This document shows, in pieces, positions 1 to 39,806 of a stretch of 39,806 bases of DNA. The translations under genes and the position numbers were made by a program. Source of the DNA: a virus; the IMG/VR virus record IMGVR_UViG_3300034374_002328, positions 1-39,806 of that record; one strand, written 5' to 3'. A model generated the notes under the pieces. That model was given only the letters and a program-made list of their open reading frames with translations, was not told the origin of the DNA and did not search any database. Position 1 is the stretch's first letter, and the number at the start of each line of letters is the position of its first letter.

Positions 1-14
1 TATATTTTATTTAT

Positions 15-173
15 TTATAGTTTAGATATTGATGCTGGTCTTTTGCCTATTTGTCCCCAAATAAAATTGTGTGCATCATTGACATTTGAAAAGGGTACGC
101 TTATTATAATAGGTTGGCTATCCTTACTTACCCATACTTGCCATTGTGTTAGAGTTTTCATCTTGTTATTCAT
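15..173 (-). CDS. Small hypothetical protein, 52 aa (early operon)
   Basis: An open frame of 53 codons starts at ATG 173 and stops with TAA at 15-17. The leader before the ATG is A/T-rich (TTTAAACTAA just upstream), as for the other minus-strand genes here, and the gene follows the 206-571 gene by 32 bases on the same strand. The product begins MNNKMKTLTQWQVWV and ends in KRPASISKL. It has a Trp-containing N-terminal half and no membrane segment or motif that I recognise. Its tail shares short DNA blocks with the neighbouring gene but in another reading frame. The function is unknown. It is probably the next member of the early minus-strand operon. Confidence 0.6.
   Translation of the reverse strand: MNNKMKTLTQWQVWVSKDSQPIIISVPFSNVNDAHNFIWGQIGKRPASISKL
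28..69. repeat. Dispersed repeat, copy 1 (blocks B then A)
   Basis: Two blocks here recur at 354-386 in the opposite order. Block B (28-41, ATTGATGCTGGTCT) is identical to 373-386. Block A (47-69, 23 bases) matches 354-376 with one mismatch. The copies fall in different reading frames of two adjacent minus-strand genes, so the similarity is at DNA level, not protein level. Confidence 0.6.
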
Positions 174-205
174 TTAGTTTAAATTTATTTAATTGTTGTA
201 GTGCA

Positions 206-571
206 TTAGATAAACTCTATTTCATCAATATGAGCCTTAAACACTTTCTCATTATCATTTGGGTGCATACTTTTTACGTTAACAAACCCGTTTACGATAA
301 TACTCACCACTTCAACAAGGTCACATCCGTAAATACCTTTCTTACCTACTATACTATTTGTCCCAAAATAAAATTGATGCTGGTCTATTGTTTGATATTG
401 CATTAATGATTTTCTTATTAAGTCAGCACTTTTTTGAAAGGCTTTATTAATTTGAAGTCTTTCCATTTCCCAAACGACTTCTATATTTGATTCCATTCGC
501 ATCATTCGGTCGATGTCATCTTGAAGGTCTTTAAGCATTTTCTTTGTGGTTGTGTTTAATTTCTGTGACAT
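206..571 (-). CDS. Hypothetical protein, 121 aa (early operon)
   Basis: The frame starts at ATG 571 after an A/T-rich leader and is the fifth gene of the minus-strand series. The N-terminal half (about residues 1-55) is predicted helical and charged, with heptad-like leucines and methionines (KMLKDLQDDIDRMMRMESN). The C-terminal half (about 65-121) is hydrophobic and beta-like, with the segment VVSIIVNGFVNVKSM. I do not recognise a family. The gene is separated from its upstream neighbour by a GC-rich hairpin that also occurs, nearly identical, one gene further up. Position and size suggest a small early protein, perhaps directed against the host, but that is inference only. Confidence 0.7.
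   Translation of the reverse strand: MSQKLNTTTKKMLKDLQDDIDRMMRMESNIEVVWEMERLQINKAFQKSADLIRKSLMQYQTIDQHQFYFGTNSIVGKKGIYGCDLVEVVSIIVNGFVNVKSMHPNDNEKVFKAHIDEIEFI
354..386. repeat. Dispersed repeat, copy 2 (blocks A then B)
   Basis: Block A (354-376) and block B (373-386) are fused here, sharing four bases. In copy 1 at 28-69 the order is reversed. It lies inside the 206-571 coding region. Confidence 0.6.
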
Positions 572-589
572 TTTAATTTAGTTTAAGTT

Positions 590-615
590 AGAGAAGGGGA
601 AATACTCCCCCCTCT
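590..615 (-). promoter_or_regulatory. Intergenic hairpin, copy 1
   Basis: Between the stop of the 624-872 gene and the start of the 206-571 gene, the minus-strand transcript can fold a G-run against a C-run (596-599 with 607-610, extended by a bulged arm to 590-593 and 612-615) around the seven-base loop 600-606. The stretch from 597 to about 625 is almost identical to the one from 898. No T-run follows on the minus strand, so it is not a standard terminator. A role in RNA processing or stability is possible. Confidence 0.6.
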
Positions 616-623
616 GTGATTGT

Positions 624-872
624 TTACTGATTGATTGAAATAAAATCTCTACCACCATAGCTATGGTCATAGCTTACACTTGATGACTTGACAACTTTGT
701 AGGTGTATACATCGTATACCAACTCATCATTGTTATAACTCCACCATTCACCCTCAGCTAATTCATTAGCTATGTTAGATAGCTTAATTCTTGCGTCACC
801 TATGGTATCAAATCCATCTGAATGTAACTCCCATAGCTGACCATCTTTTCTTTTAATAATTGAACACTTCAT
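624..872 (-). CDS. Hypothetical protein, 82 aa (early operon)
   Basis: The frame starts at ATG 872 and is flanked on both sides by the same type of hairpin. The product begins MKCSIIKRKDGQLWELHS and has a conserved-looking helical middle (DARIKLSNIANELAEGEWW, about residues 26-44) followed by a beta-like, tyrosine-rich C-terminus. There is no signal peptide or membrane segment. I do not recognise a family; the small alpha/beta layout is typical of phage early proteins that bind host factors, but nothing specific can be claimed. Confidence 0.7.
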   Translation of the reverse strand: MKCSIIKRKDGQLWELHSDGFDTIGDARIKLSNIANELAEGEWWSYNNDELVYDVYTYKVVKSSSVSYDHSYGGRDFISINQ

Positions 873-891
873 AATATATAATTTTTAGATT

Positions 892-916
892 AGAGGAGGG
901 AAATACTCCCCCCTCT
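892..916 (-). promoter_or_regulatory. Intergenic hairpin, copy 2
   Basis: Arms 892-900 and 908-916 pair around the seven-base loop 901-907 (AAATACT). In the DNA of the plus strand one pair is a mismatch (A897/C911), but in minus-strand RNA it becomes a G-U wobble, giving nine consecutive pairs. This fits a structure that acts in the transcript of the minus-strand operon, between the ardC gene and the 624-872 gene. Confidence 0.65.
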
Positions 917-925
917 TTGATTGTT

Positions 926-1861
926 TTACTTGTTGATATAGTCTACCACCTTTGTAGCTTGTTGCATTGCGTAGACGCATTCTTTTGGCTTATCTTCTAA
1001 ATACTTGCACCACCCTTTGATGTATGCTTGGCTATTAGATTCGTTGTCTTTTGGCTCAAGACCCAACATACCTACTAAATACATTGCTGATATTTCAGCG
1101 ACCAACTCTTCCTTGGCATACGTTGTATCCCCCCACTTATTGACTTCTAACAACGTCTTTCTGTTGAGTCTGTCCTTGTGACCCGTACTGTGCGCCAACT
1201 CGTGAAATAGCACCTTGTAATAGCTATCTGCATCAACAAAGGTATTTATCTTTGGCATATTAACTATATCCCTATTTGGCGAATAATACGCACTGTCTTC
1301 CAAGTGAACCAACTTCAAGCTACCTTGCTTATCTATATAGCTTTTAGATAGGGTCTCAGCGATTTCGATTGGTTCGTTGGTGACATCTGATACAACCTCA
1401 TCCATCACCTTTGGCTCAATACCCGTACATTGTGCTACATTGTACACGTGAAATGTAGTTAGGCTAAATGTCTTTCGATACCTTAAATTGCCATTACTCA
1501 TTCGTTCATTTGGGTTAACTAGCTTAACTAACTTTTTCGGTACAAATTTGTCTGTTGAATTATCAAAGTAGCCGATGTTCCAACGTGTTATTGGAGTGTA
1601 CTTTTTATTCTCCGCCTCAATGACTCTCCCGCCCTTTGCCATAACTTGATTCCACGTTAGCCATTGGTTATATTCGTAACCCTTATCTATCATTTCAAAG
1701 TTTAAAATGAAAATGTTGAAACCATTATAAAACCTATCAAGTGCTAGGTTGAATGGAGCATTAGCTTGACCCGACTTCCAAGGCTTAAACCAAGATAAAC
1801 CCTTAGCTTTTAGACCTTCAATTACCGTTTTGTTGATTTTCTCAAAAATTTGATTTTGCAT
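926..1861 (-). CDS. ardC: ArdC-type anti-restriction protein with zincin domain
   Basis: The 311-residue product has the two-part layout of ArdC proteins. Residues about 1-145 match the N-terminal single-strand DNA-binding domain, with the typical WFKPWKSG region near the start and FNIFILN following. Residues about 180-311 form a zincin-like peptidase domain with HELAHSTGH at 220-228 (His220, Glu221, His224) and a downstream EELVAE at 251-256 that would supply the third zinc ligand (Glu252 or Glu256). ArdC proteins of plasmids and phages protect incoming DNA from restriction; the enzyme activity of the zincin part is less clear. The gene starts at ATG 1861 in the early operon, where early anti-defence action would make sense. 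The length is normal for the family. Confidence 0.9.
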   Translation of the reverse strand: MQNQIFEKINKTVIEGLKAKGLSWFKPWKSGQANAPFNLALDRFYNGFNIFILNFEMIDKGYEYNQWLTWNQVMAKGGRVIEAENKKYTPITRWNIGYFDNSTDKFVPKKLVKLVNPNERMSNGNLRYRKTFSLTTFHVYNVAQCTGIEPKVMDEVVSDVTNEPIEIAETLSKSYIDKQGSLKLVHLEDSAYYSPNRDIVNMPKINTFVDADSYYKVLFHELAHSTGHKDRLNRKTLLEVNKWGDTTYAKEELVAEISAMYLVGMLGLEPKDNESNSQAYIKGWCKYLEDKPKECVYAMQQATKVVDYINK

Positions 1862-1879
1862 TGTATTTGTTTTTAATTG

Positions 1880-2191
1880 TTAATGATTTTTGATTACTTG
1901 GTTAAATGCTCTTTTGATTATGGATAAATCATATTTCAATTCATCCAATTGTCCTTCGTTATTCACGTTATATCTTTTTGAAAATCCATATGAATAACTA
2001 CCTTTTTCCTCTTTGATGTAGACAAATTGATTTGAAACTACAATTGGCACTCTTATGTCAATGTAGTACGGGAATGTTCCACCTGCATACGATGTTGGTA
2101 TATCATCTGCATTTAGTACAGATGGTAGCATTTCATTGATAGCTATAACTCTGTTCATTATAGCTTTTGATACTTTTTTCTTAGTTTTCAT
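1880..2191 (-). CDS. Hypothetical protein, 103 aa (early operon)
   Basis: I chose ATG 2191 (MKTKKKVSKAIMNRV) over the longer GTG 2218 start, because it follows the A-rich leader AAAAACAATCAA seen before the other genes of this operon. The product has a basic N-terminus, a beta-rich middle (YYIDIRVPIVVSNQFVYI, about residues 42-59) and a C-terminal helix. The gene lies 18 bases upstream of ardC and is probably co-transcribed and perhaps functionally linked with it. I do not recognise a family and see no catalytic motif. Confidence 0.7.
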   Translation of the reverse strand: MKTKKKVSKAIMNRVIAINEMLPSVLNADDIPTSYAGGTFPYYIDIRVPIVVSNQFVYIKEEKGSYSYGFSKRYNVNNEGQLDELKYDLSIIKRAFNQVIKNH

Positions 2192-2229
2192 TTGATTGTT
2201 TTTAGTAGGTAACATCACCTACCACCAAA

Positions 2230-2255
2230 GCCCTGCACCATTTACGATGCAGGGC
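2230..2255 (-). promoter_or_regulatory. Intergenic hairpin with perfect 8-bp stem
   Basis: GCCCTGCA at 2230-2237 pairs perfectly with TGCAGGGC at 2248-2255 around a ten-base loop, between the stop of the 2278-2523 gene and the next minus-strand start. No T-run follows in either direction, so termination is unlikely to be strong. It may be a processing or stability element, or an attenuator for the downstream genes. Confidence 0.65.
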
Positions 2256-2277
2256 GAGTGGTTGGTTGGGGGATTGC

Positions 2278-2523
2278 TTATGTTAGTGTTATAGTCACAT
2301 CTACATCATCCAATTTAAAATTAAATCCAATGAACCCATTAGTATTAACATTGGCTTTTGAATGGTAATCCAATTGTAATGTCATCACCACCTCACTTGA
2401 ATAATGACCTTGAAGCATTACCTCTCTTCTTCTCATATCTATGGAATAAAATTCGTATCCAAAAGATTCAACCGATTTATTAATCATTTGAACCGTCTTT
2501 GATAATTCTTTAAAATTTTTCAT
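2278..2523 (-). CDS. Hypothetical protein, 81 aa, first gene of the early operon
   Basis: The frame starts at ATG 2523 and is the promoter-proximal gene of the minus-strand series. The product begins MKNFKELSKTVQMINKSVES (a helix) and continues as beta strands, ending in LDDVDVTITLT. It is neutral to slightly acidic at the end and has no membrane segment. The family is not recognised. The first gene of an early phage operon is often a host-takeover or regulatory protein, but there is no direct sign of that here. Confidence 0.65.
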   Translation of the reverse strand: MKNFKELSKTVQMINKSVESFGYEFYSIDMRRREVMLQGHYSSEVVMTLQLDYHSKANVNTNGFIGFNFKLDDVDVTITLT

Positions 2524-2558
2524 AACTAATTGATTTTTAATTGTTTAATTGTTAAAGT

Positions 2559-2571
2559 GCTGATAATCAGC
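2559..2571. promoter_or_regulatory. Palindromic operator candidate, site 1
   Basis: GCTGATAATCAGC is a perfect 13-base palindrome around a single central base, 36 bases upstream of the first early gene. Its core TGATAATCAG recurs, reverse-complemented, at 2787-2796. It is a likely repressor or activator site for the leftward operon. Confidence 0.5.
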
Positions 2572-2786
2572 GATTTGTGTTATTTTGTAAGAACGACCCT
2601 TTCGGACTGCAATACTAAGATTAATTATTAAATCTGATTAACATTTTATCAACATTTATAATAATTTATAATCATTCTAAATAAGGAACTATCTTTCAAT
2701 AATAGAAACGCACACGCACGTAAACAAAAAAATTGGATTGAATTGTTAACAAATGTTAAATAATTTAACTACATTGTGCAACTACT

Positions 2787-2796
2787 TGATTATCAG
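2787..2796. promoter_or_regulatory. Palindromic operator candidate, site 2
   Basis: TGATTATCAG is the reverse complement of the core of the palindrome at 2559-2571. The two sites lie about 226 bases apart in the same control region, so one dimeric regulator could bind both. Confidence 0.4.
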
Positions 2797-3313
2797 GTAA
2801 AAGAATTATCTTTTTTTTCTGGTATCTATGTACCATATCGCATCAAAGTGCCTTAAAACGTCTTATTTGAGGTGATGTAAAAACAATGAGACATACAATA
2901 CCTTTCTGAAATAGTTACCAACAAAGTGAATGTTGATAATTAAAAGTAAAGTTTTGTTTGGTTATTAATATTAAATTGATTATATGGGTTTGCTTTATCC
3001 ATTCTCTCATTGTCTGCAACATTGAATGAAACGTAGCTATATAGAACTTGCCAATAGTTAGTATATGCTGTCGCTTCGGAAAAAGTCAAAATAGTACAGC
3101 GAATTATCTAAAAGCCAAAACCGAAAACCGAAATCTGTGAAAAATTGGGGGAAGGTGGGTAAAACGAAATGGGTTTTCTGTGAGGATTGCGATGTAAATG
3201 TCAGTGTATAACCCCAAATCCCTAAATATGTGACGTGGTAAAAAAACCACTCTATAAGAGACACCACCCCTTCCTCTATACCCCTTGCTCTACTTACTTT
3301 CTTTATTTTTCTT

Positions 3314-3355
3314 GACCCTCCACTTTTAAAAACAGAGGGTCAGACCTTTTTTTTT
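3314..3355 (+). terminator. Terminator-like hairpin upstream of the 3398 gene
   Basis: GACCCTC (3314-3320) pairs with GAGGGTC (3335-3341) around a 14-base loop, and nine T follow at 3347-3355 after a five-base gap. It would stop rightward transcription just before the promoter at 3358. No gene upstream on the plus strand needs it, which hints at a rightward non-coding transcript or at read-through from elsewhere on a circular genome. Confidence 0.5.
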
Positions 3356-3357
3356 CT

Positions 3358-3365
3358 TATATTTG
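3358..3365 (+). promoter_or_regulatory. Bacteroidetes-type -7 promoter element
   Basis: TATATTTG fits the Bacteroidetes -7 consensus TAnnTTTG and lies 32 bases before the ATG at 3398, leaving a short leader. I see no good TTTG element at the -33 position, so upstream contacts may be weak or need an activator. Confidence 0.6.
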
Positions 3366-3397
3366 CATTATATTATTTAAACCCTAGACACATTTTT

Positions 3398-3829
3398 ATG
3401 GAAGTATCACAAGCAAAAACATCGTGGTCAGATGACCATTTACTACAACTAACAGACCCACATAACCACAGGATAAGGTATGACAGGGTAGGATTCATTT
3501 GGGAGCACTATTTAGATGGTAAGTGGGAGCTACATTCTGTATTTAAGTATAGGACTCACGGATACTACTTCCACCTTATTAGATTTTGGACGTACAATTG
3601 GAGTAAGGAGCTAATGGATAGGAGAGTTAGTATGTCTAGGAGTATTATAAATGGGTTTGATTCTTTGTATAAGGACTCTAAGAAGGTAAAGAAGATATCT
3701 GAGGACGAAAGTTTGGGTGTGAAGGAGAAGTTTGAGTTGATTAAGGGGATTCTACCGAATGAACCTTTAGCTTATATAGCCGATGCATTGAATATTAGCT
3801 TGAGTACGTTGAAAAGGAGGATTAGATAA
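3398..3829 (+). CDS. Putative regulator with C-terminal helix-turn-helix, 143 aa
   Basis: The product begins MEVSQAKTSWSDDHLLQLTD. Residues about 15-65 are aromatic-rich with many His, Trp and Tyr (HNHRIRYDRVGFIWEHY, then HGYYFHLIRFW), and residues about 121-143 form a helix-turn-helix (YIADALNISLSTLKRRIR) like those of resolvases and small regulators. The gene is alone: a TAnnTTTG promoter and terminator-like hairpin precede it, and a strong hairpin follows eight bases after the stop. This isolation at the early/late divide suggests a transcription switch protein. A small-terminase-type DNA-binding role is an alternative. The N-terminal part is not recognised. Confidence 0.75.
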   Translation: MEVSQAKTSWSDDHLLQLTDPHNHRIRYDRVGFIWEHYLDGKWELHSVFKYRTHGYYFHLIRFWTYNWSKELMDRRVSMSRSIINGFDSLYKDSKKVKKISEDESLGVKEKFELIKGILPNEPLAYIADALNISLSTLKRRIR

Positions 3830-3836
3830 AAAAAGA

Positions 3837-3859
3837 GGGTGCTGTAATAAACAACACCC
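3837..3859. terminator. Hairpin after the 3398 gene, possibly bidirectional
   Basis: GGGTGCTGT (3837-3845) pairs with ACAACACCC (3851-3859), one mismatch, loop AATAA. On the plus strand no T-run follows. On the minus strand the hairpin is followed by CTCTTTTTTT, the better terminator form, although no minus-strand gene lies to its right. It probably insulates the 3398 gene from the block starting at 4003. Confidence 0.55.
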
Positions 3860-3964
3860 CCTTCTAAACTCAATGAAAACATTAGTGATAAACAATCAAC
3901 GGTGCTAAGTTACGAAACTTTTATGGAAAAAACTAATATTATCGGTAATAATATATAGTGTAGA

Positions 3965-3981
3965 CTGTTATTTCTTAACAG
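3965..3981 (+). promoter_or_regulatory. Small leader hairpin before the 4003 gene
   Basis: CTGTTA and TAACAG form a six-pair stem with a five-base loop, 21 bases before ATG 4003. The stretch 3871-4002 has no gene; this hairpin and an A/T inverted repeat around 3937-3953 are all I see there. The promoter of the late block probably lies here but I cannot assign its elements. Confidence 0.35.
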
Positions 3982-4002
3982 GCATAAAATAAAGTTAATA
4001 AT

Positions 4003-4437
4003 ATGGGTTACAAGACTAAATCAATGCTTCACCAGATAGGTGGAGAAACCATAAAGTCTTTCAAGGGGCATAAAGCCAGGAGAATGAGAGATAGTAATGT
4101 ATTTGTTGAGACAGAAACTCATACATATATAAATGACAAGGGAGAGGAAAAGGAGTATGAAAAAATAGTGGGGTTTAAAGACAAAAATCCTAACCTTAAA
4201 AAGGGGCAAAAGCCAAACGAAGGTATGTCAACTCATTATATGGCAGATGATAAAGATAAACTAGCTTGGCCGTCAATATACAAGACTGATTCTGGAGAAT
4301 GGAAAGAGCAAGGTCCAGCTGAAGCTAGAGAAAGAGGAGAAATGTTTGAGTTTAAATCAACTAAAAGGATGAAAAAGTTTGCTAGAGAGGGTAATTGGAA
4401 GAATAAAAGATTTGAAGACGGTAAATTTTTAAAATAA
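4003..4437 (+). CDS. Basic protein with N-terminal MGYKTKSM motif, 144 aa
   Basis: The product begins MGYKTKSMLHQIGGETIKSF, and the first eight residues are shared with the 12685-13230 protein, which is otherwise different. The rest is highly charged, Lys/Glu-rich and probably soluble, with a central region (KNPNLKKGQKPNEGMSTHYM) and a basic C-terminus ending FEDGKFLK. No catalytic motif is visible. It opens the plus-strand late block and overlaps the next start by one base (TAATG). I would guess a virion-associated or DNA-packaged small protein. The family is not recognised with certainty. Confidence 0.75.
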   Translation: MGYKTKSMLHQIGGETIKSFKGHKARRMRDSNVFVETETHTYINDKGEEKEYEKIVGFKDKNPNLKKGQKPNEGMSTHYMADDKDKLAWPSIYKTDSGEWKEQGPAEARERGEMFEFKSTKRMKKFAREGNWKNKRFEDGKFLK

Positions 4438-4706
4438 TGGCTAAACCAAAGAAAAAAGGTGGACCTAAGCAGAAGTTAAGCCCTGAAGCTAAAAAAGCTA
4501 AGGCTGAAAGAGACTTAGAGATAGCTAAAAGCCCTAGGAGGATGAAGATGAAGAGGGATAATTATGCCAAAAGGAAAGAAGCGGAGAAAAAGTTTGGTAA
4601 ATTGTGGTTGTTGGGTAAAGACTACGACCACGAGGACGGCAAGTTTGAGTCTGTAAAGCGTAACCGTGGTAATGACGGTAATGGTACTAAGAAAGAAGGT
4701 AAATAA
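4437..4706 (+). CDS. Very basic small protein, 89 aa
   Basis: The frame starts in a TAATG overlap with the preceding stop. It encodes a strongly Lys/Arg-rich protein (MAKPKKKGGPKQKLSPEAKK at the start, RRMKMKRDNYAKRKEAEKK in the middle) with a predicted helical central part and a short aromatic segment FGKLWLLGKDYDHEDGKF at about 53-70. This composition suits nucleic-acid binding. Together with its basic neighbours it may be an internal head protein packed with DNA, or a histone-like condensing protein. No specific family is recognised. Confidence 0.7.
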   Translation: MAKPKKKGGPKQKLSPEAKKAKAERDLEIAKSPRRMKMKRDNYAKRKEAEKKFGKLWLLGKDYDHEDGKFESVKRNRGNDGNGTKKEGK

Positions 4707-4712
4707 ACAGAT

Positions 4713-5078
4713 ATGTTTGATAAATTAGATAAGTTTACTAGAAAAAAAAGAATACCAAGAAACCGCCTTGGAAATAAATTAGTGAATGAGGAAAGTTTGT
4801 ACGAAAAATCTGAAAGAAAAATTGAAAAAGCTAAATCAAAAAGCCCTAAAAGATTTGAAAAGATTGACAAGAAGTATGGCTATGATGAAGCTGGAGCAGT
4901 TGCTGCTGGTTTAGGGCCTGACGAAACAGGTCACTGGCCAAGCAGAGACCCAATAACAGGTAGGATATTTAAAGGTAAAAAACACCCTACGTTTTATAAG
5001 ACATTGAAAGGAGAAGAAGAAGCAGGATACGAAATATACAAAAAAGGTGGAAACCTTTACTCTAAAGAAAAGAAATAG
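4713..5078 (+). CDS. Small phage protein with TGHWPSRD domain, 121 aa
   Basis: The N-terminal half is basic and helical. Residues about 55-112 carry GYDEAGAVAAGLGPDETGHW followed by PSRDP, KGKKHPTF and GYEIYK. From family knowledge, this arrangement (Gly-rich helix, TGHWPS, then a KHPTF-type strand) occurs in small domains of many phage structural and ejected proteins; its activity is unknown to me. The gene follows the 4437 gene by six bases and precedes a tail fibre gene, so a role in the virion is likely. Confidence 0.7.
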   Translation: MFDKLDKFTRKKRIPRNRLGNKLVNEESLYEKSERKIEKAKSKSPKRFEKIDKKYGYDEAGAVAAGLGPDETGHWPSRDPITGRIFKGKKHPTFYKTLKGEEEAGYEIYKKGGNLYSKEKK

Positions 5079-5080
5079 AT

Positions 5081-5128
5081 ATGAAGGAGTTACCAAAGGC
5101 TGTACAAGCAAAACTAAAAAAGAAATAA
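5081..5128 (+). CDS. Possible 15-residue peptide
   Basis: ATG 5081 lies two bases after the preceding stop and the frame ends in TAA at 5128, two bases before the next ATG. It would encode MKELPKAVQAKLKKK. The spacing matches the tight packing of real genes here, but so short a frame can arise by chance. It could also be a leader peptide for coupling translation of the fibre gene. Confidence 0.3.
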   Translation: MKELPKAVQAKLKKK

Positions 5129-5130
5129 CA

Positions 5131-6363
5131 ATGGCAATAAATTATACATACCCATTAAAGGGTGCGCCCTCCACGGCAGATGAGTTCTTAATTATAGATA
5201 GTGTAGACAACTCAACCAAGAAGGTTACTGTCGCTAACGTATTAGCCTTAGGTGGTGGTGGTAGTGGTGGAACTGGTACTGTAACCCAGATTACGTTTGC
5301 TGCTCCATTAACGGGTGGTATTATAACAACTACAGGAACTGTTGGGTTAGGAGTTGTTGGTGTTGCTAATGGGGGTACTGGTAAAGAAGGTTTGCTTTCA
5401 AGCAATAGGAGTCAAGTATTAGCAGTAAATGCTGGTAGAACAGGTTACGATTTTGTAGACCAACAAGTAATTGAAACTATAGAGGCTGGTGAAGCTTTAT
5501 CTAAGGGAGACCCTCTATATGTAGTAGGTTGGAATAATGGCACATCTATAGTAATTGTAGGTAAGGCTGATTCGTCTCAAGGGTCAAAAATGCCTTGTGT
5601 TGGTGTTGCGGCAAATGATATAGAACAAGGTGAGGTTGGAGAAATGATTGTTGTTGGTGTTCTAGACGGAATAGCAACAAACAACCTTCAAGGTAGTCCA
5701 GGAGTAGGTGATATAGTTTACGTTAGAGTTGGAGGAGGATTTACAGGTCTTAAGCCAGACCAAGGTAACTTAATACAGAACATTGGAATAATATTAAAAT
5801 CCGCAGGAGCTGGGGCTGGTAGTATACAAATAACAGCAACTGGAAGGTCTAACGACATACCTAACATACCATCTGCAAATGTATGGATTGGTAGTTCAAC
5901 TCAAGTTGCTACTCCTAGAGCGTTTTCTGGTGAGGTTAGTTTATCTAACACAGGTGTTACTGCCGTAACAGGGATTGATGGTAATGTATCTATACAAGGG
6001 TACAGACCAATTATTACAGTTACCGCAGATTCAAAAACACTATTGCTATCTGACAGTGGTAAGTACATAAATTTTGAGGGTTCTTTTGGTGGGTCTAATA
6101 CTAAGTTTTTAACATTACCATCTGCATCATCTATAGAGGAATTTACAGTTGGAACAGAGATAGAAGTTGTAAATAATAGCACGCCTTCTGGAGTAGGTCA
6201 GCCACAACCTACATTAACTGTAAGGGTAGACCTTGGAGCTAATCCAGGAACCATAAATGGGTTATCTAACTTTGTACTTACAAATAGATATTCTTCTGCA
6301 ACTTTAAAATTAATATCTAATACTAATAACGTAGCAGTGTGGCACGCAAGAATAGTACAATAA
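5131..6363 (+). CDS. Tail fibre / appendage protein, 410 aa
   Basis: I chose ATG 5131 (MAINYTYPLKGAPSTADEFL) after AAGAAATAACA; an in-frame start at 5047 would overlap the previous gene. The product is rich in Gly, Thr, Val and beta strands. A glycine linker (residues about 36-45) is followed by repeats typical of trimeric phage fibres, including GVANGGTG near residue 77. A central region (about 110-210) resembles a decorating domain (EAGEALSKGDPLYV, then EQGEVGEMIVVGVLDG), and the C-terminus ends in WHARIVQ. Such proteins form part of tail or capsid appendages and contact the host surface. It heads the fibre gene cluster. Confidence 0.75.
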   Translation: MAINYTYPLKGAPSTADEFLIIDSVDNSTKKVTVANVLALGGGGSGGTGTVTQITFAAPLTGGIITTTGTVGLGVVGVANGGTGKEGLLSSNRSQVLAVNAGRTGYDFVDQQVIETIEAGEALSKGDPLYVVGWNNGTSIVIVGKADSSQGSKMPCVGVAANDIEQGEVGEMIVVGVLDGIATNNLQGSPGVGDIVYVRVGGGFTGLKPDQGNLIQNIGIILKSAGAGAGSIQITATGRSNDIPNIPSANVWIGSSTQVATPRAFSGEVSLSNTGVTAVTGIDGNVSIQGYRPIITVTADSKTLLLSDSGKYINFEGSFGGSNTKFLTLPSASSIEEFTVGTEIEVVNNSTPSGVGQPQPTLTVRVDLGANPGTINGLSNFVLTNRYSSATLKLISNTNNVAVWHARIVQ

Positions 6364-6373
6364 AATAAATAAT

Positions 6374-7510
6374 ATGGTAAACCCAATATATCAACAAGGC
6401 GAGGAACTACTCTTGAACCAATTTGGGTCTAAGTACTTAGGGGTAGCAGCACACACCAATGTAAACTCTAATGAGTTTATTGTTCAGGAGGATGCAGTTA
6501 TATCTGTACTTACGGGTGGGGATTCTTCAACAGCTGCTAACGATGTAGACTACAAGGCATCTATGAGTCTTAGTGGGGTTACATTAAAACAAGGAGCATT
6601 GATAGTTGCACCACAAGGGGAGTCATTCCAAAGTATGACAATAGATAGTGGTACTATAATGGCTTACAACTCTGTTGTTGGTGGAACAAAACCTAGTGCA
6701 GTTCCATTACTATTAGACTTGTATCCTGATGCTGCGGCAGCTTACTCTTTAAGAAAACTAAGAACTGATTACACAGGCTCAGCTATTGAAGTCAGAAAAA
6801 CAGTTGGAGGTGAAACCTCTATTCAAGATATTGGATTTGTAAATGGAGAACTAGATACAACTTCTTTACTTTCTTTTGCAGAAGGTGGAGATGTCTTTGT
6901 AACTAAACGATATGACCAATCTGGAAATGGCTATGATTTGCAACAAACGGCAGAATCTGCACAACCTCAAATAGTAAACGCAGGAGAATTATATACATTT
7001 AATGGTAAGCCTTACTTTTTAACGGATGGGGTTAATGATGTAATGAGAACTACTACAAACCCAATATTTGGGACAGACTCAAGAAGTTTGTTTTTTGTTC
7101 AAAAGACAAATGTAGTAGGGGTTACGGGTAGGTTTAATTTAGCTGCTGATACAGGGGTAACAGGAAGGGCTTGGCTTATAACTCCTGAAGTAGGGGCAAG
7201 AACAGTCTCAACAACTTGGGTTTCATCCACTCCAACAAGTATTACAAGTCCTTCTTTAATTTCTAATATCTACACTTCAGGAAATCTTCAATCAGGTAAT
7301 TCAATGTGGTTAGATGGCGTTTCAGTTGTAAGAACTTCAGGAAATGATGGGCCTATTGATACAATTGATAGCAATATGACTGAGGGGGCTAATAGTACTG
7401 CAAATTTTTATGATGGCTACATTTCCGAATCTATAATTTACAAGACCGACCAATCAGCTAACAGAGAAGGTATAGAAGCTAACATAAATACACACTACAC
7501 AATTTATTAA
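6374..7510 (+). CDS. Receptor-binding tail fibre with arabinofuranosidase-like module, 378 aa
   Basis: Residues about 1-100 form a head region that is repeated as a separate gene at 7525-7827 (shared FGSKYL and SMSLSGVTLKQGAL). Residues about 109-205 hold a module starting LLLDLYPDAAAAYSLRKL and including YDQSGNGYD, which resembles the sugar-binding/catalytic fold of AbfB-like arabinofuranosidases and is common in fibres of Bacteroidetes phages. A lectin-like beta domain follows, ending NREGIEANINTHYTIY. The likely job is binding, and perhaps cleaving, host capsule polysaccharide. Catalytic residues cannot be assigned safely from sequence alone. Confidence 0.75.
   Translation: MVNPIYQQGEELLLNQFGSKYLGVAAHTNVNSNEFIVQEDAVISVLTGGDSSTAANDVDYKASMSLSGVTLKQGALIVAPQGESFQSMTIDSGTIMAYNSVVGGTKPSAVPLLLDLYPDAAAAYSLRKLRTDYTGSAIEVRKTVGGETSIQDIGFVNGELDTTSLLSFAEGGDVFVTKRYDQSGNGYDLQQTAESAQPQIVNAGELYTFNGKPYFLTDGVNDVMRTTTNPIFGTDSRSLFFVQKTNVVGVTGRFNLAADTGVTGRAWLITPEVGARTVSTTWVSSTPTSITSPSLISNIYTSGNLQSGNSMWLDGVSVVRTSGNDGPIDTIDSNMTEGANSTANFYDGYISESIIYKTDQSANREGIEANINTHYTIY
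6701..6979 (+). repeat. Fibre module, copy 1
   Basis: First of three copies of the DLYPDAAAAYSLR...YDQSG...QPQIV module. At DNA level it shares 32 identical bases (6863-6894) with copy 3 (8856-8887), which suggests fairly recent duplication or recombination. Confidence 0.7.
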
Positions 7511-7524
7511 TAAAAATAAAAAAA

Positions 7525-7827
7525 ATGGCAAGTAACAGTAAGGGTGTAAACCCAAGTAGATTAATAGGTACATTCGGCTCTAAGTATTTAGCGGAAGGCA
7601 CACATACATCAGTTAATGCTTATGCGTTTATTGCACAGGCTGACACTGAAATTACAGTGCTTCTAGGTGGAAATGCAAGTACAGGAGTAGCTACAGATGA
7701 CTACCTAACATCAATGTCTTTGTCTGGTGTTACATTAAAGCAGGGTGCTTTGATACAAGCCCCAGCTGGAGAGTTGTTTCAGAGTATCACAGTAGATACT
7801 GGTGGCGCATTAATAGCTTATAAGTAA
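7525..7827 (+). CDS. Fibre base protein, 100 aa
   Basis: This protein corresponds to the N-terminal 100 residues of the 6374-7510 fibre: both contain FGSKYL, then HT.VN, then SMSLSGVTLKQGALI and FQS. It ends where the sugar-binding module would begin. The next gene starts in its stop codon (TAATG at 7825-7829). The base part of the second fibre is therefore a separate protein, translationally coupled to the distal part. It likely anchors the fibre to the virion or forms an adaptor. Confidence 0.75.
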   Translation: MASNSKGVNPSRLIGTFGSKYLAEGTHTSVNAYAFIAQADTEITVLLGGNASTGVATDDYLTSMSLSGVTLKQGALIQAPAGELFQSITVDTGGALIAYK

Positions 7828-9506
7828 TGCCTTTTATATCAGCATCGGTAATATCCCCATACAACAGCATTAGGGGAGGAGCCGAAGGAGAGTTAGTGCC
7901 ATTGCTATTAGATTTATACCCTGATGCTGCGGCTGCTTATTCTTTGAGAAAGCTAAGGGCTGCTTATTCAGGTCCAGCCATAGAGGCTAGAAAAACAGTT
8001 GGAGGTGAAACTTTTGTTCAAGATATTGGATTTGTAGGTAATGAATTAGATACAGCTTCTTTACTTACATTTGCAGATGGAGGGGATGTTTTTGTTGCTA
8101 AATGGTACGACCAAAGTGGTGGAGGGAATAATGATGTAGCACAAGTTAGCGAATCTGCACAACCTCAAATTGTAAGTAATGGAGTTGTTGTAACTACATC
8201 AGGTAATTATGCTATTGACTTTTCGGGTTCTACAAAAACTTTAGTAAATGCAACATTTGATAACTCAACTCAAGTTGGTTCTGTTTTTACAATAGTTAAA
8301 AGCACAACTTTAAATGCTCAAGTGATTACAGATTCAGCAGATTTGGCAAATAGGCAAGTATCAGGTTTTTATGCAGGCAATCCTACAGTATTTTCAATAA
8401 GTAAAGGTATAGGTTACAAATCTACGACTCCTACTAATACCAATATGAATTTACTATCTACATTCTTTGACGTTAATTCAGACTTATATCTTAATGGAGT
8501 TAAAATAATAAATTCTGCAAACATAGGAAGTGGTACAAGATTAGGCTTCACTTTAGGTTCAGGGGTTGGTGGCGCTGCATCATTTGAGGGTAGTATTTTT
8601 GAGGTTATCGTTTTTGATGGCCAAAATAAATCAAGCGATAGAGTAGGAATAGAATCTAATATAAACTCAAGTTATAACATATATTGGGACGGTTCTCAAA
8701 CGGGTTTATTAGATGATTATCCTAGTGCTGCGGCAGCCTATTCATTAAGAGCATTGAACTCAGCATATACAGGTCCAGCTATAGAGGCTAGAAGAAGTTC
8801 TGATAATGCTATTAAAGATATTGGTTTCCTTTATGATGGTAGCTTAGACACAGAATCTTTACTTTCTTTTGCAGAAGGTGGAGATGTTTTTGTTGCCAAG
8901 TGGTATGACCAAAGTGGTAATGGAAATAATGATGCATTACAACCATCTGACGCCCAACAGCCACAAATTGTTGATTTAGGTTCAGTAGTTACATTGAATG
9001 GAAAGCCTACAATATTGAGTTCTGTTGGTAAAGCGATGTACACAGCTAGCAATAGCGTTCCTGTGGTTGGAGATTTAGGGGAAAGGTCATCTTTTTCTGT
9101 TTTAAACTCAAATGCGTCAGGTCTACAATTAGCAATAAGTTATGTAGATGGGGGTACAAATTTATGGTTTCCTATTGCGTTTAATAATGCTGGAAATGCT
9201 GTTTCAAGAAATAGTGACCCTGCATCTGCTGCAACTGCACCTTACACAGCGAATAGCGATGTAGTTTTTACGTCATTATTGAATAGCACAAACTCAGAGG
9301 TTTTTATCAATGGGGTTTCAGGTGGAGGAGCTACAGGATTTATTCCTCAAACAGGAACTTCAAAAATAAATGTTTTCGCAAGATATGCAAATGTTTGGAG
9401 TTTAGTTGGGCAGGTTTCAGAAATAATTCTTTACCCATCCGACCAAACAGCTAACAGAGTAGAAATTGAAACTAACATAAATAACCATTACACAATTTAT
9501 CCATAA
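7827..9506 (+). CDS. Tandem-module receptor-binding fibre, 559 aa
   Basis: Residues about 23-115 and 292-383 each carry the module found in the 6374 fibre (YPDAAAAYSLRKL or YPSAAAAYSLRAL, then AKWYDQSG, then QPQIV). Each is followed by a beta-rich domain of about 170 residues that ends in a similar signature (GIESNINSSYNIYW; IETNINNHYTIYP). The start MPFISASVISPYNSIRGG is short and lacks the base domain, which is in the preceding gene. Binding of host surface glycans is likely. Two tandem modules suggest increased avidity or two ligands. The stop overlaps the next start by one base. Confidence 0.75.
   Translation: MPFISASVISPYNSIRGGAEGELVPLLLDLYPDAAAAYSLRKLRAAYSGPAIEARKTVGGETFVQDIGFVGNELDTASLLTFADGGDVFVAKWYDQSGGGNNDVAQVSESAQPQIVSNGVVVTTSGNYAIDFSGSTKTLVNATFDNSTQVGSVFTIVKSTTLNAQVITDSADLANRQVSGFYAGNPTVFSISKGIGYKSTTPTNTNMNLLSTFFDVNSDLYLNGVKIINSANIGSGTRLGFTLGSGVGGAASFEGSIFEVIVFDGQNKSSDRVGIESNINSSYNIYWDGSQTGLLDDYPSAAAAYSLRALNSAYTGPAIEARRSSDNAIKDIGFLYDGSLDTESLLSFAEGGDVFVAKWYDQSGNGNNDALQPSDAQQPQIVDLGSVVTLNGKPTILSSVGKAMYTASNSVPVVGDLGERSSFSVLNSNASGLQLAISYVDGGTNLWFPIAFNNAGNAVSRNSDPASAATAPYTANSDVVFTSLLNSTNSEVFINGVSGGGATGFIPQTGTSKINVFARYANVWSLVGQVSEIILYPSDQTANRVEIETNINNHYTIYP
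7893..8174 (+). repeat. Fibre module, copy 2
   Basis: Second copy of the fibre module. It is closest in wording to copy 1 (shared RKTVGGET and QDIGFV), so these two probably share a recent ancestor. Confidence 0.7.
8702..8974 (+). repeat. Fibre module, copy 3
   Basis: Third copy. It lacks the RKTVGGET insertion of copies 1 and 2 (it reads ARRSSDNAIKDIGF), yet has the 32-base identity with copy 1 (TCTTTACTTTCTTTTGCAGA and following), suggesting mosaic exchange between copies. Confidence 0.7.
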
Positions 9507-9703
9507 TGTATTATAAAGGAACAAAAACAGAGTGCGATGCTTACAACGCATTTGTAACAGCAGGACAGAATTATATCGGAACAACTACTCAATGGGCAGA
9601 GCCTTACGAAGTAGATGGATTTTGGTACATTATTAAAAATAGTAATTACCTTTCAGAAATGGTAGAGGTGGAAGCTATGCCAATAGTCAGCGAAGAACTA
9701 TAA
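9506..9703 (+). CDS. Small fibre-associated protein, 65 aa
   Basis: The frame begins in the stop of the fibre gene (TAATG, 9504-9508). The product (MYYKGTKTECDAYNAFVTAG, later YEVDGFWYIIKN) is aromatic-rich, acidic at the end and probably a compact beta domain. Its position directly after, and coupled to, the receptor-binding fibre suggests a fibre tip, cap or assembly chaperone. I do not recognise the family with certainty. Confidence 0.65.
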   Translation: MYYKGTKTECDAYNAFVTAGQNYIGTTTQWAEPYEVDGFWYIIKNSNYLSEMVEVEAMPIVSEEL

Positions 9704-9767
9704 AACAACAAAGCAACTTTATCTAATTAAATCTACTCTATGACATAAACAATAAAAACAAAAGCAT

Positions 9768-10028
9768 ATGGATAGCGAGAGCCTTATATTAATAGTAAGT
9801 GGTTTAGCTGGTGCGTTTGGGATTAAAGAGGTTTGGAACATCATAAAAAAGAAGATGGATATCAACCACTCTGTGTCCTCAAGCCATAATAGCTACAAGC
9901 AAAAAAGAATAGAGGAACTAGAGGATGAGCTGAAAGAAGCTAATCAAACTATACTTGAGTTAACGATAAGGGTATCTAAATTAGAAGAAAGAATGCTGCA
10001 CGTTGCAAAGAATAGAGTAAAAAAGTAA
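9768..10028 (+). CDS. Membrane-anchored coiled-coil protein, 86 aa
   Basis: Residues about 5-23 (SLILIVSGLAGAFGIKEVW) form one hydrophobic segment. After a polar linker, residues about 46-80 are a strong coiled coil (RIEELEDELKEANQTILELT). A single N-terminal anchor with a coiled-coil tail fits small phage lysis-associated or spanin-like proteins, but no lipobox or partner is visible. A structural role is possible given the neighbours. It starts after a 64-base gap with an A-rich leader. Confidence 0.65.
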   Translation: MDSESLILIVSGLAGAFGIKEVWNIIKKKMDINHSVSSSHNSYKQKRIEELEDELKEANQTILELTIRVSKLEERMLHVAKNRVKK

Positions 10029-10076
10029 AAAAACAAGTAATAATAATAGTAACAACAATAACAAATAAAAATTAAA

Positions 10077-10373
10077 ATGGCAAACGAAGTAATTAACTTA
10101 GACACGGTATTTAGTGGTTTCAATAGTGGAACAGACTTGCAACCAAAAAACACAAGAACAAATAACCAAGGTGTAAAAATCAATGACATCGCAGGGTTTG
10201 GTAAAATTGTATCTGCCGCCCCAACAGCAGAAGCTGGAGTAAAAGGAGATATGGTATTTACTACTGACGGGGAAGCTTCTGCAATACTTTACCTATGTGT
10301 ATCTTCAGAAACTTTTACTAACGGAGTTGGCAATAATGACGCAGCTTGGGTAAATGTGGAATTAGCAGCATAA
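10077..10373 (+). CDS. Hypothetical virion-type protein, 98 aa
   Basis: The product begins MANEVINLDTVFSGFNSGTD, is Ala/Gly/Asn-rich, and has a beta-hairpin-like middle (GFGKIVSAAP) and a C-terminus with LYLCVSSETF and WVNVELAA. It is acidic and has no membrane segment. The composition resembles small phage head-decoration or fibre-associated proteins, and it stands between the fibre cluster and the chaperonin genes. No family is recognised. Confidence 0.65.
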   Translation: MANEVINLDTVFSGFNSGTDLQPKNTRTNNQGVKINDIAGFGKIVSAAPTAEAGVKGDMVFTTDGEASAILYLCVSSETFTNGVGNNDAAWVNVELAA

Positions 10374-10432
10374 TAAGCCTTAACTCCAGGTCAAAGGAGT
10401 AACAATCTAATTTAATTTAATTCAATATAATT

Positions 10433-11971
10433 ATGTCTAACGAAATCGTTAAGAACTTAAACTTCGGAGACGAAGGTAAAAATAAAGTGTTTGAAGGTGT
10501 ATCAAAATTAACACGAGCCGTTAGTTCCACATTAGGAGCTAGCGGTAAGTGTGTAATGCTTGAGGACTCATCTGGCAAACCACTAATCACAAAGGATGGT
10601 GTAACTGTAGCAAATGCAGTTATACTTCTAGACCCTGTTGAAAATATGGGTGCAACGCTTTTAAAGGAAGCAGCTAGACAAACTGTTAAAGAAGCAGGGG
10701 ATGGAACAACTACTGCTACAGTATTAGCACACTCTATATTAAAAGAGGCATTTGCAACAGACAACTACAACTCAAGAGAAATCAGAGATGGTATTAACTC
10801 AGCAGTTGAAAAGGTCGTTAAGTACCTAGAGGGCGAATCAGTTGAAGTTAGTGGTGATATGCTAAAGCAGGTTGCCACAATATCTTCTAACAACGACTCT
10901 AGCTTAGGTAAAATTATAGCTAAGGCTTTTGAGGATGTAGGAGAGAATGGTGTTGTTAGTATGGAAATATCTAATGACGAGGAAACATCGGCAGAAATAG
11001 TTGATGGAGCTTCAATTGATAAAGGATTAAAGAATCACCACTTTATTAATAACAAAGAGAAAGGTACTTGTGAGTTAAATAACCCACTTGTATTAATTGT
11101 AGAAAGCAAGATACCTAACGTAAGAAAGGTACAAAGCATTCTTGAGTACGTAATTAAGAACAACAAGGAACTACTAATTATCGGAGATGCCGATGAACAG
11201 CTAGTTACAGCGATTTCAATGAACGTATCTAAGGGTAACATTAAAGCTAATATCATTGACGCACCTGACTACGGTATTAATAAAAAGCAAACATTACAAG
11301 ACTTTGCTGCATTGACTGGAGCAACTGTAATAAATGAGGACTTAGGTGACGATATGGATTTAATTGACGTAAGCCACCTAGGAACGTGTTTAAAGGCCGT
11401 TACTACACAAGATGATACTATCATCCAAGTAGAGGAGATTAATGACGACACAAAGGCTCTAATCAAGCAGATTAAAAAAGAACTTAAGACAACAAAGATT
11501 AATGGTAAGAAACACTTGCTTGAAAGAAGGTTGTCAAGACTAGCTGGTAAGGTTGGTGTAATTAAAGTTGGTGCAAACTCAGAAGTTGAGTTAAAAGAAA
11601 AAGCTGACAGAGTAGAAGATTCTATCTGCGCTACTAAAGCTGCTATTAAAGAAGGTATACTTCCAGGTGGTGGAATTGCATTACTTAACGCTAGTGGTAA
11701 GGTAACCCCATCTAATATAGGAGAAGAAATACTTTTAAAGGCTATTCAAGCTCCATTTGAAGTTATAATGTCCAATGCTGGTATTACTAAGTTTGAATAC
11801 CCTACTAAAAAAGGACGTGGGTACAATGTAGTTACAGGAGAAGTAGTTAATATGATTAAGGCGGGAATTATTGACCCACTACTTGTTACAAAGAGTGCAT
11901 TAAAAAATGCGGCATCTGTAGCTAATACGATACTTGCAACTGATTGTGTAATTAATAACTTGAGAGCATAA
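10433..11971 (+). CDS. groEL: Phage GroEL-type chaperonin, 512 aa
   Basis: The protein aligns by eye along the whole of bacterial GroEL. It has TKDGVTVA at 53-60 (Asp55), GDGTTT at 89-94 (Asp90), the GGG nucleotide loop at 412-414 and RVEDSICATKAAIKEG with Asp396, the equivalent of the ATPase Asp398 of E. coli. The apical domain keeps the order FINNKEKGTCEL and LLIIGDADEQ. Differences: it is shorter (512 against about 548 residues), lacks the GGM-repeat tail and ends LRA; at the substrate-binding face the two tyrosines near 199 and 203 of the E. coli protein are Leu and His. It would form an ATP-driven folding chamber for phage proteins. The codon use is AT-rich like its neighbours, so it is long resident. 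The stop overlaps the groES start. Confidence 0.95.
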   Translation: MSNEIVKNLNFGDEGKNKVFEGVSKLTRAVSSTLGASGKCVMLEDSSGKPLITKDGVTVANAVILLDPVENMGATLLKEAARQTVKEAGDGTTTATVLAHSILKEAFATDNYNSREIRDGINSAVEKVVKYLEGESVEVSGDMLKQVATISSNNDSSLGKIIAKAFEDVGENGVVSMEISNDEETSAEIVDGASIDKGLKNHHFINNKEKGTCELNNPLVLIVESKIPNVRKVQSILEYVIKNNKELLIIGDADEQLVTAISMNVSKGNIKANIIDAPDYGINKKQTLQDFAALTGATVINEDLGDDMDLIDVSHLGTCLKAVTTQDDTIIQVEEINDDTKALIKQIKKELKTTKINGKKHLLERRLSRLAGKVGVIKVGANSEVELKEKADRVEDSICATKAAIKEGILPGGGIALLNASGKVTPSNIGEEILLKAIQAPFEVIMSNAGITKFEYPTKKGRGYNVVTGEVVNMIKAGIIDPLLVTKSALKNAASVANTILATDCVINNLRA

Positions 11972-12231
11972 TGAAGGCAGTAGGAAAGTATATGTTGATA
12001 GAGCCTGTAAAAGAAAAAGAAGTATCTACAAAAGGTGGTTTAATTTTAGGAGAGAGCCACAGAGAAGATATAAGATACAGAGAGGCTAAAGTAAAGACCA
12101 TTGGAACCTTAGTTGAAGGAGTGCAAGATGGGGATACCATCTACTATGACAGACACGCAGGGTTTGATATGGAGATTGACAAGGTTATTTACAAAGTAAT
12201 CAAGGAGTTTGACGTAGTAGTTGTTTTATAA
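11971..12231 (+). CDS. groES: Phage GroES-type co-chaperonin, 86 aa
   Basis: The start is in the groEL stop (TAATG). The protein matches the cpn10 fold: an N-terminal strand YMLIEPVKEKE, a mobile loop ending GGLILGES (the GGIVL-type motif that contacts the chaperonin), a region like EAKVKTIG, then GDTIYYDRHAGFD and a last strand VVVVL. It is slightly shorter than E. coli GroES (86 against 97 residues), with the shortening in the middle. It would cap the phage GroEL ring. Gene order is groEL-groES, the reverse of the usual bacterial groES-groEL. The next gene also starts in its stop codon. Confidence 0.9.
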   Translation: MKAVGKYMLIEPVKEKEVSTKGGLILGESHREDIRYREAKVKTIGTLVEGVQDGDTIYYDRHAGFDMEIDKVIYKVIKEFDVVVVL

Positions 12232-12695
12232 TGAGAGGTGGAAAGTTAGAGTACTCCGACTTAAGAGACTTAAGCATACTTAAGCACTACAGAGTTATTA
12301 GAAAGTGGGCAGCGAAGAATAATGATATTAGTACAACAGACTTAGAGATACTAATATACTTAGACTGCGTTGGTCTATTTAATAGGTTAGACTTTATAGA
12401 TGGTCAGTACTCACACAGTTGGGACAGTGCAAGGTGGTCTAGGCTTATGGATGGTGGTTGGTTGACAGTATTCTCAAAGAGAGATAGAGTTAACACTAAG
12501 AAGAATATTTACAAGGTATCATTCAAGGGTAAGAACCTCATCAATAGAATCTACAAGATAATGGTTGGAGAGGAAGACATACCAACAAGTACAAGACGTA
12601 ATAGTATAATGAAAGGGGCGACCTACACAGATAAAGTTCTTATAAAATCAATAAAAGATGTTAATAAAGATAAAACAATAAACAATGGGATATAA
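12231..12695 (+). CDS. Winged-helix-like protein coupled to groES, 154 aa
   Basis: It starts in the groES stop (TAATG). Residues about 15-110 are helix-rich with a MarR-like order: HYRVIRKWAAKNNDISTTDL as the first helices, EILIYLDCVGLF, then RWSRLMDGGWLTVFSKRD, which looks like a recognition helix plus a wing, and NIYKVSFKGKNLINRIYK. The C-terminus is basic and flexible. It could be a DNA-binding regulator of late genes or a structural winged-helix protein of the portal region; proteins of this type occur in related phages. The last 11 bases overlap the next gene. Confidence 0.65.
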   Translation: MRGGKLEYSDLRDLSILKHYRVIRKWAAKNNDISTTDLEILIYLDCVGLFNRLDFIDGQYSHSWDSARWSRLMDGGWLTVFSKRDRVNTKKNIYKVSFKGKNLINRIYKIMVGEEDIPTSTRRNSIMKGATYTDKVLIKSIKDVNKDKTINNGI

Positions 12696-13230
12696 AACAA
12701 AGTCAATGATTAATGCAGTTGGTAGTACTTATGGAGGGGGGAATGTAGACCCTGGCTATGACACAGCCGCTAATTTAAAAACAAATTTAACAGAGGCAGG
12801 TAAGTCTTTCGGGAAACTTGCAGGGTCATACTATTCTGAGGATGTCAGAAAACCAAGGCTTGAAAAAAGAGCTAAAAAAAATGAGGCTAAAGCTTTAAAG
12901 TTAAGAGAAAGAAGTAAGAGACTTTATGGTGAAGAAAAAGATGCACCAGAGCCAATCACAAATGCTACTTTTAATGTTAAGGAGAGAAAAGGTATTAACA
13001 CCCCAACAGAATCAAATCCAGTTGTTGACGAAATTATGAGTCGAACCCAACCTTTTAGTTCTTTAAACACTTCAGAAGACTATGATTTTAAAACTAAAAA
13101 CGGTTATTCTTTAGCTAAAGACATTTTTAAGAGTTTAAATGGAGGAACCGAGTTTAGCGAGAGTCCTATTGAAATGAAAGGAGACGGATTCAATAAAGGA
13201 ATGTTAAGAAAAAACAAATACAAAAAGTAA
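12685..13230 (+). CDS. Basic protein with N-terminal MGYKTKSM motif, 181 aa
   Basis: The first eight residues, MGYKTKSM, are identical to those of the 4003-4437 protein, but most codons differ, so the peptide itself is conserved. The body is different: a Gly-rich linker (GSTYGGGNVDPGYD), a Lys/Arg-rich helical region at about 55-90 (RLEKRAKKNEAKALKLRERS) and a disordered-looking C-terminus ending KNKYKK. No catalytic motif is seen. The N-terminal tag followed by a basic body suits a cargo protein packed into the head. The gene follows the chaperonin cassette with an 11-base overlap. Confidence 0.7.
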   Translation: MGYKTKSMINAVGSTYGGGNVDPGYDTAANLKTNLTEAGKSFGKLAGSYYSEDVRKPRLEKRAKKNEAKALKLRERSKRLYGEEKDAPEPITNATFNVKERKGINTPTESNPVVDEIMSRTQPFSSLNTSEDYDFKTKNGYSLAKDIFKSLNGGTEFSESPIEMKGDGFNKGMLRKNKYKK

Positions 13231-13231
13231 T

Positions 13232-13483
13232 ATGAAAAATATACTAAATCAACTAGGGGCGACTGCAACTAACTTAGAAGGGGCAACTCCACAAGAAATG
13301 CAAGCACTAGGTATGAATCCTATGGGTCCTGCTGTTCAAGGCCCTATGGCTACCAATCCTATGATGCCAACAACAGACCCTGCTGTAATTCCACCAGTAG
13401 TTCCAACAGCTAACAATTTTTCACCAACAACCAAATCAGTTGCTGACTACACATACGGTAGTGATGTAGCTAGAGGTTACTAA
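13232..13483 (+). CDS. Met/Pro-rich small protein, 83 aa
   Basis: The product begins MKNILNQLGATATNLEGATP, whose ILNQLGAT resembles the MIN..G.T part of the tagged proteins nearby. Residues about 25-55 are rich in Met and Pro (GMNPMGPAVQGPMATNPMMP), and the rest is disordered-looking, ending SDVARGY. No fold or function is recognised. Its place in the row of small virion-type genes suggests a minor virion or linker protein. Confidence 0.65.
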   Translation: MKNILNQLGATATNLEGATPQEMQALGMNPMGPAVQGPMATNPMMPTTDPAVIPPVVPTANNFSPTTKSVADYTYGSDVARGY

Positions 13484-13493
13484 AAACAAAACT

Positions 13494-13703
13494 ATGAAAA
13501 GCAAGAAGATGGTAGAAACAAAAAGACCTTACGCAGAAGAGCAAGGGTTTGACGCAATTTGGAATGGTCCATTAAATATGGATAATATGCCAAGAGGGTA
13601 TGGCTCAAGTAGTGGATGTAATGGTATTCAGTTACTAGCTAAAAATATGCCAGCATACCAGCCAGGACCTATTACAGAAAAAGCAAAGGGATTCAAGTTT
13701 TAA
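13494..13703 (+). CDS. Small hypothetical protein, 69 aa
   Basis: The product starts MKSKKMVETKRPYAEEQGFD, continues with AIWNGPLNMDNMPRGYG and a Gly/Ser-rich stretch, and ends EKAKGFKF. It is basic, Pro/Gly-rich and has one cysteine. No motif is recognised. It lies ten bases after the previous gene, four bases before a holin candidate, and is probably part of the same transcript. Confidence 0.6.
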   Translation: MKSKKMVETKRPYAEEQGFDAIWNGPLNMDNMPRGYGSSSGCNGIQLLAKNMPAYQPGPITEKAKGFKF

Positions 13704-13706
13704 GTA

Positions 13707-13871
13707 ATGGCGGCAGACTTAAAGCTCTACGTTGCTAATGCATTAGTAATGATGATAACTATGTCAGACATAGAAGTCATACTTAAAATACTTTTATTAG
13801 TTGTCACAATAGGTTACACTATTTTTAAGTGGCTATCTGCTATTAAAAAATACAAAGATGGAAAAAATTAG
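13707..13871 (+). CDS. Holin candidate, 54 aa
   Basis: A frame of 55 codons from ATG 13707 to TAG 13869-13871 encodes a small membrane protein. It begins MAADLKLYVANALVMMITMS and has one clear transmembrane segment at about 21-46 (DIEVILKILLLVVTIGYTIF), with a second, weaker hydrophobic stretch at about 8-20, and a short basic tail (KKYKDGKN). Size, topology and the 14-base overlap with the following peptidoglycan-hydrolase gene fit a phage holin that would release the endolysin. Family assignment rests on layout, not on a recognised motif. Confidence 0.65.
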   Translation: MAADLKLYVANALVMMITMSDIEVILKILLLVVTIGYTIFKWLSAIKKYKDGKN

Positions 13872-14319
13872 TGAACACATATCATACAAGGAGGCTGTTA
13901 GAAGTTCTACTGCTAAAAGATTAGGCATAGAGAACACCCCCACTGAGTTTGATTTGAAGAGAATGAAGTCTATATCCAAAAATGTATTTGAACCTCTTAG
14001 AGAGGCTGTAAATGGCCCTATACGCATTAATAGCTTCTTTAGGTCTAAGGAACTAAATAAAGCAGTAGGTGGAAGTGGTACGTCTCAGCACTGTAAAGGA
14101 GAAGCTTTTGACTTAGATGACTCTTACGGTCATATGTCAAACGCAGATATGTTTAAATACATAAAAGACAACCTTAGCTTTGACCAAATGATATGGGAGT
14201 TTGGTGACGATGAGAATCCTGATTGGGTGCACGTTTCTTATGTATCAGAAGATAAAAATAGAAACAGGTGTTTAAGAGCTGTAAAGGAAAATGGTAGAAC
14301 TGTTTATATTGTAATATAA
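13858..14319 (+). CDS. Endolysin, M15-type D-Ala-D-Ala peptidase, 153 aa
   Basis: The protein matches the M15 (VanY/endolysin-like) zinc peptidases. It has RINSFFRSKELN at 57-68 (substrate-side motif), SQHCKGEAFDLD at 76-87 with His78 and Asp85, and DWVHVS at 122-127 with His125; these three would bind zinc. The expected acid is in the region MIWEF at about 111-115. It would cut peptide cross-bridges in peptidoglycan at lysis. The gene overlaps the holin candidate by 14 bases and ends in a TAATG overlap with the next gene. There is no signal peptide, so release needs a holin. Confidence 0.9.
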   Translation: MEKISEHISYKEAVRSSTAKRLGIENTPTEFDLKRMKSISKNVFEPLREAVNGPIRINSFFRSKELNKAVGGSGTSQHCKGEAFDLDDSYGHMSNADMFKYIKDNLSFDQMIWEFGDDENPDWVHVSYVSEDKNRNRCLRAVKENGRTVYIVI

Positions 14320-14594
14320 TGGCAAAGAAGGTAAGTAAGAAAGATATGGCTTGTAATAAGCCAAAGAGAACATCTGGACACCCTAAGAAGTCTCACGTTG
14401 TAAAGGCTTGTGAGGGTGGAAAAGAAAAGATAATTAGGTTTGGTCAGCAGGGTGCTAGTACGGCAGGAAAGCCAAAAGCTGGAGAGTCTGCTAAGATGAA
14501 GGCCAAGAGAAAAAGTTTTAAGGCTAGACACGGGAAGAATATAGCTAAAGGTAAAATGTCTGCTGCATATTGGGCAGACAAAGTTAAGTGGTAA
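14319..14594 (+). CDS. Basic conserved phage protein, 91 aa
   Basis: It starts in the endolysin stop (TAATG). The protein is Lys-rich throughout (MAKKVSKKDMACNKPKRTSG) with a more conserved-looking core at about 40-91 (KIIRFGQQGASTAGKPKAGE, then MKAKRKSFKARHGKNIAKGK, then SAAYWADKVKW). From family knowledge, proteins with this RFG...KAR...YWA.K..W order occur in many phages and large viruses; their role is unknown to me. A DNA-binding or head-internal role is plausible by composition. Confidence 0.75.
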   Translation: MAKKVSKKDMACNKPKRTSGHPKKSHVVKACEGGKEKIIRFGQQGASTAGKPKAGESAKMKAKRKSFKARHGKNIAKGKMSAAYWADKVKW

Positions 14595-14613
14595 AAAATA
14601 AACATATATAAAG

Positions 14614-15093
14614 ATGAAAGATAAAAGTATGATTAATATGGCAGGAACTTCTATGGGCTCTGGATTAAAGATGTGTGGAAGCCAAGTAGGCAAGCATATG
14701 AAAATGGGTGGACCAAAGATGATGGGTGGTGACGAAAAGAAAGGGTTTAGAGAGTTATTTGCTGAAAATAGAAAAGCTGGTAAGAAAGAGTTTAAGTACG
14801 AAGGTAAAATGTACAACACAAAAACTGCCGAAGACGTAGCAAAAGGATTAAGTGATAAAGACCTATATAAAGCATATGAAAGAGCATACAACTCTACAAG
14901 TTCTTTTGATAATGTGCCTGGTTCTGAGCAATTAAAATCTAGAAACGAAATAGAAAAATCTTATTTTAACGAAGGCGTAAAAAGGGAATTAAAACAAGAG
15001 GCATTAGACGTTATTAAAAAAGGTATGATTGCTGGTGCTGTACCAGGCCGTAGACAAGCAATGAAAGCTACTTATAAAAAATTAAAGCCATAA
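14614..15093 (+). CDS. Small virion-type protein with MKDKSMIN start, 159 aa
   Basis: The N-terminus MKDKSMINMAGTSMGSGLKM is a variant of the tag in the 4003 and 12685 proteins (KSMIN then a Gly/Ser region). A Gly/Met/Lys-rich linker follows (about 20-40), then a helical domain (about 45-159) with FRELFAENRKAGKKEFKYEG and a basic C-terminus (GRRQAMKATYKKLKP). It carries a single cysteine in the linker. I do not recognise the helical domain. It may be another tagged virion protein. Confidence 0.7.
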   Translation: MKDKSMINMAGTSMGSGLKMCGSQVGKHMKMGGPKMMGGDEKKGFRELFAENRKAGKKEFKYEGKMYNTKTAEDVAKGLSDKDLYKAYERAYNSTSSFDNVPGSEQLKSRNEIEKSYFNEGVKRELKQEALDVIKKGMIAGAVPGRRQAMKATYKKLKP

Positions 15094-15099
15094 TTAATA

Positions 15100-15450
15100 A
15101 TGGCATTTAAGTTATCTAACCCACCATATAAGAACGAACCGACCCCAGTCTACCAAGCAGACTTGGGGCCTGGTGTTCTTGGGCAAAGTAATAACAACGG
15201 CACTATCATAATAAATGAGAAGTTAGACCCTAAGTTTCACGATGAGGTTATTAGGCACGAAAAAGTCCACATAAATCAAATGTCACGAGGCGACTTAGAT
15301 TATGATGATAAGAACATTTATTGGAAGGGTAAGAAGTACTCAAAGAATAATCCTAAGATAGCTATGGCAAGTCCATCTAATTCTCCTTGGGAAAAAGAGG
15401 CTTATAAGAAATCTAAAACTAAATATAAAGATAAAAAATACAATGTCTAA
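15100..15450 (+). CDS. Small HExxH metallopeptidase-like protein, 116 aa
   Basis: The protein has HEKVH at 53-57 inside EVIRHEKVHINQM, the HExxH signature of zincins, with PWEKEAY at 96-102 supplying a possible third ligand (Glu98 or Glu100). Residues 1-40 are a short beta region (VLGQSNNNGTIIINEKL). There is no signal peptide. At 116 residues it is a minimal zincin domain. It could process virion proteins, act on the cell wall, or be an ejected effector; the spacing between HExxH and the third ligand is wide enough for several families. Its stop overlaps the next gene by eight bases. Confidence 0.75.
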   Translation: MAFKLSNPPYKNEPTPVYQADLGPGVLGQSNNNGTIIINEKLDPKFHDEVIRHEKVHINQMSRGDLDYDDKNIYWKGKKYSKNNPKIAMASPSNSPWEKEAYKKSKTKYKDKKYNV

Positions 15451-15889
15451 GAAATTTAAAGATACAAAGTTAGGTAAGTTTTTAGGTAAGACTGCTCCAC
15501 ATATATTAAATATAGCTGGAGACTTATTACCAGACGCAGGGGTTTTAGGTATTGTTAAAAACCTTGTAGAGAAAGACGAAAAGATTAGCCCAGAAGACAA
15601 AAAAGAAGCTTTAGCTCAAACTAAAGAAATGTATGAGTTAGAAGTAAAGGATAGAGAATCTGCTAGAAATAGAGAGGTTGAAGTTAAAAAGGCAGGTGGG
15701 AAGGATACTATGATGATGCTTACAGGTATCGTTGGGTTAGCTTCTTTCTTATTTATCATATACGCAGTAGTTTACGAGGAAGGAGTTTTACATAACGAAC
15801 TCTTTGTACATTTAATGGGTATGGTTGAAGGTGTTGTAATTTCAAACATATTTGCCTACTATTATGGGACATCAGCAGAAAAACAATAA
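15443..15889 (+). CDS. Holin-like membrane protein (GTA-holin type), 148 aa
   Basis: The order is: an amphipathic N-terminal helix (about 17-42), a charged helix rich in Glu and Lys with RESARNREVEVKK (about 71-83), then two hydrophobic segments at about 89-110 (TMMMLTGIVGLASFLFIIYA) and 118-141 (ELFVHLMGMVEGVVISNIFA), ending YYYGTSAEKQ. This layout and the YYG(T/S)S ending resemble the three-segment holin family linked to gene transfer agents. It may be the main holin, or one of two together with the 54-residue protein next to the endolysin. Confidence 0.75.
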   Translation: MSKKFKDTKLGKFLGKTAPHILNIAGDLLPDAGVLGIVKNLVEKDEKISPEDKKEALAQTKEMYELEVKDRESARNREVEVKKAGGKDTMMMLTGIVGLASFLFIIYAVVYEEGVLHNELFVHLMGMVEGVVISNIFAYYYGTSAEKQ

Positions 15890-15934
15890 AAAGTAAGTAA
15901 TTATAAAAAGAGTAAGAATCAAATTTAATTTAAT

Positions 15935-16174
15935 ATGAATAGAATTACAGATGAAGAGCTAGAGCTTATCAGAGAGCAACAAACAAAAATTGCTCAAATT
16001 AAACAAGACATCGGAACACTAGAACTTAGGAAGCACGAGGTTATGGGCGTAATGCTTGATGTAAATCAAGAAGTCGAAGAAACAAAAACCAAACTTGAAG
16101 AAAAGTATGGTCGTGTAAATATTAATCTTGACGATGGGAGTTACTCTGAGGTTGAAGATATAACTAAGGAATAA
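15935..16174 (+). CDS. Coiled-coil small protein, 79 aa
   Basis: The product is one long predicted coiled coil (MNRITDEELELIREQQTKIA, continuing to about residue 58), with a short polar end (INLDDGSYSEVEDITKE). It starts after a leader ATTTAATTTAAT, similar to the groEL leader. It ends in a TAATG overlap with the next gene. Such short coiled-coil proteins are common in related phages near the packaging genes; the function is unknown. Confidence 0.7.
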   Translation: MNRITDEELELIREQQTKIAQIKQDIGTLELRKHEVMGVMLDVNQEVEETKTKLEEKYGRVNINLDDGSYSEVEDITKE

Positions 16175-16401
16175 TGAGTAATGTTATAAGAAAAATCAGC
16201 ATAGGGTCTGATTACAAAAATGACGCTATGCACTACTCTGTTGGACAGCAGGTGTATGGTGGTCACGAAATATCTGATATTCTCTTCAATGAGAAAGATA
16301 ACTCTTATAACATCTATATTCAAAAAGAAAAAGAAACATTGCCTTGGAAAAAGTTTAATTCTAATATGGCAATATCTGTTGAATATGACTTGCAGTATTA
16401 A
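16174..16401 (+). CDS. Conserved small phage protein, 75 aa
   Basis: The product begins MSNVIRKISIGSDYKNDAMH and is a compact beta-type domain, with VGQQVYGGHEISDI, a Lys/Glu-rich hairpin (NSYNIYIQKEKETLPWKKF) and an end AISVEYDLQY. I recall similar proteins in marine Bacteroidetes phages but no function for them. Both ends are coupled by TAATG overlaps, so it is translated in step with the coiled-coil protein and the next gene. Confidence 0.7.
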   Translation: MSNVIRKISIGSDYKNDAMHYSVGQQVYGGHEISDILFNEKDNSYNIYIQKEKETLPWKKFNSNMAISVEYDLQY

Positions 16402-17000
16402 TGAAAAGTATTCACGATTTTATCGTAAAACCCATAGAGGGTCGATACAATAATACTGTTAAGGTTGACGATGTTGACCTCATTATAAATACAAGAATTG
16501 AGGAATTTAAAAGTGTAAGCAAGGTGGCAGAAGTTGTCGCTTTGCCTTTATCTATAAAAACTGACATTAAAGTTGGAGATAAAGTAGTAGTACACCATAA
16601 CGTATTTAGAAGATTCTATGACATTAGAGGGAACGAAAAAAATAGTAGAAGCTTCATTAAAGAAGATATGTATGCTTGTTCCCCTGAGCAGATATATATG
16701 TACGGAGCAAATAAGACTCATCTTAATTATTGTTTTGTAAAACCAATACTAAGTGATAGCATATTTTCTTTAACAAAAGAAAAACCACTTATAGGTATTT
16801 TAAAGTATGGCAACAAAGGACTAACAAACTTAGGTATAAATGAGGGAGACCTTGTTTCATTTAGACCTGAATCTGAGTTTGAGTTTATTATAGATGGGGA
16901 ATTATTATATTGTATGAAATTTATTAATATCGTTGGAAGCTATGAACGTAAAGGAGATGAAAGAGAGTATAATCCTAGCTGGGCAAAAAGCAGTTCTTGA
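16401..17000 (+). CDS. Possible double GroES-like protein, 199 aa
   Basis: Two similar beta-rich halves can be seen. Residues about 35-75 have AEVVALPLSIKTDIKVGDKV followed by VVHHN, which resembles the cpn10 order of a G/A-x-V strand, a loop and a VGD.V strand. Residues about 125-175 repeat it as GILKYGNKGLTNLGINEGDL followed by VSFRPESEFEFIIDGELLYC. A conserved FRRFYDIRG block with NSRSF lies between. Related phages carry similar proteins that are sometimes called co-chaperonins. The fold is inference. It starts in a TAATG overlap, and its last 59 bases overlap the next gene. Confidence 0.6.
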   Translation: MKSIHDFIVKPIEGRYNNTVKVDDVDLIINTRIEEFKSVSKVAEVVALPLSIKTDIKVGDKVVVHHNVFRRFYDIRGNEKNSRSFIKEDMYACSPEQIYMYGANKTHLNYCFVKPILSDSIFSLTKEKPLIGILKYGNKGLTNLGINEGDLVSFRPESEFEFIIDGELLYCMKFINIVGSYERKGDEREYNPSWAKSSS

Positions 17001-17223
17001 GCTTATTAAAGTTGCTGAAGAAGCTATCATAGACTCAGGGGATGACATAACAGCGGATAGATTAAAGAATGCAGCAGCAACTAAAAAACTTGCAATATTT
17101 GATGCATTTGAAATACTTCAACGTATACAAAATGAAGAAGATATACTAAACGAAAAACCTAAAGAAGAAACTAAAAAGAAAGAGTTTAGAGGGTTTGCTG
17201 AGGGAAGAGCTAATACTAAGTAA
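16942..17223 (+). CDS. Small-terminase candidate, 93 aa
   Basis: I chose ATG 16942 (MNVKEMKESIILAGQKAVLE); an upstream TTG start is possible. The protein is helical, with a core DSGDDITADRLKNAAATKKL followed by AIFDAFEILQRI (about 32-65) and a charged tail ending FAEGRANTK. Its place one base before the large terminase and its small helical build fit a small terminase subunit that recognises phage DNA, but no classic helix-turn-helix is obvious. It overlaps the previous gene by 59 bases. Confidence 0.6.
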   Translation: MNVKEMKESIILAGQKAVLELIKVAEEAIIDSGDDITADRLKNAAATKKLAIFDAFEILQRIQNEEDILNEKPKEETKKKEFRGFAEGRANTK

Positions 17224-17224
17224 T

Positions 17225-19438
17225 ATGTACGAGCAAAGTTTATACAGAGTACTAGACAACCACATAAAACCATCAACACTAAATAAAAAGAATATATCTA
17301 AGTCTTGGAAGTACGGATACAATGAAGATTTTGATGTTGTTGTAATAAGTAAGACAGGTCAAATAGGTGAGATTTACGAGATACAAAACTTAAAGATTGC
17401 TCTACCAAAGGAGTTTGATGTTAAAAAACTACCAGGAAATAAGTGGTCTAATATTGAGTATCCAAAAGAACTTAGTAGAATAAAAACAATATTTGACTGG
17501 GAAGAGTATCCAGAAGAATTTAAAGAAGAATGGTACGATTACATTGAGAAAGAATTTGAAAGAAGAGAACAAGGATTTTGGTTTAATAATAAGGGTAATC
17601 CTACTTATATTACTGGCACTCATTATATGTACTTGCAATGGTCAAAGATTGACGTTGGACACCCCGACTTTAGAGAATCAAATAGATTGTTCTACATATT
17701 TTGGGAAGCCTGCAAAGCTGACACAAGGTGCTTTGGAATGTGCTACCTTAAAAATAGACGGAGTGGATTCTCCTTTATGTCGTCTGGAGAGACAGTCAAT
17801 CTTGCTACAATATCAGTTGACTCAAGATATGGAATACTATCAAAGTCAGGGCCTGATGCAAAAAAGATGTTTACCGACAAGGTTGTACCAATCTCAGTCA
17901 ACTACCCATTCTTCTTTAAACCTATACAAGATGGAATGGACAGACCCAAGACTGAACTTGCATATAGAGTACCAGCATCTAAATTTACGAGGAGGAAACT
18001 TGATTCTAACGAAAAGCAAGAAGATATCAAAGGGTTGGATACTACTATTGATTGGAAGAATACAGGCGACAACTCCTATGATGGAGAAAAATTAAAGTTA
18101 CTTGTACACGATGAGTCTGGTAAGTGGGAGAAACCTAACAACATACTTAATAACTGGAGGGTAACAAAAACTTGTCTTAGATTAGGTAGCAGGATAATAG
18201 GTAAGTGTATGATGGGTTCAACATCAAATGCTTTAGATAAGGGAGGAGATAATTTTAAAAAGTTATACTATGCATCAGACGTTACGAACAGAAATAGCAA
18301 TGGACAGACTGCTTCAGGACTATATTCTTTGTTCATACCTATGGAATGGAACTACGAGGGATACATTGATTCTTATGGACTACCTGTATTCGATAAGCCA
18401 GAAAAGCCAATTAAAGACACATACGGAAATTTAATTAGTAAAGGAGTAATAGATTATTGGGAGAATGAAGTAGAAGGTCTTAAAAACGACCAAGATGGAT
18501 TAAATGAATTTTATAGACAGTTCCCTAGAACGGAACAGCACGCATTTAGAGATGAAGCAAAGGAGTCTATATTTAATTTGGCAAAGATATACCAACAGAT
18601 AGACCACAACGAAGGGATGAAGTCTAGTTCATTAATAACTAGAGGAAACTTTCAATGGGAGAATGGAATTCAAGATACAAGAGTAATGTTTATGCCAAAC
18701 CCAAAGGGTAGGTTTTATATAACTTGGATTCCTCCTGTATCTTTACAAAACAGAGTTATCTCTAAAGGTGGAACAAATTACCCAGGTAATGAGCATTTAG
18801 GAGCTTTTGGATGTGACCCATATGACATATCGGGAACAGTAGATAAGAGAGGTTCTAATGGTTCTCTTCACGGACTAACTAAGTTTAGTATGGAAGATGC
18901 TCCAAGTAACCACTTCTTTTTAGAGTACATTGCAAGACCTCAGACAGCAGAGATGTTTTTTGAGGATGTATTAATGGCTTGCGTATTTTACGGTATGCCA
19001 ATACTAGCAGAAAATAACAAACCAAGGTTATTGTATCACTTTAAGAACAGAGGGTATAGAGGATACTCAATGAATAGACCTGATAAAAAGTATACAAGAC
19101 TATCCGTAACAGAAAGAGAGATTGGTGGGATACCTAACTCTAGTGAGGATATAAAGCAAGCTCACGCTGCTGCAATAGAAACATATATAGAGGAACTTGT
19201 AGGAATTTTAGGTGATGATGAGATGGGGGACGTTTACTTCCAAAGAACATTAGAAGATTGGGCAAGGTTTAATATAAACAACAGGACATCTCACGATGCT
19301 TCTATAAGTTCAGGATTAGCCATTATGGCTTGTAACAGAAATCGTTACGCACCAGTAAATAAAGTAGTAAGAAAAAACATAAGTCTAGGGTTTAAAAAAT
19401 ATGACAACTCTGGAAGTTATTCAAAAATAAGAAACTAA
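17225..19438 (+). CDS. terL: Terminase large subunit, 737 aa
   Basis: ATG 17225 is chosen over an upstream in-frame start that would overlap the previous gene. The ATPase domain (about 150-350) has a deviant Walker A region, CYLKNRRSGFSFMSSGE at 173-189, a Walker B LKLLVHDESGKW with Asp296-Glu297, and a coupling motif GSTSNA at 331-336. The nuclease part (about 520-700) has GAFGCDPYD with Asp531 as a likely metal ligand and FFLEYIARP after it. It packages DNA into proheads, cutting the concatemer. The unusual Walker A is known in crAss-like terminases. The portal gene follows with no gap. Confidence 0.9.
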   Translation: MYEQSLYRVLDNHIKPSTLNKKNISKSWKYGYNEDFDVVVISKTGQIGEIYEIQNLKIALPKEFDVKKLPGNKWSNIEYPKELSRIKTIFDWEEYPEEFKEEWYDYIEKEFERREQGFWFNNKGNPTYITGTHYMYLQWSKIDVGHPDFRESNRLFYIFWEACKADTRCFGMCYLKNRRSGFSFMSSGETVNLATISVDSRYGILSKSGPDAKKMFTDKVVPISVNYPFFFKPIQDGMDRPKTELAYRVPASKFTRRKLDSNEKQEDIKGLDTTIDWKNTGDNSYDGEKLKLLVHDESGKWEKPNNILNNWRVTKTCLRLGSRIIGKCMMGSTSNALDKGGDNFKKLYYASDVTNRNSNGQTASGLYSLFIPMEWNYEGYIDSYGLPVFDKPEKPIKDTYGNLISKGVIDYWENEVEGLKNDQDGLNEFYRQFPRTEQHAFRDEAKESIFNLAKIYQQIDHNEGMKSSSLITRGNFQWENGIQDTRVMFMPNPKGRFYITWIPPVSLQNRVISKGGTNYPGNEHLGAFGCDPYDISGTVDKRGSNGSLHGLTKFSMEDAPSNHFFLEYIARPQTAEMFFEDVLMACVFYGMPILAENNKPRLLYHFKNRGYRGYSMNRPDKKYTRLSVTEREIGGIPNSSEDIKQAHAAAIETYIEELVGILGDDEMGDVYFQRTLEDWARFNINNRTSHDASISSGLAIMACNRNRYAPVNKVVRKNISLGFKKYDNSGSYSKIRN

Positions 19439-21844
19439 ATGAATGTAGTTGCAAATCCAAATAGCGTATTTCCTAGCCAGGTTGTTACTAACGCTGAGAA
19501 AGATAGTCCAGAATATGGAAGGCAAGTTGCTCAAGCTGTAGAGTCTGAGTGGTTTAATCAAGGAGGGTATGGAAATAGATTTGCTACAAATTATAATCAC
19601 TTTCATAGTTTAAGATTATACGCTAGAGGTGAACAGCCAGTTCAAAAATATAAAGACGAACTTGCCATAAACGGAGACCTTTCTTATTTAAACTTAGATT
19701 GGAAGCCCGTACCTGTAATTTCAAAGTTTGTAGATATAGTTACAAACGGTATCACAGAAAAAAAATATGAGATTAGTGCATACGCACAAGACCCTGCATC
19801 TATAAAGAAAAGAACTAACTACGCTGAATCTTTAATGCAAGATATGATTGCTAGAGAAGAGTTAGAAATGATAGAGCAGCAGATAGGGATTAATGCATTT
19901 AATACTGCTGACCGTAGTAAAATACCTGAATCTAAAGAAGAGCTTTCTCTTCATATGCAACTTGACTATAAGCAATCAATAGAGATAGCGGAAGAAGAAG
20001 CTATTAATCAAGTACTTGCTAAAAACAAGTTTGATGAAATAAGAAAAAGATTCAACTATGACCTAACCGTTCTTGGTATAGGTGCTGTCAAAACAAATTG
20101 GAATAAAGCTAATGGGGTGAAAATAGAGTACTGCGACCCTGCAAACTTAGTTTACTCATACACTGAAGACCCTAACTTTGAAGACATATACTATGTAGGA
20201 GAAGTTAAAGCTGTTACAATACCAGAACTTAAAAAACAATTTCCAAATATACCTCAAGAGGAACTAAAAAGAATTGAGGATATGCCAGGCAATAGAGAGT
20301 ACTTGACTGGGTGGAAAGGGTATGATGAAAACACAGTTCAGGTTTTATACTTTGAGTACAAGACTTACAACAACCAAGTATTTAAAATAAAGACAGGACC
20401 AAACGGGTTAGAAAAAGTTATACAAAAATCAGATGACTTTAACCCACCTGAAAATGATACATTTAAAAAAGTATCAAGGAGTATAGAGGTTCTTTACAGT
20501 GGTGCTAAAATTCTTGGAACAAATACAATGTTGAAGTGGGAACTGTCTGAGAATATGACAAGACCATACGCAGATACTACTAAGGTAGAAATGAACTATG
20601 TTCTGTGTGCACCAAGAATGTATAATGGAAGGATTGAATCTGTTGTAAGTAAGATTACAGGATTTGCTGATATGATTCAAATAACACACTTGAAACTACA
20701 GCAAGTTATGACAAGGATGGTCCCTGATGGAGTATTCTTAGATGTGGACGGGTTGGCAGAGGTTGATTTAGGAAACGGAACTAGCTACAATCCAGCAGAA
20801 GCTCTTAATATGTACTTTCAAACAGGTAGTGTATTAGGTAGGTCAATGACACAAGATGGAGAAATGAATAGGGGTAAGGTTCCAATCCAAGAGCTTACAA
20901 GCTCAAGTGGTGGAGCTAAGATACAGTCATTAATCCAAACGTATCAGTACTACTTACAAATGATAAGAGACGTTACAGGATTGAATGAGGCAAGAGATGG
21001 TTCTGCTCCATCTAAGGATGCACTCGTAGGACTTCAAAAGATGGCCGCTAATCAATCCAATGTTGCAACTAGACACATACTTCAAGCAAGTTGTTATTTA
21101 ACTCTTAGAGCTTGTGAAAACATATCTATGAGGATTGCTGATTCATTACAGTTTGCCTTAACTTCTAACTCGCTTCAGAATAGTATTACAAAGTTTAACA
21201 CGGCAACATTATTAGAAATGTCTACCTTAAACTTGCACGACTTTGGTATATTCCTTGAACTAGAGCCAGACGATGAGGCTAAGGCTCAGTTAGAGCAAAA
21301 CATACAAGTAGCTCTACAAGGCGGTGGTATAGACTTAGAGGATGCAATTGATATTAGGCAAATAAAAAATCTTCAGCTTGCAAACGAAATGCTAAAGCAT
21401 AGAAGAAAGAAAAAACAAGAAGCAGCAAGACAAGCCCAATTAGAAAATATTCAAGCACAAGCAGACGCAAATGCACAGGCTTCAGAAAGAGCTGCTATGG
21501 CAGAAGCACAAAAGCAACAGATTGTAACAGCAGAGAAAGTAAGTCTTGAACAGGCTAAATCTCAGTTTGAAATTCAGAGAATGCAAACAGAGGCTGAAAT
21601 AAAAAGAGGGCTTATGGCTGAAGAGTTTAACTTTAATATGCAACTAGCTCAGATTAGAGCAAATGCTGAATTGTCAAAGGAACAAGATATTGAAGATAGA
21701 AAAGATAAAAGAGTAAAAATACAAGGAACTCAGCAATCTGAGTTAATTGACCAAAGAAAAAATAACCTATTACCGAAAAACTTTGAAAGTTCAGGTAATG
21801 ATGTTATGGGGGGGATTGGTTTAGGACAATTTGACCCAAAGTAA
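19439..21844 (+). CDS. Portal protein, 801 aa
   Basis: The gene starts on the base after the TerL stop. The N-terminal part has RLYARGEQPVQKYKD and LNLDWKPVPVISKFVDIVTN (about 55-105), typical of the portal wing in crAss-like and related podoviruses. The middle contains the crown/stem helices, with IRDVTGLNEARDGSAPSKDA near residue 515. Residues about 655-770 form a long Ala/Gln/Glu-rich coiled coil (QAQLENIQAQADANAQASER), followed by a Lys/Asp-rich region and an end GGIGLGQFDPK. The dodecameric ring would be the DNA gate. The long helical barrel-like tail could reach into the head, as in podoviral portals. Confidence 0.9.
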   Translation: MNVVANPNSVFPSQVVTNAEKDSPEYGRQVAQAVESEWFNQGGYGNRFATNYNHFHSLRLYARGEQPVQKYKDELAINGDLSYLNLDWKPVPVISKFVDIVTNGITEKKYEISAYAQDPASIKKRTNYAESLMQDMIAREELEMIEQQIGINAFNTADRSKIPESKEELSLHMQLDYKQSIEIAEEEAINQVLAKNKFDEIRKRFNYDLTVLGIGAVKTNWNKANGVKIEYCDPANLVYSYTEDPNFEDIYYVGEVKAVTIPELKKQFPNIPQEELKRIEDMPGNREYLTGWKGYDENTVQVLYFEYKTYNNQVFKIKTGPNGLEKVIQKSDDFNPPENDTFKKVSRSIEVLYSGAKILGTNTMLKWELSENMTRPYADTTKVEMNYVLCAPRMYNGRIESVVSKITGFADMIQITHLKLQQVMTRMVPDGVFLDVDGLAEVDLGNGTSYNPAEALNMYFQTGSVLGRSMTQDGEMNRGKVPIQELTSSSGGAKIQSLIQTYQYYLQMIRDVTGLNEARDGSAPSKDALVGLQKMAANQSNVATRHILQASCYLTLRACENISMRIADSLQFALTSNSLQNSITKFNTATLLEMSTLNLHDFGIFLELEPDDEAKAQLEQNIQVALQGGGIDLEDAIDIRQIKNLQLANEMLKHRRKKKQEAARQAQLENIQAQADANAQASERAAMAEAQKQQIVTAEKVSLEQAKSQFEIQRMQTEAEIKRGLMAEEFNFNMQLAQIRANAELSKEQDIEDRKDKRVKIQGTQQSELIDQRKNNLLPKNFESSGNDVMGGIGLGQFDPK

Positions 21845-21876
21845 ATAGAATTTTTTAATTTATATTATATTATATT

Positions 21877-23058
21877 ATGTCAGAAGAAGTAAAACAAGAA
21901 GGTGACTTTAAAATAAAGAGTAAGCCTAAAATGAAAAAATTAGGTAAGACCCCTGAAATTTCTAAAGTAAATTTATCTACAGATAAAAAAGTTGAGGAAG
22001 AACCTACCAAGGTTAACTTAAATCAAGACAATGCCAATAAAGAGCAAGAAACAACAACAGTGGTTACAGATAAACCAACCGAAATTGTACAAAAAGTGGA
22101 TACAGAAGTATCATCAGGGGAAAGCTCCATTCAAGATGAAGGGGTTATTACTATCCAAGAAATAAAAGAAGAAGAAGAAATTCAGAGTGTTTCGAAAGAA
22201 ATGTCAGAGGCTGTTAGAGACTCAAACATTACTGGAAAGCCACTACCTGAAAATGTTGAAAAGCTTGTTGTCTTTATGGAGGAAACAGGTGGTACTGTAG
22301 AAGATTATGTTAGATTAAATGCTGACTACAGCACAGTAGACAATAACACATTATTAAAAGAGTATTACAAAAAAAGCAAACCGCATCTTGATGATGACGA
22401 GATTAATTTCCTTTTAGAAGATAACTTTTCATATGATGAAGACTTAGATGAAGAAAGAGATATACGCAAGAAAAAGCTTGCGTTTAAAGAAGAGGTTCAA
22501 GAAGCCAAAAACTTTTTAGAAGACTTGAAGGGTAAATATTACGATGAGATTAAGTTAAGACCAGGCGTAACCCAAGAGCAACAAAAAGCAATGGAGTTCT
22601 TTAACCGATACAACGAAGAGAAAAGCTTAAATAGCCAAAAGCACGACAGGTTTAAAAAAGCTACATCTGAAATGTTCAACAACGATTTCAAAGGTTTTGA
22701 TTTTAATGTTGGTGACAAAAAATTCAGGTATGGTATTAATAATCCATCTGGTCTTGCTGAACAACAGTCTGATGTCTCTAATATACTTGGAAAGTTTCTA
22801 GGGGAAAACGGAGAGGTAAAAGACCACAAAGGCTATCATAAAGCGATGTATGCTGCGTCTAACGTAGATAAGATTGCAAGTCACTTTTATGAGCAAGGTA
22901 GAGCTGATGCTGTTAAGGAGGTTGTGAATGGTTCTAAGAATCTATCAGACCAACCAAGACAAACTTCTGGGGATAGCGTGTTTGTAAATGGGATTAGAGT
23001 TAAGTCTATAAGCGGAGTGGACTCTTCAAAACTAAAAATTAAAAAAAACAAACTTTAA
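21877..23058 (+). CDS. Scaffold-like protein, 393 aa
   Basis: The gene lies between portal and major capsid genes, the usual position of scaffolds. The first 110 residues are charged and disordered-looking (rich in Lys, Glu, Thr, Val). A helical, acidic region follows (LLEDNFSYDEDLDEERDIRK and further to about 250), and the C-terminus is basic (VDSSKLKIKKNKL), which fits a scaffold that binds the capsid protein by a basic tail. No protease motif is visible. Its leader is a run of TATATTATATTATATT just before ATG 21877. Function is inferred from position and composition. Confidence 0.7.
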   Translation: MSEEVKQEGDFKIKSKPKMKKLGKTPEISKVNLSTDKKVEEEPTKVNLNQDNANKEQETTTVVTDKPTEIVQKVDTEVSSGESSIQDEGVITIQEIKEEEEIQSVSKEMSEAVRDSNITGKPLPENVEKLVVFMEETGGTVEDYVRLNADYSTVDNNTLLKEYYKKSKPHLDDDEINFLLEDNFSYDEDLDEERDIRKKKLAFKEEVQEAKNFLEDLKGKYYDEIKLRPGVTQEQQKAMEFFNRYNEEKSLNSQKHDRFKKATSEMFNNDFKGFDFNVGDKKFRYGINNPSGLAEQQSDVSNILGKFLGENGEVKDHKGYHKAMYAASNVDKIASHFYEQGRADAVKEVVNGSKNLSDQPRQTSGDSVFVNGIRVKSISGVDSSKLKIKKNKL

Positions 23059-23070
23059 AAATTAAAAAAA

Positions 23071-24570
23071 ATGGGACAATTTGGAACTAACGACCCTTTA
23101 GGTGTATTTAACCTAAAACCAATGCCAACTAAATCTTTATTGGCATCTAATTACATTGATTTCACTAGCGATACAGGTGGAAACTTTGCACAGCAATACC
23201 TACCAGAACTTTACGAAGCTGAGGTAGAGAGATACGGAAACAGAACTCTATCAGGATTCTTAAGAATGGTTGGTGCAGAAATGCCAATGACTTCTGACCA
23301 AGTTGTATGGTCTGAGCAAAATAGATTGCATATTGGATACGAGACTTCAGGAGCTGCTAATACTGCTGAATCTGTTACAGTTGGAGTTGTTGCCGATGGT
23401 AGAATTACTTTAGGTTCAGGTCATAATATGGCAATTAGAAAAGGAAACACAGTTGTTATTGAAGGTGTTACTGGAACTGGAATAGGAGTTACAATTAAAG
23501 GTTATGTTTCGGCAATAAACCCTGATGGCGACAATGCTAAAGAATTTACAGTATTACCTTATACTGCTTCTAATTTAGGTACTGCTGGATTTGGATTAAA
23601 CGACACAATAAACATATTTGTTTATGGTTCTGAGTTTGCTAAAGGTCAATTTGGAATGGATGGTTCTTTAGAGGCTTCATTTACACAGTACAGCAACAAG
23701 CCAATTATCATTAAGGATAACTACGAAATTAGTGGTTCTGATGCTGCACAAATTGGATGGGTTGAAGTTGCTGCTGAAGATGGAACAAATGGATATTTGT
23801 GGTACTTGAAGTCTGAAGGAGAAACAAGACTACGTTTCCAAGATTACTTAGAAATGGCAATGGTTGAAGGAGAATTAGCTGTTTCTACTTCTGCTGTTCC
23901 TGCTGCTTTGTCAACTGCTGGAGTTACTAGTGCTGGTACTGAAGGTCTTTTTGCTGCAATTACTGCAAGAGGTAACGTATACCAAAATTACGCTAATGGA
24001 ACTGGAACTTCTGGTGCTGGACAAAGAAGTGCTTTGCAAGACTTTGACAACATTCTTGAAAACCTTGACAAGCAAGGAGCTATTGAGGAAAATATGTTAT
24101 TCTTAGATAGAGCTACTGCTTTAGACTTTGACGATATGTTAGCTGCACAAAATTCTTACGGAGCAGGTGGTACATCTTACGGTGTATTTGAAAACTCTGC
24201 TGAGATGGCAGTAAACTTAGGATTTGACGGTTTCAGAAGAGGTTCTTATGAGTTCTACAAGACTGACTGGAAATACTTAAACGATGCTTCAACTCGTGGG
24301 TTGATTGATAACGTAGAAGGTGTTATGGTTCCTGCTGGAACAAGTACAGTGTATGACCAAATGTTAGGAACTAATATCAGACGACCATTCTTGCACGTTA
24401 GATACAGAGCTTCTGAAGCTGACGACAGAAGAATGAAGTCTTGGATTACTGGTTCTGTAGGTGGGGCTTATACTTCTGCTGAAGATGTAATGAGAGTTAA
24501 CTTCTTATCTGAAAGATGTTTAGTTACTCAAGCTGCTAACAACTTTGTATTATTTACAAAGACTGCGTAA
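23071..24570 (+). CDS. Major capsid protein, 499 aa
   Basis: The gene lies between the scaffold-like gene and a strong terminator. Codons look more uniform than elsewhere (GCT, GGA and AAC often repeated), as expected for a highly expressed gene. The N-terminus MGQFGTNDPLGVFNLKPMPT leads to a helical arm (QYLPELYEAEVERYGNRTLS) and then mixed beta/alpha regions of HK97-type layout, with a conserved-looking GQRSALQDFDNILENLDKQG in the second half and an end NNFVLFTKTA. It would build the icosahedral shell. I rely on position, size and overall layout. Confidence 0.85.
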   Translation: MGQFGTNDPLGVFNLKPMPTKSLLASNYIDFTSDTGGNFAQQYLPELYEAEVERYGNRTLSGFLRMVGAEMPMTSDQVVWSEQNRLHIGYETSGAANTAESVTVGVVADGRITLGSGHNMAIRKGNTVVIEGVTGTGIGVTIKGYVSAINPDGDNAKEFTVLPYTASNLGTAGFGLNDTINIFVYGSEFAKGQFGMDGSLEASFTQYSNKPIIIKDNYEISGSDAAQIGWVEVAAEDGTNGYLWYLKSEGETRLRFQDYLEMAMVEGELAVSTSAVPAALSTAGVTSAGTEGLFAAITARGNVYQNYANGTGTSGAGQRSALQDFDNILENLDKQGAIEENMLFLDRATALDFDDMLAAQNSYGAGGTSYGVFENSAEMAVNLGFDGFRRGSYEFYKTDWKYLNDASTRGLIDNVEGVMVPAGTSTVYDQMLGTNIRRPFLHVRYRASEADDRRMKSWITGSVGGAYTSAEDVMRVNFLSERCLVTQAANNFVLFTKTA

Positions 24571-24588
24571 CAGCAAACAACAAATACT

Positions 24589-24632
24589 ACTTGGGGTCGC
24601 AAATTGCGACTCCAAGTTTTATTATTATTTTT
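24589..24632 (+). terminator. Strong rho-independent terminator after the capsid gene
   Basis: ACTTGGGGTCGC (24589-24600) pairs with GCGACTCCAAGT (24606-24617), one G-U pair, loop AAATT. The run TTTTATTATTATTTTTTT follows. It stands 19 bases after the capsid stop and would cap the abundant capsid mRNA. Confidence 0.9.
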
Positions 24633-24654
24633 TTATATTATATTATATTTTATT

Positions 24655-25422
24655 ATGGCAACAAAAGAAAAAACAAATTCTGCTGCAAAGTGGGAAATTA
24701 AAGATAGACTTTACTATCTAAAAAATAACGTATCACCTTTAACTTTGACATTGGCATCTAAGCACTCTCAAAGACATCCACTAATGTACTTTGACCCAGA
24801 ACTAGGATACGAGAGAGAACTTAGGTACGCAACAAATCAACTATCCCCATTTGTAGATGAACAAAATGGGCCTGTAACATTGGCTCATATTGTTTTTAAA
24901 AATGGAGTGTTAATGGTTCCTAAAGAAAAACAAAACTTACAAAAACTTTTGTCTCTATACCATCCTTTAAGAAACAAGATGTATGCAGAGCAAGACCAAG
25001 TTGCTGAAGCAGTAAACGAGTTAGAGGATATTGAGCTTGAAATTGAAGCTTTAAATTTAGCACTACAATTAGAGGTTGACCACGCAGAGGCAATACTAAG
25101 AACCGAGCTTGGTAGTGCTGTGTCTAAAATGACAAGTAAAGAGTTAAGAAGAGACTTAATGCTACTTGCTAAAAACAATCCAGCATTATTTATTAGTCTT
25201 GCAAATGATGAAAATGTTGAACTTAGAAGCTTTGGTATTAAAGCAACAGAAGCTGGTATTATAAAGTTATCGTCTGACCAGAAGACATTTGCTTGGTCTG
25301 TTAATGGCAAGAAGTTAATGGAAGTACCATTTGACGAACACCCATACTCAGCATTAGCTAGTTGGTTTAAAACTGACGAGGGTATGCTAGTATACAAAAG
25401 TATAGAGAAAAAATTCTCTTAA
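24655..25422 (+). CDS. Head-associated hypothetical protein, 255 aa
   Basis: ATG 24655 (MATKEKTNSAAKWEIKDRLY) is chosen; an earlier in-frame ATG at 24604 lies inside the terminator hairpin and would add an unlikely hydrophobic stretch encoded by its T-run. Residues about 85-150 are helical and acidic, with a leucine-rich coiled coil (AVNELEDIELEIEALNLALQ). The C-terminus has a small beta domain (AWSVNGKKLMEVPFDEHPYS). It is located between capsid and connector genes and is probably a minor head or head-completion protein. Family not recognised. Confidence 0.7.
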   Translation: MATKEKTNSAAKWEIKDRLYYLKNNVSPLTLTLASKHSQRHPLMYFDPELGYERELRYATNQLSPFVDEQNGPVTLAHIVFKNGVLMVPKEKQNLQKLLSLYHPLRNKMYAEQDQVAEAVNELEDIELEIEALNLALQLEVDHAEAILRTELGSAVSKMTSKELRRDLMLLAKNNPALFISLANDENVELRSFGIKATEAGIIKLSSDQKTFAWSVNGKKLMEVPFDEHPYSALASWFKTDEGMLVYKSIEKKFS

Positions 25423-25440
25423 TATGTAACTATATTTATG

Positions 25441-25470
25441 GGGTAGGCTAACTTAACGGTTGGTCTACCC
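25441..25470 (+). terminator. 12-bp hairpin between head and connector genes
   Basis: GGGTAGGCTAAC (25441-25452) pairs with GTTGGTCTACCC (25459-25470), two wobble pairs, loop TTAACG. It is followed by TTATAAAT, a poor T-run, so termination may be partial. Partial termination would set lower expression for the connector and tail genes than for head genes. Confidence 0.6.
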
Positions 25471-25494
25471 TTATAAATAAAACAAAATATTAAT

Positions 25495-26529
25495 ATGGCA
25501 ATAAATGTAAATACGGTATATAAAACTGTATTACTGATACTCAATAAAGAAGAACGAGGGTATGTAACTCCTGATGAGTTTAACAAGATTTCTGCCCAAG
25601 TTCAATTAGAAATTTTTGAGCAGTACAGCGATGATTTAAACCAACAACTTAGAGTGCCTCAAAGCGATAATGACTACGCTGATAGGGTAGCTAATATTGA
25701 TGAGAAGCTTGCCATATTTAAGACATTCGGTACAGCCACATACGATGCGGCAACGATACCAACCAACCCTTACTTTACTCTACCAACAACCGACATATAC
25801 GGTAATACGGTGGAGTTTTATCGGTTAGGGGCTGTTGTACACAAGGATACAACTGAGTTGCAAAGACTTCAAAGAATGGAGTTCTACAACATACAAAAAT
25901 CTCCTCTAACTAAATCTACAGAATCTTTCCCAACTTATTTGTTTGAGAATGAAAAGCTATTTGTAAAGCCTGACAGCATTACAAGTAATATAGGTGTAAA
26001 CTTCTTAAGAAAACCACTAGACCCTAGATGGGGGTACTATATCGGCTCTGTTGGGCAATTTATTTATGACCCAACTGTTTATGGAGCAAATCTTATAAAC
26101 ACAGGGGTTAATACATTAACAAGCAGTATCACTACACCATTAACGGGAGGGATTATTGGAACTTATAACGGTGTTGCCACTACGGGTGAAACTGGAGTAG
26201 GACTTATAGTAAACGCAACAGTTAGTTCTGATACGGTAGTTACAATAGATGTTGTTAGTGCTGGGGTAGGCTATGTTGTTGGAGATGTAGTTAGCATTGC
26301 AGCAGGGTTATTAGGGGGTACTAGTACACAAGTAGACATCACATTAACTGCCGCTAACTTTAATGCTAATAGCACATATGGCTCTACACAAATAGAACTT
26401 GATGTATCTGAGCAAACAGACTTTATACTTAGAACATTGTTTTACTTTGGAGTTGTTGTTAAAGACCCACAAATAATACAGGTTGCTGCAAGTCAAGTAC
26501 AACGAGATGAAATAAACGAAAAAAGCTAA
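25495..26529 (+). CDS. Head-tail connector protein with inserted beta domain, 344 aa
   Basis: Residues about 1-195 form a connector-like part with an N-terminal helix (YKTVLLILNKEERGYVTPDE) and FYRLGAVVH, then FLRKPLDPRWGYY. Residues about 210-285 are a Gly/Thr/Val-rich beta domain (TYNGVATTGETGVGLIVNAT, then AGVGYVVGDVVSI) of a type seen in many phage virion proteins. The C-terminal part (ELDVSEQTDFILRTLFYFGV, about 300-325) goes back to the connector fold. Similar proteins form neck rings in crAss-like phages. The insertion may stick out from the neck. Confidence 0.7.
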   Translation: MAINVNTVYKTVLLILNKEERGYVTPDEFNKISAQVQLEIFEQYSDDLNQQLRVPQSDNDYADRVANIDEKLAIFKTFGTATYDAATIPTNPYFTLPTTDIYGNTVEFYRLGAVVHKDTTELQRLQRMEFYNIQKSPLTKSTESFPTYLFENEKLFVKPDSITSNIGVNFLRKPLDPRWGYYIGSVGQFIYDPTVYGANLINTGVNTLTSSITTPLTGGIIGTYNGVATTGETGVGLIVNATVSSDTVVTIDVVSAGVGYVVGDVVSIAAGLLGGTSTQVDITLTAANFNANSTYGSTQIELDVSEQTDFILRTLFYFGVVVKDPQIIQVAASQVQRDEINEKS

Positions 26530-26535
26530 TAAGAT

Positions 26536-27696
26536 ATGCCAAATCCAAATGGTGGTTTAATCACCGAAACTAATGCACAATACTACGCTGGACAGCAGGC
26601 TTTTACTGGAGATGCAGTCAACAGGATTTTTATATGCACGTTTAACACTGATTTAGTTGCAACGGTAGCAGGTGTTTCTAATACAAACTTTTCTGTAACA
26701 GTTAATGGAGTAATTGTAACTAACTATACCTTATCTGCAACAAATACAATTACATTCAATGTAGCACCTATTAACGATGCCGCAGTTGTTGTAAGTCTTA
26801 TTGAAACAGCAAAAGAAGGGAACTACGGAGGTTATCAGTACACATCGTTAAATGATGTCATAAATAACTTTATCGTTGCTTACGTTGGAGCAGGGAAGCT
26901 TATACCAAGTGCTAAAAGAACTGACATAATATTTCACGCAAAACGTGGAATGCAAGAGTTTAGTTACGACACACTAAAAAGTATTAAGTCACAAGAGCTA
27001 ACTATATCGCCAAGTCTAACGGCAGTTATACCACAAGATTATGTTAACTACGTTAGATTATCTTGGATTGATAGCTTAGGTATAAAAAGAATTATATACC
27101 CAAATACAAACCTTACAATAAATCCAGCAGAAGCTCCTGAGCAAGACTCAACAAGTGAGATTATTCAAGATAATCTTGAAGAAAATGTAGACACAGACCC
27201 ATCTCAAACGGTGGAAAGATGGAGAGCAGCAGACACTAAAAAAGTAACTGGGCTATACACTGAAGAGTCTATAAATGCAGGATACAATGTTGACGATATG
27301 TACGCTAACAGTTTATATTGGGGAGGAGCATACGGACAAAGATATGGAGCAGACCCTGTACTAACTCAAAATAACGGATGGTTTGGAATTGATGAGGTAA
27401 GAGGAGTGTTTACTTTCTCAAGCAATTTAAAAGGCCGTATAATCGTCATAGAGTACATCTCAGACGGTTTAGCGTATGACTTGGATACTAGAGTCCCAAA
27501 GATGATAGAAGACGCTATGTACGCTCATATAAGTCACGCAATTATTTCTACAAGAATTAACCAACCTGAGTACATCGTTAATAGATTAAAGAGAGAGAGG
27601 AGTGCAAAGTTAAGAAATGCTAAGATAAGGTTATCTAATATTAAGATAGGTGAGCTTACGCAGCTTATGAGAGGTAAATCTAAGTGGATAAAATAA
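26536..27696 (+). CDS. Tail-tube/connector protein, 386 aa
   Basis: Residues about 1-95 look like a beta domain resembling the T7 fibre-type or Ig-like domain (FNVAPINDAAVVVSLIETAK). Residues about 98-200 contain GYQYTSLNDVINNFIVAYVG and IIFHAKRGMQEFSYDTL, the type of sequence found in ring or tail-tube proteins of related podoviruses. The C-terminus is basic and helical (RLKRERSAKLRNAKIRLSNI, ending KSKWIK). It probably completes the neck under the portal. The next gene follows after six bases. Confidence 0.75.
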   Translation: MPNPNGGLITETNAQYYAGQQAFTGDAVNRIFICTFNTDLVATVAGVSNTNFSVTVNGVIVTNYTLSATNTITFNVAPINDAAVVVSLIETAKEGNYGGYQYTSLNDVINNFIVAYVGAGKLIPSAKRTDIIFHAKRGMQEFSYDTLKSIKSQELTISPSLTAVIPQDYVNYVRLSWIDSLGIKRIIYPNTNLTINPAEAPEQDSTSEIIQDNLEENVDTDPSQTVERWRAADTKKVTGLYTEESINAGYNVDDMYANSLYWGGAYGQRYGADPVLTQNNGWFGIDEVRGVFTFSSNLKGRIIVIEYISDGLAYDLDTRVPKMIEDAMYAHISHAIISTRINQPEYIVNRLKRERSAKLRNAKIRLSNIKIGELTQLMRGKSKWIK

Positions 27697-27702
27697 TATA
27701 AT

Positions 27703-30700
27703 ATGCCAGAAGTTAAAAATATATTTGTCGGGGCTAAGATGAACAAAGACCTTAACCCAAGGATGATTTCAAACCAAGAGTACATAGACGCAAGAAATGC
27801 GGCAATAATAAATTCTGAGGGTAGTGACTCTGGTTTATTACAAAATGTTAGTGGAAATACTTTACTAACTGACTTTGGGCTAACAGGAATTAACTTAGAG
27901 ATTATAGGGTTTTACATAGACCCAACAAATAATATATTGTATTCTTTTATAACAGATTGGAATGACACTAGCCCTGACCAATCTTCTAGATTTGCCCCAT
28001 CTACTTCTAGCCACTACATATGTGCATACAATACTAGTACCAACACTGGAACTGTTTTAGTCAGTGGGCATTTTTTAAACTTTTCAAAAACTAGCCCAAT
28101 GTTGGGTATAAATTTACTTGAAGATTTATTATTCTTTACTGACAATAGAAATCAACCAAGAAAAATAAATGTAGTTACCGCAGCTTTAAATCCTACATAC
28201 TACAGCAAAGAAAATCACATATCTGTAGCGAAGTATTATCCTTGGCAACCAATGAGACTTGCTAAATATACACCAGTAGCAAATCCTTATGCATTGCTAG
28301 TAAACAGTTTACTTACTGTTTCATTGCAACCATTACTAATTCCAGATGGAACATATTCGGGGACAGTTGGATTACTAGGTTCTGGATGGACAAGTAATTT
28401 TGGAACTGACGCTTTAATAGAATTTCAAGCTAATGGAAATATAGTATCAGATGTTAAGGTTTTATCTAGCGGAAGTTTGTTTATGCCAGATGTATCTATA
28501 ATAACAGTAGCTAGTGGCACTTACCCTGGTCAAACCAGCGATATAAAGTTTACTGTTTCTTCAGAAAACATAGACCAAGAGTCTACTATGAAGGATGTTG
28601 TTTCTAAAAATTTACCTACAACAGAACTAGTCACGATTTCAGGTACGCCAACTTCAACTGAATTTGATTACTCTGGGCTTGCAATAAATACTAATTGGAT
28701 AGGGTCTACCATTACAGCAACTGAATCTGATGGGACAACCCCTAGAATAAAGGTTTCTGATAATATAAAAATAACAAATATCTCAGATAATACAATTACC
28801 CACAATGCTTTTAGTGGTTTAGTTGCTGGAGATAAAGTAACAATAGGAGCAAATCCTTACTACGATGAATTTTTTGATGGAGATTCTGAATTTTTATCAG
28901 ACAAGTTTGCAAGGTTTAGCTATAGATTTAAGTATAATGATGACGAGTATTCTTTAATAGCTCCTTTTTCACAGGCAGCATTTATCCCAAAACAAGATGG
29001 TTACTTCTTAGATGAATTAGGTGTTCCAACAAATGTCAACGATGAGGTAAATATATCAGACGAAAATCGGGCTATAAAAAGCACAATAGTAAGTTTTTTT
29101 GAAAACAAAGTCAACTCAATGGAGTTAGTTATTGATAAACCTTCTGGCGTAGCTTTATTTAAAGATATAATTGACGAGTTTAAAGTACAAGAAATAGAGA
29201 TACTATATAAACAATCAGACCAGGTAGCAATAAAAGTTATAGACACTATTTCTTCTCAAGACATTATAACATCTGATGGATTGCAATACTTATATAAGTA
29301 CAAGTCAGCTGCTCCGATAAGAACATTACCTTCAAACGAAACAACAAGAGCCTCTGATAAAGTTCCAATAAAAGCTAAAGCCCAAGAAATTGCTGGCAAT
29401 AGAGTTATATATGGAAACTATTTAGTGAGAACATCTAGGCCTACTTCTTTAGGATATTCAGTATCTTCTTCAGAGAAGTTTAAAAAAGGAGTATTGAACT
29501 CCGTAAATCAAATAGAATATCCTAATCACTCATTAAAACAAAATAGGTCTTATAAGGTAGGTATTGTTTTAGTAGACTATTTTGGGAGGCAGTCTGATGT
29601 TATTGCATCAAAAAACTCTACAATATACAGTAGTTATAGAAATGTTGCGGACGGAGTTATTGGAGCCACAAGTTCATATATGGGGAATTCTTTAAAAATA
29701 CTTTGGGATTCTATAATACCTAATGAAAAAGAAGGTGGATATGCTGGAATATATAGCGAGTCAAACCCTCTTGGCTGGTATAGTTATAAAGTAGTAGTTC
29801 AACAGCAAGAACAAGACTACTACAATGTATACTTACCTACAATACTAAATAACTACCCTCAGGATAGTGGCACTACTACATCTAAAGATACTGCATTTAT
29901 AACTTTATTTTCTGATAACATAAACAAGGTTCCAAGAGATTTAAAAGAAGTTGGTCCACAACAATTGCAGTTTTCAAGTTCCGTTAATTTGTTTGCAAGG
30001 GTTACCAATACTACATTTAATTCTTCACTATCAACAACAAAACAATATCAACCAAGCACAAGCCCTGATACTGTTACCTTAATAGGAACTAGAGATGACA
30101 TTGGTGTAAACTTAAAAATAGATGGCGTTAAGTACGACACTTCTCCATTTTTTAGTGTACCAAAAGTTTATATTCCTGGAGATGATACTGTAAACCCTAT
30201 TAAACCTATAGTTAGAAACATAGGCTCAAACCCATACATAGCCAAAGTCGCAACTCAAAACAGGGTAGGGGCTACTGGAGCAACTGCAACTACGGTTACA
30301 TTTGAAAATACTAGGTTAAATGTTTATGAGACGGAGCCTTTTGAATCTAACTTAGATATATTCTGGGAGACAAGTTCTTCTGGGGTTATATCAAACTTAA
30401 ATAAAAATATTATTTCCTCTTCTAATATAAACCAACCTTTTGCAATATCAGATTGGGTCTGGTCTTTTTCAGAGTCAGATGGTCCAGGAACTTATGTTAC
30501 AGAGCCATTTGACGTTGTTAACACAGCAGGGCTTCCTTTAGCAAACTTAGGGACAGTTACAGCTAAATTAATAAATGTTTCTACGCCTATAGTTGCAGAG
30601 GTTGGCGGAATATTTGAACTTGTACAAGAAGCTGACCCAAGTTACAAGTGGAGAATAAAGCTTATTGATTCACCTATTTCTTTTGTTCCACAAGTTTTTA

Positions 30701-31383
30701 CAAACTCATCTGCATTACAGTCTGGCAATTGGTCCTTTACAATAGAGTTTACAAATACTGTTGCAGGTGAAATTTTTACAAAAACAATTACTAATTCTGG
30801 AAACAATATACTTGAAAATGTAACCCCAACATCATTTCAACCATTTGGTATTGCTATAAGCAACAGGGAGTTATTATCATCAAGCCTAACAACGCAATTT
30901 GAACCATTTGTGTATTTTGCAGGCTCAACGCCTTTACCCGTTGAATTTCAATTTAAAAATGGGGCATATTCTGGTTCTCTTTTAGGAAGTGTTGAGCAAG
31001 ATATAGGGTTAGTTGTTACGATTTCAAAAGTAGAAGTATTTTCTCTTTATTTAGCACCATTTCCAGGAGGATATATCCCTTATAAGCCACTAGAGCCAAT
31101 AAATAGTTATATGAGAGTCACTAAATATCAAGCAAATATTTTTGGCACTCCTATAGGCTATAGATACAATCTTGAATACAACAAAAATTTTACTTGTGTA
31201 AATCCATATGCAACTACTGAATCAGACTTTTATAGCTATTCCCAAAGAGCAAATAGCCAATTTAGAATAACTATAAATATTAAAGACGCTTCTGCAGGAA
31301 CAGGATTTAAAGAATCAAATCATATTGTTCAAGGTGCTTTAGGAGATTTTATTTACTTGCTAAAAAATACTAATAACAATTAA
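27703..31383 (+). CDS. Large tail (nozzle-like) protein, N-terminal part, 1226 aa
   Basis: The N-terminus MPEVKNIFVGAKMNKDLNPR, then DARNAAIINSEGSDSG and LLQNVSGNT, is typical of the large stabilising or nozzle protein of marine Bacteroidetes podoviruses. The body is beta-rich with repeated Ser/Thr-rich strands, as expected for a beta-propeller-type tail protein. It ends at DFIYLLKNTNNN, and what I would expect as the C-terminal part is in the next gene, 11 bases later in another frame with its own start and leader. It would sit at the tail end and hold DNA. The function is by family analogy. Confidence 0.75.
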   Translation: MPEVKNIFVGAKMNKDLNPRMISNQEYIDARNAAIINSEGSDSGLLQNVSGNTLLTDFGLTGINLEIIGFYIDPTNNILYSFITDWNDTSPDQSSRFAPSTSSHYICAYNTSTNTGTVLVSGHFLNFSKTSPMLGINLLEDLLFFTDNRNQPRKINVVTAALNPTYYSKENHISVAKYYPWQPMRLAKYTPVANPYALLVNSLLTVSLQPLLIPDGTYSGTVGLLGSGWTSNFGTDALIEFQANGNIVSDVKVLSSGSLFMPDVSIITVASGTYPGQTSDIKFTVSSENIDQESTMKDVVSKNLPTTELVTISGTPTSTEFDYSGLAINTNWIGSTITATESDGTTPRIKVSDNIKITNISDNTITHNAFSGLVAGDKVTIGANPYYDEFFDGDSEFLSDKFARFSYRFKYNDDEYSLIAPFSQAAFIPKQDGYFLDELGVPTNVNDEVNISDENRAIKSTIVSFFENKVNSMELVIDKPSGVALFKDIIDEFKVQEIEILYKQSDQVAIKVIDTISSQDIITSDGLQYLYKYKSAAPIRTLPSNETTRASDKVPIKAKAQEIAGNRVIYGNYLVRTSRPTSLGYSVSSSEKFKKGVLNSVNQIEYPNHSLKQNRSYKVGIVLVDYFGRQSDVIASKNSTIYSSYRNVADGVIGATSSYMGNSLKILWDSIIPNEKEGGYAGIYSESNPLGWYSYKVVVQQQEQDYYNVYLPTILNNYPQDSGTTTSKDTAFITLFSDNINKVPRDLKEVGPQQLQFSSSVNLFARVTNTTFNSSLSTTKQYQPSTSPDTVTLIGTRDDIGVNLKIDGVKYDTSPFFSVPKVYIPGDDTVNPIKPIVRNIGSNPYIAKVATQNRVGATGATATTVTFENTRLNVYETEPFESNLDIFWETSSSGVISNLNKNIISSSNINQPFAISDWVWSFSESDGPGTYVTEPFDVVNTAGLPLANLGTVTAKLINVSTPIVAEVGGIFELVQEADPSYKWRIKLIDSPISFVPQVFTNSSALQSGNWSFTIEFTNTVAGEIFTKTITNSGNNILENVTPTSFQPFGIAISNRELLSSSLTTQFEPFVYFAGSTPLPVEFQFKNGAYSGSLLGSVEQDIGLVVTISKVEVFSLYLAPFPGGYIPYKPLEPINSYMRVTKYQANIFGTPIGYRYNLEYNKNFTCVNPYATTESDFYSYSQRANSQFRITINIKDASAGTGFKESNHIVQGALGDFIYLLKNTNNN

Positions 31384-31394
31384 GGTATATATTT

Positions 31395-33113
31395 ATGGCA
31401 TTAGTTAGAGAAATTACATACTTCAACTCTTTTATTATAAAGAAGACCGTAGAGTCTGGCCGTGGAAAGGCAAGCTGGCCTTCTCTACCTTGGAACCCAA
31501 ATGGATACCCAACATTTCCACTAGAGGTTTCAACTACAGATTCTGATGTTGAATATGATTGGTATGTTGAGGAATCTAGAATAAGAGGTGGATATAATAA
31601 TACACAAGTAGACTTAGGTGTAAAGGCATACATAACAGAAACAGAAGACACAGAGTTAGTCCTTGAGAATGGATTAATATACTCTGGATTATATAACTCT
31701 AGAACTGGAGTAAACGAAACAAATGTTTTTTCTACAGGGGAGAATATAACAAAAGAAGTAGACCCTAGATATGGAGGCATACAAAAGTTATATACGTCTG
31801 ACACAAACTTAATTATTTTTCAAGAGGACAAAGTTAGTAGTGCACTAATAGATAAGGATGCAATATATACGGCTGATGGAAACCCTGCACTTACAGCTAC
31901 TCAACTTGTTTTAGGTCAAATTAACCAATACTCAGGAGAGTACGGTATAAGTGATAATCCAGAATCATTTGCATTCAAAGGTTACAGAATGTATTTTTCT
32001 GACAAAAATAGAGGAGCAATAATGAGGCTTTCAAGAGATGGCCTTACTGAGATAAGTAGGTACGGTATGAGGGATTACTTCCGTGATACGTTAGCAAATA
32101 TTTCAGAATCTTTTGATGCTACCAGTGAGATTGTATTTTATTCGTTATCTCCAGTGTATCCTCCAGTTGGGCCTGGACAACCTACTCCTACAAGTACCGA
32201 TACTTGGGACATTGTAGGTGGAGTTAATGATAGCAGTGTATCTAAAATAGAGTTAGGTATGGCGACAAGTAGAGCATTTGGAGGGTTAAATGGAATCTAT
32301 GTAATTAGCATTACATCTATTAATACTACAAATAACACAGCAACAATAAAATTTAATCAAACGATTCAAACTGATAACTTTGCAAGCGTTGACTTGTATC
32401 TAATTAAATTTGTTAAAGATAAAGTTGTAGGTACATACGATAACTTTTACGATAAGTATGTGGTATCAATGCAGCAGACTGAACTAGAAACTTATGACAC
32501 CGCATCATTCAACGATAGCAATAACGGATGGACTAGTTTTTGGGACTACGACCCAAGCTTTGGTGGTACACTAAACAATATTTATTATACAACAAAAGGT
32601 GGTTCTATATGGAAACATTACGATGAAAGTGTAATTAATAATAGGGGGACTTTCTATGGAACTTACTACCCAACATCTGTTACGTTATCTTTCAACCCAA
32701 TGGTATCTGTATCTAAAAACTTTAATACAGTAAACTACGAAGGGACAAACGGTTGGCAGGCTGATTTCTTTTTATCAGACCCTACGGGAAACTTACAAGG
32801 TAATAACTATAAAGACGAATCGTCATTTATATACAGCTATGACGAAGGTTCTTATACTGAATCAGGGGTTACATACAGAGTTGGATTTAATATAAAAGAT
32901 AATAAATATTTTGCTAACTTAGTAAACAAAGGAGTTCAAGCTAACGGAAATAATACAATTGCATTTGGAATGCCAGGACAGGTTGTTCCAGGAGCAAGTA
33001 TGAGTGGAATAAAAGGATTTTTTGCTACAGTTAAATTAAGTACGGATAACACAACAGATTTAGGTGGTCCTAAAAACTTATTTGCAGTATCGTCTAACTT
33101 TGTTAAATCATAA
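31395..33113 (+). CDS. Large tail (nozzle-like) protein, C-terminal part, 572 aa
   Basis: The product contains RGGYNNTQVDLGVKAYITET, then GLIYSGLYNSRTGVNETNVF, and FQEDKVSSALIDKDAIYTAD, a block that, from family knowledge, I associate with the C-terminal half of a larger single protein in related phages. It also has KGYRMYFSDKNRGAIMRLSR and RYGMRDYFRDTL. Residues from about 240 on are beta-rich. The start MALVREITYF follows GGTATATATTT. It probably assembles with the 27703 product in the tail. A genuine split into two genes is more likely than a sequencing error (see findings). Confidence 0.75.
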   Translation: MALVREITYFNSFIIKKTVESGRGKASWPSLPWNPNGYPTFPLEVSTTDSDVEYDWYVEESRIRGGYNNTQVDLGVKAYITETEDTELVLENGLIYSGLYNSRTGVNETNVFSTGENITKEVDPRYGGIQKLYTSDTNLIIFQEDKVSSALIDKDAIYTADGNPALTATQLVLGQINQYSGEYGISDNPESFAFKGYRMYFSDKNRGAIMRLSRDGLTEISRYGMRDYFRDTLANISESFDATSEIVFYSLSPVYPPVGPGQPTPTSTDTWDIVGGVNDSSVSKIELGMATSRAFGGLNGIYVISITSINTTNNTATIKFNQTIQTDNFASVDLYLIKFVKDKVVGTYDNFYDKYVVSMQQTELETYDTASFNDSNNGWTSFWDYDPSFGGTLNNIYYTTKGGSIWKHYDESVINNRGTFYGTYYPTSVTLSFNPMVSVSKNFNTVNYEGTNGWQADFFLSDPTGNLQGNNYKDESSFIYSYDEGSYTESGVTYRVGFNIKDNKYFANLVNKGVQANGNNTIAFGMPGQVVPGASMSGIKGFFATVKLSTDNTTDLGGPKNLFAVSSNFVKS

Positions 33114-33117
33114 TCAA

Positions 33118-33564
33118 ATGGAATTAAAAAAAATAAACAAAGATGCTGAGCTATTACAAGAGCTTATAATAAACAACAAGGACATTGATGGATTTTATGG
33201 CGATGGGAAAAACATACCCGAAATAGCAGAGATTCCTATAAAACACGACTTTGCGGACCAAGTTTACCTAAGACAAATGACTATGGAAAAAGACCAAGTT
33301 GTTGTCGGAGCAATACATAACCACAAACACATTTGGTTTTTAATGAAAGGTAAGATAACCGTTAATGATAATGGTGAAATAATAGACCACATCGCCCCTT
33401 GTTATATGGTATCTGAGCCAGGCTCAAAAAGAATTATATATGCTCACGAGAATTCTATATTTGTAAACATTCATAAAAATCCATCTAACACTAAAGATAT
33501 AAAAAAATTAGAAAAAGAAATTGTATCAATGACGATGGGAGAGTTTAATAAAAAAAATAATTAA
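33118..33564 (+). CDS. Cupin-fold virion-region protein, 148 aa
   Basis: ATG 33118 is chosen; an earlier in-frame start overlaps the previous gene. Residues about 60-125 match a small cupin barrel: VVVGAIHNHKHIWFLMKGKI with His67, His69 and His71, then MVSEPGSKRIIYAHENSIFV with His110, and INIH-type His119 as a possible further ligand. Cupins of this type are often found among tail genes of phages. It could be a metal-binding tail protein or an enzyme; no substrate is suggested. The next gene follows after two bases. Confidence 0.75.
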   Translation: MELKKINKDAELLQELIINNKDIDGFYGDGKNIPEIAEIPIKHDFADQVYLRQMTMEKDQVVVGAIHNHKHIWFLMKGKITVNDNGEIIDHIAPCYMVSEPGSKRIIYAHENSIFVNIHKNPSNTKDIKKLEKEIVSMTMGEFNKKNN

Positions 33565-33566
33565 TT

Positions 33567-34247
33567 ATGACATTTATAGCAGTAGCAATCGGTGTTGGAG
33601 TAGCGGGCTCTATTGGAGGAGCTATTCATAAAAATAGAACAGCAAAAAGACAAGAAAAATCAGCTAGAAAAAATGCTGATTTAGCTAGAGCTAGAATAGC
33701 TTCTCTTGAGGCTAGTAGACAGGATATTATAAATCCATACGAAGCTATAACAGACTTGTCAGGTAACTTAAGCAACACATACAATAACCTAGGTGTTGCT
33801 ACTCAGGCTGCTGAAATGCAAATAGAGCAGACTGATATTGCTTTAGCTAATACGTTAGATACAATAAGAGCTACGGGTGGAGGTGCTGGAGGAGCCACTG
33901 CACTTGCACAGGCTGCATTACAGAGTAAGAAAGGAGTTTCTGCAAGTATAGAGGCACAAGAGTCAAAGAATGAACAACTAAGAGCACAAGGAGAGCAACA
34001 ACTACAACAGTTGGTTATGTCAGAACAACAAAGAGTCCAACAAGCGGATGCGGCAGGAAGGGCTTTTGTTTACGGAGAGCAAGAAAACAGAGAGATGATG
34101 GCGTTAGATAGAGCACAAGCAGACTTAAATAACGAAGTGGCTAGAAAACAGGCTGCTCAACAGGCAAAGTATCAAACAACTTCAGATATATTTGGAGGAA
34201 TTTCTGGGGCTGGATTTAATTTCGCTACTGCTGGTATTGGTGCTTAA
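33567..34247 (+). CDS. Internal virion / DNA-ejection protein, 226 aa
   Basis: Residues about 1-20 form a Gly/Val-rich hydrophobic segment (MTFIAVAIGVGVAGSIGGAI). A Lys/Arg/Ala-rich helix follows, and from about 110 the protein is a long Ala/Gln-rich helix (QGEQQLQQLVMSEQQRVQQA). This layout is typical of the small internal virion proteins of podoviruses that are released with DNA and form a channel through the envelope. The Gly-rich end (FGGISGAGFNFATAGIGA) may insert in membrane. The position before two large virion genes fits. Confidence 0.8.
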   Translation: MTFIAVAIGVGVAGSIGGAIHKNRTAKRQEKSARKNADLARARIASLEASRQDIINPYEAITDLSGNLSNTYNNLGVATQAAEMQIEQTDIALANTLDTIRATGGGAGGATALAQAALQSKKGVSASIEAQESKNEQLRAQGEQQLQQLVMSEQQRVQQADAAGRAFVYGEQENREMMALDRAQADLNNEVARKQAAQQAKYQTTSDIFGGISGAGFNFATAGIGA

Positions 34248-34264
34248 ATTTAATAATAAAAAAT

Positions 34265-36148
34265 ATGAACGATAACTATAGAACTGCAATAATAGAGGGT
34301 AGCAAGTCTTTAACTCCTGGAATGTCTGAAGGTATTGAGCAAGCTTTAGAGGCACAAAGGTTAGCTATAAAACAAGCCAACGCTAGAGAGGAAATTAATA
34401 GAAAAAATAAACTAAAGACAGAAATTGCTGTTCAAGAACAGATTGCTGGGATTGTAATTCCTAAAGAGTCAGCATATGGAGAGGTTGACGTTGCCAATCA
34501 AATGAAGGGATTGATAGCTACTCATACCGCAGATAAAGTTGCTATAGAACAAGGGACGGCTACTGAAGAACAAGTAAAGCGTTCAATTGCATATAGTAAT
34601 TATTTTAAAAATATGGGGCAAACATTTGGAACTATGTCTTATGTTATTGATGAATTTTTAAATATTAAAAATACTAAGGGCACTGATGGAAAATCAGAAG
34701 GGTCTATAGATTTAAGTAGTGTTGACCCAAGATTTAATGAGTTATTAAATATACAGGACCCAAACTCTACTGCTGAAGGGAAGGTTTCTATTGATGTAAG
34801 CTATAAGGATGGTAAAGTTCAAACATATCAAGTAGTTAAAAGTGAAAATATAAGAAAAATAAATAGAGAGCTTTACGAGTCTGAGACTAATCCTGAATTA
34901 AAAAAGAAATATTTAGATGAAAGCGGAGAAATATCCGATACATTTAAGTTATCTTACGATGAGATTCAAAGCTTTGTTGACAATAAAAATGGCAATATAT
35001 ACTTAACTGGCAATCAATTTGGTACAGTTCCAGGCGTTTCTCCTGTAAAAGATTATGCAATTAAAAACGAGATAATTGGAAAAGATGGTTCTCCAAACGC
35101 AGATTATATGTCACAAATCCCATTCCAAAGAACAATAACACAGGACGGTAGGCGTGTTGTTGTTGATGTTACACGACCAGAAGTAAACAAAATAGCAGGA
35201 GCTTTAAAATCAGAGTCTAATGCTTTAACTAGACTGATGTTTGGTGGTGGGGAAAATTCAGCGTATGCTTCTTTTGTCAAGGCTAACTTTGATAAGTTTG
35301 AGGGTAGTACTATTGATAAAGATGGGAGTATAATGGTTCCCTTACTTAAGAGAAACGAAGCTGGAGATTATGAGCTTGATGAGAATGGAAACTATATACC
35401 CGAAGATAGTCCTACAGAAATTGGTAGTAGTAGTTTAAGTGGGGGTAGATTTAATATGCGTACTGGAGTTGGGAATGAAAACTTAGGGATGACTAAGGAA
35501 GACTTTGACAAGGCAAATAGGTTCACTCAGGATGTTGCAATGATAAGCTTAAACTTAAATGGGGCAAGCAAGGAAAAAATAAATACAACAGCTACTAATG
35601 CAATAAATGCAGTTCCTGATACTACTGAGGAGGTTAGAGAACCAAATATAGCGGAGCTTAAGATTATGAGAAAAGAAGAAACAATAGAAGGTGTAGTTGA
35701 TAAACTAAAAGAATTTAATAAGATTATTGAACAACCAGCCTACTCAGGAAAGGTTGACCCTAATACATCGATAGAAAAAAGAGTTGAAATTGCAGGTGAT
35801 GCAGAGAAGAGAAGAAGTGAGGTTGATAAAATAAAACAAGAAGTTTATAATGTATTAAAGCCTGATATGCCAGAATCTTCAGTTAGGATTGAGCAAAAAG
35901 GAAACAAGTTTAAGCTTTACATAAAAGTTCCATATGACGTTCAATTTAAAGATTCAGGAGAGCCAAATGTTGTGTACTTACGAAGAGAAGTTAATGAAGT
36001 TCCTTTTGATATAGATGACATAAAAGGGATTGAAAAATACTTAATTGATAAAATGATTGGACTTGACCCTAAAGAGGTGTCTAAGAGATTCCCTAAAAAA
36101 GAAACCTCAAAAAAAGTAGAAATATCAAATTTAGCTAAAGGACTTTAA
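34265..36148 (+). CDS. Internal virion protein, 627 aa
   Basis: The product begins MNDNYRTAIIEGSKSLTPGM and has a helical, Ala/Gln/Lys-rich N-terminal region (EGIEQALEAQRLAIKQANAR). The middle is mixed and polar with many Asn and Gly, including GVSPVKDYAIKNEI; the C-terminal part is a beta/alpha domain (SVRIEQKGNKFKLYIKVPYD) and a basic end (FPKKETSKKVEISNLAKGL). Position and size match the second internal virion protein of podoviruses, ejected after infection. No enzymatic motif is visible. One base separates its stop from the next start. Confidence 0.65.
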   Translation: MNDNYRTAIIEGSKSLTPGMSEGIEQALEAQRLAIKQANAREEINRKNKLKTEIAVQEQIAGIVIPKESAYGEVDVANQMKGLIATHTADKVAIEQGTATEEQVKRSIAYSNYFKNMGQTFGTMSYVIDEFLNIKNTKGTDGKSEGSIDLSSVDPRFNELLNIQDPNSTAEGKVSIDVSYKDGKVQTYQVVKSENIRKINRELYESETNPELKKKYLDESGEISDTFKLSYDEIQSFVDNKNGNIYLTGNQFGTVPGVSPVKDYAIKNEIIGKDGSPNADYMSQIPFQRTITQDGRRVVVDVTRPEVNKIAGALKSESNALTRLMFGGGENSAYASFVKANFDKFEGSTIDKDGSIMVPLLKRNEAGDYELDENGNYIPEDSPTEIGSSSLSGGRFNMRTGVGNENLGMTKEDFDKANRFTQDVAMISLNLNGASKEKINTTATNAINAVPDTTEEVREPNIAELKIMRKEETIEGVVDKLKEFNKIIEQPAYSGKVDPNTSIEKRVEIAGDAEKRRSEVDKIKQEVYNVLKPDMPESSVRIEQKGNKFKLYIKVPYDVQFKDSGEPNVVYLRREVNEVPFDIDDIKGIEKYLIDKMIGLDPKEVSKRFPKKETSKKVEISNLAKGL

Positions 36149-36149
36149 T

Positions 36150-39100
36150 ATGAATGAAATAGAACTATTAGTAAGAGATTTATATGGTAAATATGCTCCA
36201 AATGATTTTTCAGAAGATAAAATATCTTATGTAAAAGAAAACTACGAAAACCCTGAAGATTTTGTAAGAGATTTCTACGGTAAGTATGCCCCTGAAGAAT
36301 ATAGCGAAGACAAAATGAAGTATATCAGGGATAATTATTTATCTACCACTACTACATCAGAAGAAGTATACTTGGGAAAGCCCGAAGCTGTTCAGGATGC
36401 TGCACCTGTGACAGCGGAAGAAGGGGCAGTAGGTACGGAATCAATATTGGAAGATGGTTTATTGGACTTTCCAATTGAAGGAAGCCTTAGTTTAGATAAC
36501 GAATTACAACCAGAATATCTTATAAACGACAAGAAGGTTAAAAGAAGTGATTTAAATGACAAACTATACGATTCTGATTTTATAGAGGAAATTCAAGACG
36601 GCAAGATTAATGTGTCGGTAAAGAATGACCCTAAAATTATGGACTTGCTTGAGAGACAAGTTAATTCTGGTAGTCAGTGGGGTGATAAAATAGAAGCATT
36701 CAATAGTGGACTTGCTACATTAGCTTCTGGAATTACTGGTGTTCAATCATATATAGAGGATGTAATTACAGAAATAACAGGATTAGAGCCTACAGGTATG
36801 GCTTTGATTCAAAAGGGAGCAAGAGACCAAGTATCTGAGTCTTTGGCTAAAAAAGCTGAAGAGTTAAGCAATCAACAAAGAGCGTATAAGGATGACTTTA
36901 TAGGTAGTATATCTGAAGGGAATATATTAGATGCTACGAATATTGGATTTAATACTGTAGCTAACTCAGCTCCGATGATGGTAGTTGCTGGGCTTACAGG
37001 AGGTGCAGGAGGTGTTTCTGGAGCTTTAACTAGTGCAGCAACAATGTCTGGAATTATGATACCAGCAGAATATGCAAGCACTAAGATATCTGAAGATGAA
37101 AAAATTAAAGAGTTGTCCGATGGGGACAAACTAACTAGAGCGTTCCTTAGAGGTGGCGCAGAAGGTGTGTTTGAAGGTCTTATGGGGCCTGTTGGGGCTA
37201 GGTCTTTTTCTTTATTTAAGGATGGGGTTAAAAACCTAGTTAAGACAGCAGCAAAAGAAGGTGGAGTTGGAGCAGCTAAAGAGGTTGCTGAAGGAATTGG
37301 TAAAAAAACTGCACTAGAAGTATTTAAGACGTTTGGTATAAGCACTGCTGGAGAGGGTGGCTCTGAAGCTTTAACATCATTGTCGCAAGACCTAACTGAT
37401 GACTACTTAGGTATTCAAAACCTGTCTGTGGAGGAATATATGAGAAACGCTGCTGAAGCTGGTGCTTTAGGTATATTTATGGGTGGAGTTACCACTGGTA
37501 CTTTAGGTGGTGCAGGTCAAGTTATGAGTTACTTGCCGTTAAGAAACCAAAAGGTTTACCAAGGTGCAAAAACAGAGGTTAGAGAGAAGCAAGAAAGCGG
37601 GGAGATAAATAATGAAGAAGCCAAGCAAATGGATGACGCTATTGAGTCAGCCAAAGTAGCATTGGATAAAACAGACCCAAGTCTTAGTGAAGATAATCAA
37701 GAAAGAGTTGCAAAGCTTATAGATGAGAGAGAAAAAATAAAACTAGAGATAGAAGGTCTTGACGAAAACCAAGTTCCTGTTCAAAATAAAAAGAACAGAA
37801 TAGATGAAATAAATAAAGAGATATCGGAAATAGGAATAGAAAAACCATCGACAGAGGAGGAGACTGGTGCCCCAATCACCCCAGAAGAATCAGCGAGTGT
37901 AGAGACTGCACCTGCGGAAGAAGTAGTAGGAGAAAGTGATAATAAGGAAGAAGTCAGCTACAATGGTATTTTTTCTGTTGAAACAACTGGACTGTCATCT
38001 ATAGATGATGTGGCTTTTTCTGACAAAGAAATGAAGAGTTATCATAAATACTATAAGGACAAAGAGTCCGAAATAGTTATGATGTCTCCTGATGAGTATT
38101 TAAAAAGAGTTAGAGAAGGGTTTGGAACTGATGTAGATGAAAATATACTAGAAGGCAAGCAAGAAAACATACAGTCAGGCATTGATAAAGGAGATAAGAT
38201 TGATATGCCATATATTTATTATGACGAAAATGGGAAAATGATTAGTCAAGAGGGTAGAAATAGAGCTACCTTAGCAAAGAAAAAGGGGGAAGAATTAATA
38301 CCAGTGGTTGTTCAGAAAAGACTATCTTTTGATGATAAAGTTGGAGATGCTCGAAATGAAATAGCTGATGCTGTAAAAAATGGAATTACAAACAAAGATG
38401 ATATATTCAACTTTATTCAGTCAAAATATGGACTGCATAGAGATAAGAGGGGTTTTATTGAAAGGAATGTAGATATAGATAAGGTTATAGCTACTAACAC
38501 TAAAAGCGAAACAGTATCAGAAACGGAACAACAGACAAGTGGTGCGGAATCCACCCCAGAAGAGCCAGTGAGTGTAGAGACTGCACCTGCGGAAGACGTA
38601 GAAGCTCCTTACGACATTGAAGAGTATAACAAGGCTATGGAAGAGGGCTTTGTTGATAATGATTTAATAGAAGAGTTAAAGGACGAGGAGATAAACAGAG
38701 CTTACGAGACGCAAGAGGCAGAGCGTCAGGCAGAGCAAACCCAACTGAATAGAGACGGAGAAGGAGGTCTTTTTAGTTTTTTAGCAGAAAATTTAGGTAG
38801 AATAAGACCTGAAGATTTTGATGCTTACGGAGATGCTAATTTAAGAAAGGGAGACAAATCTTTTTCTATTAAATTTTTATCTAAAAAAGCATTGCCTTTA
38901 GATATGAATGTTCAAGAGCTATCTGACATATATGGTTCAGAAATAACACCTCAAGACGCTATTGACTACATACTAGATAAGCAAGCTAATCCTGAAAAAT
39001 ATACAAAGTCTAAAACAAAATTAGAAGCACTAAACAAAGCTGCAAAAATAAAAGGAGCTACTGCTAGTGAGGCTTTTGATATATACAGTAATCTTGATGG

Positions 39101-39806
39101 TAGCGAAGCCTCTATGAAAGCTATTGATGACATTACAGGCACTGTTTTGTCAGACGAGCAAGCTATTATAATTAAAAATTATTTAAAACTAAAAGAAGAT
39201 GGGAAAAAGACCGACTCCAGAGCAAGTAAAAGCATACAACAGCCTGATGACGCTGCTACAGAAAGCGCAGAAACAACAAAAAAAGAAGTAGAAAAAGTAG
39301 CAAAAGAAGCAGGCGTTAAAGCTAAAAACATTAGAGGCTTATATGACGTAAACAGAAAAATGTTTGGTCAAAACAGAGTTAAGTCTTTGGCTAGCGCTAT
39401 TGTAATGGATAGAGCTATTGGTCAAATGGCTAAACGTGAAGGAGTACCGAAGTCTGAAATGTACGGTAAGATACAGTTTAAGAAGGGAGAGAAAGCACCA
39501 AGTGGAGCGTTAAAGCAAGAAGCACCTACATTTAAGTCTACTGCAAAAGAAGGACTAGACAAGCTACCTAATAACCCAATGACACCAGAAGCTTGGGTGA
39601 AACAAATAACAGAAAAGGGTGGTAAAGGAACATCACAAGAATTAGATTGGATTGGTCTTAATGATTACCTGAATGAGTGGAAGAAGGAGGATAAAGCTAA
39701 ATCTGTACCTAAAGAAGTAGTAGAACAGTATATTAATGACAATCAGATTGAGATTGTTGAGGTAACGAAGGGTGGCAGTGAAAAAGAATCGTTTGATAAA
39801 TTATTT
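36150..39806 (+). CDS. Giant polyvalent-type internal virion protein, partial (1219 codons, open at right edge)
   Basis: The frame runs without a stop from ATG 36150 to the window end, so the gene is incomplete here. Residues 1-62 are two tandem repeats with VRD.YGKYAP and SEDK. Residues about 271-311 form a long Gly/Ala-rich hydrophobic stretch (MMVVAGLTGGAGGVSGALTS). Residues about 390-570 are charged coiled-coil-like. Near 686-715 lies MPYIYYDENGKMISQEGRNR, resembling ParB-like or polyvalent-protein domains. Near 1144-1205, EAWVKQITEKGGKGTSQELD followed by WIGLNDYL matches the 'large polyvalent protein' domain I know from ejected phage proteins. Such proteins bring several activities into the cell at infection. 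The catalytic parts may lie beyond the edge. Confidence 0.75.
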   Translation, partial: MNEIELLVRDLYGKYAPNDFSEDKISYVKENYENPEDFVRDFYGKYAPEEYSEDKMKYIRDNYLSTTTTSEEVYLGKPEAVQDAAPVTAEEGAVGTESILEDGLLDFPIEGSLSLDNELQPEYLINDKKVKRSDLNDKLYDSDFIEEIQDGKINVSVKNDPKIMDLLERQVNSGSQWGDKIEAFNSGLATLASGITGVQSYIEDVITEITGLEPTGMALIQKGARDQVSESLAKKAEELSNQQRAYKDDFIGSISEGNILDATNIGFNTVANSAPMMVVAGLTGGAGGVSGALTSAATMSGIMIPAEYASTKISEDEKIKELSDGDKLTRAFLRGGAEGVFEGLMGPVGARSFSLFKDGVKNLVKTAAKEGGVGAAKEVAEGIGKKTALEVFKTFGISTAGEGGSEALTSLSQDLTDDYLGIQNLSVEEYMRNAAEAGALGIFMGGVTTGTLGGAGQVMSYLPLRNQKVYQGAKTEVREKQESGEINNEEAKQMDDAIESAKVALDKTDPSLSEDNQERVAKLIDEREKIKLEIEGLDENQVPVQNKKNRIDEINKEISEIGIEKPSTEEETGAPITPEESASVETAPAEEVVGESDNKEEVSYNGIFSVETTGLSSIDDVAFSDKEMKSYHKYYKDKESEIVMMSPDEYLKRVREGFGTDVDENILEGKQENIQSGIDKGDKIDMPYIYYDENGKMISQEGRNRATLAKKKGEELIPVVVQKRLSFDDKVGDARNEIADAVKNGITNKDDIFNFIQSKYGLHRDKRGFIERNVDIDKVIATNTKSETVSETEQQTSGAESTPEEPVSVETAPAEDVEAPYDIEEYNKAMEEGFVDNDLIEELKDEEINRAYETQEAERQAEQTQLNRDGEGGLFSFLAENLGRIRPEDFDAYGDANLRKGDKSFSIKFLSKKALPLDMNVQELSDIYGSEITPQDAIDYILDKQANPEKYTKSKTKLEALNKAAKIKGATASEAFDIYSNLDGSEASMKAIDDITGTVLSDEQAIIIKNYLKLKEDGKKTDSRASKSIQQPDDAATESAETTKKEVEKVAKEAGVKAKNIRGLYDVNRKMFGQNRVKSLASAIVMDRAIGQMAKREGVPKSEMYGKIQFKKGEKAPSGALKQEAPTFKSTAKEGLDKLPNNPMTPEAWVKQITEKGGKGTSQELDWIGLNDYLNEWKKEDKAKSVPKEVVEQYINDNQIEIVEVTKGGSEKESFDKLF
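36159..36341 (+). repeat. Tandem repeat at the N-terminus of the giant protein
   Basis: Two units of about 29-30 codons, each with VRD(L/F)YGKYAP, then SEDK and a Y-rich end (YVKENY; YIRDNY). They could be a docking or virion-entry module. Confidence 0.7.
37877..37921 (+). repeat. Internal direct repeat, copy 1
   Basis: This 45-base stretch matches 38552-38596 at 42 of 45 positions, with the last 27 bases identical. It encodes a PEES/PEEP-type linker with SVETAPAE, in the same frame in both copies. Confidence 0.8.
38552..38596 (+). repeat. Internal direct repeat, copy 2
   Basis: Second copy, about 675 bases downstream, in frame. The spacing is a multiple of three, so recombination between copies would delete 225 residues without breaking the frame. 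Confidence 0.8.

Follow-up and report, generated by a model that had tools for sequence, protein, structure and literature searches.

A giant open reading frame at the end of a podovirus record: most likely the first part of a polyvalent cargo protein whose modules look swappable at shared DNA linkers

Introduction

What kind of protein is encoded by a giant frame that runs off the end of a virus record, and how are its parts acquired? The window analysed here spans the entire virus record of 39,806 bases, and its last gene is:

36150..39806, + strand: giant open reading frame P0001, ATG start, 1219 codons visible, without a stop

The preliminary description had reported an open frame of 1219 codons with no stop in the window, and this is what we find. 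P0001 most likely covers about 40%, from the N-terminus, of a polyvalent cargo protein encoded by a podovirus, probably a virus of flavobacteria, in the Pachyviridae/Pervagoviridae/Elemovirus neighbourhood. Its modules appear exchangeable between related viruses by way of short DNA linkers that these viruses share; proteins of this class are already known, and it is the linker-bounded swapping that is new.

Results

The gene, its neighbours and its relatives

No longer copy of this genome was found among the places searched; the last 186 residues of P0001 retrieved four related loci from viral contigs, none of them identical, and record L003, whose muzzle is identical to the window's, ends inside that gene. 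A family search of P0001 against Pfam, PHROGs and NCBIfam gave no significant match, a Baculo_PEP_C row in Pfam (0.0081, far below its cut-off) being taken as chance, and a PDB sequence search returned nothing for P0001 or for P0002, a giant at the same gene position. Neither HExxH nor D-x-D-x-D occurs in the visible 1219 residues.

The genes that precede P0001 include:

31395..33113, + strand: muzzle/nozzle-like tail protein (Pfam crAss_MUZ_C, 2.7e-8; phrog_14478, 1.2e-41)
33567..34247, + strand: 226-residue cargo-like neighbour, homologue of phi18:3 gp120 (8.6e-30), an MS/MS virion protein
34265..36148, + strand: 627-residue neighbour, in the place of phi18:3 gp121

P0001 thus adjoins virion genes, with muzzle, portal, terminase and structural genes upstream, and the order muzzle, (about 140 residues), 200–300 residues, 350–800 residues, giant is conserved in metagenome relatives as well as in the cultured phages phi38:1, phi18:3, Panino, Gundel and elemo. 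The podoviruses with this giant gene have cultured kin among Cellulophaga and Flavobacterium phages. The 87 phage relatives of the portal are flavobacterial phages, bar one record. For the 627-residue neighbour, a profile search found homologues in only 10 ORFs and a search of viral contigs found 0 relatives.

The 28 complete counterparts of the giant are 1411–3859 residues long, and 22 of them contain HExxH, where 0.09 would be expected after shuffling; those of phi38:1, phi18:3 and Panino are shorter and without the motif. P0003, the nearest backbone relative (2672 residues), extends 1872 residues past the window's stopping point and carries HELAH. L103, a near relative sharing its record with L008 (muzzle identity 67%), scores above the curated cut-off for two Pfam domains, ART-PolyVal (1.3e-21) and LPD23 (2.2e-13). 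For the GNAT domain of P0002, one model's cut-off is reached and those of the others are not. The relatives thus support the expectation that enzyme modules would be found further on, with GNAT around the cut-off.

The record of gp123 from Cellulophaga phage phi18:3 is annotated 'structural protein, annotation based on experimental MS/MS proteomics analysis', and gp120, gp121 and gp123 are all MS/MS virion proteins according to that record. Since gp123 matches phi38:1 gp101 (BLASTP 7.7e-16), P0001 is linked to a virion protein through gp101. The relatives, and the presence of the phi18:3 counterpart in virions, support the earlier view of a giant, multi-domain and probably ejected protein, in which the ejection, the membrane role and the enzymatic acts of P0001 are what we infer.

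The N-terminal region and the collar

36162..36245, + strand: N-terminal repeat copy 1 (residues 5–32; repeat test, p 0.01)
36255..36338, + strand: N-terminal repeat copy 2 (residues 36–63; same repeat test)
36393..37556, + strand: N-terminal backbone region (residues 82–469; profile matches and composition)
37599..37862, + strand: helical 'collar' of 88 residues (residues 484–571; ORF search)

The tandem repeats that had been noticed at the N-terminus hold up, with a 28-residue unit at an offset of 31 and a p of 0.01 by shuffling, which is the floor of 100 shuffles; of 48 non-redundant giant N-termini, 13 have significant repeats of this kind, and so not all do. The backbone region has profile matches to P0003, L088, elemo_90 (1.4e-14) and phi38:1 gp101 (4e-7, spanning only 115 residues), with E-values computed for a set of 57 proteins; as a separate query against viral contigs, the N-terminal region gave 0 relatives. 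The proposed membrane-like stretch stands in part: residues 260–460 are rich in Ala and Gly (30% against 16% overall), but there is no clear transmembrane helix, the best 19-residue hydropathy (1.31, at 276–294) being low for one. Across the family, 49 of 54 giants have their Ala/Gly-richest 200-residue window ahead of residue 700, where a uniform distribution predicts 21, and we propose this N-terminal region as a membrane or ejectosome part. The collar was found in 16 of the 1153 ORFs searched, all of them giant proteins or pieces at the giants' place.

Modules behind the collar

38010..38312, + strand: ParB/Srx-like core (residues 621–721, GRNR motif; weak homology)
38575..39293, + strand: exchanged module (91% DNA identity to L002:10032-10744)
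39285..39497, + strand: adaptor (residues 1046–1116), followed here by the LPD
39498..39797, + strand: LPD half (residues 1117–1216) of an LPD+QSDW polyvalent unit, truncated where the record ends

Residues 621–721 may tentatively be read, from their sequence, as a ParB/Srx-like block. The sole homologue, ORF015 of Acinetobacter phage nACB2 (tblastn 6e-6), shares a GR[NH]R...IPV core, and the GRNR of P0001 (residues 702–705) lines up with GRHR in nACB2, a motif compared with the active-site arginine of DdrB-like ParB proteins. This one weak homologue and the motif are the basis for the ParB-like assignment made earlier; the block has no match in Pfam, PHROGs or NCBIfam. As a separate query it found 0 relatives in viral contigs, and no GR[HN]R turned up at the corresponding place in other giants. 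A two-sequence profile gave weak SbnI rows in the PDB (E 0.2–0.4) among unrelated ones, and the structure model of residues 595–1219 is poor (pLDDT 43.9).

The exchanged module is 91% identical over 719 bp to a copy in L002 that lies inside an otherwise unrelated giant gene, and this same record is the one relative retrieved when the module is searched separately against viral contigs. The two copies differ by 32 synonymous and 18 replacement codons of 225, an excess that hints, without a formal test, at constraint. A Caulobacter RW_gp021 match of the module (E 0.04) was dropped, its context not being meaningful. P0001 and P0002 have nothing significant in common except this module, and the same gene position therefore does not guarantee homology.

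The adaptor leads into the LPD in P0001 and into an ART-like module in P0004 and L088; a first scan of genome contigs with adaptor and LPD together gave 0 relatives. Residues 1117–1216 form the N-terminal half of the LPD+QSDW unit, which polyvalent proteins often contain; this half is present in 69 of 73 ORFs with the second half, by which these 73 loci were selected. The preliminary description's known polyvalent-protein domain corresponds to this half, but no Pfam LPD number could be matched to these residues. The model of the unit (pLDDT 85.7) matches BFVD phage proteins named 'ART-PolyVal-like' and 'Large polyvalent protein associated domain', and shows no clear fold among PDB structures. 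For QSDW, which lies beyond the window and has no PDB sequence match, the rows for the GNAT folds HAT1, FemA and SSAT (Foldseek E of only 0.4–1, in a list mostly of coiled coils) give a model-based hint and nothing firmer.

DNA linkers between modules

37865..37929, + strand: DNA linker copy 1 (direct repeat), encoding ...TPEESASVETAPAEE
38540..38604, + strand: DNA linker copy 2, with 85% identity to the first copy

The 65-bp linker occurs twice, 675 bp apart and in frame, flanking the ParB block, with 27 bp exactly alike between the copies. Related phages have the same linker at the same junction and other modules behind it; between phages it is 85–86% identical over 71 bp, against 58–59% upstream, 50–53% downstream and 51% at random. 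Furthermore, the shared 91% module starts inside linker copy 2, and its flanks in the other phage are unrelated. Exact in-gene repeats (at least 18 bp long and at least 150 bp apart) are present in 3 of 45 giant genes and 1 of 199 other genes; because only these three giants (the window's, L104 with 19 bp and L114 with a tandem array) have them, linker repeats within one gene are not general in giants. A 17-bp linker core was found in 12 viral contigs, five of which are giants of this clade with the core in frame; the other seven, in unrelated short frames, look like chance. L009, L010 and L011 come from records that are close to one another, so the independent cases number about three plus the window.

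Discussion

Which reading fits best

We consider it likely that P0001 is a polyvalent, ejected cargo protein. A plain structural giant of the tape-measure or scaffold kind, its 'domains' decayed and inactive in the host, would agree with the annotation of most cultured-phage counterparts as 'structural protein', with the shorter, HExxH-free proteins of phi38:1, phi18:3 and Panino, and with the fact that no catalytic domain is proven in visible P0001. We nevertheless regard it as unlikely: the HExxH motif is intact in 22 of the 28 complete counterparts, ART-PolyVal and GNAT domains occur, and the exchanged module shows a hint of constraint. Less likely still, and indeed improbable, is a crassvirus-type virion RNA polymerase or RNAP-associated giant akin to crAss001 gp47, gp49 or gp50. 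The crAss001 gene order is the same (gp44 muzzle, gp45 C1, gp46 C2, gp47 of 2341 residues), gp45–gp47, gp49 and gp50 occur in virions according to the portions of PMC10172136 considered here, and gp47 has HEAFH at 2157; against this, no giant here matches gp47, gp49 or gp50 by BLASTP at 1e-4, visible P0001 is without the D-x-D-x-D motif, and its relatives have polyvalent-type domains.

With respect to the linkers, we infer recombination as the swapping mechanism. It is possible, and at present a tentative idea, that the roughly 65-bp linker behind the collar serves as a cassette port where homologous recombination between phages infecting the same cell would swap, stack or drop effector cassettes in frame; equally tentatively, the window's ParB cassette, framed by two linker copies, might be one stacked cassette. 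A comparably doubtful alternative is that the linkers are kept for the protein, as a flexible hinge or zincin cleavage site: their translation gives Pro/Glu-rich ETAPAEE hinges that connect modules, and Iyer et al. (PMC5512222, in the parts considered) suggested that polyvalent proteins undergo autoproteolysis. This, however, sits uneasily with identity at the codon level, 27 bp of it exact between copies, with the sharp fall in identity from linker to flanks between phages, and with a shared module that starts within the linker. There is also a small chance that the junction at the linker is a metagenome chimera, against which speak a frame open across both junctions and an order of N-terminal region, adaptor and LPD that is the same as in P0003.

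Proposed working and significance

On the reading of P0001 as ejected cargo, the giant would share the head with the two smaller cargo proteins whose genes lie directly before its own, and would exit the particle in front of the DNA. The N-terminal repeats, together with the Ala/Gly-rich region, may help it to cross or line the host envelope, and the middle and C-terminal modules would act in the host at entry; here these would be the ParB/Srx-like block, the exchanged module and the LPD+QSDW unit, probably with more beyond the window. The backbone (N-terminal region, collar and C-terminal region) stays conserved, and replacements are frequent among the modules that follow the collar; the junction in this clade is a conserved DNA linker, apparently a site of in-frame exchange. 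If the cassette port is real, the injected arsenal changes and the delivery backbone stays.

The analysis assigns a polyvalent cargo protein to a group of flavobacterial podoviruses for which culturable members and virion proteomics exist, and entry effectors can thus be tested in this group. It also gives a sequence-level hypothesis for module trade, via shared in-frame DNA linkers, a question that domain catalogues leave open.

Comparison with known systems

The polyvalent proteins of Iyer et al. 2017 (PMC5512222), as described in the sections considered, are likewise very long, multi-domain and encoded beside late virion genes; they combine ParB-like, zincin, ART, GNAT and LPD modules, are predicted to be injected with the DNA, and have a zincin-like peptidase in about 36%, so that it is not obligatory. 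P0001, unlike them, has no curated domain match, and its modules follow a conserved N-terminal region, with shared DNA linkers between them that those sections do not mention. Ongoing fragment exchange is also described for domain shuffling in phage proteins (PMC10684548), whose main text, in the portions considered, is silent on polyvalent proteins, ejection proteins and linkers. In crAss001, the order muzzle, cargo, cargo, giant (gp45–gp47) is like that here and the cargo is stored in the virion (PMC10172136, in part); the difference is that gp47, gp49 and gp50 have no sequence match to the giants here. The virion RNA polymerase of phage N4, ejected as one giant chain that has a membrane-like N-terminal domain, an enzyme part, an HExxH region and a large helical C-terminal domain (PMC12633501, in part), is comparable with P0001 for its mode of working only; no RNAP motif is seen in the visible part of P0001. 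The counterparts phi18:3 gp123, phi38:1 gp101 and the elemo giant (1935, 1691 and 3694 residues) carry other modules in a part that is not alignable, and they share with P0001 the same place and the same neighbours, together with N-terminal profile similarity in phi38:1 and elemo and MS/MS detection in the virion in phi18:3.

Gene order and phage relatives

The preliminary description saw a long open frame running off the window, and this is indeed the case, the window being a complete virus record of 39,806 bases. Relevant features are:

36150-39806 (+): ATG-started frame of 1219 codons without a stop, reaching the record end (protein P0001)
37865-37929: linker copy 1
38540-38604: linker copy 2
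10433-11971 (+): phage GroEL-like chaperonin (phrog_5725, 2.6e-134)
926-1861 (-): anti-restriction family phrog_7245 (2.7e-61), distant from the giant frame

The record encodes a terminase, portal, structural proteins, GroEL and a muzzle-like protein; GroES or GroEL/GroES is annotated in relatives too. Searched against phages, portal and muzzle hit 87 records apiece, mostly of Flavobacterium phages (68), then of Cellulophaga (15), Tenacibaculum (2) and Maribacter (1) phages, with one further record; the muzzle query retrieves 80 loci in viral_contigs. Where these are sufficiently long, the muzzle gene is followed by, often, a 133-172 aa protein, then by proteins of 200-300 aa and 350-800 aa and a giant ORF, the giant region being split into several ORFs in L014 and L035. 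This order is also annotated in phi38:1, phi18:3, Panino, Gundel_1 and elemoA, with small genes interposed in some. The giant set holds 47 ORFs of at least 1000 aa from L002 (the P0002 record) and the muzzle loci, L016 being omitted as the same record as L002.

P0001 has no significant match to curated families (Pfam, PHROGs, NCBIfam) and no phage match in the INPHARED set at 1e-5. Its N-terminal region, as a three-sequence profile searched against 57 proteins, matches elemo_90 (1.4e-14) and phi38:1 gp101 (4e-7), which in turn matches the giant phi18:3 gp123 (7.7e-16). The phi18:3 record notes gp120, gp121 and gp123 as 'experimental MS/MS proteomics', and a 226-aa neighbour of P0001 is homologous to gp120 (8.6e-30). 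Since the chain runs through phi38:1 gp101, virion presence holds for a homologue two steps from P0001, not for P0001 itself.

Architecture of the giants

The N-terminal tandem repeats of the preliminary description are present at residues 5-32 and 36-63. Among 48 non-redundant giants (54 minus six near-duplicates), the N-terminus matches itself at the floor p of 0.01 in 13, while inner controls reach p ≤0.025 in 12 of 288 segments. Short N-terminal motifs recur in giants, often doubled, and several families are almost confined to the N-termini of giants or of ORFs in their place; a packaging or exit tag is possible. The families span ~30 residues, often in two copies (e.g. L100, L012, L031, ctfjg026 and P0004), and those of different lineages are unrelated. 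The 3859-aa ctfjg026 counterpart (L098, 741-12320, -) bears the name 'reticulocyte binding/rhoptry protein' in its record, which is probably wrong. Residues 260-460 of P0001 are rich in Ala/Gly, and the Ala/Gly-richest 200-aa window begins before residue 700 in 49 of 54 giants (21 expected if uniform). A helical collar follows at 484-571, present in 16 of 1153 ORFs.

The final 170 residues comprise an adaptor and LPD, which is the N-terminal half of a larger unit; the second half we call QSDW. In P0004, a further giant, and L088, the same adaptor precedes, in place of LPD, a module that we take to be ART-like from its motif; against Pfam, P0004 gives a weak DUF3990 row only. A QSDW alignment finds 70 loci in genome_contigs, across many phyla, and LPD lies upstream in 69 of 73 QSDW-bearing ORFs, a set selected on QSDW from these and two phage loci. 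Many Gammaproteobacteria genomes carry the unit as a solo ~550-aa gene (L177-L202, mostly gammaproteobacterial contigs). The unit is predicted to fold well, and its model has 24 BFVD matches at E ≤0.001, to predicted phage proteins, some named polyvalent.

By analogy with P0003, the giant of the nearest backbone relative, ~1870 residues should follow P0001 residue 1216. The enzymatic modules anticipated there do occur in relatives: HExxH in 22 of 28 complete giants (0.09 expected after shuffling; 1411-3859 aa, the 1411-aa one being part of a broken gene) and, among 18 giants scanned together against Pfam, ART-PolyVal with LPD23 in one (L103) and GNAT in one, the other 16 giving nothing at 0.001.

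Proposed module exchange at the linker

Two stretches of P0001, 75-562 (32%) and 1045-1216 (63%), align with P0003, a 2672-aa protein of the L087 record. In P0003 itself the matching parts lie ~70 residues apart (552 to 624), so P0001 has ~410 extra residues between them, including the ParB-like block and an 800-1040 module. The latter recurs in P0002 at 88% protein and 91% DNA identity (719 bp) amid surroundings all unrelated to P0001; other genes of the two records share 65-88% within aligned pieces. Of the 225 module codons compared, 175 match exactly and the rest split into 32 synonymous differences and 18 residue replacements; 48 of the final 50 are unchanged.

The two linker copies flank the ParB block as an in-frame 65-bp direct repeat (85% identity, 27 bp exact, 675 bp spacing). 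Two matches to its exact 17-bp core, as found in the window, were reached in none of 100 shuffles, even allowing three mismatches, and the core lies in frame in giants of five further records (behind L002, L005, L009, L010 and L011). Copy 1 agrees with L005, L009 and L010 at 85-86% over 71 bp; identity falls to 58-59% across the preceding 152 bp and to 50-53% across the following 150 bp, against 51% for random sequence. Agreement of copy 2 with L002 starts only at the final part of the linker and is 86% downstream. An exchange with its break inside the linker would leave such a pattern, from which we infer recombination there. Separately, NSQVTDLG-like units of 20 residues are repeated in tandem, in frame, at codons ~1483-1770 of the L114 giant.

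Comparison with known systems

What deserves following in P0001 is the proposed linker-bounded exchange. Conserved boundary sequences occur in lambdoid phages. Mosaicism of phage proteins is already known (excerpts of PMC10684548), and we found no report of linker-bounded module exchange in polyvalent proteins in the open-licence PMC listings and excerpts covered. P0001 itself is probably an ejected polyvalent cargo protein of known kind. The crAss001 gene order matches, with C1, C2 and gp47 after the muzzle, and ejection of P0001 would follow by analogy with the crAss001 cargo proteins, the N4 vRNAP and polyvalent proteins (excerpts of PMC10172136, PMC12633501 and PMC5512222, respectively).
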